Shown here: positions 1 through 64,000 of the stretch, piece by piece | Numbering within the stretch: the first letter of the stretch is position 1 | How the letters are laid out: each line of letters begins with the position of its first letter | NCBI RefSeq assembly: GCF_030816295.1 | Contig: NZ_JAUSXV010000001.1 | Span: 2,480,001 to 2,544,000 of the forward strand | DNA: 64,000 bases | From: Microbacterium natoriense | GTDB lineage: Bacteria > Actinomycetota > Actinomycetes > Actinomycetales > Microbacteriaceae | Direction: 5' to 3' | The notes under the pieces: model-generated | The model's input: only the letters and a program-made list of their open reading frames with translations | Told to the model about the DNA's origin: nothing | The model's database searches: none | Program-made: the position numbers and the translations under genes

Positions 1-178
1 CCACGTCGCGGCGGGGGATCCGTACGGCCAGGTCGTCGCCCAGCCTCCAGATCGCGTTGTCCCAGCCTTCGGCGACGAGACGCAGGGGCAGTTCGACGAG
101 ATCCGGTGCGGCGGCGTGCAGAAGCGCGCGGACATCGGACTCGGAAGCCGAGTGTTCGGCGGCGGGGGAGTCCGCCAT
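1..178 (-). CDS. Partial phosphotransferase-like protein (APH family), N-terminus only
   Basis: The first 59 residues are present; the rest runs off the window. The sequence starts ATG at 178 and contains the segment WDNAIWRLGDDLAVRIPRR, the glycine-poor beta-hairpin and strand typical of the N-lobe of aminoglycoside/macrolide phosphotransferase-like kinases (ATP binding, with the Arg/Lys-type nucleotide contact just downstream). It begins 2 bases after the stop of the MBL-fold gene, so the two are probably co-transcribed. Substrate cannot be inferred; many family members are not resistance enzymes. Confidence 0.7.
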   Translation of the reverse strand, partial: MADSPAAEHSASESDVRALLHAAAPDLVELPLRLVAEGWDNAIWRLGDDLAVRIPRRDV

Positions 179-180
179 TC

Positions 181-819
181 TCAGACGTCGAGCGATTCGC
201 CCGGCTCGAGCACGAAGAACTCGCCGCCGTTCTGCTCCGTCGCCCACTGGAGACGCTGTCGATGCATGGTCTTGCCTGCGATCGACAACGTCATGTCGTG
301 AGTCCCGAACGAACGACGTGGCTTGACGGCGAGCACGTAGTCCATGGCGTCGCCGATCTTGAGCCAGGGTGCGCCCAGCGGAGCGGCGAGCGTGCCGACC
401 TCGACCTCGTCGGGCAAAGCGTAGGAGTCGCCCGGATAATAGAACTCGTCGTTCACGAGCACGCCGACGTTCTCGATGACAGGGATCGACGAGTGGATCA
501 CCGCATGCAGGCCGCCGAAGAACCGCAGCGTGAACGCGCCGGCCTGCACCGTGTCACCGGGGGAGACGACGGTGATCTCGTGGCCTTCGGCCGCGCCGGC
601 CACCCCGGACGGCGCGTAGATCGGCGTGCCGGGTGCTGCTCGCAGGATGCGGTCGAGATGCTCAGGGGTCCAGTGGTCGGGATGCTCGTGCGTGATCACT
701 ACGGCGACGAGACCGCTGAGGTCGTCGATCGGCGATGTGAACGAACCCGGATCGATCAGCAGAGTGTCGCCTCCTTCGTCGATGCGGAGGGCGGCATGTT
801 CGAACTTCGTGACGCGCAT
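181..819 (-). CDS. MBL-fold metal-dependent hydrolase
   Basis: About 212 residues. The zinc-binding signature THEHPDHW lies near residue 44, followed by further His/Asp ligands (GLHAVIH, YPGDS, GTHDM), which marks a metallo-beta-lactamase-fold hydrolase of the UlaG/YycJ-like 'putative Zn-dependent hydrolase' type. I chose ATG 819 because the protein from MRVTKFEHAALRI onward matches the family start; an in-frame extension to 930 has no family character. AGGAG stands about 12 bases upstream. Substrate unknown. Followed by the APH-like gene, 2 bases away. Confidence 0.8.
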   Translation of the reverse strand: MRVTKFEHAALRIDEGGDTLLIDPGSFTSPIDDLSGLVAVVITHEHPDHWTPEHLDRILRAAPGTPIYAPSGVAGAAEGHEITVVSPGDTVQAGAFTLRFFGGLHAVIHSSIPVIENVGVLVNDEFYYPGDSYALPDEVEVGTLAAPLGAPWLKIGDAMDYVLAVKPRRSFGTHDMTLSIAGKTMHRQRLQWATEQNGGEFFVLEPGESLDV

Positions 820-972
820 GCGATGAGTCAACTCCTGATTCGCCGCAGGAGCAAACCCCGTCTGCTGCGCCACGCCCGGGATCCTGCGTCCGCCCGCGCC
901 GATTTGGCGAGGTGTGAAATCGCATGTCATACTTTATGAGTTGTCGCGGAACGGAAACGCTCTGCAAGACTT

Positions 973-1045
973 GGCCCCATCGTATAGCGGCCTAGTACGC
1001 CGCCCTCTCACGGCGGTAACGCGGGTTCGAATCCCGCTGGGGTCA
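973..1045 (+). tRNA. tRNA-Glu (anticodon CTC)
   Basis: A full cloverleaf can be drawn: 7-bp acceptor stem (GGCCCCA with TGGGGTC, one G-T pair), D-arm, anticodon stem CCGCC/GGCGG around loop CTCTCAC with anticodon CTC, and T-arm GCGGG-TTCGAAT-CCCGC. The CCA end is not encoded. Length 73. A strong hairpin follows directly. Confidence 0.95.
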
Positions 1046-1054
1046 CACAACACA

Positions 1055-1084
1055 CGAAAGCCCTCGGTTCGCCGAGGGCTTTCG
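1055..1084 (+). terminator. Intrinsic terminator after tRNA-Glu
   Basis: Perfect hairpin with arms CGAAAGCCCTCGG and CCGAGGGCTTTCG around a TTCG tetraloop. A-rich and T-rich arm ends let it act on both strands, ending tRNA-Glu transcription (+) and the lipoprotein gene (-). Confidence 0.85.
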
Positions 1085-1101
1085 TCGTCTCCGATGCGGT
1101 C

Positions 1102-1533
1102 TCAGGGCTCCCACTCGACGGCGACGGGTTCGAAGCGGAACGGCCCCGGGCACTGCCCGAACACGCCCTCCGGTTCCATCTCGATCGGAATCTCGTAGGT
1201 GCCGTCGACCAGGACCTCGCTCGACGTCGCGGCGACGACGCGAAGAGAGCGGATCTCTCCGGCGGCGATGCTGCCTGCCGGGATGTAGGGCGCTTCCTGA
1301 GGCACCTTCCAGTCGCCCGATGCGGCGACTGCGGCGGCGGGAGTGCATTCCTCGCCGAAGCAGGAGGCCACGGTCGCTGCCGGAGGAAGAACGGGCGCGA
1401 ACCTGATGACGGCGGGACCGTCGTAGCTGTAGCCCACGGCAGGGCAGGCGTTCACCGCGCACCCCGAGGCGGGCAGCAGCGCGGCAAGCACCAGAACGGG
1501 AGTCGTCCACCGTGCCTGCCGCCGTCGGTTCAT
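1102..1533 (-). CDS. Putative lipoprotein of unknown function
   Basis: 143 residues. A short basic N-terminus (MNRRRQAR), hydrophobic stretch and lipobox LPASGC near residue 25 predict a lipid-anchored exported protein. The mature part has several further cysteines (CPAVG, CFGEEC, GQCPG) that could form disulfides outside the cell, and a beta-rich composition. No family recognised. The start ATG follows a TAGCGT -10 box by 6 bases (1545-1540), so the mRNA is probably leaderless. Single-gene unit ended by the hairpin at 1055-1084. Confidence 0.75.
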   Translation of the reverse strand: MNRRRQARWTTPVLVLAALLPASGCAVNACPAVGYSYDGPAVIRFAPVLPPAATVASCFGEECTPAAAVAASGDWKVPQEAPYIPAGSIAAGEIRSLRVVAATSSEVLVDGTYEIPIEMEPEGVFGQCPGPFRFEPVAVEWEP

Positions 1534-1578
1534 GCCGACACGCTATCGCGCCCCGCCACAGGAGCGCACGGCGCCCAC

Positions 1579-1618
1579 CTCATCCGACGTGGAACGTTCT
1601 CATCCGACGTGGAACGTT
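1579..1618. repeat. Perfect 20-bp tandem duplication over a stop codon
   Basis: CTCATCCGACGTGGAACGTT occurs twice head to tail (1579-1598 and 1599-1618). The right-hand copy encodes the last residues (GTFHV) and stop of the minus-strand gene at 1600-2475; the left copy repeats that coding end as non-coding DNA. Looks like a recent slippage duplication. Confidence 0.95.
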
Positions 1619-2475
1619 CCGATCCGCGTCGTGCCGTCGCTCTCGAACACGGGGATGTCCCACCCGCTCGGATAGTCCCGTTCGCGCTCCTCCTGCCAGG
1701 CGAGCGCTTCCTCCGGATCCGACGGCTGAGATGCGTGCTCGGGGCTGAACGCGTTGAGCTCTCCGGATCGCGCGTAGCCGAGCACGGCTTCCCCCTCGGG
1801 TGAGACTCCGCTGACGAGAACCAGATCGGGCACGCCATCGGGCCCCCCGTCGAGACCGTAGGTCTGGCCGGCGGCGTTCCTCTTCAGATGCGTCGGCGTC
1901 ATGTTGAGGTACTGGAACGACACGGTCGCGGTCAGGCCGTCCGCCGGTGTGACGAAGAACGTTCCGGTGGTGTCGTCCAGCGGAAAGTCGTACCAGGTCG
2001 TGTCGCCGGGCCCGCCGATGTCGCCGCTGTTGAACGTGGCGCGAGGGTTGTTGCCGTCGGCATCCGTTCCCCAGCTGATGGAGCCGGGCGTCAACGCGGT
2101 GACGGTGACGCGGACATGCGTCACGCCGTCGGGCCGTGCTGCGAGCGGATACTCGGTCGGGGCCGCGACCGAGAGCGCGGAGGGTGCGCCGATGAGCGAG
2201 ATCAGCGGCGCTCCGGGCGTCGTTCCCGGTGGTGCCTCGAGGGCCTCAGGGAGATCCGGCTGAGGGTGACTGCTCGGCTGGGCGATGGTGGGCGTGACGA
2301 AGCCGCCCGTCGCCGCGAAAGCTGCTGTCGAGGCGCCCGCACCCGTGAGGATGCCGACCAGCAGCAACCCGGCGACCAGCCCCGGGCGGGTTCGCCTCGG
2401 CGCCGACGCGGCCACGTCCTCGATCAGCAGCAGCCTGATCGCGGCCGATCGGTCGGCGTCGAACTGTGCGCTCAT
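1600..2475 (-). CDS. Single-pass membrane protein, partner of ECF sigma factor
   Basis: 291 residues. Cytoplasmic N-terminus of about 30 residues, one transmembrane segment (GLVAGLLLVGILTGAGAS, about 33-50), then a large extracytoplasmic, Pro/Gly/Asp-rich beta-type domain. Its ATG overlaps the stop of the sigma gene (ATGA), so translation is coupled. Position and topology suggest an anti-sigma-like or sigma-controlled surface protein, but I see no zinc-finger (HxxxCxxC) anti-sigma motif. The last codons lie in a 20-bp tandem duplication. Function unknown. Confidence 0.7.
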   Translation of the reverse strand: MSAQFDADRSAAIRLLLIEDVAASAPRRTRPGLVAGLLLVGILTGAGASTAAFAATGGFVTPTIAQPSSHPQPDLPEALEAPPGTTPGAPLISLIGAPSALSVAAPTEYPLAARPDGVTHVRVTVTALTPGSISWGTDADGNNPRATFNSGDIGGPGDTTWYDFPLDDTTGTFFVTPADGLTATVSFQYLNMTPTHLKRNAAGQTYGLDGGPDGVPDLVLVSGVSPEGEAVLGYARSGELNAFSPEHASQPSDPEEALAWQEERERDYPSGWDIPVFESDGTTRIGTFHVG

Positions 2476-3056
2476 GTGATCTCTCCTTCCAGGATCGGCG
2501 CGGATTCCGCGGTCTTCACGGGTTCCGCCACGTCGGAGATACGTCTTCGGAGACGGGACAGGCGCATCTTCGCGGCGGACTCGCCGATGCCCAGAGCCAG
2601 TGCGGCTTCTCGGACGGTGAGCCCGTCGAGCACGGTCAATGCGAGCAGGACGCGGTCGTCGGGGCGTGCGGCGTCGAGCACCTCGCGCACAGCTCGCGTC
2701 AGCGGCGTCCCGTCGGCCACGAGGTCGGCCGGGTCGGGAGCGTGCTCCGCCGCCGGGACCCGGGAGAGCAGCGCTCGGTGCCGTCGCCTCGCCCGCGCGG
2801 CGTTGCGATGCACGTTGTGCGCGGTCACGAGCAACCAGGGCAGGAGCGAGGCGTCGACGAATCGCACCTGGCGACGCCTGCGCCACAGCTCGAGGAAGGT
2901 CATTGCGGACAGATCCTCGGCGTCCGTCGGCTCACTCCGAAGGGAGATCAGTGCGCGGAACACACGATCGCGGTGCCGATCCCAGATCAGGGCGAAGGCG
3001 CGGGCGTCGCCGTCCAGCACACGCCGCCAGATCTCCTCGTCGCTCGACTGCTCCAT
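2472..3056 (-). CDS. ECF-family RNA polymerase sigma factor
   Basis: 194 residues, normal for the family. Region 2 spans about 12-80 (IWDRHRDRVFRALISL, then DAEDLSAMTFLELWRRR, the -10 recognition helix), and region 4 about 125-180 (LDGLTVREAALALGIGESAAKMRLSRLRR, helix-turn-helix for the -35). Directs RNA polymerase to a small regulon, probably in answer to an envelope signal through the coupled downstream membrane protein. The upstream acyltransferase gene ends 30 bases before, so it may be in the same transcript. Confidence 0.9.
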   Translation of the reverse strand: MEQSSDEEIWRRVLDGDARAFALIWDRHRDRVFRALISLRSEPTDAEDLSAMTFLELWRRRRQVRFVDASLLPWLLVTAHNVHRNAARARRRHRALLSRVPAAEHAPDPADLVADGTPLTRAVREVLDAARPDDRVLLALTVLDGLTVREAALALGIGESAAKMRLSRLRRRISDVAEPVKTAESAPILEGEIT

Positions 3057-3086
3057 ATCAGGGAATGTCCGGACCGCCCGAGAAGG

Positions 3087-4400
3087 TCACATCTTCTTCG
3101 ATCCGGTCAGCCACAGCGAGGCGAGGGTGCAGACGAGCGCGATGAGGGCGAGCGGGAAATCGAGCCCGTATGCCGTGATCGCGATCGTCGGGGCGATGAA
3201 CAGGACGACGGCCGCTGACGTCGCGGTGGTCGACGAGAAGCGTTGGATGCCCCGCTTTGGCGCCGTCTCGAAGCGCACCAGCCACAGAGACAGCACCCAG
3301 ACCGTCGCGAGCACGAGCAGGAGGAACAGCGGTCTCGTCCACCACCACGTGGCGCTCCCCGGGGCGGGCAAAGGCCATGGCAGCATCAACTCGATGCCGA
3401 TGAGCACCATGATCACTGGCAGGTGCCACAGGTAGATCGTCATCAGCCGGGAGCCGATCACGAACACCGCGCCCTGCGCGCTCCGGGTGCGCATAAGTGC
3501 TGCGAGGGGACGGTGCAGCAGGGTGAGAGCGGATGCCTGCACCACCGCCAGCACGGCCATCGTCGCGGTCGGCGGCCACTGATTGCCCAGCATGCTCCAC
3601 GAATAGCCGCCGAGGGAGACCTGCCCCCACAGCACCAGATAGCCCGCAGCGACGAGTCCGACGAGTTGCGACCACGTCCGTTTCGCGAACCAGCCGTCGA
3701 AGAGGAAGAATCCGACCTGCTGAGCGAACAGCCAGACGAAGGCGATGTTGGGGATGCCGAACAGCTCCTGCCCGAGGCCGTAGCCGGTGGACGGCACGGC
3801 GTCGATCCCGAGCACGCTCCCGACGAACAAGAACCGGAAAGCGTCGACGGCGACCGCGGCAGCGAACAGCCAGAGCAGCACCCAGCCGCGGTATCGCGCG
3901 TGCAGGCGCATCATCAGCGGCGCAGCCGCCTGCACGATCATGTAGGCGGCGAGGAACCAGAGCGGCGACCCCACGCCGATCGAGACAGTGTCGACGAACG
4001 CGGGGTCGAGACGGAGGAGACGGCAGACGCCGAGCGCCAGCGTGAAGAACGCGAACAGTGGCAACGCGGGGCGTGCGAGCCGAGCGAGGCGCACCCGCAC
4101 GAAGGCGTCTGCAGAGTCTCCGCGAGCGACGGTGGAACGCCAGCCTGCTCGGGCGGCGTAGCCGCCCACGACGAAGAACAACGGCATGATGTTGGCGAAC
4201 CACGTCGCAGCGGTGAACCACGGCTGCGATTCCACCGTCCGTTCGATGAGCAGTGATCCGTCAGCGGCGCGGCCGACTCCCGTGAACAGAATGTGCACGA
4301 ACACGACCAGGACGACGCATGCGACGCGAGCGAGATCGAGGGTGAGGTCGCGGTCCGCGGGTGCAGATCGGGGCTTCGAGGAGAGGGCGGCGCTGCTCAT
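3087..4400 (-). CDS. Acyltransferase 3 family integral membrane protein
   Basis: About 437 residues with roughly ten hydrophobic segments. The N-terminal segment RDLTLDLARVACVVLVVFVH carries the family pattern (D-x-x-R-x-x-A...H) of acyltransferase 3 / OafA-type enzymes that O-acylate cell-surface glycans or lipids. Start chosen at ATG 4400: a TAGAGT -10 box ends 7 bases upstream (4413-4408), and the 14-residue extension to 4442 has no ribosome site. Substrate unknown. Lies just upstream of an ECF sigma gene. Confidence 0.82.
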   Translation of the reverse strand: MSSAALSSKPRSAPADRDLTLDLARVACVVLVVFVHILFTGVGRAADGSLLIERTVESQPWFTAATWFANIMPLFFVVGGYAARAGWRSTVARGDSADAFVRVRLARLARPALPLFAFFTLALGVCRLLRLDPAFVDTVSIGVGSPLWFLAAYMIVQAAAPLMMRLHARYRGWVLLWLFAAAVAVDAFRFLFVGSVLGIDAVPSTGYGLGQELFGIPNIAFVWLFAQQVGFFLFDGWFAKRTWSQLVGLVAAGYLVLWGQVSLGGYSWSMLGNQWPPTATMAVLAVVQASALTLLHRPLAALMRTRSAQGAVFVIGSRLMTIYLWHLPVIMVLIGIELMLPWPLPAPGSATWWWTRPLFLLLVLATVWVLSLWLVRFETAPKRGIQRFSSTTATSAAVVLFIAPTIAITAYGLDFPLALIALVCTLASLWLTGSKKM

Positions 4401-4461
4401 GCCGATCACTCTAGTGACGCCATCCGCCCGCTCCGGCTCCATCGCACGCAGAAGAGGGAGA

Positions 4462-5694
4462 CTACGTACGGAGAGCCATCGCGCGGAACATCGGGTTGCG
4501 CAGGGGGAGCACCATCAGCGCCATCATCGCGCCGCCGAAGATCGCGAACGGAACCCACAGAGCGGTGGCGGTCGCCAGCGCTCCGAACGCCGCCATCGCG
4601 AGCGGCATCAGACAGTCGTCGCCGAGACGGGTGAGGGATCCCATGCGCCCCAGATAGGCGGTGTCGACCGTGGCCGAGAACGTGGCGCTCAGCAGCACGG
4701 ACGCGAATCCGGCCGTGCAGCCGATCACGAACGCTGACGCGGCCACCGTCCAGATCGGGCCGACGCCGAGGGCGACGATCGCCGCCCCCTGCACGACGAG
4801 TGCCCGGAAGCCGCCCATCGCCTCGTGCCGTGGTCGCCAGCGGGCCACGCACACCGCGCCGAGTGCGGCGCCGAGACCCAGCAGCGCTTCGAACAGCCCG
4901 ACCGCCTGCGCTCCCCAGCCCTCGTCGTGCGCACGCAGCGCGAGTCCGATGCCGACGGCGGGGCCGACGGCGAGGTTGAGCCCGGACAGAGCGATCACGA
5001 GTGTCCGCGTCGTCGGCTCCTCTCGCAGGTGCGCGAACCCTCGTCCGATGCCGCGCAGCGTCGACTCCTTCGGGGCCCTCGCGAGGACGAACCGCGGGCG
5101 CAGCCAGATGGCGATGAACGCGACGACCACGACGAAGGTCAGTGCGTTCGCAGAGGCGCTTCCGCTCAGGCCCAGATACGCCACGAGCACGCCGCCTGCG
5201 GCCGATCCCGCCATGGTTCCCAGCCGGGACGCGGTCTGTGCGACGGCGCCGTAGGAGGGAAGGTCGGACGCCCTCACGAGCTGCCGGGCGATCGTGCCCG
5301 CCGAGGGCTCGTAGAAGGCGTCGCACACGCCGAACGCGACCGCGGCCACGAGCAGCACGATCACGCTGGGCGGAGCGGCCAGCACCCATAGGGCCACGCC
5401 GATCAGCACGCAGATGCGCAGCACGTTGAACAGCAGCATGATCCGCCGCGGATCGGCTCGATCCGCGATCACGCCGCCCCACAGCAGCACGATCGCTCGT
5501 GGCACGGTGCCGGCGGCGACGATGAGCCCCGCGACGGCGGGGGAGGCGATCTGCACGGCCGTCCAGGCGAGAGCGATCGTCCAGAGGGCGTCGCCGGCAT
5601 CGGAGAGGGCCTTCACGGCGATCCAGGCGTGCACGCGCACGTCCCGTCGGAAGACGGGAGGCTCGGTGATCAGGGTGGGTTCGGTGACGGCCAT
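4462..5694 (-). CDS. MFS transporter (probable efflux)
   Basis: About 410 residues and twelve predicted membrane segments; the motif-A-like loop GGVIADRADPRRIMLL lies between TM2 and TM3, as in major facilitator superfamily exporters of the enterobactin/multidrug type. The start ATG overlaps the stop of the ArsR-type regulator by one base (TGATG), so the two are translationally coupled and the regulator probably controls the pump. Substrate unknown. An N-terminal extension to 5778 is out: it overlaps the regulator and is Arg-rich without family likeness. Confidence 0.87.
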   Translation of the reverse strand: MAVTEPTLITEPPVFRRDVRVHAWIAVKALSDAGDALWTIALAWTAVQIASPAVAGLIVAAGTVPRAIVLLWGGVIADRADPRRIMLLFNVLRICVLIGVALWVLAAPPSVIVLLVAAVAFGVCDAFYEPSAGTIARQLVRASDLPSYGAVAQTASRLGTMAGSAAGGVLVAYLGLSGSASANALTFVVVVAFIAIWLRPRFVLARAPKESTLRGIGRGFAHLREEPTTRTLVIALSGLNLAVGPAVGIGLALRAHDEGWGAQAVGLFEALLGLGAALGAVCVARWRPRHEAMGGFRALVVQGAAIVALGVGPIWTVAASAFVIGCTAGFASVLLSATFSATVDTAYLGRMGSLTRLGDDCLMPLAMAAFGALATATALWVPFAIFGGAMMALMVLPLRNPMFRAMALRT

Positions 5695-6242
5695 CACGGC
5701 TCCGAAGGGAACGCGTGGGCGAAGAAGAAGACGGGCGCGCGTTCGGTCCCGTCTTCGGCGTCGATGGACGCGTTCCACTCGTTCAGCGTCGTGAGCAGAC
5801 GTGCCGAGAGGTCGCGCAGTTCATCTGGCGACGCCCAGGCCGCGGTCTCGGTGTTGAACGCGTCGTAGTCGGAGTACGGGGAGTCGCTGCTGCGTCGATG
5901 CCAGCGCTGGAGCCGCTCGATCTGCATGCGGATGCCCTGGCGCTGCGCCTCTCGGGCGAGCAGGGCATCTGCGGGGGAGTCGGCGAAGTCGTCGGTCGAC
6001 CAGGTCATGCCGCGGCGAGCGAGGCGCCACCAACTGGTGCGCCGGTCGCCGTTCGGATCCTCGACGCGCTCGACGACACCGGGACGTTCGAGCATCCGCA
6101 GGTGGTGGCTGACGCTGCCGACCTGGCTGTCGAGGGCGCGTGCGAGGGCACCCACCTGCGTCGTGCCGTACAGGTGCAGGTAGTCGACGATCCGCCGTCT
6201 CAGCGGGTGGTGGATCGCGGTGATCAAAGAGATGTCTTCCAC
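5694..6242 (-). CDS. ArsR-type winged-helix transcriptional regulator
   Basis: 182 residues, GTG start. The N-terminal half is a winged helix (HPLRRRIVDYLHLYGTTQVG, recognition helix about SQVGSVSHHLRMLERPG, wing VVERVEDPNGDRR); the C-terminal half is an alpha-helical effector or dimer region, longer than in classic metal-sensing ArsR and without a CxC metal motif, so it fits the HTH_20/PadR-like 'drug-type' group. Coupled to a downstream MFS gene. A perfect inverted repeat overlapping its -35 box suggests autorepression. Confidence 0.85.
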   Translation of the reverse strand: MEDISLITAIHHPLRRRIVDYLHLYGTTQVGALARALDSQVGSVSHHLRMLERPGVVERVEDPNGDRRTSWWRLARRGMTWSTDDFADSPADALLAREAQRQGIRMQIERLQRWHRRSSDSPYSDYDAFNTETAAWASPDELRDLSARLLTTLNEWNASIDAEDGTERAPVFFFAHAFPSEP

Positions 6243-6250
6243 GGGAGTAC

Positions 6251-6289
6251 ACGCTAGAAGCGATTCCCTTATTGGACAAGAGTTCTTGT
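6251..6289 (-). promoter_or_regulatory. Promoter and candidate operator of the ArsR-MFS operon
   Basis: Reading the minus strand: -35 TTGTCC (6279-6274), 17-base spacer, -10 TAGCGT (6256-6251), with the GTG start 8 bases further, giving a nearly leaderless transcript. The inverted repeat ACAAGA-GT-TCTTGT (6276-6289, plus-strand reading) overlaps the -35 box, the expected place for a repressor dimer. Confidence 0.6.
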
Positions 6290-6307
6290 ATACCCCGGAA
6301 AATCAAC

Positions 6308-6347
6308 GAAAGAGCCCGCCCCGAGTGCATCGGGACGGGCTCTTTCG
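6308..6347. terminator. Intrinsic terminator (minus-strand sigma/DUF4349 operon)
   Basis: Hairpin GAAAGAGCCCGCCCCGA / TCGGGACGGGCTCTTTC with one mismatch and a 5-base loop, lying just past the stop of the DUF4349 gene. The A/T-rich arm ends suit either direction; it separates this operon from the ArsR promoter. Confidence 0.85.
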
Positions 6348-6353
6348 GTGCGA

Positions 6354-7436
6354 TCAGATCTCTTGCGACGCCTTCGCTGCGTGTCGGATGCGACGGGAGC
6401 GCCGGATCAGCCAGATCACGAGGACGATGACGGCGACCACGGCTGCCCACGGGATGATGAAGCCGAGGGCGATCACGAGGGCGTTCAACGAGACGATCAG
6501 GCCCTGCCATCCGGCAGCGAGCCCGTCGCCGAACCCCGCGGGATCGGCACTCGGCGCGTCCGCGCTCGACAGCTGCACCTGCAAAGTCGACATGGAGACC
6601 TGATCTTCGAGCGCGCTGAGCTGCTGCTGGTACGACTGCAGCTCGGCCTGGCGATCGGTCAGAGCGACTTCCGCCTCGATCAGCTCCGACACCGAGCCCG
6701 ATTGTGCCATCAGCTCGGTCAGTCGCTGGACCGAGGCGGTGAGGGCGTCGACGCGCGCCTTCAGGTCGATCGACGTCGAAGTCACGTCCTGCCGGGCGAT
6801 GGAGGAGGAGAGGACGTCGCCGGTCTCGGTGAGCCCGTCGATCACCGCGGGAAGATCGGATGCCGGAACGCGGACGCTGATCCAGCCGTAGCCGCTGTCT
6901 GTGGCGACGCGATCGCCGGTGTCATACACCGACGCGCTCTTTCCGATATCGGTGCTCTCCGCGAAGCCGCCATGGGCCTCGGCGAGTGCGGTGATCTCGG
7001 CCACCGCATCCGCGACGTCGTCGACCTCGACGGTCGCGTTCGCCGTCGAGATGATCTCGCGATCCGTTCCAGCATCCGCGCTCTGGAGAGCACTGTCGGA
7101 CGCCGCCCCCGGTGCGATCTCCGTGCTCTCAGCGGCACCTCGGTCGCTCATCTCCGGCGCGGAGCCGTCCACTGCCGACGGGGCGCCGCCCACGGCCGTG
7201 TACGAGCCCGATCCACCAATAGAGGACAGGATCGGCGGAGTCACCAGCACGCCGACGACGAACGCCGCAGCGATGCCGGCGCCCGTCAGCCAGCCGCGTC
7301 GCCGCGCGCGGGCGCGTTCGGCGACTCTGGCCGGGGGCCGTTCGCTGTCGATCTCGTCGAACACGGCCGATTCGATGCGGGCGATCGCGGCGTCCGACAG
7401 GTCGGGGAGTTCTGGGGTGGGGGTCTTGTCGGTCAT
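6354..7436 (-). CDS. DUF4349 domain membrane protein, sigma-factor partner
   Basis: 360 residues. Order: cytoplasmic N-terminus about 1-60; one TM segment (GAGIAAAFVVGVLVTPPILSS); extracytoplasmic DUF4349 domain (about 140-300) with the typical features REIISTANATVEVDD, YGWISVRVPASD and a coiled-coil Gln/Glu/Leu stretch (ALTDRQAELQSYQQQLSALE); C-terminal TM (GFIIPWAAVVAVIVLVIWLI) and a basic tail. The family is often a lipoprotein or membrane protein of unknown role. Start ATG 7436 overlaps the sigma stop (ATGA). It could be the sensor/anti-sigma of the unit; that is inference. Confidence 0.8.
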   Translation of the reverse strand: MTDKTPTPELPDLSDAAIARIESAVFDEIDSERPPARVAERARARRRGWLTGAGIAAAFVVGVLVTPPILSSIGGSGSYTAVGGAPSAVDGSAPEMSDRGAAESTEIAPGAASDSALQSADAGTDREIISTANATVEVDDVADAVAEITALAEAHGGFAESTDIGKSASVYDTGDRVATDSGYGWISVRVPASDLPAVIDGLTETGDVLSSSIARQDVTSTSIDLKARVDALTASVQRLTELMAQSGSVSELIEAEVALTDRQAELQSYQQQLSALEDQVSMSTLQVQLSSADAPSADPAGFGDGLAAGWQGLIVSLNALVIALGFIIPWAAVVAVIVLVIWLIRRSRRIRHAAKASQEI

Positions 7437-7990
7437 GCCTCGCTCGCTTCCTTGACGGCACCGCGCAAGCGGGTGCGCACTCGAGAGAGACGGTTCCGAA
7501 CGACGGCGTGGCTGATGCCGAGTTCCTCTGCGGCCGCCTGATACGCGTAGCCCTCCGCGGCGCACAGCCGGAAGATCTCGCGATCGAGTGCGGTCATGGT
7601 GCCCACTTCGGCGGCGATACGCTCGGCGAGGTCTGTCGTGATGACCTGCTCCTCGACGCTGATCGTCGACGGGATAGTCTCGTCGGCGGCATCCGCTGTG
7701 TTCGCCTGATCGCGCCTGCGCTGGCGAAGCCGATTGGCCGCCTGGAAGCGGCAGATCGTCGCCAGCCACGGCAGGATCGACTCACCCTGCAGCTCGAAAC
7801 CGCGCAGCTTGCGCCATGCGGCGACGAAGGTCTCCTGCGTCACATCCTCGGCGTCGGGGGCGGACCCCAGGATGCCGTGGGCGATCCAGTAGACCGGCCG
7901 GACGTATGCGCGGTACAGCTCGCGGAAGGCACTCTCGTCGCCTGCCGCGGCCTTGGCCGCCCATTTCTGATCACTCGTCTGTGCGGGCAT
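7433..7990 (-). CDS. ECF-family RNA polymerase sigma factor
   Basis: 185 residues. Region 2 (about 20-90) includes FRELYRAYVRPVYWIAHGIL and the DAEDVTQETFVAAWRKL helix; region 4 (about 120-175) includes LDREIFRLCAAEGYAYQAAAEELGI... RNRLSRVRTRLR. Preceded by GAACGGAAG as a ribosome site. Translationally coupled to the DUF4349 membrane protein, which makes a two-gene signalling unit of the same design as the ones at 2.5 and 42.7 kb. Confidence 0.9.
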   Translation of the reverse strand: MPAQTSDQKWAAKAAAGDESAFRELYRAYVRPVYWIAHGILGSAPDAEDVTQETFVAAWRKLRGFELQGESILPWLATICRFQAANRLRQRRRDQANTADAADETIPSTISVEEQVITTDLAERIAAEVGTMTALDREIFRLCAAEGYAYQAAAEELGISHAVVRNRLSRVRTRLRGAVKEASEA

Positions 7991-8051
7991 CGTTCTTCCG
8001 TTCGGTGTCTCTCACCCGGAAAGTGTCGACGGACGACTGATCGTCTCAGAA

Positions 8052-8693
8052 TCAGTGCGCCGCGGCGTGAGCGGCCTTCGCCGTGCTCTGCGACATCTTG
8101 TCGATCCACGCGAGCGCGAGAGCCGAGACGATGAAGACCATGTGGATCATGACCTGCCAGAACACGCCGGTGGGGGTGTAGCTGCCGATCTCGGTCTTCG
8201 TACCATCTGAGTCCATGTTGCCGACCGCGATGAACGTCTTGAGGAGATGGATCGAGGAGATGCCGATGATCGCCATCGCGAGCTTGACCTTGAGGACGTT
8301 GGCGTTCACGTGCGACAGCCACTCGGGCTGGTCGGGATGACCGTCGGTGTTGATGCGCGAGACGAAGGTCTCGTAGCCGCCGATGATCACCATGATCAGG
8401 AGGTTCGCGATCATGACCACGTCGATCAGGCCGAGCACCGACAGCATGATCGTCGCTTCTTCGATATGGGTGATATTGCCGATGACGTCCTCGGCGATCA
8501 GGTGCCACAACTCCACCATGAAGACCACGACGTAGACGAGCTGCGCGACGATCAGTCCGATGTACAGCGGGGCCTGCAGCCAGCGGCTGACGAAGATCAG
8601 CGAGGCGATCGAGCGCGCCCAGGAATTCTGGGGCGGGGCTTCGAGCGGGGCGATGCCGTGTGCGGCGTTGTCAGGATGCGAAGTCGGTGTCAC
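8052..8693 (-). CDS. TIGR00645/UPF0114 (YqhA-like) membrane protein
   Basis: 213 residues, four predicted membrane segments; family hallmarks include FVSRWLQAPLYIGLIVA near the N-terminus, the central GLIDVVMIANLLIMVIIGGYE, and HLLKTFIAVGNM. Function of the family is unknown. GTG start, 6 bases after a TGAAAT -10-like box (8705-8700), so probably leaderless. Divergent from the TerC gene and its riboswitch. Confidence 0.88.
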   Translation of the reverse strand: MTPTSHPDNAAHGIAPLEAPPQNSWARSIASLIFVSRWLQAPLYIGLIVAQLVYVVVFMVELWHLIAEDVIGNITHIEEATIMLSVLGLIDVVMIANLLIMVIIGGYETFVSRINTDGHPDQPEWLSHVNANVLKVKLAMAIIGISSIHLLKTFIAVGNMDSDGTKTEIGSYTPTGVFWQVMIHMVFIVSALALAWIDKMSQSTAKAAHAAAH

Positions 8694-8725
8694 GCGACCA
8701 TTTCACCATGCCGGTCCCGCTCCGG

Positions 8726-8838
8726 TAGCATTGGTGACGCGAGAGGGAGTATCCCGGATCCGCGCGTAACGTCATCACGAGCATCGACTGAGCTGCTCCG
8801 GGCGCGCGACGCACACTTGTGCGGGGGAGAGACTTTCG
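8726..8838 (+). ncRNA. Probable yybP-ykoY (Mn2+) riboswitch with its promoter
   Basis: A TAGCAT -10 box (8726-8731) predicts a start near 8738-8740. From 8740 the RNA can close a P1 stem CGAGAG (8740-8745) with CTTTCG (8833-8838), with the conserved-looking GGGAGTATCCC on the 5' side, an internal AACGTCATCA segment and GGGGGAGAGAC on the 3' side. This layout fits the manganese riboswitch family that commonly precedes terC-type exporter genes in actinobacteria. A covariance-model scan is needed to confirm. Confidence 0.65.
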
Positions 8839-8875
8839 GTTCATTCCCGTCCCTCCCGAAAGGTGCCACGCACCC

Positions 8876-9877
8876 GTGAACATCCCTGTCTGGTTCGAGA
8901 TCGGCGCTCTCGTCGTCCTCGTGCTCATCCTCATCGGCGACCTTCTGCTCGCCAAGTTCCGCCCGCACATCCCGTCGACCAGGGAATCCACACTCTGGGT
9001 CGTCTTCTACGTCGCCCTCGCGCTGATCTTCGCGGGTCTGCTGTACATGTTCGCGGGCGGCCAGTACGCCGGCGAGTTCCTCACCGGTTGGGCTCTGGAG
9101 TACAGCCTCTCGATCGACAATCTGTTCGTGTTCGTGCTGATCATGGCTCAGTTCGCGGTGCCGAGGCGCCTGCAGCAGATGGTGCTGATGGTGGGCATCA
9201 TCATCGCGCTCGTGCTCCGCGGCATCTTCATCCTGCTCGGCGTCGCCATCATCGAGAACTTCTCGCCGGTGTTCTACATCTTCGGCGCATTCCTGATCTG
9301 GACCGCGATCAGGCAGGCGATGCCCGACGGCGACCACGACGAAGAGGTCAAGCGCGAGAACTTCATCGTGCGCCTGCTCCGTCGTCGCGTCGACATCAGC
9401 GACGAGTACGACGGCAACAAGCTGCGCACCGTGATCGACGGCAAGCGGGTCTGGACGCCCATGCTCATCGTCTTCGTGGCCATCGGCGTCACCGACCTGA
9501 TGTTCGCGATCGACTCGATCCCGGCGATCTTCAGCATCACCCACAACAGCTTCCTGGTCTTCACGGCGAACATCTTCGCTCTGATGGGACTGCGCCAGCT
9601 GTACTTCCTGCTAGGCGACCTGCTCGACCGTCTGCGCTACCTGCACTACGGCATCGCCGTCATCCTCGGTTTCATCGGCATCAAGCTGGTTCTTCACGCG
9701 ATGCACGTCAACGAGCTTCCGTTCATCAACGGCGGCGAGCACATCGAATGGGCACCCGACATCCCCATCTGGCTGTCGCTGACCGTGATCCTCGTATCGA
9801 TGGTCGGCGCGACCGTCGCCAGCCTGATCGCCTCGTCTCGCGAGAAGCGTGCGGAGAAAGCCGCGATCAGCGAGTAG
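8876..9877 (+). CDS. TerC family integral membrane protein (probable Mn2+ exporter)
   Basis: 333 residues, about eight membrane segments. Acidic membrane motifs typical of TerC: GWALEYSLSIDNLFVFVLI (about 75) and DLMFAIDSIPAIF (about 206), whose Asp residues are thought to handle the metal. Known family members (Alx/MeeF/YkoY) export manganese, often while loading secreted enzymes. Start GTG 8876 chosen over an upstream GTG at 8819, which falls inside the probable riboswitch; AAAGG precedes it. Control by the leader fits metal export. Confidence 0.88.
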   Translation: MNIPVWFEIGALVVLVLILIGDLLLAKFRPHIPSTRESTLWVVFYVALALIFAGLLYMFAGGQYAGEFLTGWALEYSLSIDNLFVFVLIMAQFAVPRRLQQMVLMVGIIIALVLRGIFILLGVAIIENFSPVFYIFGAFLIWTAIRQAMPDGDHDEEVKRENFIVRLLRRRVDISDEYDGNKLRTVIDGKRVWTPMLIVFVAIGVTDLMFAIDSIPAIFSITHNSFLVFTANIFALMGLRQLYFLLGDLLDRLRYLHYGIAVILGFIGIKLVLHAMHVNELPFINGGEHIEWAPDIPIWLSLTVILVSMVGATVASLIASSREKRAEKAAISE

Positions 9878-9897
9878 GCACCGGGCGGACCTGCGCG

Positions 9898-11211
9898 TCA
9901 GAAGGCGCGCAGGTTCGCCTGCAGGCCGCCGTCGACGTATTCGCGGCGCAGAATGCCGCGGCGCCGCAAGACGGGTACGAGTTCGTCGAGCGTGCGATGC
10001 AGTGTCACGGGGTGGAAATCGCCCCACAGCAGCACGCCGTCGTTGCCCCAGTCGCCGAGCTCCTCGATCAGATCAGCGAATTCCTCGGCAGTGCCGACGA
10101 AGCCCGAGCGGTCGGCGATGCGCCCGGCTTGCGCCAGCGCGGTGAGATGCGCGCGCAACGGAGCATCTTCTCCGCGGTCGCCGATCAGACGCTGGATGCT
10201 GCCGCGAGACACGTGTGCGCCGAAGATCGACAGGTCGAGCGGCTTGTCTAGATCGAGCGCAGTGAGATCGGTCTCGAGATCGCTGGACTGCTTGCGGGCG
10301 ATCTGTACGAGAGCGGCGGCGTCCGGATGTGCGGACGCCGCGACGATCCGGTCGGCCTCCTCGGGAGAAGACGTGATCACGGGCTGGATGGCGAACAGGA
10401 TCTTGATGTCGTCGGCAGAGCGGCCGGCCGCGATCGCGGCGTCGTGGATCCTGGCGCGGTATGCGCGCACCGAGGCTTCGTGCAGGGGCGCCAGGGCGAG
10501 CTGCACGTCGGAGTTCGCGCCGGCGAAGCCGAGGCCGCGTCCCGAACCGCCGGGGGAGACGATCGCCGGTTCGCCGTTCGGGAACGGAATCGCGTTGAGG
10601 GGACCGTCGAAGGCGAAGTATTCGCCGCGGTGACGGACCGGATGCAGCTTCGAGCCGTCGGCGTAGACATCGGTCGCGCGGTCCGCCAGGAGGGTGCCGT
10701 CGCCCCAGCTGCGCCACAGCGAGCGGACGCCGTCGAGCCATTCTTCGGCCCGGTCGTACGCTTCGTCATGGCCGAGCTGAGGATCGGACGAGAAATGCCG
10801 CGCGCTGCCGGTGTCGGTGACGACGTTGAGGCCGAGCCGGTGCGAACTGAGATGCTGCAGCGTCGCGAACTGTCGCGCCGCCGTGTACGGGAGGTACGCG
10901 GCCGGGTTCACCGTCGGCACGACGCCGAGATGCCGTGTCACCTGGAACAGATACGGCGCGAGCAGCAGGGGGTCGTGCTTGGGGCCACCGAACGCGTGCC
11001 GCACGCGCAGATCGATCGTCTCCGCCGAGCCCAGGGAAGGAGCATCCTCGATGATGACCAGATCGAAGCCTGCCTGCTCGAGTGTGCGAGCGGCCTCCTG
11101 ATAGATCTCGGGCCTCGTCCAGTCGTAGTCCCAGTCGAGCGAGGGGTAGCCCCAGCCCTGCGGGCCGAAGCCGCGGGCCAGGAACCACCCGAAGTGCTGC
11201 TGCCTGGTCAC
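9898..11211 (-). CDS. LLM-class flavin-dependent monooxygenase (NtaA/SnaA/DszA family)
   Basis: 437 residues, the normal size. TIM-barrel family with the typical opening WFLARGFGPQGWG, the segment GLNVVTDTGSARHF (the 'G.N.VT' loop) and GEPAIVSPGGSGRG, ending in the GDWGNDGVLLW segment. Uses reduced FMN from a partner reductase to oxidise small substrates; relatives act on EDTA/NTA or desulfurise organosulfur compounds. GTG start overlaps the stop of the sulfhydrylase gene (GTGA), which hints at sulfur scavenging as substrate context. Confidence 0.88.
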   Translation of the reverse strand: MTRQQHFGWFLARGFGPQGWGYPSLDWDYDWTRPEIYQEAARTLEQAGFDLVIIEDAPSLGSAETIDLRVRHAFGGPKHDPLLLAPYLFQVTRHLGVVPTVNPAAYLPYTAARQFATLQHLSSHRLGLNVVTDTGSARHFSSDPQLGHDEAYDRAEEWLDGVRSLWRSWGDGTLLADRATDVYADGSKLHPVRHRGEYFAFDGPLNAIPFPNGEPAIVSPGGSGRGLGFAGANSDVQLALAPLHEASVRAYRARIHDAAIAAGRSADDIKILFAIQPVITSSPEEADRIVAASAHPDAAALVQIARKQSSDLETDLTALDLDKPLDLSIFGAHVSRGSIQRLIGDRGEDAPLRAHLTALAQAGRIADRSGFVGTAEEFADLIEELGDWGNDGVLLWGDFHPVTLHRTLDELVPVLRRRGILRREYVDGGLQANLRAF

Positions 11212-12506
11212 GCGATCACCGGTTCCTCGATCGCCGCGAGCACGCGCGAGAGATCGCCGATGAGATCGGCGACGTCCTCGATGCCGATCGAGACCCGGAG
11301 AGTGCCAGGGCGGATGCCGAGTACCGCACGCTCTTCTTCGGTGCGATACGCGTGGCTCGTGGTGGCCGGATGCAGCACGAGGGAGCGGACGTCGCCGATG
11401 TGCGTCATGTGCGTGAAGACGTCGACGCTCTCGATGACGTCGCGTGCCGCCTCCAGCCCGCCGCGCAGCGTGAAGGTGAAGATGGAGCCGTAGCCTCCAC
11501 GGAGGTAGCGTTGGGCGAGCTCATGATCGGGATGGCTGTCGAGGCCGACGTAGTCGACGCTCTCCACTGCATCCTGGGCCTCGAGCCACCGCGCGATCTC
11601 CAGCGCGTTCCTCGACTGCCGTTCGACCCGCAGGCCGAGGGTCTCGGCGCCTTGACCGATCAGAAAGGCGTTCAGCGGAGACGGGGTCGTGCCGAAGCGC
11701 GGAGCCACGGCCTCGCGGGCGTAGCCGATGCGGGCGTTTCCGCCGTGGCGCGCGGCGACGCTGGCGAGGCCTCCGCGGCCGGGCAGGACGAGATGGGGTG
11801 CGTTGTGGCCTGCGTGCTCGGCATCGAAGCGACCGTTGTCGACCACGACGCCCCCGAGCACAGAGCCGTGACCTGCGAGGAACTTCGACGCGGAGTGCAC
11901 GACGATCGACGCTCCGTGCTCGAGAGGGCGCAGGAGATAGGGCGTGGCCAGGGTGTTGTCGACGATGAGCGGGATCGCGAACTCATCGCCGATGGCGCCC
12001 ACGGCGGTGATGTCGAGGATGTCGTTGCGGGCGTTCGCGATCGACTCGGCGAACAGTGCTCGCGTGTTCGGTCGGATCGCCGCCCGCCAGGCGTTCGGAT
12101 CGCCGATCTCGTCGACGAACGTCGATTCGATGCCGAGGCGTGCGAGGTTGTCGACGAGCAGCCCGCGTGTGCCCTCGTAGATGTGCGTCGAGGCGACGAT
12201 GTGATCGCCGGCCCCTGCAACGGTCAGGAGGGCGACCGCGACAGCGGCCTGTCCGCTCGCGACGAGCACGGCATCCGCTCCGGATTCGAGGGCCGCGAGC
12301 TGCCGCTCCACGGCCTGCACCGTGGGGTTCCCCGTGCGCGTGTACCCGAAGCCCTCGCCGGTTCCGAAGTGCGTGGCGGCGTGGTCGAAGTCGTCGAACT
12401 CGAAGCCGGCCGTGAGGTAGATCGGGGTCGCCCGCGACGACGCCGCCTGACGGCTGCGACCCGCATGCAGGGCGCGGGTGGCGAAGCTGGGGACGTCGAC
12501 GGTCAT
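11208..12506 (-). CDS. O-acetylhomoserine aminocarboxypropyltransferase/sulfhydrylase
   Basis: 432 residues, PLP enzyme of the Cys/Met metabolism class. PLP-lysine context VHSASKFLAGHGSVLGG at about residue 210; FGYTRTGNPTVQAVERQLAALESG near residue 60; C-terminal GDVRSLVLHPATTSH and LRVSIGIED, all hallmarks. Makes homocysteine from O-acetylhomoserine and sulfide. Start ATG 12506 (MTVDVPSFATRALHAG) preceded by GAGAGG; the extension to 12590 runs into the leucine leader. Coupled to the flavin monooxygenase. Symbol would be metY, but MetZ/CysD-type relatives are hard to separate by eye. Confidence 0.88.
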   Translation of the reverse strand: MTVDVPSFATRALHAGRSRQAASSRATPIYLTAGFEFDDFDHAATHFGTGEGFGYTRTGNPTVQAVERQLAALESGADAVLVASGQAAVAVALLTVAGAGDHIVASTHIYEGTRGLLVDNLARLGIESTFVDEIGDPNAWRAAIRPNTRALFAESIANARNDILDITAVGAIGDEFAIPLIVDNTLATPYLLRPLEHGASIVVHSASKFLAGHGSVLGGVVVDNGRFDAEHAGHNAPHLVLPGRGGLASVAARHGGNARIGYAREAVAPRFGTTPSPLNAFLIGQGAETLGLRVERQSRNALEIARWLEAQDAVESVDYVGLDSHPDHELAQRYLRGGYGSIFTFTLRGGLEAARDVIESVDVFTHMTHIGDVRSLVLHPATTSHAYRTEEERAVLGIRPGTLRVSIGIEDVADLIGDLSRVLAAIEEPVIA

Positions 12507-12576
12507 GGCTGATACCTCTCGATGGTGCGGGTTTCCACAGCGTGTCACGACGTGCGGGGGCACGCTGAACGGGTGG

Positions 12577-12582
12577 TAACCT
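12577..12582 (+). promoter_or_regulatory. -10 box of the leu leader (leaderless transcript)
   Basis: TAACCT ends 6 bases before the ATG of the 15-codon leader peptide, so transcription should begin at or next to that ATG. The -35 region has no good match, usual for actinobacterial sigma-A promoters. Confidence 0.55.
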
Positions 12583-12588
12583 GACGTC

Positions 12589-12636
12589 ATGCGGATCGTG
12601 CTCCTTCTTAGCGGCCGCGACGAGACCTCGTTCTGA
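12589..12636 (+). CDS. Candidate leucine leader peptide upstream of leuC
   Basis: 15 codons reading [15 protein letters not shown], stop TGA at 12634-12636. Three consecutive leucine codons, CTC CTT CTT (12601-12609), two of them the CTT codon that is rare in this genome, stand directly before the 5' arm of a 10-bp GC hairpin. It lies 58 bases before the leuC start and opens at the predicted transcription start. These are the features of a ribosome-mediated attenuator that senses Leu-tRNA. Not recognised from a database; role inferred from codons and position. Confidence 0.65.
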
Positions 12637-12653
12637 GCCCCTCCTCGTCGCGG
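12615..12653 (+). promoter_or_regulatory. Leader hairpin (candidate attenuator) of leuCD
   Basis: CCGCGACGAG (12615-12624) pairs perfectly with CTCGTCGCGG (12644-12653) around a 19-base loop that contains the leader stop codon. A ribosome held on the Leu codons would cover the 5' arm. There is no U-run, so it may act as a non-canonical terminator or on translation: CTCCT at 12641-12645 is complementary to the leuC Shine-Dalgarno AGGAG (12683-12687). An alternative small hairpin ACGA/TCGT (12620-12631) is mutually exclusive. Confidence 0.6.
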
Positions 12654-12694
12654 AGTCCACTGTGGGCCGAACCGCCAGCTTCAGGAGACATTCG

Positions 12695-14146
12695 ATGAAC
12701 ACCCCCGCTGCAGCATCCGCTCCCGCACGTCCGCGGACCCTCGCCGAGAAGGTCTGGGACGATCACCTCGTCGTCAAGGGCGAGAACGGCGAGCCGGACC
12801 TCATCTACATCGATTTGCACCTCGTGCACGAGGTGACCAGTCCGCAGGCCTTCGACGGTCTGCGCGCCGAGGGGCGTCCGCTCCGTCGGCTCGACCTGAC
12901 GATCGCCACCGAGGACCACAACACGCCGACGTGGGAGATCGATAAGCCGATCGCCGACCTCACCAGCCGCACTCAGATCGAGACGCTGCGCCGCAACGCG
13001 CAGGAGTTCGGCGTGCGCCTGCACTCGCTCGGCGACGCCGAGCAGGGCATCGTGCACGTCGTGGGTCCGCAGCTGGGGCTGACGATGCCGGGCATCACGG
13101 TCGTCTGCGGTGACTCGCACACCTCGACGCACGGCGCCTTCGGCGCTATGGCCTTCGGCATCGGCACCAGCGAGGTCGAGCACGTGATGGCCACGCAGAC
13201 CCTGCCCCTCAAGCCGTTCAAGACCATGGCGATCAACGTCGAGGGCACGCTGCGGCCCGGGGTCACGGCGAAGGACGTCATCCTTGCCGTGATCGCGAAG
13301 ATCGGCACGGGCGGCGGCCAGGGCTACGTCCTGGAGTACCGCGGCAGCGCGATCCGCGCGCTGTCGATGGAAGGCCGGATGACGATCTGCAACATGTCGA
13401 TCGAGGCCGGTGCGCGCGCCGGCATGGTCGCGCCGGACGAGACGACCTTCGCGTACGTCAAGGACAAGCCGCACGCGCCGCAGGGCCAGGACTGGGACGA
13501 TGCGGTCGCGTACTGGCGCACGCTTCCCACTGACGAGGGCGCGACGTTCGACGCAGAAGTGTTCATCGACGCCGACACGCTCGAACCGTTCGTCACCTGG
13601 GGCACCAATCCCGGTCAGGGCAGCTCCCTGTCGTCATCCGTCCCGAACCCGGCGGAGATCACCGACCCGAACGAGCGCGCGGCTGCTGAGCGGGCCCTCG
13701 AGTACATGGACCTGACCCCGGGCACCCCTCTCAAGGAGGTCCCGGTCGACGCCGTGTTCATGGGGTCGTGCACGAACAGTCGCATCGAGGACCTCCGTGC
13801 CTTCGCATCGATCATCGAGGGCAAGAAGAAGGCCGACGGCGTCCGCGTCATGGTAGTTCCCGGCTCCGCGCGAGTGCGACTGGAGGCTGAGGCTGAAGGC
13901 CTCGACAAGATCATCACCGAGTTCGGCGCGGAATGGCGCTTCGCCGGATGCTCGATGTGCCTCGGCATGAACCCCGATCAGCTCGCGCCGGGGGAGCGCT
14001 GCGCGTCCACCTCGAATCGGAACTTCGAGGGTCGCCAGGGCAAGGGCGGCCGCACGCACCTGGTCTCGCCTCTGGTCGCCGCGGCGACCGCCATCCGCGG
14101 AACCCTGTCCAGCCCGAGCGATCTGAACGAGACGGTGGAGGCCTGA
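12695..14146 (+). CDS. leuC: 3-isopropylmalate dehydratase large subunit
   Basis: 483 residues, normal for LeuC. Aconitase-fold enzyme converting 2-isopropylmalate to 3-isopropylmalate with LeuD. The three [4Fe-4S] cysteines are visible in [11 protein letters not shown] and in [12 protein letters not shown]; also [30 protein letters not shown] split over the substrate loop. Start ATG 12695 is preceded by AGGAG at 7 bases; the in-frame GTG at 12662 would include the leader region and lacks a ribosome site. First gene of leuCD, probably under leucine-leader control. Confidence 0.97.
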
Positions 14147-14148
14147 TC

Positions 14149-14745
14149 ATGGAGAAGTTCATCACCCACACCGGCATCGCCGCCCCGCTGAAGCGCTCGA
14201 ACGTCGACACCGACCAGATCATCCCCGCGGTCTTCCTGAAGCGCGTCACCAAGACCGGCTTCGACGACGCGCTGTTCCACGCCTGGCGGCAGGATCCGGA
14301 GTTCGTGCTCAACCAGGCGCCGTTCCAGGGGGCTTCCGTGCTCGTCGCCGGCTCCGATTTCGGCACCGGATCCAGCCGCGAGCACGCGGTCTGGGCGCTT
14401 CGCGACTTCGGCTTCAAAGTCGTGCTGAGCCCGCGCTTCGCGGACATCTTCCGGGGGAACTCGGGCAAGCAGGGCCTGCTTGCCGCGACGATCTCTGAGA
14501 ATGACCTGGAACGGATCTGGGCCGAGATCGACCGGAATCCCGGGGTTCAGATCACCGTGAACCTCGAAGAGCGCACCGCCTCCATCGGCGGGGTCCAGGC
14601 CGACATCGGGATCGACGATTACACTAGATGGCGGCTCCTCGAAGGGCTCGATGACATCGGGCTCACGCTGCGCAACGAAGACAAGATCGCGCAGTTCGAG
14701 GCTCGACGCGAGTCGTGGCGGCCTCGAACCCTCCCCGTTCAGTGA
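14149..14745 (+). CDS. leuD: 3-isopropylmalate dehydratase small subunit
   Basis: 198 residues. Starts [26 protein letters not shown], the standard LeuD opening, and holds the swivel-domain loop [17 protein letters not shown]. Works with LeuC in leucine synthesis. ATG sits 2 bases after the leuC stop, so the pair is co-translated. Confidence 0.97.
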
Positions 14746-14814
14746 CACGGAAGGGGGAGGGCGAGCCAGGGGCAAACCCGCCCCCGTATCCCGTGGAATG
14801 AAGTGAGGCTCCGA

Positions 14815-16179
14815 ATGACGACACCCGTGCGCGATGCTGTACCGGACGGAGTCCCCGCTCTCACCGGAGACGTCCTCGCCATCCGCGGAGGACGCCCGCT
14901 GCGCGGTCGCGTCGACGTGAAGGGCGCGAAGAACCTGGCCACCAAGGCCATGGTCGCGACGCTCCTCGGCGAAGGCCCCAGCACCCTGCGGGATGTGCCG
15001 TCCCTCAGCGACGTGGCCGTGGTGCGCTCGCTGCTCGAAGTGCACGGCGTCCAGGTCACATCCGGTGACGAACCGGGCTCTTTGGTCTTCGACCCCAGCG
15101 GTGTCGAGTCGGCGCACTTCGAGGAGATCGACGCCCACGCCGGTGCGTCCCGCATCCCGATCCTGTTCTGCGGCCCGCTCCTGCACCGTCTCGGTCAGGC
15201 GTTCATCCCCGACCTCGGCGGATGCCGCATCGGCGACCGTCCGATCGACTTCCACCTCGACGCCCTGCGCAAGTTCGGCGCGGTCGTCGAGAAGCTGCCG
15301 AGCGGCATCCGTCTGTCCGCCCCGCAGCGACTGCACGGCGCCAACATCCACCTGCCCTACCCGAGCGTGGGAGCCACCGAGCAGGTGCTGCTCACCGCCG
15401 TACGCGCCGAAGGCACGACGGAGCTGCGCAACGCGGCCATCGAGCCCGAGATCATGGACCTCATCGCCGTGCTGCAGAAGATGGGCGCGATCATCTCGTA
15501 CGAGCCGAACCGCGTCATCCTCATCGAGGGCGTCGAGAAGCTCCGCGGCTACGACCACCGGTCGATCTTCGACCGCAACGAGGCCGCCTCGTGGGCCTCT
15601 GCCGCTCTCGCGACCGACGGCGAGATCTTCGTCGGCGGCGCCAAGCAGCAGGAGATGCTGACCTTCCTCAACGTCTTCCGCAAGGCGGGCGGCTGGTTCG
15701 ACATCCAGGAGGACGGCATCCTGTTCCGTCGCGACGGCGAGATCAAGCCCGTCGTCGTCGAGACCGACGTGCACCCCGGCTTCATGACCGACTGGCAGCA
15801 GCCGCTGGTCGTGGCGCTCACGCAGGCCCACGGCCGCTCGGTCGTGCACGAGACGGTGTACGAGAACCGGATGGGCTTCACCGACGCTCTCGTGAAGATG
15901 GGCGCCGACATCGTCGTGCACCCGCACGGTCTTCAGGACGGCCCGCGTCGCGTCCCGCGGCGTGAGCTCGAGCAGGCGGCGGTCATCACCGGCCCCACTC
16001 CTCTGCACGCGGCCGACATCGTCGTGCCCGACCTGCGCGGCGGCTACAGCCACGTGATCGCCGCGCTCACCGCGACCGGCGAGTCGAAGGTGTCGGGCGT
16101 CGACATCCTCAGCCGCGGCTACGAGAAGTTCCTCGCCAAGCTCGACGCCCTGGGCGCTGACTTCGACGTCATCCGGTGA
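14815..16179 (+). CDS. murA: UDP-N-acetylglucosamine 1-carboxyvinyltransferase
   Basis: 454 residues. First committed step of peptidoglycan synthesis: adds enolpyruvate from PEP to UDP-GlcNAc in the cytoplasm. The catalytic cysteine is present (Cys about 137, in DLGGCRIGDRPIDFH, so fosfomycin-type sensitivity is expected at this residue), with VKGAKNLATKAM as the substrate-binding N-terminus. ATG 14815 chosen with GTGAGG upstream; GTG 14803 in frame is an alternative 4 codons earlier. Stop overlaps the start of the acyltransferase (GTGA), beginning a murA-plsC-gpsA-ddl unit. Confidence 0.95.
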   Translation: MTTPVRDAVPDGVPALTGDVLAIRGGRPLRGRVDVKGAKNLATKAMVATLLGEGPSTLRDVPSLSDVAVVRSLLEVHGVQVTSGDEPGSLVFDPSGVESAHFEEIDAHAGASRIPILFCGPLLHRLGQAFIPDLGGCRIGDRPIDFHLDALRKFGAVVEKLPSGIRLSAPQRLHGANIHLPYPSVGATEQVLLTAVRAEGTTELRNAAIEPEIMDLIAVLQKMGAIISYEPNRVILIEGVEKLRGYDHRSIFDRNEAASWASAALATDGEIFVGGAKQQEMLTFLNVFRKAGGWFDIQEDGILFRRDGEIKPVVVETDVHPGFMTDWQQPLVVALTQAHGRSVVHETVYENRMGFTDALVKMGADIVVHPHGLQDGPRRVPRRELEQAAVITGPTPLHAADIVVPDLRGGYSHVIAALTATGESKVSGVDILSRGYEKFLAKLDALGADFDVIR

Positions 16180-16943
16180 CGCGGATGGCTGCATCGAGGT
16201 CTCCGGAGAAGCGGCGGCCGAGCCTGTTCTGGCCGCTCGCCGCCCTCGTCGTGCCGCTGATGGGTCTTTTCGCGAAGATCCGCATCACGGGAGCCGAGAA
16301 GCTCCCGCGCGACGGCGCCTTCGTTCTGGCCCCGAACCACTACTCCGAACTCGACCCGCTGATCGTGGCCGTGGCCGTCTGGCGCATCGGTCGCGCCCCG
16401 CGGTTCATGGCCAAGGAGAGCCTGTTCAAGATCCCGGTCGTCGGGTGGCTGCTGCGCAAGACGGGCATGATCCCGGTCGCGCGATCCTCGTCGGCGACCG
16501 CGGCGAAGCAGACGATGAAGCAGTCTGCGGATCTCGTCGAGCACGGGCGCGGCGTGATCGTCTATCCCGAGGGCACACTGACCCGTGATCCCGATCTGTG
16601 GCCGATGCGCGGCAAGTCCGGCGCTGTTCGTCTGGCGCTGTCCGACGGCATCCCGCTGATTCCGATGGCGCAGTGGGGCACGCAGGCGATCATGGGCAGG
16701 TATCAGAAGGGCCTCAGCCTCTGGCCCCTGCGCAAGCCGATCACCGTCGTCATCGGCGACCCGGTCGACGTCTCCGACCTACGGGGCCGGGCCGGCGAGC
16801 AGGCCGCACTGAACGAGGCGACGAAGCGACTGATGAACGCGATCACCGCTCTGCTCGAGGACATCCGCGACGAGAAGGCGCCTGTGGAGCGGTGGAACCC
16901 CGCCTCGCACGGTCAGAAGGAGACGGGACGTCTTGACTCCTAA
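16176..16943 (+). CDS. plsC: 1-acyl-sn-glycerol-3-phosphate acyltransferase family protein
   Basis: 255 residues. Catalytic NHxxxxD motif as NHYSELD (about residue 53) and the glycerophosphate-binding YPEGTLTRDPD (about 130) identify a PlsC-type acyltransferase making phosphatidic acid at the membrane. GTG start overlapping murA stop; an ATG three codons later is an alternative. Followed by gpsA, which makes the glycerol-3-phosphate used in the same pathway. Confidence 0.88.
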   Translation: MTRMAASRSPEKRRPSLFWPLAALVVPLMGLFAKIRITGAEKLPRDGAFVLAPNHYSELDPLIVAVAVWRIGRAPRFMAKESLFKIPVVGWLLRKTGMIPVARSSSATAAKQTMKQSADLVEHGRGVIVYPEGTLTRDPDLWPMRGKSGAVRLALSDGIPLIPMAQWGTQAIMGRYQKGLSLWPLRKPITVVIGDPVDVSDLRGRAGEQAALNEATKRLMNAITALLEDIRDEKAPVERWNPASHGQKETGRLDS

Positions 16944-18063
16944 GAAGCCGGTCGCGGGCCCTCGAGTCGCCGTCATAGGTGCGGGCAGCTGGGGCACGAC
17001 CTTCGGCAAGATCCTCGCCGACGGCGGCGCCCAGGTGACGATGTGGGCCCGCCGCGCCGAACTGGCGCACGAGATCGACGAGGCGAAGCGGAATTCGCGC
17101 TACCTGCCCGGCATCAACCTGCCGCGCACGATGGCGGCGACGCACGAGCTGTCGACGGCCCTGCGCGGCGTCGACCAGGTCTACCTGTCGGTTCCCAGCC
17201 AGTCCCTGCGCGAGAACCTCAAGGCCCTGCGCCCGCTCCTCGCCGATAACGACGCCAAGATCGTGAGCCTGATGAAGGGCGTCGAGCGCGGCACGGGTCT
17301 GCGCATGAGCCAGGTCATCGAGCAGGAGCTGCAGTGCGATCCCGATCGCATAGCCGTGGCATCGGGGCCGAACCTCGCGCTCGAGATCGCACGGGAGCAG
17401 CCGACCGCTGCGGTGATCTCCTCGCGCAGCCTCGAGACTGCGGAGATCATCGCGCGCGCCGCGCGCAACAACTACTTCCGCACCTTCGTGAACACAGACG
17501 TGATCGGCACCGAGTTCGGCGGTGTGCTGAAGAACCTGATCGCGGTCGCGATCGGCATCGTCGACGGCGTCGGCTACGGCGAGAACACGAAGGCCTCGAT
17601 CATCACCCGCGGACTCGTGGAGATGACCGACTTCGCGGTGGCGAACGGGGCGCATCCCGAGACGCTGCAGGGGCTCGCAGGGCTCGGCGACCTGATCGCC
17701 ACCTGCCAGTCGCCGCTGAGCCGCAACAACACGGCCGGGCGCCTGCTCGGCCAGGGGTACAGCTTCCAGGACGTCGTGAAGCAGATGCAGCAGACGGCCG
17801 AGGGACTCGCGTCCGTCGCGCCGATTCTGCAGCTCGCTCGCGAGTCCGAGGTCGACATGCCCATCGTCGAACAGGTGAAGATGGTGCTCGACGGGAAGAT
17901 GAACCCGCGCGACATCGCACCCCACCTGACGACGGACGACGACACCCCTCAGGGGGAGAGGACCAACTATGGACAAGCAGACGGTGGTGGTCCTCTTCGG
18001 CGGGCGTTCCAGCGAGCATTCGATCAGTTCCGCCACGGCGGGCGGGGTTCTCGGCGCGATTGA
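16933..18063 (+). CDS. gpsA: Glycerol-3-phosphate dehydrogenase [NAD(P)+], long C-terminal tail
   Basis: 376 residues against about 330-340 usual. Rossmann motif GAGSWGTTFG at about 13-22, the substrate/catalytic region EFGGVLKNLIAVAIGI (Lys about 203) and GLGDLIATCQSPLSRN confirm GpsA, which reduces dihydroxyacetone phosphate to sn-glycerol-3-phosphate. Start is TTG 16933 with AAGGAG upstream, overlapping plsC by 11 bases. The last 32 or so residues, Arg/Gly-rich, run through the first 95 bases of ddl in another frame and carry no domain; a frameshift near the end or simple read-on are both possible. Confidence 0.93.
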   Translation: MTPKKPVAGPRVAVIGAGSWGTTFGKILADGGAQVTMWARRAELAHEIDEAKRNSRYLPGINLPRTMAATHELSTALRGVDQVYLSVPSQSLRENLKALRPLLADNDAKIVSLMKGVERGTGLRMSQVIEQELQCDPDRIAVASGPNLALEIAREQPTAAVISSRSLETAEIIARAARNNYFRTFVNTDVIGTEFGGVLKNLIAVAIGIVDGVGYGENTKASIITRGLVEMTDFAVANGAHPETLQGLAGLGDLIATCQSPLSRNNTAGRLLGQGYSFQDVVKQMQQTAEGLASVAPILQLARESEVDMPIVEQVKMVLDGKMNPRDIAPHLTTDDDTPQGERTNYGQADGGGPLRRAFQRAFDQFRHGGRGSRRD

Positions 18064-19054
18064 TCGCGACCGCTATGCGGTGATCCCCGTGGGGATCACG
18101 CGCGAGGGCGCATTCGTCCTCGAGGACGACGACCCGGCCAAGTTCCCGCTGGACGCGGCGCACCTTCCCGAGGTGGTCGACAACGGCAGCCGAATCCTCT
18201 GGCCGGAGCCCGGCGGCGATCGGACTCTGCGGGTCGTTCGCGCCGACGGCACGGTCGAGGGACTCGGCGAGATCGACATCGTTCTCCCGATCCTGCACGG
18301 GACTCACGGCGAAGACGGCACGATCCAGGGGTATTTCGACACTCTCGAGGTTCCATACGCGGGCGGCGGCGTGCTCGACTCCGCGCTCTGCATGGACAAG
18401 CACTTCATGAAGGTCGCTCTGCAGGCGGCAGGCATCACCGTCGCCCCGTGGGTCACGGTTTGGGCCCGGCAGTGGGACGCGGATGCTGCAAGCGTCCGCG
18501 CTGCCGCCGATGCGCTCGGTCCGCTGCCCCTGTTCGTGAAGCCGGCTCGCGCCGGCTCCAGCGTCGGCGTCTCGAAGGTGTCGGAGCTGTCCGAGCTCGA
18601 TGCCGCTCTGGCCCTCGCCTTCGCCGAGGACGACAAAGTGCTCATCGAGATCGGCGTGGCAGGACGTGAGATCGAGGTCGCGATCCTCGAAGGAGCCGAC
18701 GGCGTGCGTGCCTCTCTCCCCGGCGAGATCGTGCTCACCTCCCGCGGCTTCTACGACTTCGAGGGCAAGTACCTGGGCGGTGACGGCGTCGACGTGGTGT
18801 GCCCGGCGGAACTCACCGACGCCGAGATCGACGCGATCCAGAATGTCGGCATCCGTTCCTTCGAGGCGGTCGACGGTCGCGGGCTCGCGCGGGTCGACAT
18901 GTTCCTGACCGCATCCGGCGAGCTCGTCGTCAACGAGCTCAACACGATGCCCGGGTTCACGCCGATCTCGATGTTCCCGAAGTGCTGGGTCGCGTCGGGC
19001 CTCTCTTACGGCGACCTGATCTCCGAGCTCATCGAGGCGGGCCTGCGCCGTTGA
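17969..19054 (+). CDS. ddl: D-alanine--D-alanine ligase
   Basis: 361 residues. ATP-grasp enzyme joining two D-Ala for peptidoglycan. Visible: VVVLFGGRSSEHSIS at the N-terminus, LHGTHGEDGTIQG, the ATP-grasp loop KPARAGSSVGVSKV, and NELNTMPGFTPISMFPK. The RGFYDFEGKYLGG omega-loop with Tyr-type residue fits the D-Ala-D-Ala specificity rather than D-Lac. ATG 17969 is preceded by GGGGAGAGG, and lies inside the gpsA tail. Confidence 0.96.
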   Translation: MDKQTVVVLFGGRSSEHSISSATAGGVLGAIDRDRYAVIPVGITREGAFVLEDDDPAKFPLDAAHLPEVVDNGSRILWPEPGGDRTLRVVRADGTVEGLGEIDIVLPILHGTHGEDGTIQGYFDTLEVPYAGGGVLDSALCMDKHFMKVALQAAGITVAPWVTVWARQWDADAASVRAAADALGPLPLFVKPARAGSSVGVSKVSELSELDAALALAFAEDDKVLIEIGVAGREIEVAILEGADGVRASLPGEIVLTSRGFYDFEGKYLGGDGVDVVCPAELTDAEIDAIQNVGIRSFEAVDGRGLARVDMFLTASGELVVNELNTMPGFTPISMFPKCWVASGLSYGDLISELIEAGLRR

Positions 19055-19061
19055 TCACCGC

Positions 19062-19283
19062 CTACGGGCGCGTGGCTTCGGCTCTGCGCCCGTAGGCGAA
19101 CCATGCAGCGGCCCCCAGCACCGGCGCCGCGAGGACGAGCAGGAACCAGACGAGGAACCTCAGACCGCCCACGTGGCGCGTCCGCATCATGGAGATGATC
19201 GCCGCGATCGTGAATGCGAGCACTGCTGCGGTCACGACGCTCCAGACGACGTCGTACGCCGTAGGGATCAGCGGGTTCATCAT
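19062..19283 (-). CDS. Small membrane protein with PLDc_N-like domain
   Basis: 73 residues, two membrane segments (VVWSVVTAAVLAFTIAAIIS and LRFLVWFLLVLAAPVLGAAA) followed by WFAYGRR, the pattern of the phospholipase-D-nuclease N-terminal (PLDc_N) small membrane proteins, whose role is unknown. The start (ATGATG at 19283) overlaps the DUF3515 stop, so it is coupled to that gene. Confidence 0.75.
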   Translation of the reverse strand: MMNPLIPTAYDVVWSVVTAAVLAFTIAAIISMMRTRHVGGLRFLVWFLLVLAAPVLGAAAWFAYGRRAEATRP

Positions 19284-19750
19284 TCGACCCGTTCGGTGCA
19301 CTTTGCGGTCGACGGCTGGAGACCTGACTGGATGCTGGTCGACAGCTTCTCGACGATCGAGCGGAAGTCGATGTCGGACCCGCGCTTGATGATCACCTCG
19401 ACCGCGGGGTCGCGCCCGTAGGTGACGAGGCGCTGACGCTCGTCCTCCTGCGCGAGGACGAGCCAATCGACGCCGCCGATCGTCTGGCAGACGAGGTCCG
19501 ACGGCGCCGGCACGTCGACGCCGCATCTGAGCACGACCGTCGGGTCGCCCCAGGCGCCGGTGGCCTGCGCGTCCGTCCACACCCGGTCGAGGTCGCCGAT
19601 CGCGTCGGGCAGCAGCACAGAGACGTCCGCGCAGGCGGCGTTATTCGCGTCATCCGCGGGGTCGACGTGAACCGTCGTCGAGCATCCGGCCAGTGCGCCG
19701 AGGAGGATCAGGGCTCCCGCCACGACGGCGAGACGACGAGAACGGGGCAT
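19280..19750 (-). CDS. DUF3515 family lipoprotein
   Basis: 156 residues. Basic start MPRSRR, hydrophobic stretch and lipobox LGALAGC predict a lipid-anchored exported protein. The rest matches the DUF3515 pattern (ACADVSVLLPDAIGDLDRV, PTVVLRCGVDVP, VDWLV, VTYGRDPAVEVIIK) that in actinobacteria regularly sits between ddl and thiL. Function unknown. Its predicted -10 box TAGCCT (19762-19757) overlaps that of thiL on the other strand; the mRNA should be leaderless. Confidence 0.88.
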   Translation of the reverse strand: MPRSRRLAVVAGALILLGALAGCSTTVHVDPADDANNAACADVSVLLPDAIGDLDRVWTDAQATGAWGDPTVVLRCGVDVPAPSDLVCQTIGGVDWLVLAQEDERQRLVTYGRDPAVEVIIKRGSDIDFRSIVEKLSTSIQSGLQPSTAKCTERVE

Positions 19751-19756
19751 GCTTCC

Positions 19757-19766
19757 AGGCTACCTT
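19757..19766. promoter_or_regulatory. Divergent leaderless promoters with overlapping -10 boxes
   Basis: Minus strand TAGCCT (19762-19757) ends 6 bases before the DUF3515 ATG; plus strand TACCTT (19761-19766) ends 7 bases before the thiL ATG. The two boxes share two base pairs, so both polymerases cannot open here at once. Only 23 bases separate the two start codons. Confidence 0.6.
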
Positions 19767-19773
19767 TGACAGC

Positions 19774-20769
19774 ATGCCCTCCCGACCCGACACCGACGAT
19801 CCGCGCCTGGGCGATCTCTCCGAGGGAGAGATCCTGAAGGCGATCCTGAGTCGTACGGCTCAGGCGACCCACACGATCATCGGCCCAGGCGACGACGCGG
19901 CGGTGATCGCCACGCCCTCCGGAACCGTCGTCGCGACCACGGACACGCTCGTGCACGGTCCCGACTTCCGTCTCGCATGGTCGAGCGGCTTCGACTTGGG
20001 GTGGAAGGCCGCAGCGGTGAATCTCGCCGACGTCGCCGCGATGGGGGCTCGCCCGACCGCACTGCTCGTCGCGCTCGCGGTGCCGCGGGATCTGCGGCTG
20101 TCTTTCGTCGAGAGCCTCGCCGACGGCTTCCGCGAAGCGTGTGCGGCGCTGGCTCCCGGCTGTGCGGTCGTGGGCGGCGACCTGACGGTGTCCGATGTTC
20201 TGACGGTCGCCGTGACGGCCCTCGGCGATCTGGAAGGGCGCGAGGCGGTCACCCGGTCAGGAGCGCGCCCCGGCGACACGATCGCAGTCGCGGGCGAACT
20301 CGGTCTCGCCGCTCACGGCCTCGCCGTGCTGTTCGGTCGTTTCCGCGACGGCGAGACGCCGATACCGGTGGACCCGGCGCTTCTCGCCGAGGGCGAGCGT
20401 CAAGCCGTGGCCGCTCAGCTGCGTCCCTCTCCGCCGATCGGGCTCGGACTGTTCGCGGCGGTCGCCGGCGCGACCGCCATGATGGACATCTCTGACGGGC
20501 TCGCTCTCGACGCGCGGCGGATGGCGGCGGCATCCGGCGTCACGATCGCGCTCGACGGCTCCGCCCTGGGCGGTGACCCGGTCCGCGCGCTGGCCGGCGG
20601 AGAGGACCACGCTCTGCTGGCGGCGTTCCCGCCGGGCGTCGTGCCCGCCGGGTTCCTGGTGATCGGCGAGGTACGTCCGCCGGGCGAGCAACCGCTGCTC
20701 TGCGATGATGCGCCCGTCGACGTCTCAGGGTGGGACCCCTATCGCGACTGGGATTCCGCCGCGGGCTGA
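19774..20769 (+). CDS. thiL: Thiamine-monophosphate kinase
   Basis: 331 residues. Phosphorylates thiamine phosphate to thiamine diphosphate. AIR-synthase-like fold with IGPGDDAAVI (metal/ATP Asp pair, about 33), NLADVAAMGARPTALL, AVVGGDLTVSD and MMDISDGLALDARRMA, all family hallmarks. Start ATG 19774 is 7 bases past a TACCTT box; a 27-residue extension upstream would cross the divergent promoter. The 3' end overlaps the convergent rsmD by 31 bases. Confidence 0.94.
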   Translation: MPSRPDTDDPRLGDLSEGEILKAILSRTAQATHTIIGPGDDAAVIATPSGTVVATTDTLVHGPDFRLAWSSGFDLGWKAAAVNLADVAAMGARPTALLVALAVPRDLRLSFVESLADGFREACAALAPGCAVVGGDLTVSDVLTVAVTALGDLEGREAVTRSGARPGDTIAVAGELGLAAHGLAVLFGRFRDGETPIPVDPALLAEGERQAVAAQLRPSPPIGLGLFAAVAGATAMMDISDGLALDARRMAAASGVTIALDGSALGGDPVRALAGGEDHALLAAFPPGVVPAGFLVIGEVRPPGEQPLLCDDAPVDVSGWDPYRDWDSAAG

Positions 20770-21323
20770 GGCTCTGCCCACCACAGCGTGGTGTCGCCGT
20801 AGGCCTTGTCGCGCAGCAGCCGCAGGCCGGCTGCGGCGAAGTCCGGGGGAGTGGAGCGCTTCGCGCGCTCGACCACGACGAGCGCGTCGGGAGACAGCAG
20901 CGGAGCCAGGGCGACGAGATCCGCGTTCATGGCCTCGTCGGCGATGTCATAGGGAGGATCCGAGAACACCAGATCGAAGGTGCCCGAAGCGCGGACGAGG
21001 AACGGATGCACGGCGCTCTCGTGCACGCGGCCGGTCGCGATCCCGCCGGCCTTCGCCACCGTCGCCGCGTTGCGGCGCACGATTGCGGCGGCCTGCCGTC
21101 CCTTCTCGACCAGGTCCACGCTCGCCGCTCCCCGACTGAGGGATTCGAGTCCGAGGGCACCCGACCCCGCGTACAGGTCGAGCACGCGGGCTCCCTCGAT
21201 GCCGTCCGCCGATTCGAGAGCCCCGAAGAGCGACTCGCGCACGCGATCGCTGGTGGGGCGGGTACCGGCGCTCGGCACTTCGAGACGCGCTCCCCGTGCT
21301 CTGCCTGCGATGATCCTGGTCAC
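20739..21323 (-). CDS. rsmD: 16S rRNA (guanine(966)-N(2))-methyltransferase
   Basis: 194 residues. Opens MTRIIAGRARGARLEVP with SAM-binding motif I DLYAGSGALGLESLSRGA (about 46) and catalytic SDPPYDI (about 121), the RsmD pattern for modifying G966 of 16S rRNA in the small subunit. GTG start lies 6 bases past TATCGT (21335-21330), so probably leaderless. The open frame continues far upstream antisense to recG, but only this part has family character. Confidence 0.93.
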   Translation of the reverse strand: MTRIIAGRARGARLEVPSAGTRPTSDRVRESLFGALESADGIEGARVLDLYAGSGALGLESLSRGAASVDLVEKGRQAAAIVRRNAATVAKAGGIATGRVHESAVHPFLVRASGTFDLVFSDPPYDIADEAMNADLVALAPLLSPDALVVVERAKRSTPPDFAAAGLRLLRDKAYGDTTLWWAEPQPAAESQSR

Positions 21324-21329
21324 CCGTTC

Positions 21330-21368
21330 ACGATATCGGCAGGCGACGTCGGCGCCTGTCTCTAGACT
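21330..21368. promoter_or_regulatory. Divergent leaderless promoters for rsmD and recG
   Basis: TATCGT on the minus strand (21335-21330) stands 6 bases before the rsmD GTG; TAGACT on the plus strand (21363-21368) stands 6 bases before the recG ATG. No ribosome-binding site precedes either start. Confidence 0.55.
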
Positions 21369-21374
21369 CGGATC

Positions 21375-23543
21375 ATGCCGCTCTCGCTCGACTCGACCCT
21401 CGCCGAGGCGCTCGGTGCGAACGTCGCGAAGTCGCTGACTCGGGCCTTCGGCATGGAGACCGTGGGAGACCTGCTCTCGCACTATCCGCGTCGTTATGCC
21501 GATCCAGCCGAGCTCACGCCCATCCGCGAGCTCCCCGTCGGTGAGAACGTGACCATCGTCGCCGAGGTGCTGTCGTCGAGCGCTCGGGCGATGCGCAACC
21601 GCCGCGGCGCGATGGTCGAGGTGATCATCGGCGACGGCATCGGGAAGATGTCGCTGACCTTCTTCGCCAAGAGCCTCGATCAGGCCAAATGGCGGGCAGG
21701 TCAGCTCGCCGTCGGCCGTCGAGGCATCTTCTCGGGCAAGGTCGGCGAGTTCAACGGCGTCACCCAGTTCTCGCACCCCGAGTACGAGCTGTTCGACGAC
21801 GAGGATGAGGCCCGTCGACGCGCCGATACCCGTGCAGCCGTGCTGATCCCGATCTACCCCGCGACGGCCAGCCTGGCGTCGATGCAGATCGCGAAGCTCA
21901 TCGCCCGCGTGCTCGACGACCTCGGGCCGATCGCCGAGCCTCTTCCCGACGCGGTCAGGCTCAGGGAGGAGCTGCTCACCGCGCGTGAAGCTCTCGAGCA
22001 GATCCATCGTCCGAAGACCCGGACAGACATCGATCCGGCCGTGCGCACACTGCGCATGCACGAGGCGCTCACGCTGCAGACCGCACTGTTGCAGCAGCGT
22101 GACGCGGTGCGGGCGCTGTCGGCCACGGCACGACCGGCAGCCCCCGGGGGGCTGCTCGAACGCTTCGACTCCACCCTGCCGTACACGCTCACCGACGACC
22201 AGCAGACCGTGGGAGAGCAGATCACGAAAGACCTCGTCGGTGCCTGGCCCATGAACCGGCTCGTGCAGGGCGAGGTCGGATCGGGCAAGACTCTCGTGGC
22301 GCTCCGTGCGATGCTGCAGGTCGCGGAGTCCGGCGGCCAGGCCGCCTTGATCGCCCCGACAGAGGTGCTCGCCGGCCAGCATCTGCGCTCGATCGCCAAG
22401 CTGCTCGGTCCCGAACTCGCCCCGCTCGTGATGCCCACGCTCCTCACCGGTCAGATGCCGGCAGCGGATCGGCGCAAGGCCGCGCTCAGGGTGGCGTCCG
22501 GCCAGGCGCTCATCGTCGTCGGGACCCATGCCCTGCTGGGCGAGAAGACCACGTTCGCCGACCTCGGTCTCGTCGTGGTCGACGAGCAGCATCGCTTCGG
22601 GGTCGAGCAGCGTGAAGCTCTGCGCGCCAAGGGATCCAGCCCGCACGCCCTCGTGCTCACCGCCACGCCGATTCCGCGCACCGTCGCCATGACGGTGTTC
22701 GGCGATCTCGACACCTCCGTCATCCGCACCATGCCCGCGGGGCGCGCCGGCATCCAGTCGTTCGTCGCGCCTCTCGCCGAGCACCCGGGCTGGTGGCAGC
22801 GGGTGTGGGAGCGGGCATCCGAGGAGATCGCTCAGGGGCGCCAGGTGTTCGCGGTGTGCGCGGCGATCGACACCACGAAGAAGACTGGCGAGGCCGGCGC
22901 GCTTCCTGCTCAGGAGGGGGCGAACGGCCCTCGGTGGGGTGTCGTGCAGCTCGACGAGGCGCTGTCCACTCATCCGACGCTCGGCGGTCTTCGCCGTGCT
23001 GTGCTGCACGGCAAGATGCCTTCCGACGAGAAGGACGCGGTCATGCAGGCCTTTGCGCGCGGAGAGATCGATCTGCTGCTGGCGACGACCGTGATCGAAG
23101 TCGGTGTCGACGTGCCGAACGCGTCGACGATGATCGTGCTGGATGCCGATCGCTTCGGCGTCTCGCAATTGCATCAGCTCAGAGGACGCGTCGGTCGAGG
23201 GGGAGTGCCCGGCTTGTGCCTGCTCGTCACCGAGGCGGAAGAGGGCTCGGTCGCCAGGGAACGGGTGGATGCCGTCGCCGCGACGCTCGACGGCTTCCAG
23301 CTCGCCGAAGTCGATCTCGAGCTGCGAGGCGAAGGCGACGTGCTCGGATCCGTGCAGGCCGGTGCGCGCTCGTCCCTGCGGCTGCTCCGCGTCGTGAAGG
23401 ACTCCCGGCTGATCGTGCGGGCGCGGGAGTTGGCCGAGGTCATCCTCGCAGCCGACCCGAGTCTCGCCGAGCATCCCGGGCTGCGCGCGGCGATCGAGCG
23501 GCGGGTGAGCGATGAGGACCGCGCCGCCCTGGCGAAGAACTGA
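21375..23543 (+). CDS. recG: ATP-dependent DNA helicase RecG
   Basis: 722 residues. Wedge/OB domain about 55-160; superfamily 2 helicase core with Walker A GEVGSGKTLVALRAM (about 298-312), DEQH box VVDEQHRFG (about 400), TATPIPRTVAM motif III, and the C-terminal TTVIEVGVDVPNAS, QLRGRVGRG (motif VI) and the RecG-specific helical hairpin tail. Remodels stalled replication forks and branched DNA. Monocistronic by its own leaderless promoter. Confidence 0.97.
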   Translation: MPLSLDSTLAEALGANVAKSLTRAFGMETVGDLLSHYPRRYADPAELTPIRELPVGENVTIVAEVLSSSARAMRNRRGAMVEVIIGDGIGKMSLTFFAKSLDQAKWRAGQLAVGRRGIFSGKVGEFNGVTQFSHPEYELFDDEDEARRRADTRAAVLIPIYPATASLASMQIAKLIARVLDDLGPIAEPLPDAVRLREELLTAREALEQIHRPKTRTDIDPAVRTLRMHEALTLQTALLQQRDAVRALSATARPAAPGGLLERFDSTLPYTLTDDQQTVGEQITKDLVGAWPMNRLVQGEVGSGKTLVALRAMLQVAESGGQAALIAPTEVLAGQHLRSIAKLLGPELAPLVMPTLLTGQMPAADRRKAALRVASGQALIVVGTHALLGEKTTFADLGLVVVDEQHRFGVEQREALRAKGSSPHALVLTATPIPRTVAMTVFGDLDTSVIRTMPAGRAGIQSFVAPLAEHPGWWQRVWERASEEIAQGRQVFAVCAAIDTTKKTGEAGALPAQEGANGPRWGVVQLDEALSTHPTLGGLRRAVLHGKMPSDEKDAVMQAFARGEIDLLLATTVIEVGVDVPNASTMIVLDADRFGVSQLHQLRGRVGRGGVPGLCLLVTEAEEGSVARERVDAVAATLDGFQLAEVDLELRGEGDVLGSVQAGARSSLRLLRVVKDSRLIVRARELAEVILAADPSLAEHPGLRAAIERRVSDEDRAALAKN

Positions 23544-23562
23544 CGTGCCCTAGGCTGGATCC

Positions 23563-23598
23563 ATGCGCCGTACTGAGCGATCGAAGGAGACCACGTGA
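23563..23598 (+). CDS. Leaderless upstream ORF overlapping coaD start
   Basis: Eleven codons reading [17 protein letters not shown] (23551-23556) ends 6 bases before its ATG, so translation would start at the mRNA 5' end. Its TGA (23596-23598) overlaps the coaD GTG (23595), and the coaD ribosome site AAGGAG lies inside it. That layout allows termination-reinitiation coupling. Codon content is unremarkable; whether the peptide matters is unknown. Confidence 0.5.
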
Positions 23599-24092
23599 GC
23601 AGCCGGATCGCCGTCGTCCCGGGTTCCTTCGACCCGCCGACTCTTGGTCATCTCGACGTCATCCGCCGGGCCGCCAAACTGTACGACGAACTGCACGTGC
23701 TGGTCGTCCACAACCCCGGCAAAGAGGCGATGCTGCCCATCTCGCAGCGTCTGGCTCTGCTGGAGAAGTCGATCGCCGAAGACGGGATGAGCGGCAACAT
23801 CGTCATCGGATCGTGGAGCATGGGGCTGTTGGTCGACTACGCACGCGACGTGAACGCGGGCGTGCTCGTGAAGGGCATCCGCTCGCAGATCGACGTCGCC
23901 TACGAGTCGCCGATGGCGATCGTCAACCGGCACCTCGCCGACATCGAGACCGTCTTCCTGCTGCCCGATCCTTCGCACGCCATGGTGTCCAGTTCGCTGG
24001 TCCGCCAGGTGGCCGGTCTCGGGGGAGATGTGTCGCCGTTCGTGCCCCCCGCGGTGGCCGCATTCCTCGACACCGGCGCCCGCGGCATCTGA
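23595..24092 (+). CDS. coaD: Pantetheine-phosphate adenylyltransferase
   Basis: 165 residues, standard size. Nucleotidyltransferase motif [15 protein letters not shown] (H-x-G-H type, about 10-24) and C-terminal [21 protein letters not shown] (ISSS..R) identify CoaD, which makes dephospho-CoA. GTG start with AAGGAG 6 bases upstream, embedded in a leaderless uORF. Confidence 0.96.
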
Positions 24093-24119
24093 CTCGGGTC
24101 CCGTTCAGCCGGGAGCCGG

Positions 24120-24125
24120 TAGCAT
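24120..24125 (+). promoter_or_regulatory. -10 box of the DUF177-rpmF-rnc-mutM operon
   Basis: TAGCAT ends 6 bases before the GTG at 24132, predicting a leaderless transcript for the ribosomal L32 operon. Confidence 0.55.
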
Positions 24126-24131
24126 TGCGGG

Positions 24132-24692
24132 GTGCGTTCCCGTATGAGTGGTCCTTTCGTCCTGCCCGTCCGTGACATCGTCCGACGTCCGGGCGAGATG
24201 CGTGAACACGAGTTCACCGTCGCCCTCGCCGAGCAGTGGGGTGAGGGAATCGTTTCTCTGCCCAAGGGGTCGGCGCTCGATCTCGACGTGCGTCTCGAGT
24301 CGGTTCACGAGGGCATTCTGGTCTCCGGAACGGCCGATGGCGAGTACTCGGGAGAGTGCGGTCGGTGCCTGACTCCCATCACGCGGCCTGTCGAAGTCGA
24401 GTTCCAGGAGCTTTTCGCGTATCCTAGTGAGGAAGAAACTGACTTCGAGGTTCAAGACGACCACGTGGATCTTGAAACTCTGGTCAGGGATGCGGCCGTA
24501 TTGTCGCTTCCTTTTCAGCCGGTGTGTCAGCCGGATTGCCTGGGGCTCGACCCGAGAACCGGCGAGAAGCTGACCGCGAGCACCGGAACGGAGCAGGCGG
24601 CTCCCATCGATCCTCGATGGAGCGCGCTCCAGCAGATCACAGACCAAGACGGTACGGCAGAGAGCCGTGCCGCCGAGAAAGAAGAGAGCTAG
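24132..24692 (+). CDS. DUF177/YceD family protein
   Basis: 186 residues. Family hallmarks: DVRLESVHEGILVSG, CGRCLTPI (CxxC) and LPFQPVCQPDCLGL (CxxxC), which together may bind zinc, and FELFAYP-like acidic middle. The family nearly always precedes rpmF and is linked to 23S rRNA/ribosome maturation in plants and bacteria. GTG 24132 is preferred to ATG 24144 because a -10 box sits exactly 6 bases before it. Followed 2 bases later by rpmF. Confidence 0.9.
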   Translation: MRSRMSGPFVLPVRDIVRRPGEMREHEFTVALAEQWGEGIVSLPKGSALDLDVRLESVHEGILVSGTADGEYSGECGRCLTPITRPVEVEFQELFAYPSEEETDFEVQDDHVDLETLVRDAAVLSLPFQPVCQPDCLGLDPRTGEKLTASTGTEQAAPIDPRWSALQQITDQDGTAESRAAEKEES

Positions 24693-24694
24693 TC

Positions 24695-24904
24695 ATGGCT
24701 GGTAACCCCCCGAAGCGCAAGGTTTCCCGTTCCAACACCCGTTCGCGTCGCGCGCAGTGGAAGGCGGCTCCCGTCGCTCTGGTGAAGACCGTCGAGAACG
24801 GCCAGGTCGTCTACAGCCGTCCTCACCAGGCGAAGGTCGTCACCGACTCGCAGGGCACCGAGCTCTTCCTCGAGTACAAGGGCCGCAAGGTCGCCGACGT
24901 CTGA
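24695..24904 (+). CDS. rpmF: 50S ribosomal protein L32
   Basis: 69 residues. Opens MAGNPPKRKVSRSNTRSRRA, the conserved basic N-terminus of L32. It lacks the four zinc cysteines, so it is the C-minus (zinc-independent) form. In the operon DUF177-rpmF-rnc-mutM. Confidence 0.96.
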   Translation: MAGNPPKRKVSRSNTRSRRAQWKAAPVALVKTVENGQVVYSRPHQAKVVTDSQGTELFLEYKGRKVADV

Positions 24905-24911
24905 ATCGCTC

Positions 24912-25604
24912 GTGACTGACGTCACAACCGGCGAAGAGGATCTCTCGCAGAAGCTCCGTGTCGATATCGACGCGGAGCTTCTGGAGTTGGCACTCACCCA
25001 TCGTTCGTACGCGTACGAGCACGGTGGCATCCCGCACAACGAGCGCCTCGAGTTCCTCGGCGATTCGGTGCTGGGGCAGGCGGTGACGGTCATGCTGTTC
25101 ACGACGCACCCCGAACTCGACGAGGGGTCGCTGGCGAAGAGACGCGCGAGCGTCGTGTCGACGGTGGCGCTGGCGGAGGTCGCGAGGGGCATCGGCCTCG
25201 GCAGCCATCTCCTGCTGGGGCGTGGTGAGGAGCAGACGGGCGGTCGAGACAAGGACTCGATCCTCGCCGACACGATGGAAGCCGTCATCGGCGCGACCTA
25301 CATGTCGGCCGGCCCCGAGGCGGCGACCGACCTGGTGCTGCGGCTGACCAAGCCTCTGCTCGCCGACCCTGAGCGATACGGCGCGGCGATGGACCCGAAG
25401 ACCAGCCTGCAGGAGCTCGCAGCCCGCGCCGGTGCGACGCCTCCGCAGTATGCGGTCGAGGCGAGCGGTCCCGATCACGATCGCCGGTTCATCGCGACCG
25501 TGACCGTGGGCGACGTCACGATGACGGGCAACGGCACCAGCAAGAAGACCGCCGAGATGGCGGCTGCGCTGAACGCCTGGCGCGTGCTCAACGCGCGTGC
25601 CTGA
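24912..25604 (+). CDS. rnc: Ribonuclease III
   Basis: 230 residues. Endonuclease signature NERLEFLGDSVLG (about 42-54) with the distal metal ligands DTMEAVIGA (about 122-130), then a double-stranded-RNA-binding domain (about 160-228, TSLQELAARAG ... KKTAEMAAALNAW). Processes rRNA precursors and cleaves structured mRNAs. GTG start; its end overlaps mutM by 8 bases. Confidence 0.97.
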   Translation: MTDVTTGEEDLSQKLRVDIDAELLELALTHRSYAYEHGGIPHNERLEFLGDSVLGQAVTVMLFTTHPELDEGSLAKRRASVVSTVALAEVARGIGLGSHLLLGRGEEQTGGRDKDSILADTMEAVIGATYMSAGPEAATDLVLRLTKPLLADPERYGAAMDPKTSLQELAARAGATPPQYAVEASGPDHDRRFIATVTVGDVTMTGNGTSKKTAEMAAALNAWRVLNARA

Positions 25605-26460
25605 GCTTCCTGAGGTCGAAGTCGTCCGAGCCGGGCTCGCCCCCGCCGCCGTCGGGTCGCTGATCACCGCAGTGAGCGTGTTCGACGAACGCGCTCTGAC
25701 CCGGCATCCGCTCGGGGCCGCAGACTTCGTCTCGCGCCTCGAGAATCGCACCATCGTCGGCGCCGCGCGCCGGGGGAAGTTCCTCTGGCTTCCTCTCGAA
25801 GGCGAGTCGGATGCGCTCATCGCTCACCTCGGGATGAGCGGACAGATGCTGCTGCGTGCGCCGGATGCCGCGGCAGAACGTCACGAGCGGATCCGCATCC
25901 ATCTCGAGCATCCCGCTCACGGCGAACTCGCTGTGGTGTTCTCCGACCAGCGCACCTTCGGATCCCTCGCCGTCGACCACCTCGTGGCCGACGGACCGTC
26001 GCAGGTCCCGTCCCAGGTGGTCCACATCGCCCGCGACCCGATCGATCCCGCCTTCGACGACGCCGCTTTCCGCGCTGACCTGGCGAAGCGGGGGAGCGCC
26101 ATCAAGCGTGTGATGCTCGATCAGGGCGTGATCAGCGGCGTCGGCAACATCTATGCCGACGAGTCGCTGTGGGCGGCGCGCATCCACCCGGAGACTCCCG
26201 CGTCGGCCCTGTCGACGCAGGCCGTGCGCCGGCTGCTCGCCGAGATCCGCGCCGTCCTCGCCAAGGCGCTCGCTGAGGGCGGCACCAGCTTCGACGCCCA
26301 GTACGTCAACGTCAACGGGCAGGCCGGCTATTTCGCGCACTCGCTGAATGCCTACGGGCGTGAGGGCGAGCCGTGCAGCCGATGCGGACGACCCATCGTC
26401 CGCGCCGCGTTCATGAACCGCTCATCGCATTACTGCCCGCGCTGTCAGAGACGAGGCTGA
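25597..26460 (+). CDS. mutM: Formamidopyrimidine-DNA glycosylase (Fpg)
   Basis: 287 residues. Begins VPELPEVEVVRAGL (GTG start): after removal of Met, Pro is the catalytic N-terminal nucleophile and Glu the acid. Lys in HLGMSGQML region and the C-terminal zinc finger CSRCGRPIVRAAFMNRSSHYCPRC are intact. Removes 8-oxoguanine from DNA. The rnc-mutM overlap is common in actinobacteria. Confidence 0.96.
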   Translation: MPELPEVEVVRAGLAPAAVGSLITAVSVFDERALTRHPLGAADFVSRLENRTIVGAARRGKFLWLPLEGESDALIAHLGMSGQMLLRAPDAAAERHERIRIHLEHPAHGELAVVFSDQRTFGSLAVDHLVADGPSQVPSQVVHIARDPIDPAFDDAAFRADLAKRGSAIKRVMLDQGVISGVGNIYADESLWAARIHPETPASALSTQAVRRLLAEIRAVLAKALAEGGTSFDAQYVNVNGQAGYFAHSLNAYGREGEPCSRCGRPIVRAAFMNRSSHYCPRCQRRG

Positions 26461-26487
26461 GCCTGACGCGCGGTCGGATCGAGCGCA

Positions 26488-26877
26488 TCACGCTGTGACA
26501 GCGATGGCGCGGATCGAGATCAGGATGCCGGGCAGGTCGACACCGAGCTTCGCGACGTATCGTGCCGGAGGATCCGATGCGAACCATCGGGCGTACTCCT
26601 CGTTGAACCCCACGAAGTCCTCCGCCCGGGCAAGCAGAACCCCGATCTCAACGAGGTCGTCCATCCCCGACCCGCCGGCGTTCAGAATCGCCTCGCAGTT
26701 CGCGAGCGCCTGGCGCGTCTGCACCTGAATGGTGTCACCGGCCAGGGCCCCGTCTTCACGTCGATGCCGACGGTTCCGGAGATGTACACGTGGTTTCCCG
26801 CTCGCACAGCCTGGCTGTAGAGAGGTGAGCTCGGAGCATCCGGTGTGGCGATGATCTCTCTGGGCATGCTGAACTCC
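26488..26877 (-). pseudogene. RidA (YjgF/YER057c) family protein, broken by a frameshift
   Basis: The N-terminal part (MPREIIATPDAPSSPLYSQ, then AGNHVYISGTVGIDVKTG) and the C-terminal part (ALAGDTIQVQTRQALANCEA ... PPARYVAKLGVDLPG) are both clear RidA, an enamine/imine deaminase, but in two frames. They join if one G is added to the four-G run on the minus strand (CCCC at 26748-26751). Strong ribosome site GAGGAG before ATG 26877. The intact protein would be about 129 residues, normal for the family. A sequencing error in the homopolymer is as likely as real decay. Downstream of the decarboxylase-family gene. Confidence 0.8.
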
Positions 26878-26953
26878 TCGTCGAGTCGTCCCCCTGATGG
26901 CGACCATCGTGACAGAAGACGACCGGCTGCGGAAGAGCGTGTGCTCCGAGCCG

Positions 26954-27292
26954 TCAGCCCTCCTGCTCGACGATGCTTTTCAGCACGCTCGTCGCTCCCA
27001 TGCCGTTGGGCCACCCCGCATAGAAGGCGAGATGGAGCAGTGCCTCCTTGAGCTGCTCATCGGTGACTCCGTTGCGGCGCGCATGCGCGAGATGGAACTG
27101 CAGCTGCTCCATCTTGCCCATAGCGGTGAGGGCCGCCACCGTGATCAGGCTGCGGTCGCGCTTGGTGAGCCCATCCCGCTCCCACACCTCGTCGAAGAGC
27201 ACCCGGTCGGTGTAGTGGACCATCCCTGGCGCGAAGTCGCCGAAGGCGTGCTTCCCGCCAGACCAACCGGTGCTCTGCTCTTCCGTGCTCAT
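26954..27292 (-). CDS. Carboxymuconolactone decarboxylase family protein
   Basis: 112 residues, normal size. Matches the AhpD-like CMD fold: DEVWERDGLTKRDRSLITVAAL, then HLAHARRNGVTDEQLKEALLHLAFYAGWP. The peroxidase-type CxxC is absent, so it is the decarboxylase-like branch. Role unknown; in this genome it is divergent from a cupin gene often paired with such proteins. ATG 27292 has GGAG upstream; the much longer in-frame extension crosses the cupin promoter. Confidence 0.88.
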   Translation of the reverse strand: MSTEEQSTGWSGGKHAFGDFAPGMVHYTDRVLFDEVWERDGLTKRDRSLITVAALTAMGKMEQLQFHLAHARRNGVTDEQLKEALLHLAFYAGWPNGMGATSVLKSIVEQEG

Positions 27293-27431
27293 GTCTGCTC
27301 CTGTCCGGCGCATGTGCGGCATGCGCCCGTCTTCCATCCAACTCCGCTCGTGCCCATCGTGGGAGGCTCTCTCCAGGGGTGTACTGCCAGGGACTGGTAC
27401 GAACCCGGGGGTGGAGGCGTAGCGTCGACGC

Positions 27432-27872
27432 ATGACCATGCGCAGCAACGAATTCGCCCAGATGTTTCCGCTCGGCGAGCCGAACGACGCCCTCGCGCAG
27501 TACTTCATGGGCCAGAGCTACCTGGCGCCGCTCGCAGCAGGGAGCGTGCCGGTGAGCAACGTCACCTTCGAACCCGGCTGCCGGAACAGTTGGCACATCC
27601 ACCACGGTGCGCACGGAGGAGGCGACCAGATCCTGATGTGCACGGCGGGATCGGGGTGGTTTCAGGCCGAGGGCGAGGACCCGGTCAGCATGGAACCCGG
27701 AACGGTGATCCGTGTGCCGGCCGGCACGAAGCACTGGCACGGCGCGAAGGCGGATTCCTGGTTCTCGCACATCGCGTTCATCACCCCGGGTGAAGAGGTG
27801 CACAACGAGTGGCTGGAGCCCGTGACAGATGAGGCATACGGCTCGTTGCCGCCGAAGCGCGTCGACGACTGA
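27432..27872 (+). CDS. Cupin domain protein (CMD-associated)
   Basis: 146 residues. Cupin motif 1 WHIHHGAHGGGDQILMCTAGSG (metal His residues) and motif 2 PGTVIRVPAGTKHWHGA are intact. The opening FPLGEPNDALAQYFMGQSYL is typical of cupins encoded beside carboxymuconolactone decarboxylases. Likely binds a metal and acts on a small molecule. TAGCGT (27420-27425) ends 6 bases before the ATG: probably leaderless. Confidence 0.9.
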   Translation: MTMRSNEFAQMFPLGEPNDALAQYFMGQSYLAPLAAGSVPVSNVTFEPGCRNSWHIHHGAHGGGDQILMCTAGSGWFQAEGEDPVSMEPGTVIRVPAGTKHWHGAKADSWFSHIAFITPGEEVHNEWLEPVTDEAYGSLPPKRVDD

Positions 27873-27911
27873 GAGGAGCCGGTGCGGTCAGTGCTCGCCC
27901 TTGATGACGAA

Positions 27912-27931
27912 GTACGATCCGCGGATCGTAC
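27912..27931. repeat. Perfect 20-bp palindrome between cupin and DyP genes
   Basis: GTACGATCCGCGGATCGTAC equals its own reverse complement. It lies between two convergent stop codons. There is no T-run, so it is not a standard terminator; it could fold as a stem in RNA or bind a dimeric protein. It also falls within a 34-codon open stretch continuing the DyP frame past its stop. Confidence 0.9.
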
Positions 27932-27992
27932 CCGCGAGCTTCGACCTCTGCCGTGCGAACGTGAATGCGGACAGCTCCTCGCGGACATCCTC

Positions 27993-28931
27993 TCAGGCGA
28001 GCGACGAGAGGAACGTCGCCGACGGCGCGAAGAACGTGGTGCCCGTGTGTGCGACGGAGAAGTCCAGTATCCGGTCGTGCAGCCCGGGCGGATCACCGAT
28101 GAACATGCGCTGCAGCATCTGTTCGATCACCCACAGTCTGCGTGAGTATCCGATGAAGTAGGTGCCGAATTCTCCGGCTCCCGGGCGCCCGAAGGGCATG
28201 TTGTCGCGCAGGATGTCGTGTTCGCCCGACTCGTCGGTGATGGTGGCGAGCGTCTTGTGCGCCTGTTGCGTGCCGACAGCGGCATCATCGAGCTCGATGT
28301 TGTCGGCCTTGCGCCGGCCGATCACCGCCTCCTGTTGCTCAGTGGTGAGCGACTGCCATGCGTCCAGATCGTGCAGGTACTTCTGGACGACGACGTAGCT
28401 GCCGCCGGCGGACGCCGAGTCCTCGGCCCCGACCAGAGTCGCCTCGGGGAGGTCGGGCCCCACCGGATTCGCGGATCCGTCGACGAATCCGAGAAGGTCC
28501 CGGGCATCGAAGTACCGGAAGCCGGAGACCTCGTCCTCCACCGTCACCGCTGTGCCGAGCTGCTCGAGGATCAGCCTCTCGAGCTCGAAACAGAGGTCGG
28601 GGCGTTCCGCACGGATGTGGAAAAGCAGATCGCCCGGCGTGGAGACCGCAGTATGCGCGCCACCGCTGACTTCGGGGAACGGATGCAGCTCCGCCGGCAG
28701 CGGGTGACCGGTCAGACCCCTCCAGATGCGGCTGCCGACGCCCACGGTGCACGACAGTCGCGCATCCAGATCGCGGAAACCGACGGACTTGACGATGTCC
28801 TCGATACCGGCGACGGTGGCGCGGACGTCGTCGAATCGCGTCTCGTCCACGGTGAGGACCAAGAAGATCGCACTGCGTGTCAATGGTGCGTCCACCTGCT
28901 GCGGCGCTATCGGCACCCGGCGTTCTGACAT
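27993..28931 (-). CDS. DyP-type heme peroxidase
   Basis: 312 residues. Family motif GFVDGSANP (GxxDG, about 157, distal Asp) and C-terminal FIGYSRRLWVIEQMLQRMFIG, close to the YfeX/P-type group; proximal heme His probably in QQAHKTLA. Oxidises dyes or porphyrinogens with hydrogen peroxide. No twin-arginine signal and no encapsulin-targeting tail or encapsulin gene nearby. GAGGAGG ribosome site before ATG 28931. After the TGA the frame stays open for 34 more codons. Confidence 0.93.
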   Translation of the reverse strand: MSERRVPIAPQQVDAPLTRSAIFLVLTVDETRFDDVRATVAGIEDIVKSVGFRDLDARLSCTVGVGSRIWRGLTGHPLPAELHPFPEVSGGAHTAVSTPGDLLFHIRAERPDLCFELERLILEQLGTAVTVEDEVSGFRYFDARDLLGFVDGSANPVGPDLPEATLVGAEDSASAGGSYVVVQKYLHDLDAWQSLTTEQQEAVIGRRKADNIELDDAAVGTQQAHKTLATITDESGEHDILRDNMPFGRPGAGEFGTYFIGYSRRLWVIEQMLQRMFIGDPPGLHDRILDFSVAHTGTTFFAPSATFLSSLA

Positions 28932-28971
28932 CTGGCCTCCTCGTCGTCGCGAGCAGACTAACAGGGTCGGT

Positions 28972-30294
28972 TCACGCCACGCGGAACGAGCGGGACAGCA
29001 CAGGTCTGGTCGCGCGCGTGCTCACCCAGACGACCGCGATCCCGACGGCGACGACGAGCACGATCGTGAGCAGCGACAGGGGTGCGACGATCAGGGCGAT
29101 GCCCAGAAGCGGGAAGACCAGGATGCCGGCGCACAGCGCCGAGCCGATCGATGTGAGCAGCAGCGGCGCCATGATGGCACGGGTGCGGGCTTTGTCGACC
29201 GTCTGCTGCGGAACTCCGAGGTGGTGCAGACTCCGGTGCAGTTCGCGGGCGTCGAGGATCGCCGAGGCCTGGTTGACGCCGACGGAAGCGGCGACCATCA
29301 GGAACGAGGCCACGAGCGTGATGATCAGCCCTGTGCGCATGTCGCGAGCGAGGGCGAGATCTGTCGCTTCCGCACCTTCCGAGGTCATCACGCCGATGAG
29401 CGAGACACCGGTTCCTGCGAAGACCGCCATGAAGCTCGCCATCGAGATGCCGCCCACCTGCCGCCATGCAGCCTTGGGGTCGTCGAGGACCATGCGCGCA
29501 GCGAGCAGCCGCTCAGGAACCCGAGCACGTCTCAGCCATCCGCGGGCGCTCACCTTCAGCGCCCAGGGACCCACGAGGTTGAGCACCGCGAGCCCCGCGG
29601 CGAAGAGAAGGGCGATCACGACGATCGTCGTCACCATTCCCGCGATCTGCGGCACGATCTTGGCGAGGACGACTGCGAAGGCGACGAGGCCTGCTCCGAC
29701 GACGAAGCGGATCCAATGAGCACCGGTGGCGGTGGTGCGCATGCGCACCCCGAGAGGGGAGATGACGACCCGGCGCAGGCCGACGGCGGCGCTGAGCGCA
29801 GCGAGGACGACGACACCGCCGACGACGGCGACGATGTGGACGGGAGACAGGAGCACAGCCTGCCAACCGAGAGCCGCACCGCGGAACGGGATGAGCCCGA
29901 TGAGCGGGCTCACCAGCAGGTACCCGGCGACGCCGGCTGTCGCGCCGGCCGCAGCGAGCAGCACCGACTCGGCGACGGTGGCGACGGCGACGCCGAGTGG
30001 CGTCACCCCGAGCAGCCGCAGCGTCGAGAGTCGCTCGTCGCGACGGCGCGCGGCGAGCCGTGCGGCTGCGCCCCCCAGGCTCATGAGCGGGACGAGGAGC
30101 AGGGCGAGCGCGATCGCGGCCAGAGCCTGGTAGATCGGAGCGTAGTCGTCGTGCCAGCCCCAGAAGCTCTGTGCGCCACCGATCACAGTGAGCACGAGCG
30201 TCGTCACGACGCCGAAGGCGATGAGGGGCAGCGCTATGAGGCCGCCTTGCCCGGGCGAGGGGCGCAGCAGCATCGCGAGGACGCGGGCGTTCAT
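28972..30294 (-). CDS. FtsX-like ABC transporter permease
   Basis: 440 residues with about ten membrane segments in two blocks; both contain the FtsX-type core (LSTLRLLGVTPLGVAVATVAE and HRSLHHLGVPQQTVDKARTRA). Partner of the ATPase encoded upstream; starts are coupled (ATGA). Unlike MacB-type permeases there is no large extracytoplasmic domain, which fits the peptide-antibiotic resistance or lipid exporters of actinobacteria. Substrate unknown. Confidence 0.85.
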   Translation of the reverse strand: MNARVLAMLLRPSPGQGGLIALPLIAFGVVTTLVLTVIGGAQSFWGWHDDYAPIYQALAAIALALLLVPLMSLGGAAARLAARRRDERLSTLRLLGVTPLGVAVATVAESVLLAAAGATAGVAGYLLVSPLIGLIPFRGAALGWQAVLLSPVHIVAVVGGVVVLAALSAAVGLRRVVISPLGVRMRTTATGAHWIRFVVGAGLVAFAVVLAKIVPQIAGMVTTIVVIALLFAAGLAVLNLVGPWALKVSARGWLRRARVPERLLAARMVLDDPKAAWRQVGGISMASFMAVFAGTGVSLIGVMTSEGAEATDLALARDMRTGLIITLVASFLMVAASVGVNQASAILDARELHRSLHHLGVPQQTVDKARTRAIMAPLLLTSIGSALCAGILVFPLLGIALIVAPLSLLTIVLVVAVGIAVVWVSTRATRPVLSRSFRVA

Positions 30295-30986
30295 GCGTCC
30301 ACCGCCGTGGAGACGACGAGTCCGTCGCGCACCGCGATGGTCCGCGTGCAGCGCGCAGCCACGTCCGGGTCATGCGTGACGACCACGAGCGTCCGGCGTT
30401 GACCGGTGGTCGACCACAGCAGTGCGTCCATCACCTCCCGCGAGGTCTGCGAGTCGAGGGCGCCGGTCGGTTCGTCGGCGAACACGAGCTCGGCTCCCGT
30501 GGCCTGGGCGCGAGCGATCGCGACCCGCTGCGCCTGGCCGCCCGAGAGCTCGCCGATGCGGCGATCCTCCATGCCGGCGAGACCGAGGGCGCCGAGCCAG
30601 GAAGCGGCATGCTGAACGGCATCCGCCCTCTTCACGCCGTTGATCATCGAAGCCAGCGCGACGTTCTCGACCGCTGTCAGTTCAGGGATGAGAAGCCCCT
30701 GCTGGAAGACGAAGCCGAGTCGCTCGCGTCGCAGACGGGATCTTGCCGACTCGCTCATGCCGGTCAGCTCGATCGCCCCGCCGGCCGCGGGATGGAAGGT
30801 CACCGACCCGGTGTCCGGTGTGATGATGCCTGCCAGAACGTGCAGCAGTGTGGTCTTGCCGGATCCGGAGGCGCCCATGATCGCGACGGATTCGCCTCGC
30901 GAGATCGAGAGGTCGACACCGGCGAGCGCGCGAGTGGCGCCGTAGGACTTCGTCAGAGCGTGTGCGACGAGGACGGGACTGTTCAT
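30291..30986 (-). CDS. ABC transporter ATP-binding protein (MacB/LolD type)
   Basis: 231 residues. Walker A GASGSGKTT (about 37), Q-loop FVFQQGLLIPELTAVENVA, signature LSGGQAQRVAIARA, Walker B LVFADEPTGALDS, H-loop VVTHD, all intact; the spacing and PTGALD are typical of the LolD/FtsE/MacB group that pairs with FtsX-like permeases. Start ATG 30986 is the first residue with family match. Confidence 0.93.
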   Translation of the reverse strand: MNSPVLVAHALTKSYGATRALAGVDLSISRGESVAIMGASGSGKTTLLHVLAGIITPDTGSVTFHPAAGGAIELTGMSESARSRLRRERLGFVFQQGLLIPELTAVENVALASMINGVKRADAVQHAASWLGALGLAGMEDRRIGELSGGQAQRVAIARAQATGAELVFADEPTGALDSQTSREVMDALLWSTTGQRRTLVVVTHDPDVAARCTRTIAVRDGLVVSTAVDA

Positions 30987-31062
30987 GCTTCCAGCCTCGC
31001 CGCACACGCTCCTCGGATCGTCGGCCCGTGGAGTGATCCGTCTACATCGGAGGGATGATGTG

Positions 31063-32133
31063 TCAGAGTCGCTTCTGCCACGCCCCGGCGTAGGACACCG
31101 GTACGAACCCGATCGCCTCGTTGATGTCAAGCATCGGCCGGTTCTCCTCGGCGTTGAACGTCGACACGATGGGAGACGTCGGCACCAGTTCGCGCCACCG
31201 CAGCAGGTTCGCGCACTTGACGATCGTGCCCAGCCGATGCCCTCGGTGATGCGCGGCGACCAGCGTTCCGAACTGATGCGTGACTCCCGTGCGGTCCGCG
31301 GCGACCAGCAGCTCGTTGTAGGCCACGAGTTCGCCCGTCGGCACGTGCTCGACGGCGGTCACTGAGACGAGTTGACCTGCCGCGGTGAGCGTCGCCTCCC
31401 GGCGAACCACGCGGTCGGCGTCGTACTGCTCGGCGACGAAGTCCATGTCACCGCTGGGGGCATCGGTCGACAGGCGTGCGAGGACGGCCGCGTATCCGTC
31501 GCGCAGTTCGGGCGGAGTGGGCATGGTCCACTCCCGCACGCGGTAGTCCGGACCGGCGAACGCCGATGCCTCCGCCAGCATCCGCCGCACCTCCGTGCCG
31601 TCCGACCGCAGGTCGTACTCGCTGTTGCGCTCGACCTGTTCCAGCGTGTATCCGGCATCCGCGATGACGTCGGCGAGCGGCGTGGCCGGGATCCGCCCCC
31701 AACCTGTGGCCGGAGCCAGCATCCGGTCGCGCTCGTCCGGTCGATGCAACGTCCAGGTCTGCAGGATGCTGCGGCCCCTCGCCACCGCGTCCTCCTCTGC
31801 GCGAGCGAGAAGCGCCTGCTCGACGCCGCGGCCCGAGTTCGCCTCCGGCACGAGGATGTCGAACTCCGCGGTCTGCGCGCCCTCCTCCTGGGCGAAGGCC
31901 AGCGTCACCATGCCGACGACGGCGTCGTCGATGCGAGCGACGTAGCCGAGATGCAGGCTGTCGGTGGGGTCCTGCCACTCCGAGAGCATCTCAGCAGCCG
32001 ACGGCGACAGGTCGGGGAGGCCGACCTGCTCGTCGCAGACCTGCCTGCCCAGATCTCCCAGAAGCCGGAAGTCTGCGGCGTCGTCGGCGTCGAGAGACGA
32101 CGGCACACGCAGCGCAGTGATCGAGATGCTCAC
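31063..32133 (-). CDS. Two-domain GNAT acetyltransferase, paralog B
   Basis: 356 residues, two GNAT-like halves. N-terminal half has TAEFDILVPEANSGRGVEQALL (acetyl-CoA site degenerate); C-terminal half has THQFGTLVAAHHRGHRLG with the pyrophosphate-binding R-G-H-R-L-G and NAEENRPMLDINEAIGFVPV. GTG start overlaps the stop of paralog A (GTGA). Clearly homologous to A throughout, including near-identical DNA in the 3' 60 bases. Mycothiol-synthase-like architecture, but I see no evidence for that substrate. Confidence 0.85.
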   Translation of the reverse strand: MSISITALRVPSSLDADDAADFRLLGDLGRQVCDEQVGLPDLSPSAAEMLSEWQDPTDSLHLGYVARIDDAVVGMVTLAFAQEEGAQTAEFDILVPEANSGRGVEQALLARAEEDAVARGRSILQTWTLHRPDERDRMLAPATGWGRIPATPLADVIADAGYTLEQVERNSEYDLRSDGTEVRRMLAEASAFAGPDYRVREWTMPTPPELRDGYAAVLARLSTDAPSGDMDFVAEQYDADRVVRREATLTAAGQLVSVTAVEHVPTGELVAYNELLVAADRTGVTHQFGTLVAAHHRGHRLGTIVKCANLLRWRELVPTSPIVSTFNAEENRPMLDINEAIGFVPVSYAGAWQKRL

Positions 32134-33218
32134 GGCAGATCCTTCCTCCACGCTCCTTCGTAGGCGACGGGGACGAAGCCGATGGCTTCGTTGATGTTCA
32201 GCATCGGCCGGTTCTCCTCGGCGTTGAACGTGATGACCTGAGGGCTCAGCGGATGCTGAGTCCGCCACGAGAGCAAACCGGCTGTCTTGACGAGCAGACC
32301 GAGACGGTGGCCCCGATGCGAGGACAGCACGAGGGTGTCCTCCTGATGCGTCGTCTCATCCGCGCGACGGCCGATCGCCAGCTCGTTGAAGGCGCACAGT
32401 TCGCCGGTTGCGACATGCTGCGCGGCGGTCACGAGCACGGTGTTGCCGCGGTCGAGGTGACGCGCATCGTGACGCGCGACGCGCTCGGCGTCCCAGTTCT
32501 CCTCCGGCATGTCGAGCTCGGCGTCGGGGACGTCGGTCGACATGCGCTGCTTCATGCGTGCGTAGCCGTCGACGTGGGCAGGCGGCGTCGGCAGCGTCCA
32601 CTGCACGACGCGGTAGCCGTCGGCCATCCTCGCGGCGGCGTCGTGCAGCGCCGTGACGCGGCGCGTGCTCTCCTCCGACAGCTCGAGGACGCTCACGCGC
32701 TCCACCTGCTCGAGCGCGAACCCGTGCCGAAGCAGGAACCGGGCATGGTGGTGGTCGCGCGGAACCGACCCGAAGCCCGTGGGGGAGTCGAGGCGGACCT
32801 CGCCGCGATCGGTGTGCTCGGTCCACAGCAGCAGCTTGCGGACCCCGGCCTCCTTCGCGGTCTTCTCGATCTGTGCGAGAACGACTGTGCCGAGTCCGCG
32901 GCCCCACGTGCGCTGCAGAAGGTTGATGGTGACGTACGCGGTCCGTCCGCCGCCGTCGGCGACGACATTGAGCACCGCGACGCCGATCGTCTCGCCGTCC
33001 TCCACGACGGACCACTGCCGACGCTCCAAGTCGGCGTCCGATCGCAGCAGCGCAAGCAGGGCGTCAGGCTCGAGGTGCTCGTCGTCCCGTCCGGTCGTCT
33101 CAAGCAGCGAGGCGTTGCGGACCCGGGCGTAGTCGAGCAGGTCGCCGGCGTCCGCCGCATCCGCCCGTGCGGGGAGCACGAGCGGATGCAGCGTCGCGGC
33201 TTCGGTGAGGGCGATCAT
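32130..33218 (-). CDS. Two-domain GNAT acetyltransferase, paralog A
   Basis: 362 residues. N-terminal GNAT half with TAYVTINLLQRTWGRGLG, a well-kept acetyl-CoA loop; C-terminal half with HQEDTLVLSSHRGHRLGLLVK and FNAEENRPMLNINEAIGF. Both halves look active. Starts 15 bases after the 92-residue small protein. Substrate unknown; tandem duplication with paralog B suggests two successive or alternative acylations. Part of the four-gene unit starting at 33851. Confidence 0.87.
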   Translation of the reverse strand: MIALTEAATLHPLVLPARADAADAGDLLDYARVRNASLLETTGRDDEHLEPDALLALLRSDADLERRQWSVVEDGETIGVAVLNVVADGGGRTAYVTINLLQRTWGRGLGTVVLAQIEKTAKEAGVRKLLLWTEHTDRGEVRLDSPTGFGSVPRDHHHARFLLRHGFALEQVERVSVLELSEESTRRVTALHDAAARMADGYRVVQWTLPTPPAHVDGYARMKQRMSTDVPDAELDMPEENWDAERVARHDARHLDRGNTVLVTAAQHVATGELCAFNELAIGRRADETTHQEDTLVLSSHRGHRLGLLVKTAGLLSWRTQHPLSPQVITFNAEENRPMLNINEAIGFVPVAYEGAWRKDLP

Positions 33219-33233
33219 CGTGCTGGTCTCCGG

Positions 33234-33512
33234 TCAGCGCAGCTGGCGCTGCATGTGGTATTCGAGCAGGATCCGGCTCTCACCGGTCGTGAGGTGCCGA
33301 TCGCTGAGGAACAGCGGTTCGGCGGGGGTGATGACGCGTTCCTTCACGGACTTCGGCCGCTGAGCCCTCTCGAGCAGCCAGAGGCCGATCTTGAGCGACA
33401 GGCGGTCTGCGAGAGCGAGCTCGCGCAGATCATCGGGGGCGGGGATGTGCAGGACGGTCTGGTCCTGGGTATCCGGCGGGTGGGTGGTGCTGTGGTGCAG
33501 CGTGGTGTTCAC
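33234..33512 (-). CDS. Small protein of unknown function (92 aa)
   Basis: GTG start preceded by GAAGGA at 7 bases. Features: His/Thr-rich N-terminus (HHSTTHPPDTQDQ), central LADRLSLKIGLWLLERAQ, an amphipathic helix with a short hydrophobic face seen in many small actinobacterial proteins, and a basic C-terminus ending LLEYHMQRQLR. No family recognised. It lies between a 37-residue microprotein and the tandem GNAT genes on one strand. Confidence 0.7.
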   Translation of the reverse strand: MNTTLHHSTTHPPDTQDQTVLHIPAPDDLRELALADRLSLKIGLWLLERAQRPKSVKERVITPAEPLFLSDRHLTTGESRILLEYHMQRQLR

Positions 33513-33737
33513 GGTGTGTCCTTCGAGGTGAATGGTGGTGATGAGTGGCGGAAGGCGCCGACGATACGGACCGATCTGCGATCGGGTGCGGCGCGGGAAG
33601 GTGTGATCTCCCTCGTGGGGGATCAGCGGATGCCGGAACGGCGGGAGACCGTGATCTGCGGAGAGATCAGGTGCGGAGCGCGGGTTCGCGTCGACGAGAA
33701 GACCCACCTGTGGCGGGCGAATTCTCCGACTGCGGTG

Positions 33738-33851
33738 CTACGAGAGCGTGCAGCGCCGAAGACCCGAGGCGGTCACCGAGAACGCATAGCGGGGCGCGGA
33801 GTGAACACGCGCGGCGAGGCCTGTGGCCTGTGCGTTGAACTGAATCATCAT
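33738..33851 (-). CDS. 37-residue microprotein with very strong ribosome site
   Basis: Starts ATGATG at 33851 and ends TAG. The ribosome site AAAGGAGGT is the best in the window and is 5 bases from the start; a clear sigma-A promoter stands upstream. The peptide opens MMIQFNAQATGLAARVHSAP and ends SGLRRCTLS with a single Cys third from... near the C-terminus. Basic, no signal peptide or membrane segment. Could be a regulatory/leader peptide, a small effector, or a modified-peptide precursor; function unknown. Confidence 0.6.
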   Translation of the reverse strand: MMIQFNAQATGLAARVHSAPRYAFSVTASGLRRCTLS

Positions 33852-33884
33852 CGGTAACCTCCTTTCACGGGTCGATCCGTTGGT

Positions 33885-33914
33885 ACCGTAGCGAAGGCTC
33901 TCAGGCAGAGTCAA
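33885..33914 (-). promoter_or_regulatory. Sigma-A promoter of the microprotein-GNAT cassette
   Basis: Minus strand: -35 TTGACT (33914-33909), 18-base spacer, -10 TACGGT (33890-33885). Transcription should begin near 33878, giving a 5' UTR of about 27 bases that holds the strong ribosome site. Divergent from the smc promoter. Confidence 0.65.
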
Positions 33915-33990
33915 GCACCGGGCGTGTCGCCCGGCGTGTCGCGTTCGCGGGATCCCCGCGCGGGATGCTCGTCGACGAGCATGATTCCGG

Positions 33991-34041
33991 TAGCGTGATG
34001 GCGTGAATTCCCGAGGACGAGTGGCCCCCGCATGCATCTGA
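33991..34041 (+). promoter_or_regulatory. smc promoter and leaderless upstream ORF
   Basis: TAGCGT (33991-33996) ends 6 bases before a GTG at 34003 that opens a 12-codon ORF (MNSRGRVAPACI) stopping at TGA 34039-34041, 10 bases past the smc ATG (34032). A weak GAGGA for smc lies inside. As at coaD, ribosomes starting on the leaderless ORF would end next to the true start. Confidence 0.45.
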
Positions 34042-37000
34042 AGAGCCTGACGCTCAAGGGGTTCAAGTCGTTCGCGCAGCCGACCAGCTTCGTGTTCGAA
34101 CCCGGGGTCACCTGCATCGTCGGTCCGAACGGATCAGGCAAGTCGAATGTCGTCGACGCTCTCGCCTGGGTCATGGGCGAGCAGGGTGCGAAGACGCTCC
34201 GCGGCGGCAAGATGGAAGACGTCATCTTCGCGGGGACGTCGACCCGAGGTCCTCTCGGCCGCGCCGAGGTGCAACTGACGATCGACAACGCCGACGGCGC
34301 GCTTCCGATCGACTACGCGGAGGTCACGATCAGCCGCACGCTGTTCCGCAACGGATCCAGCGAGTACGCGATCAACGGGGAGAGCTGCCGCCTGCTCGAC
34401 GTGCAGGAGCTGCTGAGCGACTCCGGTCTCGGCCGCGAGATGCACGTCATCGTCGGTCAAGGGCGACTGGACACCGTGCTGCAGGCCTCGCCCGAGGACC
34501 GCCGAGGGTTCATCGAGGAGGCCGCCGGAATCCTCAAACACCGTCGGCGCAAGGAGAAGACGCTCCGCAAGCTCGACGCGATGGAGACCAACCTCACACG
34601 TCTCAGCGACCTGGCAGGAGAGATCCGCAGGCAGCTCAAGCCACTCGGGCGCCAGGCGGAGATCGCGCGCGAGGCGCAGACCATCGCTGCGGTCGTACGC
34701 GACGCGAAGGCCCGGATCTTCGCGGACGACGTCGTGGCGCTGCGCGCGGCCCTCGCCGACCACACCCGCACCGAACAGGAGCGGCACACCGAGCGCCTGG
34801 TGCTCACAGATCAGGCCGAGGCGGTGCGTGCCGGCATCGCCCGCCTCGAGCAAGAGCAGAACTCGGCGGCGGTCGATCAGGCCCGTAGCGTGACCTTCGG
34901 TCTCGAGCAGGTGCAGGAGCGGATGCGTGGGCTCTACACGCTCGCCAATCAGCGCCTCGCTCTGCTCGGCTCGGACGATGACGACGCCGCGGTCACCGCG
35001 GTCACCGTGACCCAGGCGGTCATCGACGACGCCAAGGACGAGATCGACGAGATATCCGCGGGCCTCGGCGATGCGCAGGACGCCGCGACGGCCGCGAGTC
35101 GTGAAGTCATGCACGCGCGCGCCGAGCTCGACACTCTCGACGTGGACATCGCCGAGCAGAGCGCTCTGGTCTCGGAGTACGACATGCGCCTGACGACCCT
35201 GCGCGGAACGGCCGAGGCCGCAGCATCCGCTCTCGCCGCCGTGCGCGGTGCCGTGCTGCGTCAGGAGAATGCGCTGGAGGCGGCGGACATCCGTCGCCGC
35301 GAAGCCGCTGAGGCGCTCGAATCGATCGCCGACGCGGAGGCGCCGGAGGGAACGGCTGCAGAGCACGCTGCCGCTTACGAGGCAGCCCAGCGGGCGGCGA
35401 CGGCGGCCGAGACCGAGCGCGAGGCCCTGCGGGAGCGGCTGCACGCAGCAGAGCGTGAGGTCGACGCCCTCACCGCCAAGGCCGCAGCGCTCGACAGCGC
35501 GCTGGCGGTGTCGGGAGGAGCGGCCGAGATCGTCAAAGCAGGAGGACCCGGCATCCGCGGGCTCGTCGGCGACGCGGTGCAGGTGCGTGCAGGGTTCGAA
35601 GCGGCGGTCGCCGCGGTGCTGGGCCCGCTCGCCGAGGGTGTTCTGGTCGACGCGCCCTCGGATGCCTTCGCCGTCGCCGTCGAAGCTGCAGACAACCGCA
35701 GGGGAGTGGTGGACGTGGTCATCGCCTCCGCGACGCGCGCGGCCGTCGATCCGCCTGCGGTCGATGGAGTGACTCCGGCGATCGACACGGTGACAGCCCC
35801 GGACGGCGTGCTCGCGATCCTGTCTCACGTGTTGATCGCCGAGTCTCTCGACAGCGCCCGCTCGGCGCGGGCGGCCCTCGATCTGGTGGGAGACACCAGC
35901 ACGACGATCGTGACGGTGGGAGGCGACGTGGTCACGGCGCAGACGCTGCGCACGGGCGCGGGCGGCGAGCGATCACGCCTCGAGCTCGCCGCGGAGCGCG
36001 ACGCTGCGAAGGAGCGGCTCGCCGAGGTGCAGATCGTCGTCGATTCGCTCCGCGAGGCACGCGAGGACGCGAGTGAGCAGGTGGAGACGACCCGTCGGCT
36101 CGCGAAGGACGCCCTGCGTGCGCTGCGCGAGCACGATGCGGCCCTCGCGACCCATGCCGAACAGATCAACCGCATCACCGTCCGGCATGAGTCGGCTGTC
36201 GCGGAGTGCGAGCGGCTCGAATCGGGCCTCGCACAGGCGCAGGCCGCGGTCGCGGATGCCGAGGCGACGGCCCAGGCCGCTCGCGCCGACCTCGACCGGG
36301 CCGTCGAGGCGCCGCGACCTGTCCTCGACGCCTCAGCCCGCGATGGGCTTCTCGAGTCCCTCGAGCTCGCTCGTGAGGGCGAGGTGCGCGCCCGGCTCGA
36401 GGTGGAGACGCTGCGCGAGCGGGTGCGAGCCGCTCAGGCGCGGGTCGCGTCACTCGAGCGTCAGCGCGAGCAGGAGCGGGATGCGGCGGCCGAGGCTGCA
36501 CGTCGGGCCGTGATCCGCAGGGCGCAGCGGGAAGCGGCATCCGGCGTCGCCGAGGAGCTGCCCCGCATCCTCGATTCGCTGGACCGTTCGGTCACCGAAG
36601 CGCGAGTGGCGCTGGCGGAGGCGGAGTCCGCGCGGTCAGCGCAGAACGAAGAACTCACCGCTCTCCGCGCACAGGAATCCACCCTGCGGGATCGCCTCGC
36701 CGGCCTCACCGAGAGCGTGCACGGGCTCGAGCTGCAGATCCACGAGAAGAAGCTCCATCTCACGAGTCTGCTCGAACGTGTGGCGTCCGAGCTGGCGCTC
36801 GACGAAGATATTCTCGTTGCGGAATATGGACCGGACCAGCTCGTTCCCCATGACCCGCTCACGCCCGTCGCCGAAGGAGAGCACATCGAGGGCGGCACGG
36901 TGCCGTTCGACCGTCGGGTGCAGCAGCGTCGTCTCGCCGAGGCGGAGCGCAAGCTCGCGCAGCTCGGACGAGTCAACCCGCTTGCTCTGGAGGAGTTCGC

Positions 37001-37577
37001 CGCGCTCGAGCAGCGGCACGCGTTCCTCACCGAACAGCTCGCCGACCTGACGCAGACCAGGCAGGATCTGCTGACGATCATCGCCGACCTCGACGAGCGC
37101 ATGCAGACCATCTTTGCGAGCGCCTTCGCCGACACGAAGGAGGCATTCGGCGAGGTCTTCCCGCTGCTGTTCCCCGGGGGGTCGGGAAGCATCACCCTCA
37201 CCGATCCGGACAACATGCTGACGACGGGCATCGAAGTGTCCGTGCGCCCCGTCGGCAAGAAGATCGAGCGGCTGTCGCTGTTGTCGGGTGGCGAACGGTC
37301 TCTCGCGGCCGTCGCTCTCCTCGTGGCCATCTTCAAAGCACGTCCGAGCCCGTTCTACATCCTCGACGAGGTCGAGGCCGCGCTCGACGATGCGAACCTC
37401 GGCCGCCTTCTAACGGTGTTCGAACAGCTTCGCGAGAGCTCGCAGCTGCTGGTGATCACGCATCAGAAGCGTACGATGGAGATCGCCGACGCGTTGTACG
37501 GCGTGTCGATGCGTCAAGACGGCGTCTCCGCCGTGGTCGGTCAGCGCGTCGGGGACCGCGCGGCCGCTGCGAGCTGA
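34032..37577 (+). CDS. smc: Chromosome segregation ATPase SMC
   Basis: 1181 residues, normal. N-terminal head with Walker A GPNGSGKSNVVDALAW (about 31-46); long coiled coil (about 170-500), hinge (about 500-670, PGIRGLVGDAVQVRAGFE), second coiled coil (about 680-1010), C-terminal head with signature LLSGGERSLAAVALLVAIF (about 1084) and Walker B FYILDEVEAALDD. Organises and helps separate sister chromosomes with ScpAB. ATG 34032 begins MHLKSLTLKGFKSFA, the conserved start. Confidence 0.98.
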   Translation: MHLKSLTLKGFKSFAQPTSFVFEPGVTCIVGPNGSGKSNVVDALAWVMGEQGAKTLRGGKMEDVIFAGTSTRGPLGRAEVQLTIDNADGALPIDYAEVTISRTLFRNGSSEYAINGESCRLLDVQELLSDSGLGREMHVIVGQGRLDTVLQASPEDRRGFIEEAAGILKHRRRKEKTLRKLDAMETNLTRLSDLAGEIRRQLKPLGRQAEIAREAQTIAAVVRDAKARIFADDVVALRAALADHTRTEQERHTERLVLTDQAEAVRAGIARLEQEQNSAAVDQARSVTFGLEQVQERMRGLYTLANQRLALLGSDDDDAAVTAVTVTQAVIDDAKDEIDEISAGLGDAQDAATAASREVMHARAELDTLDVDIAEQSALVSEYDMRLTTLRGTAEAAASALAAVRGAVLRQENALEAADIRRREAAEALESIADAEAPEGTAAEHAAAYEAAQRAATAAETEREALRERLHAAEREVDALTAKAAALDSALAVSGGAAEIVKAGGPGIRGLVGDAVQVRAGFEAAVAAVLGPLAEGVLVDAPSDAFAVAVEAADNRRGVVDVVIASATRAAVDPPAVDGVTPAIDTVTAPDGVLAILSHVLIAESLDSARSARAALDLVGDTSTTIVTVGGDVVTAQTLRTGAGGERSRLELAAERDAAKERLAEVQIVVDSLREAREDASEQVETTRRLAKDALRALREHDAALATHAEQINRITVRHESAVAECERLESGLAQAQAAVADAEATAQAARADLDRAVEAPRPVLDASARDGLLESLELAREGEVRARLEVETLRERVRAAQARVASLERQREQERDAAAEAARRAVIRRAQREAASGVAEELPRILDSLDRSVTEARVALAEAESARSAQNEELTALRAQESTLRDRLAGLTESVHGLELQIHEKKLHLTSLLERVASELALDEDILVAEYGPDQLVPHDPLTPVAEGEHIEGGTVPFDRRVQQRRLAEAERKLAQLGRVNPLALEEFAALEQRHAFLTEQLADLTQTRQDLLTIIADLDERMQTIFASAFADTKEAFGEVFPLLFPGGSGSITLTDPDNMLTTGIEVSVRPVGKKIERLSLLSGGERSLAAVALLVAIFKARPSPFYILDEVEAALDDANLGRLLTVFEQLRESSQLLVITHQKRTMEIADALYGVSMRQDGVSAVVGQRVGDRAAAAS

Positions 37578-37578
37578 G

Positions 37579-38256
37579 TCACGCGCCGGCGAGAGACGTC
37601 TCGAACTCGGCAACGACATCGGCGAAGCCGGGGAGATCCTGCGGCCGGTGCTGGGCACCGGGGAGGATGCGGTGCACCGCGCCACGTGTCGCGATGATCT
37701 CGCCGATCACCTCGTACTCCTCGTTCCAGCCTCCGGTGACGACCAGAGTGGGGATGCCGTCGAGCATCCGCTCCCGTACTCCGTGCCCCCACGGCAGGTT
37801 CGTCGCCGCCCAGCGGGCGGCGAGCGACTGCTCGTCCTCCCAGCGCGCGGCCTCGAACGGCCCGCCGAACATGAGCGGGCGCATGATGGCCCAGAATCCG
37901 CGGAGGTCGCCGACGGCGACGCGTGCCCTGGCCTCTGTCACGATGCCAATGTGGCGCTCGACGGCAGCATGGCCGCGCGCGATGTCGTAGAGGGCGGGCT
38001 CGAGGAGCACGAGGCCCGCGACCTCGAGTCGATGAGCGGCGAGCACAGCGGGCACGGCGCCGATCGAGTGGGCGAACACCAGCAACCGCTCACCTCGGTG
38101 CTCGCTGGCCAGTTCTTCCGCCTGATCCGCGATCGAGGCGTCGGCGGGGAATGAGACGAAGATCGCGTCGGGGTCTGCGACGTGGGGCCAGGCCTCCGCA
38201 CCACGTCGCCCGCCGCCGTGGATGTGGAGACGACGGAGCGCCTTTTCGCGGATCAT
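37579..38256 (-). CDS. Alpha/beta-hydrolase fold protein
   Basis: 225 residues. Nucleophile elbow in VFAHSIGAVPAVLAAHR (A-H-S-I-G-A, Ser about 63), acid in VVTGGWNEEYEV region and His in PGAQHRPQDL near the end; HGGGRRGAEAWPHV opens the fold. Substrate unknown. The ATG is 6 bases past TAGCAT (38268-38263), so the mRNA is probably leaderless; the gene is divergent from ftsY and its stop faces that of smc 1 base away. Confidence 0.82.
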   Translation of the reverse strand: MIREKALRRLHIHGGGRRGAEAWPHVADPDAIFVSFPADASIADQAEELASEHRGERLLVFAHSIGAVPAVLAAHRLEVAGLVLLEPALYDIARGHAAVERHIGIVTEARARVAVGDLRGFWAIMRPLMFGGPFEAARWEDEQSLAARWAATNLPWGHGVRERMLDGIPTLVVTGGWNEEYEVIGEIIATRGAVHRILPGAQHRPQDLPGFADVVAEFETSLAGA

Positions 38257-38262
38257 CCCAGG

Positions 38263-38278
38263 ATGCTACCCGTAGGCT
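38263..38278. promoter_or_regulatory. Divergent leaderless promoters (hydrolase and ftsY)
   Basis: Minus-strand TAGCAT (38268-38263) and plus-strand TAGGCT (38273-38278) each end 6 bases before their start codon. Only 28 bases separate the two genes, so both transcripts must be leaderless and their -35 regions lie inside the opposite coding sequence. Confidence 0.6.
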
Positions 38279-38284
38279 GGAGTC

Positions 38285-39157
38285 ATGGCGGAGAAGTCCT
38301 GGTCCCTCGGTCGCGCATTGCGCGGCATGTTCGTCAAGCCCACCATCGACGAGACCACGTGGGAAGACCTCGAGACCGCACTGATCACAGCTGACTTCGG
38401 CCCCGACATCAGCGAGCGCGTCGTCGAGGAGCTGCGCGAGAAGGTGGAGCGCTACCGGACCACTGATCCCAAGGATCTCCAGCGGATGCTCCGCGAGACC
38501 CTCGAAGAGCACTTCGCCAAGTTCGACACGACTCTCAAACTCACCGAGCGCCCTGCTGTCGTGCTGGTCGTCGGCGTGAACGGCGTCGGCAAGACGACCA
38601 CGATCGGGAAGTTCACGAAGTTCCTCCGGGGCTATCAGCGCAGCGTCGTCGTCGGCGCGGCCGACACCTTCCGCGCGGCCGCCGTCGATCAGCTCGCCAC
38701 CTGGGCGCAGCGCGGCGGAGCCGCGATCGTGCGCCCGCAGCAGGAAGGGCAGGATCCGGCATCCGTCGCCTTCCAGACCGTCGAGTTCGCGAAGAACCAG
38801 GGGATCGAGATCGCGATCATCGACACCGCTGGTCGCCTTCACACCAAGGGCGGACTGATGGATGAGCTTTCGAAGATCCGTCGTGTGATCGAGAAGCAGG
38901 CTCCCATCAGCGAAGTCCTGCTCGTTCTCGACGCGACCACCGGCCAGAACGGCGTCATGCAGGCCGAGTCCTTCCTCGAGCACGCCGGGGTCACCGGGCT
39001 CGTGCTCACGAAGCTCGACGGCTCCGCCAAGGGCGGCTTCGTGCTTGCCGTACAGGAGCGCACCGGCATCCCCGTCAAGCTCCTCGGTCAGGGTGAGGGG
39101 ATCGATGATCTGACCGGTTTCACCCCCCATGTCTTCGTCCAGTCGCTGGTTGGCTGA
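38285..39157 (+). CDS. ftsY: Signal recognition particle receptor FtsY
   Basis: 290 residues; short for FtsY because the acidic A domain is missing, as in many actinobacteria. N domain about 1-85, G domain with G1 GVNGVGKTTTIGKF (about 97), GAADTFRAAAVDQL, G3 IIDTAGRLHTKGGLM (about 179), TKLDGSAKGG (G4) and GQGEGIDDL. Docks SRP-ribosome complexes at the membrane with Ffh (43.3 kb). Confidence 0.97.
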   Translation: MAEKSWSLGRALRGMFVKPTIDETTWEDLETALITADFGPDISERVVEELREKVERYRTTDPKDLQRMLRETLEEHFAKFDTTLKLTERPAVVLVVGVNGVGKTTTIGKFTKFLRGYQRSVVVGAADTFRAAAVDQLATWAQRGGAAIVRPQQEGQDPASVAFQTVEFAKNQGIEIAIIDTAGRLHTKGGLMDELSKIRRVIEKQAPISEVLLVLDATTGQNGVMQAESFLEHAGVTGLVLTKLDGSAKGGFVLAVQERTGIPVKLLGQGEGIDDLTGFTPHVFVQSLVG

Positions 39158-39201
39158 GGACAGGACTACCGTCGCGGACGAGAGGCTGGTTTCATAGCGT
39201 T

Positions 39202-39702
39202 ATGGCGATCGAACACGACTACTTCGGACTTCTGTCCTCGGGTCCCGACGGCTCGATCTTCTGGTCGGAGACGATCGAACTCGGCGACCAGAGCGTGACC
39301 GTCGACCTCACGGCTCCCGACCAGGACGACGTGTCCGCCGACGCGCTCGACATCGCCGCCTCGCTGATCGCCGGGCTCGAGAGCGTCGACGCGACAGCCC
39401 GCCGAAGCATGCTCGCCGAGGTCGACGATCGCACCAGCGAGGTGACCGAGTACATCCTCCAGCAGCAGGAGACGTTCGGTGAAGACCTCGAGGAGGTTCT
39501 GGTCGACGTGAGCGGCGACGCGGCCGTCGACATCATCCGCTCGCTGCGTCTGATGAGCATGACGATCCTCGCGGACGAGCACGGAGGATCCGAGCCGTTC
39601 GCCGTGCTCGAGTACGCGCTCGACGACAGCTCCACCGACGACGTCCTGCTCGTGAACCTCGGCTCCGACGGCGGCGTGCAGTCGGTCATGAGCGGCGACT
39701 GA
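39202..39702 (+). CDS. DUF2004 family protein
   Basis: 166 residues, acidic, no membrane segment. Opens MAIEHDYFGLLSSGPDGSIFW with the Tyr-Phe-Gly and Trp positions of DUF2004, a cytoplasmic family of unknown role. Sits between ftsY and a bidirectional terminator; TAGCGT at 39195-39200 is only one base from the ATG, so the promoter arrangement differs from the leaderless ones. Confidence 0.75.
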   Translation: MAIEHDYFGLLSSGPDGSIFWSETIELGDQSVTVDLTAPDQDDVSADALDIAASLIAGLESVDATARRSMLAEVDDRTSEVTEYILQQQETFGEDLEEVLVDVSGDAAVDIIRSLRLMSMTILADEHGGSEPFAVLEYALDDSSTDDVLLVNLGSDGGVQSVMSGD

Positions 39703-39710
39703 GTTCGCAG

Positions 39711-39739
39711 GCTTCCCGTCTCTCCGAGAGACGAGAAGC
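39711..39739. terminator. Bidirectional intrinsic terminator
   Basis: Hairpin GCTTC-C-CGTCTCT, loop CCG, AGAGACG-A-GAAGC, one internal mismatch, between the convergent DUF2004 and lipA genes. Confidence 0.75.
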
Positions 39740-39744
39740 CCTCG

Positions 39745-40734
39745 TCACACGGCCTGTGCGAAGCCCAGATCCGCGCTCTCAGCGATGTGGGCGAGGTGCG
39801 GAGGGATCTCCCGGCCCTTCGACGCCATCGACTGAGCCCACAGCCGCCCCGCGCGGTAGGACGAGCGCACCAGCGGTCCTGCGAGCACGCCGAGGAAGCC
39901 GATCCGCTCGGCCTCTTCCTTGAACTCGACGAACTCGTCTGGCTTGACCCAGCGGGCCACGGGCAGGTGTCGGGGCGAGGGCCGCAGATACTGCGTGATC
40001 GTGATGATGTCGCACCCGGCGTCGTGCAGGTCGTGCAGAGCCTGCACGACCTCTTCCGGCTCCTCGCCCATGCCGAGGATCAGGTTGGACTTCGTGATGA
40101 GACCGGCATCCCTGGCCTGCGTGATCACGTCGAGGGAGCGCTCGTAGCGGAAGGCCGGACGGATGCGCTTGAAGATGCGCGGAACCGTCTCGACGTTGTG
40201 CGCGAACACTTCGGGGCGAGCATCGAAGACCTCGCTCAGCAGTGCCGGGTCGCCGTTGAAGTCTGTCGCGAGCAATTCGACGCCGGTGTTCGGATTCATC
40301 GCGTGGATCTGCCGGATCGTCTCGGCATTCAGCCAGGCTCCGCCGTCGGGTAGGTCGTCACGGGCGACACAGGTCACCGTGGCGTATCGCAGGTTCATGC
40401 GCACCACGCTCTCCGCGACGCGACGGGGCTCATCCGTGTCGTAGTCTGCAGGCTTGCCGGTGTCGATCTGGCAGAAGTCGCAGCGCCGTGTGCACTGTGA
40501 GCCGCCGATGAGGAACGTGGCTTCGCGATCCTCCCAGCACTCGAAGATGTTGGGGCAACCCGCTTCCTGGCACACGGTGTGCAGATCCTCGCTCTTCACG
40601 AGCGAGTGCAGTGCAGTGTATTCGGGCCCCATCTTGGCCTTGGTCTTGATCCACTCGGGCTTGCGCTCGATGGGCGTCTCGGCGTTGCGGATCTCCAGAC
40701 GGAGAAGCTTGCGGCCCTCGGGGACGGCGGTCAT
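39745..40734 (-). CDS. lipA: Lipoyl synthase
   Basis: 329 residues. Two iron-sulfur clusters: auxiliary [12 protein letters not shown] (about 61-72) and radical-[11 protein letters not shown] (about 87-94), plus the C-terminal RSSYRAG serine motif. Inserts two sulfurs into octanoyl-protein to finish lipoate. ATG 40734 overlaps the lipB stop (ATGA). Confidence 0.97.
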
Positions 40735-41384
40735 GCGGGGACTCCTGTGTACTCGGCGGATGCGTATTCGTCTGTGAAGGCGTTGATCACCCCGGCGACG
40801 ATGTCGCCGGGGGAGACGGCGGCGCCGATCACCTCGCTCACCGTGGTGACGCCGGCGTCCGTGATCCCGCAGGGGATGATGCCGCGGAAGCCCGCCAGCG
40901 TGTTGTCGCAGTTGATGGCGAAGCCGTGCATCGTGACGCCCTGCTGCACCCGGACGCCGATCGCGGCCACCTTGTCCTCGGACAGAGGACGGCGCACCCA
41001 CACGCCGCTGCGTCCCTCGACCTGATAGCCGTCGACCCCCAGCGGGCAGAGCACGTCGATCAGCAGACGCTCGAGGCGGCGGACATGCGCGACCACGTCC
41101 ATCGGCTCGGGGAGGCGCACGATCGGATAGCCGACCAGCTGTCCGGGTCCGTGCCAGGTGATCTTGCCGCCGCGGTCGACGTCGACCACGGGAGTCCCGT
41201 CCTGCGGGCGCTCATGGTCCTCCGTGCGCTTTCCGGCGGTGTACACGGCCTCGTGCTCGAGGAGGATCAGCGTATCGGGTCGTGTGCCCGTGACCACGTC
41301 AGCATGGACACGGCGCTGGAGCTCCCAGCCGTCGAGGTACGGAACGTATTCCGGTGCGAGTCCCGGGGTGAGGATGTCGAGCAT
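40731..41384 (-). CDS. lipB: Lipoyl(octanoyl) transferase
   Basis: 217 residues. [25 protein letters not shown], catalytic Lys in [11 protein letters not shown] and Cys in GIIPCGI are all present. Transfers octanoate from ACP to lipoyl domains before LipA acts. ATG 41384 preceded by GAGAGGGCGG; the 43-residue extension beyond has no family likeness. A TetR-type inverted repeat lies just upstream. Confidence 0.96.
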
Positions 41385-41407
41385 GCGTGTCCGCCCTCTC
41401 GAAGCTA

Positions 41408-41424
41408 GTTGGATTGCGTCCAAC
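41408..41424. promoter_or_regulatory. Inverted repeat, candidate TetR operator
   Basis: GTTGGA-TTGCG-TCCAAC, perfect 6-base arms and 5-base spacer, in the gap between lipB (minus) and the TetR gene (plus). It lies about 40 bases before the TetR -10 box and just upstream of lipB, so it could control either or both. Confidence 0.55.
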
Positions 41425-41473
41425 AATACTCCTCCCGCGAACGGTGGTGCCCGACGCGCGGTAGCGTGAGGAG

Positions 41474-42058
41474 ATGAGCAGCGGGAGCAGGGCCGGACGC
41501 CCCAGAGCGTCATCGCGCGAGACGCTCGCCGAGGCGGCGTGCGAGCTGTTCCTCGAGCGGGGCTACGACGCCACCTCGGTGGCTGACATCACCCAGCGGG
41601 CGGGCGTCAGCCGATCGAGCTTCTTCAACTACTTCTCCTCGAAGAGCGATGTGCTCTGGTCGGGACTCGACGCGCGGATCGCCCGCGCCGCCGATGCCTT
41701 GTCCGCCATGGAGGGCAGCGGCGACGGGGGATCGGTGCGCGCGACACTGCGCGAGATCGTCCACGACTTCGCGCCCGACCCGCTCGCCCTCGCCTTGCGG
41801 AATCGTTCGGCGATGGGGCTGGACGAGGAACTGGTGAGAGACACCGGGGTGCGTCAGGCGCGGCTCGCCTCAGCCATCTCGGACGCGGCGAGAGCCGCAG
41901 GCATGGGCGTGATCCACTCCGACATCATCGGTGCGGCGTACGCCGCCGCGCTGTTCTCGTCGCTGCGCGTCTGGGCCGAGCACGGTGCGGGGTTCGGCGC
42001 ACCCGAGACCACGCTCGACGGCGCGTTGCGCGGAATCGACGATCTGCGCTGGGCATAG
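41474..42058 (+). CDS. TetR family transcriptional regulator
   Basis: 194 residues. N-terminal HTH (SSRETLAEAACELFLERGYD, then TSVADITQRAGVSRSSFFNYFSSKSDV) is very typical; C-terminal ligand-binding helices diverge as usual. ATG is 6 bases past TAGCGT (41462-41467), so leaderless. An inverted repeat stands between it and lipB. Target and ligand unknown. Confidence 0.9.
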   Translation: MSSGSRAGRPRASSRETLAEAACELFLERGYDATSVADITQRAGVSRSSFFNYFSSKSDVLWSGLDARIARAADALSAMEGSGDGGSVRATLREIVHDFAPDPLALALRNRSAMGLDEELVRDTGVRQARLASAISDAARAAGMGVIHSDIIGAAYAAALFSSLRVWAEHGAGFGAPETTLDGALRGIDDLRWA

Positions 42059-42121
42059 CGGCGGACATCCGGCGCTATGCCGGACAGGTCATGAGTGAAC
42101 CCACCCAGAAGGGAACTGCTC

Positions 42122-42754
42122 ATGGACACTGAACAGCTCGACGGCCTGCTGAACGCATCGGCGCCTGTCGCTCGCGTGATCGATCAGGTCGACGTACGGG
42201 CGATGGTGGCGGATGCCGCGGCTGAGGTTCGGGTGCCGAGGCGGCGCCGGCGCAACGTCGCGCTCGGCAGCCTGCTAGGCCTCCTGCTCGTCGGGGGCGC
42301 AGGATTCGCCGGTGCATCGTCGGACTGGCTGTGGGGTGACGGGTTGGAGAACCCCGACCGCAGCTATACCTACACGTCGCCGACATGGGGCCAGTGCGAG
42401 CTGCGGTACAGCGGCTACGACACCCACAACCTGTTCATCCAGGCCGACGTGAACCGGATCATCGATGAGTGGTTCGCGAACAACGATGTCGAGGCGGCCG
42501 CCGCTCCCTTCGTCGACGGATACCTTGCGCAGATCGAGGCAGGCCAGGCCGTAACGGGCGACGAGGGGAGCAGCGACCCGCGCCTTCCCGATCTGAACGC
42601 GTGGCTCGCCCATGACCAGGCACTTGGTGAAGCCCTGGGGAACGCGCTGAAGGCACATGGCTACGACAGCGAGAACGGACTTTCCGGAGCAGAGGCGCAC
42701 AGCCAGCTTCACTGCGAGGGCGAGGATTGGGGCGGAGAGGGTGGCGAGCAATGA
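42122..42754 (+). CDS. Single-pass membrane protein encoded before an ECF sigma factor
   Basis: 210 residues. Cytoplasmic stretch with RVPRRRRR, TM segment (NVALGSLLGLLLVGGAGFAGA, about 45-65), then an exported acidic domain with two cysteines (WGQCELRY, QLHCEGED) that could form a disulfide. ATG 42122 with AGAAGGGAAC upstream. The sigma start overlaps its stop (ATGA). Position suggests a sensor/anti-sigma role, but there is no known anti-sigma domain. Confidence 0.72.
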   Translation: MDTEQLDGLLNASAPVARVIDQVDVRAMVADAAAEVRVPRRRRRNVALGSLLGLLLVGGAGFAGASSDWLWGDGLENPDRSYTYTSPTWGQCELRYSGYDTHNLFIQADVNRIIDEWFANNDVEAAAAPFVDGYLAQIEAGQAVTGDEGSSDPRLPDLNAWLAHDQALGEALGNALKAHGYDSENGLSGAEAHSQLHCEGEDWGGEGGEQ

Positions 42755-43251
42755 CCACCGATTCCGCCCGTCTCACGGCGGTGGTCGAGGCGAACGCATC
42801 CGACCTCCTCGCGTATCTCGCGCGTCGGGTCGGACCGGACGACGCCCCCGACCTGCTCGGAGAGACGATGGTCGTCGCCTGGCGCAGGGTGAGCGATCTT
42901 CCGTCGGAGGCGGAGCACGCGCGCATGTGGCTGTTCGGCATCGCGAGAGGAACCTTGCTCAACCACGCTCGCGGTCAGCGTCGGCGCTGGGCTCTGGCCG
43001 ACCGCATCCGCCTCGAACCGACGGCTGACCGATCAGGACCGTCCGCGGATGCTGGCGCCGAGGTCCGTGACGCGATCGCCCGTCTGGATTCCGAGCAGGC
43101 GGAGCTGGTGCGACTCGTGCACTGGGACGGCTTCACCCTCGCAGAAGCGGCCGAGCTGCTCGGCATCCCCGCATCCACCGCTCGGGGCCGTCACCAGCGG
43201 GCGAAAGACGAGCTCCGCGCCGCGCTGAGCATCGAGGTTCCGCTCGCGTAG
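42751..43251 (+). CDS. ECF-family RNA polymerase sigma factor
   Basis: 166 residues, compact. Region 2 about 10-75 (DLLAYLARRVGPDDAPDLLGETMVVAWRRV), region 4 about 105-160 (WDGFTLAEAAELLGIPASTARGRHQRAKDELR). Coupled to the upstream membrane protein, in reverse order to the other two sigma units. The stop TAG forms part of the ffh -10 box (TAGAAT, 43249-43254). Confidence 0.88.
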   Translation: MTTDSARLTAVVEANASDLLAYLARRVGPDDAPDLLGETMVVAWRRVSDLPSEAEHARMWLFGIARGTLLNHARGQRRRWALADRIRLEPTADRSGPSADAGAEVRDAIARLDSEQAELVRLVHWDGFTLAEAAELLGIPASTARGRHQRAKDELRAALSIEVPLA

Positions 43252-43263
43252 AATCGAAGCACC

Positions 43264-44817
43264 ATGGCTACGTTTGGCACGCTCTCCGATCGGCTCACTG
43301 AGACCTTCCGCAACCTGCGCACGAAGGGAAAGCTCACCGCCGCCGACGTCGACGGCACCGTGCGCGAGATCCGTCGCGCACTGCTCGACGCCGACGTCGC
43401 GCTGGTCGTCGTCAAGGACTTCACGGCGAAGGTGCGCGAGCGCGCGCTCGGCGATGAGGTCAACAAGGCGTTGAACCCGGCGCAGCAGGTCGTGCAGATC
43501 GTCAACGAGGAACTGGTCGCGATCCTCGGCGGCGAGCAGCGCCGTCTGCAGTTCGCGAAGACTGCGCCGACCGTGATCATGCTCGCGGGTCTCCAGGGCT
43601 CCGGCAAGACGACCTTCGCCGGCAAGCTGGCCAAGCAGCTCGAGGGAGAAGGGCACACGCCGCTGCTCGTCGCCGCCGACCTGCAGCGCCCCAACGCCGT
43701 GAACCAGCTGCAGGTCGTCGCCGAGCAGGCCGGCGCCACCGTGTACGCGCCCGAGCCGGGCAACGGCATCGGCGACCCGGTGAAGGTCTCGCGCGACGGC
43801 GTCGAGCACGCGCGCCGTCACCAGCACGACGTGGTCATCATCGACACCGCGGGTCGCCTCGGTGTCGACGCCGAGCTCATGAAGCAGGCCGCCGACATCC
43901 GCAAGGCCGTCGAGCCAGACGAGGTCTTGTTCGTCATCGACGCCATGATCGGTCAAGATGCCGTGAACACGGCGAAGGCCTTCCAGGAGGGCGTCGACTT
44001 CACCGGTGTCGTCCTGTCGAAGCTCGATGGCGATGCGCGCGGTGGCGCCGCGCTGTCGGTCGCGTCGATCACCGGACGCCCGATCATCTTCGCTTCAACG
44101 GGCGAGCGTCTCGAGGACCTCGAGCCGTTCCACCCGGATCGCATGGCGAGCCGCATCCTCGACCTCGGCGACATCCTCACCCTCATCGAGCAGGCCCAAC
44201 AGGCCTTCGACGAGGAGGAGGCCATGAAGATGGCCGAGAAGCTCGCAACCGAGGCCTTCACCCTCGAAGACTTCCTCGACCAGCTTCAGCAGATGAAGAA
44301 GATGGGCTCGATGAAGAAGATGCTCGGGATGCTCCCGGGCATGGGGCAGATGAAGCAGCAGCTCGAGGACTTCGACGAGAAGGAGATCGATCGCACCGAG
44401 GCGATCATCCGCTCCATGACCCCAGGCGAGCGGCGCAACCCGAAGGTTCTCAACGGCTCTCGTCGGCTGCGGATCGCCCGTGGTTCGGGCATGACCGTCA
44501 CCGACGTGAACCAGCTCGTGCAGCGCTTCGAGCAGGCCGCGAAGATGATGAAGACGGTGGCGCGCGGCGGCACGCCGAATCTTCCTGGAATGGGCCCCGT
44601 GCCCGGGATGGGACGCCCCGGCGCCTCGTCGAAGCGAGGTAAGAAGGGCAAGTCGAAGAGCGTCTCGCGGTCGGGCAACCCGGCGAAGCGGGCAGCCGAG
44701 AACGCCGGCCTCGCTGCTCCGTCGACACCCACGGGCTCCGGCTTCGGCCTCGGCGGCCGGAAGGCGCCGTCCGAAGCCGATCTCGCCGAGATCCAGAAGC
44801 TCTTCGGAAAGAGCTGA
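43264..44817 (+). CDS. ffh: Signal recognition particle protein Ffh
   Basis: 517 residues. N domain about 1-85; G domain with GLQGSGKTTFAGKL (about 108), VAADLQRPNAVNQL, IIDTAGRLGVD (about 193), LSKLDGDARGGAAL; M domain (about 300-440) Met-rich (QQMKKMGSMKKMLGMLPGMGQMK) for signal-peptide and 4.5S RNA binding; a Pro/Gly/Lys tail follows. TAGAAT ends 9 bases before the ATG, giving a near-leaderless mRNA. Confidence 0.98.
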   Translation: MATFGTLSDRLTETFRNLRTKGKLTAADVDGTVREIRRALLDADVALVVVKDFTAKVRERALGDEVNKALNPAQQVVQIVNEELVAILGGEQRRLQFAKTAPTVIMLAGLQGSGKTTFAGKLAKQLEGEGHTPLLVAADLQRPNAVNQLQVVAEQAGATVYAPEPGNGIGDPVKVSRDGVEHARRHQHDVVIIDTAGRLGVDAELMKQAADIRKAVEPDEVLFVIDAMIGQDAVNTAKAFQEGVDFTGVVLSKLDGDARGGAALSVASITGRPIIFASTGERLEDLEPFHPDRMASRILDLGDILTLIEQAQQAFDEEEAMKMAEKLATEAFTLEDFLDQLQQMKKMGSMKKMLGMLPGMGQMKQQLEDFDEKEIDRTEAIIRSMTPGERRNPKVLNGSRRLRIARGSGMTVTDVNQLVQRFEQAAKMMKTVARGGTPNLPGMGPVPGMGRPGASSKRGKKGKSKSVSRSGNPAKRAAENAGLAAPSTPTGSGFGLGGRKAPSEADLAEIQKLFGKS

Positions 44818-44823
44818 GACCGC

Positions 44824-45735
44824 TCAGCGACGGATCGTCGCGGCGGCCTCGGCGAGGTCCGTCACGGGCGGGACGACCCCCTTCGGGCGAGTGACGAGCT
44901 GACCCGCGACGAGGGCGCCGAGTACCAGCAGCAAGCCGACCACCTGGACGGGAGCGAACGTCTCGCCGGCAACAGCCGCGCCGAGAATCGTCGCGACGAC
45001 AGGGGAGAGCAGCGCGAGCAGCCCGGGGGCGATCACGGGGAGTTGCTGGATGCCGCGGAACCACAGCGTGTAGGCGAGGAGTCCGCCCACCGTGCCCAGC
45101 CACAGGTAGCCCGCGGCCGCCGCGCCGTCGATCTCGGGCGGTGCTCCTTCCAACAGGAGGGTGAGCGGGAGCAGGAACAATCCCCCGGCCGTGAGCTGCC
45201 AACCTGCGTAGGCCACAGGGCCGACGCCGACGGGGCGGCCCCATCGCTTCGTGAGGATCATGCCGAATGCCGTAGCCGTCACGCCGCCCAGCGCGGCGAG
45301 GATGCCGAGGACGTCGAGCTGCGCGGCCGGCCCCAGCACGACGAGGGCCACGCCCCCGGCGCCGACCACGGCGGCCGTCGCGGTCAGGGGGCGAATCCGT
45401 TCGTGCAGCACGAGCGTGCCCAGCATCAGGATGATGAGCGGCTGCACGCCGGCGACGGCAGCGGCGACGCCACCGGGAAGGCGCTCAGCGGCGAGGAAGA
45501 GCAGGGGGAAGAACGCGCCGATGTTCAGGATGCCGAGCACGAGTGCTTTGATCCACCAGGAGCCGCGGGGGAGCGACCGGCCGATGGCGATCGCGATGAG
45601 CCCTGCAGGCAGCGCGCGGAGCAGTCCGGCAAGCAGCGGGTGCCCCGCGGGAAGCAGCTCGGTGGTGACGAGATAGGTGGTGCCCCATGCCATCGGGGCG
45701 ATGGCGGTGAGGAACACAGTGGCCAGTCGATTCAT
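44824..45735 (-). CDS. EamA family transporter (DMT superfamily)
   Basis: 303 residues, ten membrane segments in two EamA repeats (about 5-140 and 150-285; MAWGTTYLVTTELLP and LSPVVATILGAAVAGE are the usual anchor motifs). Such proteins export amino acids or metabolites. Divergent from a LysR regulator 78 bases away, a common pairing in which the regulator senses the exported compound. Confidence 0.88.
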   Translation of the reverse strand: MNRLATVFLTAIAPMAWGTTYLVTTELLPAGHPLLAGLLRALPAGLIAIAIGRSLPRGSWWIKALVLGILNIGAFFPLLFLAAERLPGGVAAAVAGVQPLIILMLGTLVLHERIRPLTATAAVVGAGGVALVVLGPAAQLDVLGILAALGGVTATAFGMILTKRWGRPVGVGPVAYAGWQLTAGGLFLLPLTLLLEGAPPEIDGAAAAGYLWLGTVGGLLAYTLWFRGIQQLPVIAPGLLALLSPVVATILGAAVAGETFAPVQVVGLLLVLGALVAGQLVTRPKGVVPPVTDLAEAAATIRR

Positions 45736-45813
45736 GGTTCCAGCGTGCTCGTTTCCGGACCATGAGTCCAAGGCATAGTTGTCACAGTATCCATGAAGCG
45801 GAATCATGGACAG

Positions 45814-46698
45814 ATGGATCTTCAGCAGATGCGATATGTGGTCGAGGTCGCCGAGACATCGAGCTTCACCCGCGCGGCCGAGCGCTGCTTCGTGACCCAG
45901 TCGGCGCTGAGCCACCAGATCGCTGCTCTCGAGCGGGAGATCGGCGAGCGGCTGTTCGCACGTACCAGCAGAAGCGTGCGCCTGACCGAAGCAGGCGAGG
46001 CGTTCGCCGCGCAGGCGCGCATCGCCCTGGCGGCGGCGGAGGCGGCGAGAGAAGATGCTGCGGCAGCCGGTGGTCAGGTGATCGGCACGCTGCGGCTCGG
46101 GGTGATCCCGACCGTCGCGGCCGTCGACGTTCCATCGCTCATCGCGCGCTTCAGGGCGCAGCATCCGTCCGTGCGCGTGGAACTCGCCGTCGGCAACAGC
46201 GACGCGTTGACCGCCTCGGTGCGCAACGGTGAACTCGACGTCGCTCTTCTGGGGCTGCGAGAGGACAGCAGCGCGACCGGGGTCTCGCAGCGGATGCTGG
46301 CGCGGGAGCAACTGGTCGCCGCGGTACCTCGTGCGCACCGTCTGGCGGAGCGTCGCCGTCTCGAGCTGTCCGATCTCGCGGGTGAGGTGTTCGCAGACTT
46401 CCCGGCGGGGACGTCTGGCCGTGCTCAGAGCGACATCGCGTTCGGCCATGCGGGTGTCGGGCGCGACGTCGCCTTCGAGGCCGCGTCGGCGGAGCTGATC
46501 CTGGGGCTCGTCGGCGCAGGGCTCGCCGTGACTCTGCTGGCGCCGGGGGTCGTGGCCCGGTCACAGGCGGATGTGGTGTCGATCGCGGTCGTCGACGGAC
46601 CGTACCGCGTGGAGTACGCGGCATGGCACGAGCGGTCGCCGCGCAACGTGGCCAAGGCATTCCTGAACGAACTGGACGGAGTGCTGGCTGGAACGTGA
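45814..46698 (+). CDS. LysR family transcriptional regulator
   Basis: 294 residues. HTH at about 1-60 (MDLQQMRYVVEVAETSSFTR, AERCFVTQSALSHQIAALE), then a periplasmic-binding-like effector domain (GTLRLGVIPTVAA ... LLGLREDS). ATG 45814 matches the usual start; ATG 45793 adds 7 residues. The gap to the EamA gene holds imperfect inverted repeats (CCATGAGTC at 45770 region and GAATCATGG at 45801). Probably controls the EamA gene. Confidence 0.9.
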   Translation: MDLQQMRYVVEVAETSSFTRAAERCFVTQSALSHQIAALEREIGERLFARTSRSVRLTEAGEAFAAQARIALAAAEAAREDAAAAGGQVIGTLRLGVIPTVAAVDVPSLIARFRAQHPSVRVELAVGNSDALTASVRNGELDVALLGLREDSSATGVSQRMLAREQLVAAVPRAHRLAERRRLELSDLAGEVFADFPAGTSGRAQSDIAFGHAGVGRDVAFEAASAELILGLVGAGLAVTLLAPGVVARSQADVVSIAVVDGPYRVEYAAWHERSPRNVAKAFLNELDGVLAGT

Positions 46699-46736
46699 GA
46701 GGGCGGGTCCGGAGAACTCTCCGGACCCGCCCTCTC
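46697..46736. terminator. Perfect 18-bp bidirectional terminator
   Basis: GAGAGGGCGGGTCCGGAG, loop AACT, then its exact complement. Overlaps the last base pair of the LysR stop codon and ends 12 bases before the convergent glpK stop. Confidence 0.85.
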
Positions 46737-46748
46737 AGCGATCTGCGA

Positions 46749-48263
46749 TCACTTCACGTCGTCGTCGACCCAGTCCATCGACTTGGAGACGGCCTTGCGC
46801 CACAGACGCAGCTGACGATCGCGCTCGGCGGCTTCCATCGACGGCTCCCAGCGCTTGTCCTCCTGCCAGTTCGCGGACAGGTCGTCGAGGCCGTTCCAGA
46901 AACCGACCGCGAGGCCCGCGGCGTAGGCGGCTCCGAGAGCAGTCGTCTCGGCGACCACCGGTCGGACCACAGGAACGCCGAGGACGTCGGCCTGGAACTG
47001 CATCAGGGCGTCGTTCGCGACCATGCCGCCGTCGACCTTGAGCTCGGTGAGGTCCACACCGGCATCCGCATTCACCGCGTCGAGGACGTCGCGGGTCTGG
47101 AAGGCGACGGCCTCGAGCGCGGCGCGCGCGATGTGGTTCTTGTTCGCGTACCGGGTGAGTCCGACGATCGCACCACGTGCGTCGGGGCGCCAGTAAGGAG
47201 CGAACAGACCCGAGAACGCCGGGACGATGTAGACGCCGCCGTTGTCCTCGACCTGCTTCGCCAGCTCCTCCACCTCGGGGGCGGAGCTGATGATGCCGAG
47301 CTGGTCGCGCAGCCACTGGATGAGCGAACCGGTCACCGCGATCGAACCTTCGAGCGCGTAGTGGGTCGGTCCGTCGCCGAGCTTGTAGCCGACGGTGGTA
47401 AGCAGCCCGTTCTTCGAGTGGACGATCTCCTCGCCTGTGTTGAAGATGAGGAAGCAGCCCGTGCCGTAGGTGTTCTTGCTCTCGCCGGTGTTGAACGCCG
47501 CCTGGCCGAACGTCGCCGCCTGCTGGTCGCCGAGGATGCCGGCGATCGGCGTCTCGCGCAGCAGCGAGGAGTCCTCCGCTGCGCCGTAGACCTCGGACGA
47601 GGAGCGGATCTCAGGCATCATCGAGCGCGGGACCCCGAACGCCTCGAGGATGTCGTCGCGCCACTCGAGCGTCTCGAGGTCCATGAACATGGTCCGCGAG
47701 GCGTTGGTCACATCGGTCGCGTGCACGCCTCCGTCGACACCGCCGGTGAGGTTCCAGAGGACCCAGCAGTCGGTGGTGCCGAACAGCAGGTTCCCGGCCT
47801 CGGCCTTCTCGCGTGCGCCGTCGACGTTCTCGAGGATCCACGCGATCTTCGTGCCGGAGAAGTAGGTGGCGAGGGGAAGCCCGACGACCTGCTTGAACCG
47901 CTCGACACCGCCGTCGGCGGCAAGGCGGTCGACGATGCCCTGCGTGCGGGTGTCCTGCCACACGATCGCGTTGTAGACGGGTTCACCAGTGGTCTTGTCC
48001 CACACGACGGCGGTCTCGCGCTGGTTCGTGATTCCGACCGCGGCGATGTCGTGACGGGTGAGGTCGGCGCGGCTCAGCGCGAGTCCGATGACCTCCTGGA
48101 CGTTGCGCCAGATCTCGGCCGCGTCGTGCTCGACCCAGCCGGCCTGCGGCAGGATCTGCTCGTGCTCCTTCTGGCCCGTTGCGACGATGCTGCCCTTCTT
48201 GTCGAAGATGATCGCGCGGCTGGAGGTGGTTCCCTGGTCGATGGCGATGATGTAGTCAGCCAT
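46749..48263 (-). CDS. glpK: Glycerol kinase
   Basis: 504 residues. FGGY kinase with [18 protein letters not shown] at the start, [19 protein letters not shown]-like [28 protein letters not shown] and C-terminal [20 protein letters not shown] signature. Phosphorylates glycerol to glycerol-3-phosphate. AAAGGAG precedes ATG 48263. Downstream of glpF by 25 bases, one operon with it. Confidence 0.97.
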
Positions 48264-48288
48264 GGTTGTTCTCCTTTGAATTCAGGGG

Positions 48289-49041
48289 TCAGGCGAGGTG
48301 GAGCAGGACGGGGGCCGCGAGAGCGGCGATCGCTCCACCGATGAGGGGACCGACGACCGGAACCCACGCGTACGACCAGTCGCTGGATCCCTTGCCCTTG
48401 ATCGGGAGGATGGCGTGGGCGATGCGCGGACCGAGGTCGCGGGCGGGGTTGATCGCGTAGCCGGTGGGGCCACCGAGCGAAGCGCCGATGCCGACCACGA
48501 GGAGGGCGACCGGGAGTGCCGTGAGCGGGCCGAGGCCTCCAGGCGTTCCCACCTCGATGTCACCGTAGTCGGCGAAGGCGAAGATGCCGAAGACCAGCAC
48601 GAAGGTGCCGATGACCTCGGTCACGAGGTTCCAGCCGTAGGACCGGATGGCAGGACCGGTCGAGAACACGCCGAGCTTGTTCGCCGCCTCGGGCTCCTCA
48701 TCGAAGTGCTGCTTGTAGCCGAGCCACACGATGATCGCACCGAGGATCGCACCGAGCAGTTCGGCGCCTGCGGCGGTGGCGAACATGGCGAAGTCGATCT
48801 TGCCGGCGATCAGGAGGCCGATGCCGACGGCGGGGTTCAGGATGGCGCCCGAGTAGGCCGAGACGAGAACACCCGCGAACACCGCGAGGCCCCATCCCCA
48901 GTTCACCATCAGGAAGCCTCCGCCGAAGCCCTTGTTCTTCGTGAGCGCGACGTTGGCGACGACTCCACATCCCAGGATGATGAGCATCGCCGTTCCGACG
49001 AGCTCAGACAGGAAGTAGAGACCGAGATTCACATCAGTCAT
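48289..49041 (-). CDS. glpF: Glycerol facilitator (MIP/aquaporin family)
   Basis: 250 residues, six TM segments and two half-helices with both NPA boxes: NPAVG (about 70) and NPARD (about 200). The Asp after the second NPA is the mark of aquaglyceroporins rather than water-only channels. Brings glycerol into the cell for GlpK. AAAGG upstream of ATG 49041. Preceded by a hairpin that separates it from glpD. Confidence 0.95.
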   Translation of the reverse strand: MTDVNLGLYFLSELVGTAMLIILGCGVVANVALTKNKGFGGGFLMVNWGWGLAVFAGVLVSAYSGAILNPAVGIGLLIAGKIDFAMFATAAGAELLGAILGAIIVWLGYKQHFDEEPEAANKLGVFSTGPAIRSYGWNLVTEVIGTFVLVFGIFAFADYGDIEVGTPGGLGPLTALPVALLVVGIGASLGGPTGYAINPARDLGPRIAHAILPIKGKGSSDWSYAWVPVVGPLIGGAIAALAAPVLLHLA

Positions 49042-49062
49042 GTCTTCATTGACCTTTCTTGA

Positions 49063-49088
49063 GCGGCAGGGCCCCTCAGCCCTGCCGC
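49063..49088. terminator. Hairpin between glpD and glpF
   Basis: GCGGCAGGG, 8-base loop, CCCTGCCGC, in the glpD-glpF gap. No clear T-run on the minus strand, so termination may be partial and read-through to glpFK is possible. Confidence 0.6.
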
Positions 49089-49134
49089 GTTTCGATGGAG
49101 TTCACGTCGCAGAGGAGGGCGACGTTCGGAGTCG

Positions 49135-50844
49135 TCAGCCGCGAGCGCGGGACGAGATGTTCAGGCCGTGTCGTTCGTTCAACAGGTTCCGTGTCTGCTC
49201 GATCTCGGCGTCGTGGCGATCACGGTCCCAGCCGAGCAGCGGAGCGAGAGCGTCGCCGATCTCGTCGAGCACCTCGGCGCTCGCGTTGCCTGTGAAGGCG
49301 ATGCTCGTGCGACGCAGGATCACATCCTCCAGTCGGGCCACGAGTTCGTTCTGCACCATCCACTCGAGCTCGCGCGTCGAGAGGTCACCGCCGGCCAGCG
49401 GCGTATCAGCACCCTGTTCGATGTACTCCCAGACCTGCGCGGCACGCGTGCCGTAACGGGAGAGCAGGGAGTCTGCGCGATCGCCCGCGCCGGCCAGGTT
49501 CTCCTGGATCCAGATGCGGCGGGCCTTCTCGGTGCGGGGGAAGTCACGGCCGCCGCCGATCGCGCGACCGGCCGTGGAGACCGTGCGGGTGCGCCGGATG
49601 AGGCCGAGGACCACATCGGAGAGCGACTCGCCCAGTGCGCGGAACGTCGTCCATTTGCCGCCGACGAGGCTGACGAGCGGCACGGCGCCCTTGTCGTCGA
49701 CCTCGATGCGGTAGTCACGGGAGACGAAGCCGGGAGCTGTGTCCTCGTGGCGCGGAAGCGGACGGATGCCCGAGAAGTTGTAGACGATCTGATCGCGCGA
49801 CACAGCGATCTGCGGGAACACGTGGTGGATGAGTTCGAAGAAGTAGTCGACCTCCTCGTCCGTGCACACGGGGACCTCGCGCGGGTCGGCGTCGATGTCG
49901 GTCGTGCCGACGAGCACCCGGCCCTTGAGGGGGTAGATCAGCACGATGCGGCCGTCGGAGTGCTCGAAGAAGATCTCGCGGCCGCGGGTGGCTTCGAGGA
50001 GTTCCGGGTGGTCGAGCACGATGTGCGAGCCCTTGGTGCCTCCCATGAAGCGTGTGATCTCGCCGAGTGCGTCGTTGGTGAGGTCCGTCCACGGGCCGGA
50101 GGCGTTCACGACCACGTCGGAGGCGACGGCGAACTCGGTGCCGCTCTCGCGGTCGCGCAGCAGAACCTTGTCACCGTCGCGGCCGATGGCCTCGACGTAG
50201 TTGAGTGCGATGGCACCCGGGTGCGCAGCGCGACCGTCTTGCAGCACGTCCAGCGCGAGGCGCTCGGGGTCGTGCATCGAGGCGTCGTAGTAGGTCGCCG
50301 TGTACTTGATGTTCGGGTCGAGCGCCGGCAGCTCGGCGAGGGACTTCTTTCGTCCGAGGAACCGATGACGCGGAACCATACCGCCGTCGCGCGAGAACGT
50401 GTCGTAGATCGTCAGGCCGACCTTGATGAGGAATGCGCCGCGCTCCTGGGGCTTGCCGCTCTTGTGCGTCAGGAAGCGCAGGGGAGCGGACAGGATGCCC
50501 GAGAACGTCGAGTAGATCGGGATCGTGGTCTGCAGCGGCTTGACGTAGTGCGGAGCGATCTTCAGAAGGCCGTTGCGTTCCTCGACCGATTCGCGAACGA
50601 GCCGGAACTCGCCGTTCTCGAGGTAGCGGATGCCGCCGTGGATCATGTGGCTCGACGCCGACGACGCGCCGGAGGCGAAGTCGCCGCGTTCCACGAGCAC
50701 GACGTCGACGCCCTGGAGCGCCAGGTCGCGGAACGTCGAGATGCCGTTGATCCCGGCCCCGATGACAAGGACGCTCGTGCGTCCGGCTTCGCGGACTGCG
50801 CGAACCTCGTCGCGCTCCGCTGATGAGTGTGTCGACTCGATCAT
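49135..50844 (-). CDS. glpD: Glycerol-3-phosphate dehydrogenase (aerobic, FAD)
   Basis: 569 residues. FAD dinucleotide fold VLVIGAGINGISTFRDLALQG (about 26), substrate segments SSASSHMIHGGIRYLENGEF and VGTTDIDADP, GGKWTTFRALGE near residue 380 and a C-terminal DAO-C helical domain. Oxidises glycerol-3-phosphate at the membrane, feeding the respiratory chain. ATG 50844 with AAGAAGGG upstream. Divergent from the SorC-type regulator across a palindromic operator. Confidence 0.96.
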   Translation of the reverse strand: MIESTHSSAERDEVRAVREAGRTSVLVIGAGINGISTFRDLALQGVDVVLVERGDFASGASSASSHMIHGGIRYLENGEFRLVRESVEERNGLLKIAPHYVKPLQTTIPIYSTFSGILSAPLRFLTHKSGKPQERGAFLIKVGLTIYDTFSRDGGMVPRHRFLGRKKSLAELPALDPNIKYTATYYDASMHDPERLALDVLQDGRAAHPGAIALNYVEAIGRDGDKVLLRDRESGTEFAVASDVVVNASGPWTDLTNDALGEITRFMGGTKGSHIVLDHPELLEATRGREIFFEHSDGRIVLIYPLKGRVLVGTTDIDADPREVPVCTDEEVDYFFELIHHVFPQIAVSRDQIVYNFSGIRPLPRHEDTAPGFVSRDYRIEVDDKGAVPLVSLVGGKWTTFRALGESLSDVVLGLIRRTRTVSTAGRAIGGGRDFPRTEKARRIWIQENLAGAGDRADSLLSRYGTRAAQVWEYIEQGADTPLAGGDLSTRELEWMVQNELVARLEDVILRRTSIAFTGNASAEVLDEIGDALAPLLGWDRDRHDAEIEQTRNLLNERHGLNISSRARG

Positions 50845-50908
50845 CCTCGACCCTTCTTCTCTTCTTGCCCCCAGCATTTACCCAGCCGGGCACAGCGCGC
50901 AAGCCCAC

Positions 50909-50922
50909 TGCACATATGTGCA
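50909..50922. promoter_or_regulatory. Palindromic operator of the glycerol regulator
   Basis: TGCACATATGTGCA is a perfect 14-bp palindrome in the glpD/regulator gap, 21 bases before the regulator start and 65 before glpD. SorC-family regulators bind such TGnACAT-type palindromes. Confidence 0.65.
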
Positions 50923-50943
50923 AGGATCGAACTCCAGGAGGTC

Positions 50944-51918
50944 ATGATGGCGAAGACGGAGGCGCAATCCCGCGACTCGAAGCTGGTCGCGGCGCTCACC
51001 GCGGCGCAGCTCTACTACATGCAGGACAAGACGATGGAGGTGATCGCGCAGGAGCTCGGGACGTCGCGATCGTCCGTGTCGCGGCTGCTCAGCTTCGCCA
51101 GGGAGAGCGGACTGGTCGACATCCGGATCAACTCACCGCTGGAGCGGCTCGGAATGCTGGAGCAGCGCATCCGCGATCGTCATCACGTCGCGGCGCACGT
51201 CGTCCCGATGCCCGAGATCGTCAGCGAGGTGGAGCGTCTGGAGCGCGTCGCCCTCACCGCAGGTCGCCTGCTCTCGCAGTTCGTGGACTCCAACATGATC
51301 GTCGGCGTCGCGTGGGGATCGACGATCAGTGCGGTGAGCCGCGGGCTCACGCAGAAGGAGACCCACAACACCACATTCGTGCAGCTCAACGGCGCCGGCA
51401 ACACGCAGACCAGCGGCGTCGAGTATTCGAGCGACATCCTGCAGCGCTTCGGCAGCGCCTTCGGCGCGCAGGTGCAGCAGTTCCCCGTACCTGCGTTCTT
51501 CGACGATCCGCATACGCGGGAGGCGATGTGGCGTGAACGCAGCACTCGGCGCGTGCTCGATCTTCAGGCGAAGATGGACATCGCCGTGTTCAGTCTCGGA
51601 TCTCCGGCCGCGGAAGTTCCCAGCCGGGTGTACGTCGGCGGCTATCTCAGCCGCGATGACTACCGGAGCCTTCGCGAGGACAACGCGATCGGCGATGTCG
51701 CGACCGTGTTCTTCCGGGCGGACGGGTCGTGGAGGGACATCCGCGTGAACGCCCGGGCCACGGGCCCGGGACTCGACCGGCTGCGGCGCGTTCCGCGGCG
51801 CGTGTGCGTGGTGTCGGGGATCCCGAAGCTGATCAGCCTGCGGTCGGCCATCGCCGCGGACCTGGTCACCGATGTCGTGCTCGACGAAGGCCTCGCGAGG
51901 CGTCTCGTCGACGACTGA
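50944..51918 (+). CDS. SorC-type sugar-binding transcriptional regulator (probable glp regulator)
   Basis: 324 residues. N-terminal HTH (AAQLYYMQDKTMEVIAQELG, TSRSSVSRLLSFARESGLVDI) then the sugar-binding/oligomerisation domain (about 70-320; VGVAWGSTISAVSRGL, VFSLGSPAAEVPSRVYVGGYL). These bind phosphorylated sugars; next to glpD the likely effector is glycerol-3-phosphate. AGGAGG ribosome site before ATGATG at 50944. Confidence 0.88.
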   Translation: MMAKTEAQSRDSKLVAALTAAQLYYMQDKTMEVIAQELGTSRSSVSRLLSFARESGLVDIRINSPLERLGMLEQRIRDRHHVAAHVVPMPEIVSEVERLERVALTAGRLLSQFVDSNMIVGVAWGSTISAVSRGLTQKETHNTTFVQLNGAGNTQTSGVEYSSDILQRFGSAFGAQVQQFPVPAFFDDPHTREAMWRERSTRRVLDLQAKMDIAVFSLGSPAAEVPSRVYVGGYLSRDDYRSLREDNAIGDVATVFFRADGSWRDIRVNARATGPGLDRLRRVPRRVCVVSGIPKLISLRSAIAADLVTDVVLDEGLARRLVDD

Positions 51919-51922
51919 CGCG

Positions 51923-53074
51923 TCACGTCTCGTGCGTCGAGGCCTCAGGGCCCGACCGGAACTCCCGGATCAGATGCTGAACCACCGCGGACAGATCTCC
52001 GGCTGCGGCATCCGCCACCGACAGCTGGCGCGCGTAGCTCGCACCGTCGTCGAGGATCCGCGACACGCTGGCGAACTCCCGGTCGCAGCCGAGATCGAGC
52101 GCAATCGGCGCGAGCTCCTCCAGAGTGTCGGAGAGGTGCTCGCGCACGCTGCGCTGACCGCCGAGCGAGTCGACGATCACACGCGCGTCGAGACCGTATC
52201 TGGCCGCGCGCCACTTGTTCTCGCGGTGGTACCACGCCTGAAGCTCAGGTAGTGGGCGCCCCTCGTCGAGCTGTCGGGAGAAGTGCTCCACGAGCACCTG
52301 GATCAACGACGCCACGGCGGCCAGCTCCGGCAGAGTCGACATGCCGTCGCAGGCTCGCACCTCGATCGTGCCCCAACGCGGTGCGGGACGGATGTCCCAT
52401 CGAACCTCGGAGGCGTCAGCCATCACACCGGTGCGGACCATGTCATCGAGAAAGGACTCGAACTGCGACCAGTCGTGCAGAGGCCAGGGGAGTCCCGCCG
52501 TGGGCAGCTGCTGGAAGACCAGAGCGCGGTTCGACGCGTAGCCTGTCCGCTCGCCGGCCCAGAACGGGCTCGACGCAGCGAGGGACTGCAGATGCGGCAG
52601 GAAGCCCGCGAGCGCGTTGATGATGGGGAAGACCTTGCGGTGGTCCTCCACGCCGACGTGCACGTGGATGCCCCAGATCATCATGTTGCGTCCCCACCAC
52701 TGGGTGCGCTCGATGAGCTTGTGGTACCGCGTCTTGTCGGTGACCTGCTGCTCGTACCACTGAGCGAAAGGATGACTTCCTGCGGAGAGCAGCTCGATGC
52801 CTGCAGGGTCCGTCGCAGCGCGCACGGCGGAGATGGCCTTGGCGATGTCGTCGATCGCGTGCGCGACGGAGGAGCCGATTCCGCTGGTCACCTCGATCGT
52901 GTTCGTGAGAAGCTCGCCGGTCACGGTGTGACGTTCGTCTGCGCTTTCGGCCTCGAGCGCGGTGAGCAGCTCAGGAGCGCGTCCCACCAGGTCTCCGCTC
53001 GCAGGGTCGGCGAGCATGATCTCCCATTCCAGCCCGACGGTGGAGCGGGCGGACGGAGCGAATTCGAGCTTCAC
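51923..53074 (-). CDS. YbdK-type carboxylate-amine ligase (GCS2 family)
   Basis: 383 residues. Glutamate-cysteine-ligase-2 fold: STVGLEWEIMLADP (E-x-E metal site, about 11), GSHPFAQW, RTQWWGRNMMIWGIHVHVGV (about 130), PRWGTIEVRACDGM (about 253), WRAARYGLDA. Family makes weak gamma-glutamyl-cysteine-like ligations; physiological substrate unclear, since actinobacteria use mycothiol. GTG 53074 lies 6 bases past CAGACT, so possibly leaderless. Confidence 0.88.
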   Translation of the reverse strand: MKLEFAPSARSTVGLEWEIMLADPASGDLVGRAPELLTALEAESADERHTVTGELLTNTIEVTSGIGSSVAHAIDDIAKAISAVRAATDPAGIELLSAGSHPFAQWYEQQVTDKTRYHKLIERTQWWGRNMMIWGIHVHVGVEDHRKVFPIINALAGFLPHLQSLAASSPFWAGERTGYASNRALVFQQLPTAGLPWPLHDWSQFESFLDDMVRTGVMADASEVRWDIRPAPRWGTIEVRACDGMSTLPELAAVASLIQVLVEHFSRQLDEGRPLPELQAWYHRENKWRAARYGLDARVIVDSLGGQRSVREHLSDTLEELAPIALDLGCDREFASVSRILDDGASYARQLSVADAAAGDLSAVVQHLIREFRSGPEASTHET

Positions 53075-53148
53075 GAGCACAGTCTGGCACGCAGCCAGTG
53101 CGACACGACCCCACCGTGTCGCCACGTTTCGCGCGCAGGCCCCGCATC

Positions 53149-53166
53149 TGGCAGAATAGAGGTTTG
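53149..53166 (+). promoter_or_regulatory. rpsP promoter core, shared with rplS
   Basis: TGGCAGAATAGAGGTTTG contains a CAGAAT -10 box and matches 16 of 18 bases at the rplS promoter (58087-58104). The -35 is weak. The transcript would have a leader of about 115 bases before rpsP. Confidence 0.55.
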
Positions 53167-53282
53167 GACGACGTGCTCGACCCTCTATCCAGCACTCATC
53201 CTCCCTTTCAGAGCTTCCGCCGGGTGTGCACCCCACTCTCCAGGCGATCGGTTCGTTTCCTTCCACACAATTCAGGAGAATC

Positions 53283-53720
53283 GTGGCTGTCAAGATTCGT
53301 CTCAAGCGCCTGGGCAAGATCCGCGCGCCTTACTACCGCATCGTCGTCGCCGACTCGCGCACCAAGCGCGATGGTCGTGTGATCGAGGAGATCGGCAAGT
53401 ACCACCCCACCGAGGAGCCCTCGTTCATCGAGGTCGACTCCGAGCGGGCACAGTACTGGCTGTCGGTCGGCGCTCAGCCGACCGAGCAGGTCGCCGCTCT
53501 GCTCAAGATCACGGGCGACTGGGGCAAGTTCAAGGGCGACAAGGACGCGAAGTCCACCCTCAAGGTCGCCGAGCCCAAGGCCCCCTTCGAGATCGACGCG
53601 GCCAAGAAGTCCGTCGTGAAGCCGAAGGCGGAGAAGAAGGAGGCTCCCGCTGCGGAGGCTCCCGCCGCTGTCGAGGCCGACGCGGAGGCCGCTGAGGCTC
53701 CCGCCGCAGACGCGGAGTAA
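53283..53720 (+). CDS. rpsP: 30S ribosomal protein S16
   Basis: 145 residues against 80-90 in most bacteria. The N-terminal 85 are clear S16 ([49 protein letters not shown]). The rest is an Ala/Glu/Lys/Pro low-complexity tail ([20 protein letters not shown]), the usual actinobacterial extension. GTG start with AGGAG upstream. First gene of rpsP-khpA-rimM-trmD. Confidence 0.96.
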
Positions 53721-53726
53721 TCCGTC

Positions 53727-53957
53727 GTGCTCGCCGCCGCGCTCGAACACATCGTCAAGGGGATCGTCGATCACCCGGAGGATGTGCGCATCAATGCGTC
53801 CACGTCGCCGCGAGGCGACCTGCTCGAGGTGCGCGTGCACCCCGACGACCGTGGACGCGTGATCGGGCGCGGCGGCCGCACCGCCAAGGCATTGCGCACG
53901 CTCATCGCCGCCCTGGCAGATGGTCGTCGCGTGCGCGTCGACGTCGCGGACGACTGA
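53727..53957 (+). CDS. khpA: KH-domain RNA-binding protein KhpA
   Basis: 76 residues, one type-II KH domain with GXXG loop in GRGGRTAKALRTLIAAL. Small RNA chaperone that acts with KhpB and regularly sits between rpsP and rimM. GTG start 6 bases after rpsP stop. Confidence 0.93.
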   Translation: MLAAALEHIVKGIVDHPEDVRINASTSPRGDLLEVRVHPDDRGRVIGRGGRTAKALRTLIAALADGRRVRVDVADD

Positions 53958-53958
53958 C

Positions 53959-54546
53959 GTGGTGCAGAAGGACAGGAACCAGGGCAAGAACCAGCTGCGC
54001 GTCGGGCGCCTCGTCAAGGCCCATGGCCTCAAAGGCGCGCTGAAGCTCGAGCTGTACACCGACAATCCCGAGCGGCGCTTCACGCCGGGTGCCGAGTTCA
54101 CGTTGCAGGTGCCGGAGGCATCTCCGTGGCACGGCAAGACCGTCACCGTGCGCGAGTACCGCGTCATGAACGGGAATCCGGTCGTCTTCTTCGATGACGT
54201 CGATGACCGCAGCGACGCCGAGGGTCTGGTACGGGCGATCCTCTGGATCGACCAGGACACGTCCGAGGTCGAGGAGAACGCGTGGTTCGACCAGCAGCTG
54301 GTCGGACTCGACGTCGTACGCGATGATGTCGTCGTCGGACGTGTCTCGCGTGTCGAGCACTTCCCCGCCCAGGACCTTCTGATCGTCAAGGCCGGAGAGC
54401 GCGAGATCATGGTTCCGTTCGTCGAGGCGATCGTGCCGACGGTGGACGTGGCCGGAGGCCGAGTGATCGTCACTCCGCCCGCCGGTCTCTTCGAAGAGCT
54501 TCCGGATGCTGTCGAAGAGGATGCCGTCGCCGAAACGGATGAGTGA
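53959..54546 (+). CDS. rimM: 16S rRNA-processing protein RimM
   Basis: 195 residues. RimM domain about 14-100 (LRVGRLVKAHGLKGALKLEL, MNGNPVVFFDDVDDRSDAEGLV) and PRC-barrel about 110-185 (WFDQQLVGLDVVRDDVVVGRV, PAQDLLIVKAGEREIMVPFVEAIV). Helps 30S head assembly with S19. GTG 53959 (GTG 53962 also possible), two bases after khpA. Confidence 0.94.
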   Translation: MVQKDRNQGKNQLRVGRLVKAHGLKGALKLELYTDNPERRFTPGAEFTLQVPEASPWHGKTVTVREYRVMNGNPVVFFDDVDDRSDAEGLVRAILWIDQDTSEVEENAWFDQQLVGLDVVRDDVVVGRVSRVEHFPAQDLLIVKAGEREIMVPFVEAIVPTVDVAGGRVIVTPPAGLFEELPDAVEEDAVAETDE

Positions 54547-54555
54547 GGTCGCGCC

Positions 54556-55263
54556 GTGCGCATCGACGTCCTCTCGATCTTCCCGTCGTACTTCGACGGT
54601 CTGACACTCTCCCTTCTCGGGAAGGCCCGCGACTCAGGCATCCTCGATCTGACCGTTCGTGATCTCCGCGACTGGACGCACGATAGGCACCGCACGGTCG
54701 ACGACACGCCGTACGGCGGTGGCGCCGGCATGGTGATGAAGCCCGAGCCCTGGGGGCTGGCCCTCGATGAGCTGGGCGCAGGGTCCGAGCGCCCGACCAT
54801 CATCTTCCCGTCGCCCGCCGGCGAGGTGTTCACACAGGCGAAGGCCCGCGACCTCGCTACCCGCGAGCACCTCATCTTCGGCTGCGGACGGTACGAGGGC
54901 ATCGACGAGCGCGTGTTCGAGTACGCCTCGACGATCGGCGAAGTGCGCCTGATGAGCCTCGGCGACTACGTGCTGAACGGGGGAGAGGTCGCCACGATGG
55001 CGATGATCGAGGCGATCGGCCGACTGATCCCCGGCGTCGTCGGAAACCCGGAGAGCCTCGTCGAGGAGTCTCACGAAGACGGCCTCCTCGAGTACCCCTC
55101 GTACACGAAGCCCTCCGTCTGGCGTGAGCGTGCTGTACCCGATGTGCTGCTCAGCGGCAACCACGGAGCCATTGCGACCTGGCGCCGAGAGCAGCAGATC
55201 CATCGCACGAGGACGCGGCGCCCCGACCTGCTTCCGGACGACAGCGAGCCGAACCCCGTCTGA
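54556..55263 (+). CDS. trmD: tRNA (guanine(37)-N1)-methyltransferase
   Basis: 235 residues. SPOUT fold with the deep trefoil knot: [17 protein letters not shown] (about 50), [21 protein letters not shown] (about 115), [19 protein letters not shown]. Makes m1G37 to prevent frameshifting. GTG start. Confidence 0.97.
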
Positions 55264-55272
55264 GCTCCGAAT

Positions 55273-55866
55273 TCAACGGATCCGCTCGATCCCGTTCTCG
55301 ATCTCGAAGACGACGTCGTGCGGATGCCGGAGCGCGAGCGCGCTGCTGGCGTCGAGTCCGCGCAGCTCCGCGCGCAGCATCCGTCCGATCATCTCGTGGC
55401 TGACGAGAAGCGGCACCCCGCTCGCGGCCCAGCCGCAGACGGACAGGGCTCGGCGCGCGCGTGCACGAGCCTGGGCGTAGCTCTCGCCGCCGGGGAACCC
55501 CCATCCGTAGCGGTTCGCCGCTCGGTCGGCCCGTGCTTCCGGGTATCTGACGTCGATCTCCTCCCAGGTCAGGCCGGCCATCTCGCCGTGGTGCACCTCG
55601 GCGAGGTCCTCGACCTCGATCAGTTCGACATCGAGACGCTCGGAGATGATCGCCGCTGTGCGCAGCGCCCGCCCGAGCGGGCTCGTGCAGACCACCGTGA
55701 TGTCGGAGCCCGCGAGGTGCTCGGCGATGACCTTCGCCTGACGGAGGCCCTCGGGCGTGAGAGGTGAGTCCAGCTGCCCCTGCAGCCGATGCTCGAGATT
55801 CCAGCTGGTCTGTCCGTGCCGCGCCAGGAAGAGGCGCTCCGGCACGTGACGGTCCTGCGGGATCAT
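55273..55866 (-). CDS. Histidine phosphatase family protein
   Basis: 197 residues. Catalytic RHGQ in LFLARHGQTSWNLEHRLQGQ (about 15), EDLAEVHHGEMAG, and second His in LLVSHEMIGRML; phosphoglycerate-mutase-like phosphatase. Substrate unknown (GpgP-like or CobC-like possible). The ATG is 6 bases after CATATT (55878-55873); extension to 55947 enters the divergent gene. Confidence 0.88.
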   Translation of the reverse strand: MIPQDRHVPERLFLARHGQTSWNLEHRLQGQLDSPLTPEGLRQAKVIAEHLAGSDITVVCTSPLGRALRTAAIISERLDVELIEVEDLAEVHHGEMAGLTWEEIDVRYPEARADRAANRYGWGFPGGESYAQARARARRALSVCGWAASGVPLLVSHEMIGRMLRAELRGLDASSALALRHPHDVVFEIENGIERIR

Positions 55867-55897
55867 GCACTCAATATGGCACACGGATGCGCGCTGG

Positions 55898-55903
55898 TAG
55901 CGT
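55898..55903 (+). promoter_or_regulatory. -10 box of the methyltransferase gene (leaderless)
   Basis: TAGCGT ends 6 bases before ATG 55910; divergent from the CATATT box of the histidine phosphatase, with 43 bases between the two start codons. Confidence 0.55.
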
Positions 55904-55909
55904 CGAGGC

Positions 55910-56647
55910 ATGGTCGATGAGACGCTGGCGAAGTCGTTCGAGCGCACGGGAGCGGACTACGACCGTTTCCGACCGGGGTTCCCCGCAGCCGCGGCTCGGA
56001 TGCTGATCCCGGAACCGGTCGGCGTCGCACTCGACCTCGGCGCGGGGACCGGCAAGTTCACCGAACAGCTGCTCGGGCGCGCGGATCGGGTCATCGCCGT
56101 CGAACCCGCAGCTCCGATGCTCGACGTTCTTCGTTCGAAGTTCCCCGACGTCGAGGCGTTCGAGGGGACTGCCGAGAGCATCCCAGTTCCTGATTCCTCG
56201 GTCGATGCGGTGTCGGTCGCACAGGCGTTCCACTGGTTCGATCGTGAACCGGCGTGCGCCGAGATCGCCAGGATCCTCATCCCGGGCGGAATGCTCGGCC
56301 TCCTCTGGAATCATGCGGACCCCGCATGCGCGTGGGATCGTGCCGCGCATCAGATCGCGCATCCAGCCGTTGCCGACGTCGACGGCACGTCCGCCAGCGC
56401 CGCCGAGGACCTTCCCGGGTTCGCGTTCGTGGAGCGCGCCGAGCTGCGCTGGAGCGAGCGCATCACTCGCGCCGACTATCTCGGCCGGTGGTCGACGGTG
56501 AGCACGTTCCTCGTCGCGGACGACGTCACGCGAACGGAGATGACTCAGGCGATCGAGCGCATCCTCGACCGTGACCCGCAGACGGCCGAGCGTGCAGAGT
56601 TCGATCTGCCGCTCGTCACCGATCTGTTCCTGTACCGACGAAGTTGA
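55910..56647 (+). CDS. Class I SAM-dependent methyltransferase
   Basis: 245 residues. Motif I ALDLGAGTGKFTEQLLG (about 37), VIAVEPAAPMLDVLR, and AQAFHWFDREPACAEIARIL (the HW segment of Methyltransf_11 type, near residue 100). Substrate unknown. Leaderless by its promoter. Confidence 0.88.
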   Translation: MVDETLAKSFERTGADYDRFRPGFPAAAARMLIPEPVGVALDLGAGTGKFTEQLLGRADRVIAVEPAAPMLDVLRSKFPDVEAFEGTAESIPVPDSSVDAVSVAQAFHWFDREPACAEIARILIPGGMLGLLWNHADPACAWDRAAHQIAHPAVADVDGTSASAAEDLPGFAFVERAELRWSERITRADYLGRWSTVSTFLVADDVTRTEMTQAIERILDRDPQTAERAEFDLPLVTDLFLYRRS

Positions 56648-56676
56648 GAGCTGCCGCAGCCACGGCGTGCGTGGCG

Positions 56677-57459
56677 TCAGTCGACTCCGAGGAACGAGCG
56701 GTCGGTCAGGACGATCGGACCCTCGTCGGTGACTGCGACGGTGTGCTCGGAGTGTGCTCCGCGTGAGCCGTCGACGCTGCGCAGCGTCCAGCCATCCGGG
56801 TCGGTGACGAGCTCATCGGTCGTAGCGAGGAGCCAAGGCTCGAGTGCGAACACGAGACCGGCGCGCAGCGGGAAGCCGCGACCGGCGCGCCCGTCGTTGG
56901 GCACGTGCGGGTCGCCGTGCATGATGCGTCCGACGCCGTGGCCGCCGAAATCGGTGTTGATCGAGTAGCCCTCGCCACGAGAGACCGCCGCGATCGCAGC
57001 GGAGATGTCGCCGATGCGATTGCCGACGACGGCCGCGGTGATCGCGGCGTCGAGCGCTCGCTCGGTGGTCTCGATCAGCCGGAGGTCCTCGTCGCGCGGG
57101 GTGCCGACGACGAAGGACACCGCGGAGTCTGCGACCCAGCCATCGACCGAGACGGCGAAGTCGAGTGAGACGAGATCGCCGTCTCGCAGCGCGTAGTCGT
57201 GGGGGAGACCGTGCAGGACGGCGTCATTCACGGAGGTGCAGATGACCTTGCCGAACGGGCTCGCGCCGAACGACGGGTGATAGTCGATGTAGCAGGACTC
57301 CGCGCCCGCCTTGCGGATCATGTCATGCGCCCGGCGGTCGATGGCGAGCAGGTTCGTGCCGACCTTCGTCTCGTCTCGCAGCGTCGCCAGGGTCTCGGCG
57401 ACGAAGCGGCCGGCGGCGCGCATCTCGTCGATCTCAGCAGGGGTGCGCAGTTCGATCAT
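56677..57459 (-). CDS. map: Type I methionine aminopeptidase
   Basis: 260 residues. Metal ligands visible in VSLDFAVSVDGWVADSAVSF (two Asp), GHGVGRIMHGDPHVPN (His), FALEPWLL (Glu) and EHTVAVTDEGP (Glu). Removes N-terminal Met from new proteins. ATG 57459. Lacks the Zn-finger/proline-rich extension found in MapB, so the short form. Confidence 0.95.
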   Translation of the reverse strand: MIELRTPAEIDEMRAAGRFVAETLATLRDETKVGTNLLAIDRRAHDMIRKAGAESCYIDYHPSFGASPFGKVICTSVNDAVLHGLPHDYALRDGDLVSLDFAVSVDGWVADSAVSFVVGTPRDEDLRLIETTERALDAAITAAVVGNRIGDISAAIAAVSRGEGYSINTDFGGHGVGRIMHGDPHVPNDGRAGRGFPLRAGLVFALEPWLLATTDELVTDPDGWTLRSVDGSRGAHSEHTVAVTDEGPIVLTDRSFLGVD

Positions 57460-57569
57460 CGTCAGTCCTCTCGTCCCGTCCATTCTCCCTGATGCGGCGA
57501 TGCCCGGCGTTCGCGCGCTCACAGCGAACACGCCGGCTCGCGACGTCAGGGCGACGTACGATTCTTGGC

Positions 57570-58058
57570 ATGAGGTTGCGTGAGGCGTTCTTCCGGTGGC
57601 TGCTGCCGGCGGCCTTCGTGCTGCCGCTGTGGCTGGTGCTCGGCGGGATCGTGTTCCACGCCGGCTGGGGGATGTTGTGGGTGCTGTTCATCGCCGTGCC
57701 CTCGGTGTTCCTGGGCCAGTTGCTGCTCACGCTGCTGACGCGGTCACGTGCGTCGGTACGTGCCGAACGCGCGGTGTCGTGGTGGGACGTCGCGGGATTC
57801 ACGCTGTGGCACGGTCTGACCATCGCAGTCGGATGCTTCATCGACGGGGCCTTCGGATGGCTGCTCGCCGGCGCGATCGTCGTCGGCATCGGCCTGATCT
57901 GGCTGCAGCTGTGGCAGTTGTGGAACGAGGCCAAGGGCGCCGGCATCCGCATCCGCGAGACGATCTCCTGGTCGACCGTCCCCGGCCAGCCGTCGTCCGC
58001 CACGACCGAGCGCGAACCAGAGGTCATCGTCGTGCGTGAGAGCGATCCGCGCGACTGA
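57570..58058 (+). CDS. Small integral membrane protein, unknown function
   Basis: 162 residues, four likely membrane segments (WLLPAAFVLPLWLVLGGIVF, LWVLFIAVPSVFLGQLLLTL, FTLWHGLTIAVGCFI, LLAGAIVVGIGLIWLQLW), then a polar acidic tail. Resembles actinobacterial 'MFS-permease-like' small proteins without an assigned role. TACGAT (57557-57562) ends 7 bases before the ATG: leaderless or nearly so. Confidence 0.75.
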   Translation: MRLREAFFRWLLPAAFVLPLWLVLGGIVFHAGWGMLWVLFIAVPSVFLGQLLLTLLTRSRASVRAERAVSWWDVAGFTLWHGLTIAVGCFIDGAFGWLLAGAIVVGIGLIWLQLWQLWNEAKGAGIRIRETISWSTVPGQPSSATTEREPEVIVVRESDPRD

Positions 58059-58066
58059 GCCCCGTT

Positions 58067-58104
58067 TTGGTCACCGCGGCGTTCCGTGGCAGAATGGATG
58101 TTTG
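58067..58104 (+). promoter_or_regulatory. rplS promoter
   Basis: -35 TTGGTC (58067-58072), 17-base spacer, -10 CAGAAT (58090-58095). The stretch 58087-58104 repeats that of rpsP at 16 of 18 positions. The leader to rplS is about 125 bases; I see no known L19 autoregulatory fold in it. Confidence 0.6.
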
Positions 58105-58225
58105 TGCCGTGACCGGTTCTGCCTCAGGGGAACCCGCGGAAGCATCTGCTCCGTACGACGCACACCTGTTCTTGTTCCTATGAAAACATGCAACCGACCT
58201 GAGGCGAGTGCAGAGAGAGACGATC

Positions 58226-58573
58226 ATGCAGATCCTCGACGCCGTTGATGCGGCTTCCCTCCGTTCGGACATCCCCGACTTCAACGCCGGTGACACCGTC
58301 AACGTCCACGTGAACATCACCGAGGGCACCCGCTCTCGTATCCAGGTCTTCAAGGGCGTCGTCATCGGCCGCCAGGGCGACGGCGTTCGCGAGACGTTCA
58401 CCGTTCGCAAGATCAGCTTCCAGGTCGGCGTCGAGCGCACCTTCCCGGTGCACTCCCCGGTGATCGACCACATCGAGGTCGTCACCCGCGGTGACGTGCG
58501 TCGCGCGAAGCTCTACTACCTCCGCAACCTCCGCGGCAAGAAGGCGAAGATCAAGGAGAAGCGCGACCGCTGA
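58226..58573 (+). CDS. rplS: 50S ribosomal protein L19
   Basis: 115 residues. [20 protein letters not shown] opening, [40 protein letters not shown] end: standard L19. ATG 58226 preceded by GAGAGAGA. Ends at a strong terminator. Confidence 0.97.
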
Positions 58574-58586
58574 GTCGCAGCATCTC

Positions 58587-58627
58587 CACAGCACCCCGGG
58601 ACACGATGTCCCGGGGTGCTGTGTTTT
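58587..58627 (+). terminator. Strong intrinsic terminator after rplS
   Basis: CACAGCACCCCGGGACA, loop CGA, TGTCCCGGGGTGCTGTG, followed by TTTT: the best rho-independent terminator in the window. Confidence 0.93.
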
Positions 58628-58689
58628 CCCCCACCTGTGCGAACCTTGGTAGGGCCGTGCTCGAACGGCCGAGTCTGTGAAGGAAACCG

Positions 58690-59424
58690 ATGACGACTGA
58701 ATCCGCGTCCGCACCCACGCCACCGGTGAAGAAGAGGCGCGGACTCGTCGTCTTCCTCCGCGACGTGCTGGTGATCGTCGTGATCGCAGCTCTCGTGTCG
58801 TTCGTCGTGAAGACCTTCGTCGTCCGCTCGTTCTACATCCCGTCCGCATCCATGGAGCAGACGCTCATGGTCAACGACAGGATCCTCGTCGACGAGCTCA
58901 CCCCGCGCTGGGCGGGCTACGAACGCGGCGACGTCGTCGTGTTCAAGGACCCGGGCGGCTGGCTCGACGCGCAGCCCGCGACGCCGCCGCAGCCGCCTCT
59001 CGTGCAGGCGATCGACTGGGTGCTGACGCTCGTGGGAATCTCCGCGACCGACTCCCAGGACCATCTGGTGAAGCGGATCATCGGTCTCCCCGGCGACCAC
59101 GTCGTGTGCTGCAACGCTCTGGGGCAGATCACGATCAACGGCACGCCGGTCGACGAACTCTCGTATCTCAACCTTCCTCAGGGCGACACGGCGGCATCGA
59201 ACGAGCCGTTCGACGTGACGGTTCCCAGCGGCTCCCTCTGGCTGCTCGGCGACAACCGCGACCGTTCTCGGGACTCGCGAGAGCACCAGGAGCTCCCGAG
59301 CGGAGGCTTCGTGCCGATGGCGAACGTCGTCGGCAAGGCCTTCCTGACGACCTGGCCGTTGAGCCGGTTCGGCACGATCGACGCGCACCACGACTCGTTC
59401 AACGGCGTTCCGGATCCCGAATGA
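58690..59424 (+). CDS. lepB: Signal peptidase I
   Basis: 244 residues, one N-terminal TM (VLVIVVIAALVSFVV). Catalytic Ser in IPSASMEQTLM (about 54), general-base Lys in HLVKRIIGLPGDHVV (about 124), and GDNRDRSRDSRE box. Cleaves signal peptides of exported proteins. GAAGGAAAC ribosome site. Coupled to rnhB. Confidence 0.96.
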   Translation: MTTESASAPTPPVKKRRGLVVFLRDVLVIVVIAALVSFVVKTFVVRSFYIPSASMEQTLMVNDRILVDELTPRWAGYERGDVVVFKDPGGWLDAQPATPPQPPLVQAIDWVLTLVGISATDSQDHLVKRIIGLPGDHVVCCNALGQITINGTPVDELSYLNLPQGDTAASNEPFDVTVPSGSLWLLGDNRDRSRDSREHQELPSGGFVPMANVVGKAFLTTWPLSRFGTIDAHHDSFNGVPDPE

Positions 59425-60080
59425 CGGTGATCGCCCCGAAGCTCACACTCGAGCGCAAGCTGCTCTCCGAGTGCGAGCTGATCATCGCTCTCGACGAGGT
59501 CGGCAGGGGAGCTCTGGCAGGACCGGTCGCGGTCGGTGCAGCGGTGATGGACGCCGCGGGAGCCCGCAGACGGGTGCCGGAGGGTCTTCGTGATTCGAAG
59601 CTCGTCACGGAGAAGCGCCGTCCCGACGTCGCGACCCGCGCGGCCGCGTGGGTGTCGGCATCCGGTGTCGGCTGGGCGAGTGCCGCCGAGATCGATGAGG
59701 TCGGCATCATGCGCGCGCTCGGTCTTGCTGCCTCCCGCGCGGTGCAGAGCGTGGTCGAACAGGGCTTCGCGGTCGAGAGTGCGCTCGTGCTGCTCGACGG
59801 CAACCACGACTACGTGTCGCGCGTGCATCCGGTCCCGCTGCGAGTGCGCTCCCAGGTGAAGGCGGATCGCGACTGCGCGTCGGTATCAGCGGCATCCGTC
59901 ATCGCCAAGGTCGCGCGCGACACGTACATGACGGAACTGCACGACACCTACCCCGACTATCAGTGGAGCCGCAACAAGGGCTATGCCAGCACGGAGCATC
60001 GCGACGCGATCCGCACGCTCGGTCTCTCGCCGTACCACCGTGCTTCATGGGCGATCACCGACGCTCCCACCCTGTTCTGA
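59421..60080 (+). CDS. rnhB: Ribonuclease HII
   Basis: 219 residues. DE-x-GRG motif IALDEVGRGALAGPV (about 22), LLDGNHDY and KADRDCASVSAASVIAKVARD with the catalytic acids in place. Removes RNA from hybrids and single ribonucleotides from DNA. ATG overlaps lepB stop (ATGA). Confidence 0.96.
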   Translation: MTVIAPKLTLERKLLSECELIIALDEVGRGALAGPVAVGAAVMDAAGARRRVPEGLRDSKLVTEKRRPDVATRAAAWVSASGVGWASAAEIDEVGIMRALGLAASRAVQSVVEQGFAVESALVLLDGNHDYVSRVHPVPLRVRSQVKADRDCASVSAASVIAKVARDTYMTELHDTYPDYQWSRNKGYASTEHRDAIRTLGLSPYHRASWAITDAPTLF

Positions 60081-60130
60081 GCGGGCGAGGTGCGGCCCGC
60101 CGCCGCGTGCGACTCTAGGATGGACTCATC

Positions 60131-60457
60131 ATGGATGAGGAAGCATTCGACGACTACGACCGCGAACTCGAGCTGGCGCTGTTCCGCGAGTACCGGGACG
60201 TGGTCGGCCAGTTCGCCTACGTCGTCGAGACCGAGCGTCGGTTCTATCTGGCGAACGAGGTCAACGTCGTGCGGCGTGACACCGAGCACGACTTCTATTT
60301 CGAGATCTCGATGACCGACGTCTGGGTGTGGGACATCTATCGCGCCGACCGCTTCGTGAAGGCTGTGCGGGTCCTGACCTTCAAAGACGTGAACGTCGAG
60401 GAGCTGCAGCGCCGCGAGTTCGAGCTTCCTCAGGAGCTGTCGCTCGACGGCGAATAA
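60131..60457 (+). CDS. DUF2469 family protein
   Basis: 108 residues, acidic. MDEEAFDDYDRELELALFRE, VGQFAYVVETERRFYLAN and WVWDIYRADRFVKAVRVLTF mark the actinobacteria-specific DUF2469, always next to rnhB/yraN and of unknown function. TAGGAT (60116-60121) is 9 bases before the ATG. Confidence 0.93.
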   Translation: MDEEAFDDYDRELELALFREYRDVVGQFAYVVETERRFYLANEVNVVRRDTEHDFYFEISMTDVWVWDIYRADRFVKAVRVLTFKDVNVEELQRREFELPQELSLDGE

Positions 60458-60557
60458 CTCTGCACAACCGTTCTCGTTCGACGGGATATCCACATTCCCG
60501 CGTCGTTCCGCGAGCAGACCGCGTCGAGCGTAACGAGATCTTCGCGACCATGTCGTC

Positions 60558-60920
60558 ATGGCAGCGAAAGACATCCTCGGCAGAGCCGGTGAAGACCGGG
60601 CGGTCCGCTATCTGATCGAGAGCGGATACGAGATCCTCGACCGCAATTGGCGGTGCGCGCAAGGCGAGCTCGACATCATCGCCGCGGTCGATGGCGCCTT
60701 GTGCGTGGTCGAGGTCAAGACGCGACGATCGGCCGCTTTCGGCCACCCCTTCGAGGCGGTCGACGTCCGCAAGCGCAGACGCCTGTGGCAGCTCGCTCAC
60801 GCCTGGATCGAGGCTCACCCTGAACGGGCGTACGGACGCAGAGTCAGGCTCGACGCGATCGGCATCATCGGAGCGGACCCGGATGCCGGCACGCTCGAGC
60901 ATCTGCAGGACCTTTCGTGA
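60558..60920 (+). CDS. yraN: UPF0102/YraN endonuclease-like protein
   Basis: 120 residues. Restriction-endonuclease-like fold: GRAGEDRAVRYLIESGYEIL, WRCAQGELDIIA (E..D) and CVVEVKTRR (E-x-K). Often with dprA and comM; may act on branched or transforming DNA. Overlaps comM by 4 bases (GTGA). Confidence 0.94.
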   Translation: MAAKDILGRAGEDRAVRYLIESGYEILDRNWRCAQGELDIIAAVDGALCVVEVKTRRSAAFGHPFEAVDVRKRRRLWQLAHAWIEAHPERAYGRRVRLDAIGIIGADPDAGTLEHLQDLS

Positions 60921-62446
60921 AGACCGCGCGGACCTGGGCGGTCGCTCTCACAGGGGTCGACGGCCATCTCGTCGAGGTCGAGGCCGATCTGTCGAATCAG
61001 ACGCCCGAGTTCAAGATCATCGGCTTGCCCGATAAGGCGCTGGGAGAGGCCGTTCAGCGGGTGCACAACGCCTGTAAGAACGCGGGCCTGGATCTGCCCC
61101 GACGCCGGCTGACGGTGAACCTGTCGCCGGCCAGTCTGCCGAAGCAGGGTTCCGGTTTCGATCTGAGCATCGCGGTGTCGACGCTCGCGGCGGGTGGTTC
61201 TCTGCGCCGCGAGTCGATCTCTCGCACCGTGCACATCGGAGAGCTCGGTCTGGACGGCCGTGTGCGTCCGGTGACAGGTGTGCTGCCCGCCGTGTTCGCG
61301 GCCGCGCGCGCCGGCTTCGAGCGGGTGGTCGTGCCGTTCGCGAACGCGGCTGAAGCGCGGCTCGTGCCTGGCATCGAAGTGCGAGCGGCCGTGTCGCTCG
61401 CCGAAGTCGCGGCGTGGCACGGTGCCGAGGTCGCGGTCCCGCAGGTGGAACCGGTCGCGGGCGCCGCCCACGTCGCGGAGCCGCCGTCGGTTCTCGATCT
61501 CGCGGACGTCGTCGGCCAGGAGGACGCCATCGACGCGCTCGTCGTGGCTGCAGCTGGCGGGCATCATCTGCTGCTCAGCGGACCACCGGGGGCCGGCAAG
61601 ACGATGCTCGCCCGTCGCCTTCCGGGGATACTCCCTCCGCTCACAGACGACGAGGCGCTCGAAGTCGCCTCGATCCGCTCTCTCGTCGGCGATCCGGTCG
61701 ACAGCCTCGACCGGATCTCTCCGCTCGAGGCTCCTCATCACAGCGCTTCGGTCGCAGCGCTGGTGGGCGGCGGATCGCGGGTCGTGCGTCCCGGCGCCAT
61801 CGTGCGCGCGCACAGGGGAGTGCTTTTCCTCGACGAGGCGGCGGAGTTCTCGCGCGTCGCTCTGGACGCGCTCCGGCAGCCGCTCGAGTCGGGGGCGATC
61901 GAGGTGCACAGGTCAGGCTTCATCGCGCGGTTCCCCGCGCGCTTCCAGCTCATCCTGGCGATGAACCCCTGTCCGTGCGGCAACTACGGAGTACGCGGCG
62001 CGGAGTGCGTCTGCCCCTCCCTGGCGATTCGCCGATATGCCGACAGGCTCTCCGGGCCGTTGCGAGACCGCATAGACATCGAGTTGCAGGTCGCGCGCGT
62101 CGCGGCGGCGCGCGCGACATCGGCCGAGCGATCCGAGACATCCACTGCTCAGGCGCGGGAACGGGTGCTCGCAGCGAGAGAGCGAGCGGCTCATCGGCTG
62201 CGCGGCACTCCGTGGCGGTTGAACGGAGACGTGCCGGGGACCTGGCTGAGGCAGGGCGCGCGCCGCGTGAGCGCAGAGGCGAGGAGCCCCCTCGACCGGG
62301 CACTGGAGCGCGGGGCTCTCACGCTGCGCGGGTACGACAGGGTCCTTCGACTGGCCTGGACCATGGCCGATCTCGCCGGCGTCGACCATCCGGGGCGGGA
62401 CCAGGTGGGGCGAGCCCTGTATCTGAAGAAGGGACGCAGCGCATGA
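60917..62446 (+). CDS. comM: ComM/YifB family Mg-chelatase-like AAA+ ATPase
   Basis: 509 residues. N-terminal ChlI-like domain (SNQTPEFKIIGLPDKALGEAV, LTVNLSPASLPKQGSGFDL), AAA+ core with Walker A GPPGAGKTMLARRLPGILPPL (about 220) and Walker B LFLDEAAEF (about 300), zinc-like cluster NPCPCGNYGVRGAECVCP, C-terminal helical domain. Helicase for branch migration in natural transformation. GTG start. Confidence 0.94.
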   Translation: MKTARTWAVALTGVDGHLVEVEADLSNQTPEFKIIGLPDKALGEAVQRVHNACKNAGLDLPRRRLTVNLSPASLPKQGSGFDLSIAVSTLAAGGSLRRESISRTVHIGELGLDGRVRPVTGVLPAVFAAARAGFERVVVPFANAAEARLVPGIEVRAAVSLAEVAAWHGAEVAVPQVEPVAGAAHVAEPPSVLDLADVVGQEDAIDALVVAAAGGHHLLLSGPPGAGKTMLARRLPGILPPLTDDEALEVASIRSLVGDPVDSLDRISPLEAPHHSASVAALVGGGSRVVRPGAIVRAHRGVLFLDEAAEFSRVALDALRQPLESGAIEVHRSGFIARFPARFQLILAMNPCPCGNYGVRGAECVCPSLAIRRYADRLSGPLRDRIDIELQVARVAAARATSAERSETSTAQARERVLAARERAAHRLRGTPWRLNGDVPGTWLRQGARRVSAEARSPLDRALERGALTLRGYDRVLRLAWTMADLAGVDHPGRDQVGRALYLKKGRSA

Positions 62447-63619
62447 TCGCGCGACTGCTGCAGGATTCCGAAGCGAAGGATGCGGCGCGGGCGGCGTGCT
62501 CGGAACGCGACGTCGACGAGGTGCTGGCCAGAGTCGCGTGGAACGTGCTCGCCGAGCCCGGAGATGGTGTCGCCGGTGCGCTGATCGCTGAACTCGGACC
62601 GGTCGAAGCGCTGCGCGTGGCGACAGATGCCGATGCCGTGCTCGTGCCGCCGGTGACACCCCCACGAGCGCTGCAGGAGGCGATCGAGCGCTGGCGGCCC
62701 CGCGCATCGCCGCAGGCCGTTCTCGACGCGCTCCACGGTGCGGAGGCCGTACGGGCGCGGCTCGTGCTGCCTGGCGGTGCCCTGTGGCCGGCGGCGATGG
62801 ACGACCTCGACGTTCATGCCCCGACCATGCTGTGGGTCAGGGGAGATGCCGGGCTGCTCAGCGCTGAACCCAGGGTCGCGATCGTCGGCGCGCGGGCGTC
62901 GAGCGGCTATGGCGATCTGATCGCCGCAGAGTTCGCCGGCGATCTCGCCGGGAGCGGCGCAGTCGTGATCTCGGGTGGTGCTTACGGCATCGACGGCGCC
63001 GCGCATCGCGCCGCGCTCGGCGTCGGCGGAGCCACCGTCGCGCTCCTCGCCGGAGGTGTGGACCGCGCATATCCGCAGGGGCATCAGAGCCTGCTCCCGC
63101 GAGATCGCAGTCAAGGGTGCCGTCGTGAGCGAGGTGCCGTGCGGTACTGCCCCGACGAAGTGGCGGTTCCTCAGCCGCAACCGGCTGATCGCCGCTCTCG
63201 GGCAGGCCACTGTCGTCGTCGAAGCGGGGTGGCGCAGCGGTTCGATCAACACCGCCGGACACGCCGCCTCGTTGGGTCGCCCGCTCGGCGCTGTCCCTGG
63301 TCCGGTGACGTCCGCCACATCGTCCGGCTGCCATCGCCTGCTGCGCGATTACGACGCCCGGTGCGTCACGACGACGGCCGAGATCCGGGAGCTCTGGGAG
63401 ACGACCGTCGGGATGACGCAGGGCGATGCCGCCGCCGATCCCGAGCAGGTCCGGCTGCGCGACGCCTTGAGCACGCGTACGGCGGTTCCGGCTCAGGAAC
63501 TCGCGCGCCGCAGCGGTCTGTCGGTGACGAGAGTCGAGGCTCTGCTCGGACTTCTCGAGCTCGAGGGAGCCGTCGCGCGCTCCGGCGCCGGGTGGCGTCG
63601 GAGCGCGGGCGCTGCGTGA
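62443..63619 (+). pseudogene. dprA: DNA-processing protein DprA, interrupted by a +1 frameshift
   Basis: First frame from ATG 62443 gives PRVAIVGARASSGYGDLIAA, SGGAYGIDGAAHRAAL and AGGVDRAYPQGHQSLL (Rossmann-like core of DprA); at 63096-63098 the frame breaks and the second frame continues REIAVKGAVVSEVPCGTAP, RFLSRNRLIAAL ... then the DprA winged-helix tail to TGA 63619. Removing one C from the CCC run restores a normal protein of about 391 residues. A read error or true inactivation; the rest is unimpaired. ATG overlaps comM stop. Confidence 0.85.
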
Positions 63620-63695
63620 GCCCGACGGCGCACCGCTCGGCGATGCCGCGGCGAGGCTGCCGATCCGGGGGCACGCGGCGAGGCAAGCTGTGGAG

Positions 63696-64000
63696 ATGGA
63701 GTTCTTCGTCGCGGCTCAGGCGTTCGCCGAGCACCTGCAGCATGTGCGGCGCCTGTCGCCGGCCACCGTGCGGGCATACCGTGCCGATCTCCGCGACCTG
63801 GGCGACAGCATCGGTGACCGTGACGTGCAGGATGTCGATCTCGAGGCGCTGCGCGACTGGCTGTGGCGGGCGACGCAACGGGGCGACGCCCGGTCGACGC
63901 TCGCGCGCCGCGCCGCGGCGGCCCGGTCCTTCTTCAGCTGGGCACAGGATGAAGGCTTGATCCCACACGATCCGAGTCTGCGGCTGATCGCCCCCAAGCG
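63696..64000 (+). CDS. xerC: Tyrosine recombinase XerC, partial at window end
   Basis: About 101 residues of the N-terminal core-binding domain: FAEHLQHVRRLSPATVRAYR, DLEALRDWLWRATQ, RRAAAARSFFSWAQDEG, the SAM-like fold of XerC/XerD. The catalytic domain lies beyond the window. In actinobacteria xerC follows dprA, supporting the housekeeping dimer-resolution role rather than a phage integrase. ATG 63696; GTG 63690 is an alternative. Confidence 0.88.
   Translation, partial: MEFFVAAQAFAEHLQHVRRLSPATVRAYRADLRDLGDSIGDRDVQDVDLEALRDWLWRATQRGDARSTLARRAAAARSFFSWAQDEGLIPHDPSLRLIAPK

Follow-up and report, generated by a model that had tools for sequence, protein, structure and literature searches.

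A leader homologous with the LEU element of leuA precedes leuCD in Microbacteriaceae and may act by translation attenuation

In Microbacterium natoriense, leuCD is preceded by a leader with a run of leucine codons that is, in our preferred reading and on balance probably, a LEU element acting by translation attenuation, with the Leu codons serving both as the sensor and as the anti-Shine-Dalgarno sequence. The leader lies within the stretch of 64,000 nucleotides analyzed here, which we call the window (positions 2,480,001 to 2,544,000 of contig NZ_JAUSXV010000001.1). The initial annotation had proposed at this site a leucine leader-peptide attenuator with a hairpin lacking a U-run; the proposal is supported as a conserved layout in Microbacteriaceae, and the regulation itself is a prediction.

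Architecture of the leuC leader

The leader and its downstream genes comprise the following features, all on the plus strand of the window:

12574-12582, +, extended -10 promoter element TGgTAACCT, read from the sequence and recurring across leuC leaders
12589 (ATG) to 12634-12636 (TGA), +, leader ORF of 15 codons, read from the sequence and predicted to be leaderless
12601-12609, +, Leu codons CTC CTT CTT, the regulatory codons, of which 12601-12605 is the proposed anti-Shine-Dalgarno sequence
12615-12624, +, 5' arm of hairpin P1, CCGCGACGAG, from the sequence and conserved pairing
12637-12640, +, GCCC within the loop of P1, proposed 5' strand of the pseudoknot, from the sequence, the helix in the family, and swap tests
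12644-12653, +, 3' arm of hairpin P1, CTCGTCGCGG, from the sequence and conserved pairing
12664-12667, +, GGGC, proposed 3' strand of the pseudoknot, from the sequence, the helix in the family, and swap tests
12683-12687, +, leuC Shine-Dalgarno sequence AGGAG, proposed target of the Leu-run pairing, from the sequence and swap tests
12695-14146, +, leuC, 3-isopropylmalate dehydratase large subunit (TIGR00170, 740 bits, above cut-off)
14149-14745, +, leuD, 3-isopropylmalate dehydratase small subunit, directly after leuC (TIGR00171, 199 bits, above cut-off)

The initial annotation had noted a 15-codon ORF with Leu codons followed by a perfect 10-bp hairpin lacking a U-run, and all coordinates that were checked agree with the sequence: five bases separate the Leu codons from the 5' arm of P1, all 10 of the 10 pairs of P1 can form in the window, and no U-run follows the hairpin. 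The proposed pseudoknot comprises 4 bp in the window. A CTCCT motif occupies positions 12641-12645, its last two bases lying inside the 3' arm of P1.

Scans of the region 12200-12900 revealed neither a terminator-like site nor a consensus sigma-70 promoter-like site, the latter scan requiring a -35 element. None of the 4227 models of Rfam 15 matched the leader at the gathering score in a search of the whole window, and a search of positions 12500-12760 up to E 10 returned one chance match (E 5.8). The stability of the leader RNA is ordinary (z -1.3, with 22 of 200 shuffled sequences equally stable). The gene divergent from leuC, on the minus strand at 11208-12506, encodes a sulfhydrylase of the O-acetylhomoserine/cystathionine family that reaches the curated cut-off of none of the 25 NCBIfam models listed.

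In the window, 6 nt separate the -10 hexamer from the ATG of the leader. Of 85 leuC leaders, 69 carry the pattern TGnTAnnnT within the 45 nt preceding the Leu run, as against 0 of 84 for a 45-nt stretch farther upstream. The pattern lies 6 or 7 nt from the start codon in 66 of the 69 leaders that have it. Because this pattern and its spacing recur, the leaderless start put forward in the initial annotation is well supported, although inferentially, and the leuC leader is probably leaderless.

Conservation of the leader at leuC

Upstream regions of leuC were collected via the LeuC protein from 80 loci of named genomes and from loci sampled by genus, family, and order. We anchored 242 of 263 loci and searched them with a regular expression (a Leu run followed by R-D/G); the other 21 were later searched with the model R1. 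The expression detected a leader peptide at 136 of the 242 anchored leuC loci, and at none of the anchored leuC loci outside the Microbacteriaceae. These 136 loci were reduced to 85 non-redundant ones and then to 80 (five were left out), of which a hand-picked 40 went into alignment A2. The covariance model R1 is based on 40 leuC leaders and has no structure other than the 10-bp hairpin.

R1 matches all 52 Microbacterium leuC loci (51 genomes), 29 of 30 loci in one sample of other Microbacteriaceae, 52 of 80 in a second sample of other Microbacteriaceae genera, and 19 of 27 named Microbacteriaceae loci; these counts are not additive, as the named and the other samples share some genomes, and they include rows used to build R1, which match by construction (4 of the 52 Microbacterium matches, 11 of the 19 named ones, and 7 of 29 and 17 of 52 in the other Microbacteriaceae). 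One further building row lay in none of the leuC-locus searches. At 28 of the 80 loci of the second sample, no element was found within about 420 nt before leuC. R1 matched at none of the 72 leuC loci not assigned to Microbacteriaceae, namely 53 named loci (five being metagenome bins that carry no family name) and 19 from other families of the same order.

Since the layout recurs across the Microbacteriaceae, it is more than a chance arrangement at leuC. Both the Leu codons and the stem pairing are conserved in the alignment of related leaders; a lack of such conservation had been named as an outcome that would speak against the element. On a LeuC tree of 36 rows, parsimony places 6 label changes for presence of the element; either one origin with later losses or several gains may account for its history at leuC.

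Homology with the LEU element of leuA

The LEU element was described at leuA of Actinobacteria as an ORF with a Leu run that pairs with the leuA Shine-Dalgarno sequence, together with a pseudoknot (Seliverstov et al. 2005, PMC1262725). R1, although built from leuC leaders only, finds leuA leaders, and the leuC leader is therefore identified as a LEU element: by comparison of sequence and structure it is homologous with the leuA leader and differs in the gene that it precedes. In the genome of M. natoriense, the best R1 matches were the leuC leader (E 1.8e-14) and the leuA leader (E 2.3e-12), followed by a match at E 2.0, among 150 scored of 9680 candidates. The leuA leader peptide of this genome reads MPFGGLLLLSCRDES up to its stop codon. 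At least one R1 match at E <= 0.01 was found in 96 of 100 Microbacteriaceae genomes.

The best R1 match stands before a leuA homologue in Mycobacterium (two genomes), Mycolicibacter, Nocardia, Lentzea, and Amycolatopsis, each with one or two matches per genome, and likewise in Cellulomonas, Arthrobacter, Kocuria, Sanguibacter, Streptomyces lydicus, and Kitasatospora. The S. lydicus leuA leader peptide found by R1, MRFGLLLLSCRGEGL, is letter-identical to the leuA leader of S. lividans in its published form. That leader, LeuL1 in strain TK24, is reported in the available part of PMC8079986 to be leaderless and without a typical terminator, as the leader described here probably is too, and sits at leuA. 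At the leuC loci of Streptomyces and Kitasatospora R1 had no match, one locus offering only 332 nt of upstream sequence. An R1 match at E <= 0.1 was present in 32 of 149 genomes sampled across the phylum. Apart from M. natoriense, 12 of these genomes had matches below 1e-3, the best one preceding a leuA homologue in every case. The phylum-sample matches above 0.004 that were fetched had neither LeuA nor LeuC adjoining.

We also inspected 20 extra regions matching R1. Ten of them lie before second leuA paralogues, whose products are 66-76% identical to the second LeuA of this genome, one before an ordinary leuA, and two before leuB, and one repeats an already known second-leuA copy. The remaining six (E 0.001-0.006) had no leu gene match and were read as chance; two weaker R1 matches (E 0.008 and 0.009) fell outside the fetched set. 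The second leuA paralogues elsewhere can bear a LEU element with an altered P1 sequence of the GCCACGGCGG type. The second leuA paralogue of M. natoriense has no R1 match, though a similar stretch, CTGAGGAGTTG, stands before it. The leuB copies come from two genomes in other families of the same order, with elements 251 and 299 nt before leuB. In the first (L366), the element spans 313-382 and leuB begins at 634; in the second (L368), both lie on the minus strand, leuB following 299 nt after the element. The two elements have E values of 7e-6 and 2e-4 and peptides MRHALILRCRGGA and MARQLVILSSRGEFR, each ending at a stop codon. Against PRK03437, the LeuB protein of L366 has a score of 597 bits, and the LeuB proteins of L366 and L368 share 78% identity. 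We tentatively add leuB to the genes that a LEU element may precede; over these distances, a pairing of the Leu run with a Shine-Dalgarno sequence is uncertain.

The leuC leader shares with the LEU element the Leu-run ORF, the complementarity of the Leu run with the Shine-Dalgarno sequence, the pseudoknotted hairpin, and homology with leuA leaders, and no terminator is mentioned for the LEU element in the available part of PMC1262725. It differs in standing before leuC and not leuA, in having been found at leuC, among the loci searched, in Microbacteriaceae only, and in accompanying the absence of the regulator NdgR/LtbR (see below); the comparison with the 2005 element was made through its text description. 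Position before leuA is, in the part of that text available to us, where the elements were found; if it counts as part of the definition, the leuC copy would be a homologous variant and no member. The initial annotation knew of no described element of this form for leuCD: the kind of element is in fact known from leuA (PMC1262725), and what appears new is its occurrence at leuC.

Pairings within the leader

On the 85 non-redundant leuC leaders, 99.5% of 850 P1 cells are paired, with 23 cells changed on both sides and such double changes in two pairs; slid controls gave 24-68% pairing. Rows of the leuC leader alignment A1 were picked by the codons of the 5' arm only. Over 65 elements from leuC (20 rows), leuA, second leuA, and leuB, pairing is 99.1%, with 61 double changes in four pairs; this value is biased upward because the leuA, second-leuA, and leuB rows (alignment A3) were found by a model that already contains P1. 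In 11 of the 65 rows, all second-leuA copies, the G-C pair at columns 17-63 is replaced by A-U with pairing kept. Covariation of the hairpin, which the initial annotation had asked to be checked, is thus supported by double changes both among leuC leaders and across leu genes, with shared ancestry left in.

The P1 loop is proposed to pair with a stretch some 10-15 nt downstream of P1, forming a pseudoknot. The 4-bp helix is paired in 82.6% of cells over 40 leuC rows. In a swap test on 65 leu leaders, own partners paired at -10.19 kcal/mol and swapped partners at -9.11 kcal/mol (z -4.9, 0 of 5000 permutations); for the 84 leuC leaders alone, z is -2.2. Here and below, the swap tests on pairings leave shared ancestry in.

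For the Leu run and the Shine-Dalgarno sequence of leuC, the swap test gave -9.72 kcal/mol for own and -8.66 kcal/mol for swapped pairs (z -4.7, 0 of 5000 permutations) on 84 leaders, one of the 85 (L021) being left out. The control pairs (loop, upstream, and post-stem segments with the Shine-Dalgarno sequence, the Leu run with the downstream segment and with the coding sequence, and the loop with the coding sequence) ranged from z -1.4 to +0.6. At leuA, the same pairing gave z -3.6 for 57 of 60 leaders, three having no usable start and the leuA starts being rough, and the control pairing of the Leu run with the coding sequence leans the same way there (z -2.1). Of 136 leaders, 120 have CTT as their final Leu codon, whereas eight window genes use CTT at 11 of their 300 Leu codons; by this preference, the nucleotides of the Leu run, and not the amino acid alone, seem to be under selection.

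Masking the nine Leu nucleotides lowered the mean cost of opening the Shine-Dalgarno sequence from 4.78 to 2.94 kcal/mol in the 84 leaders, as compared with 4.86 and 4.74 kcal/mol under two 9-nt control masks. The cost fell by more than 1 kcal/mol in 48 of the 84 leaders with the Leu mask and in 20 and 6 with the controls. In the window itself, the cost of 4.2 dropped to 3.8 with the Leu mask, whereas one control mask brought it lower, to 2.73. The helix between the Leu run and the Shine-Dalgarno sequence in the window has 5 bp (CTCCT with AGGAG). In nested folds its probability is 0.53-0.96 for RNAs ending at 12694 to 12715, and it is gone from 12720 on; being present only in the shorter RNAs, it is plausible co-transcriptionally and weak at equilibrium. 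As a predicted interaction, pairing of the Leu run with the leuC Shine-Dalgarno sequence is supported by the swap tests; the masking results fit it on average, and weakly in the window.

Absence of NdgR/LtbR in Microbacteriaceae

In other actinomycetes, according to the available part of PMC4340878, the IclR-type regulator NdgR/LtbR adjoins and controls leuCD. Like the proposed role of the LEU element, its control of leuCD is exerted from an adjacent site, but it is a DNA-binding protein, and one without a close match in Microbacteriaceae. In relatives it governs leucine and other pathways. Our query was the protein beside leuC of Arthrobacter, which has IclR domains and was named by position and family.

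Within the stretch fetched around leuC, 50 of 53 named loci outside the Microbacteriaceae and 20 of 20 loci of the same order have a counterpart of this protein, whereas none was found in two sets of Microbacteriaceae loci, of 27 and 63. Genome-wide, a counterpart with an identity of at least 58% is present in 52 of 55 members of the order outside the family; two of the three that have none also have no leuC, and the third has leuC at a contig end. Among 100 Microbacteriaceae genomes, in some of which part of the candidates was scored, no close match was found. Some match at E <= 1e-10 was present in 53 of them, the best listed having 40% identity and 102 bits, and we take the matches at this level for other IclR proteins. 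Since the protein is absent from the neighborhood of leuC and has no close match in the genomes, the Microbacteriaceae have very probably lost NdgR/LtbR.

We infer that the LEU element took over the task of NdgR/LtbR at leuCD. The exchange of element for regulator is not one-to-one, because no element was found in the upstream stretch at 28 of 80 loci and eight loci have neither nearby. These eight named loci are leuC of Frigoribacterium, Curtobacterium, Agrococcus (two), Salinibacterium, and Rhodoluna, and of two further Microbacteriaceae lineages, all without the LEU element and without NdgR/LtbR nearby. The full scenario, in which the Microbacteriaceae lost NdgR/LtbR, leuC came to be controlled by a copy of the LEU element of leuA whose Leu codons lock the Shine-Dalgarno sequence, and the element is a movable leucine module, has in our estimate an even chance of being right.

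Model of regulation and alternatives

The proposed mechanism would operate as follows: (i) transcription would start at the ATG of the leader; (ii) with leucyl-tRNA plentiful, the ribosome would clear the Leu codons and end in the P1 loop; (iii) the freed, pyrimidine-rich CTY stretch of Leu codons would then pair with the purine-rich Shine-Dalgarno sequence of leuC and hold down leuC translation, P1 and the pseudoknot bringing the two segments together; and (iv) under leucine shortage, a ribosome stalling at the Leu codons would cover the anti-Shine-Dalgarno sequence and open P1, and leuCD would be translated. Untranslated leuC mRNA may also be shortened by Rho. The Leu codons would thus be sensor and lock at once, and the element would occupy at leuC the role held by NdgR/LtbR in relatives. 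We infer the direction of regulation, the ribosome stall, and the translational step.

The most serious rival, which we consider unlikely although by no means negligible, keeps the same LEU element but lets translation of the leader control Rho-dependent or other termination before leuC, and not access to the Shine-Dalgarno sequence. Northern blots of M. tuberculosis revealed short leuA-leader RNAs of 85, 65, and 45 nt (available part of PMC3526491), which suggest premature termination or cleavage, and the control of leuA in C. glutamicum has been termed transcriptional attenuation (in the part of PMC8709942 available). Mutations in the S. coelicolor leuA leader, as cited in the accessible text of PMC1262725, had effects inconsistent with classical attenuation; together with the short RNAs of M. 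tuberculosis, they count against translation attenuation. Against a transcriptional mechanism, there is no intrinsic terminator: across 84 leaders, no T run exceeds four in the 12 nt that follow the stem, and the first 10 nt past the stem contain 3.2 T on average and never more than six. Such a mechanism also predicts no co-variation between the Leu codons and the Shine-Dalgarno sequence, yet the pairing of the two stands out in the swap test. The authors of the 2005 study, in the part of PMC1262725 available, doubted attenuation, preferred a binding protein acting at the element, and left the mechanism open. The same mutation data, the very high conservation of the P1 sequence within leuC leaders, and the compact pseudoknot would fit a binding protein; we nevertheless regard it as improbable, as the P1 sequence is altered with its pairing kept in the 11 second-leuA rows, and as the Leu codons are kept as CTY after a start set by the promoter.

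The initial annotation had assigned the pairing with AGGAG to the CTCCT at 12641-12645 in the loop region. The five-base complement does exist in the window, but the pairing of the loop with the Shine-Dalgarno sequence gave z -0.24 in the swap test, as against -4.7 for the Leu run, the corresponding consensus of the family reads CTCCC and not CTCCT, and the pairing probability in a 137-nt fold is 0.00 (as it is there for the Leu-run helix). The loop motif is thus probably not the pairing partner, and an attenuator built on it is very improbable. We give equally little credence to a conserved, non-regulatory leaderless ORF that enhances the expression of leuC: such an effect of leader genes has been put forward (available part of PMC4833913), but this would leave unexplained the Leu-specific codons, the hairpin, the pseudoknot, and the restriction of strong matches to leu genes.

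Translation attenuation by the LEU element, the reading that we prefer, can be set beside other systems. Regulatory codons in a short ORF are shared with classical transcription attenuators such as trp and ilvB, including ilvB1 of M. tuberculosis (PMC13236596, in the part available). The leuC leader has the regulatory codons in a leader peptide and lacks the intrinsic terminator of that class, i.e., a G+C-rich hairpin with a U-run. In mycobacterial cysteine uORFs, a ribosome stall reportedly frees a Shine-Dalgarno sequence that is paired with the uORF. These uORFs, mentioned in the accessible text of PMC13236596, are likewise a case of translation attenuation by stalling in a uORF; the leuC leader differs from them in having Leu codons and a pseudoknotted hairpin between lock and key.

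Implications

Searches of the open-access literature on leuC and leuCD leaders or attenuators turned up no description of a leader before leuC in Actinobacteria. Within that literature, what appears new is the presence of the known LEU leader at leuC and its link with the absence of the protein regulator of leuC. For an element whose authors doubted attenuation in 2005, the copies at leuC, leuA, and second leuA provide co-variation that points to a helix between the Leu codons and the Shine-Dalgarno sequence and to the pseudoknot, and they supply the exact mutants for a test. The coincident absence of NdgR/LtbR makes leuC of Microbacteriaceae a clean candidate for RNA control in the place of a protein regulator. 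If the proposed scenario is true, an RNA switch would have replaced a transcription factor at leuCD.
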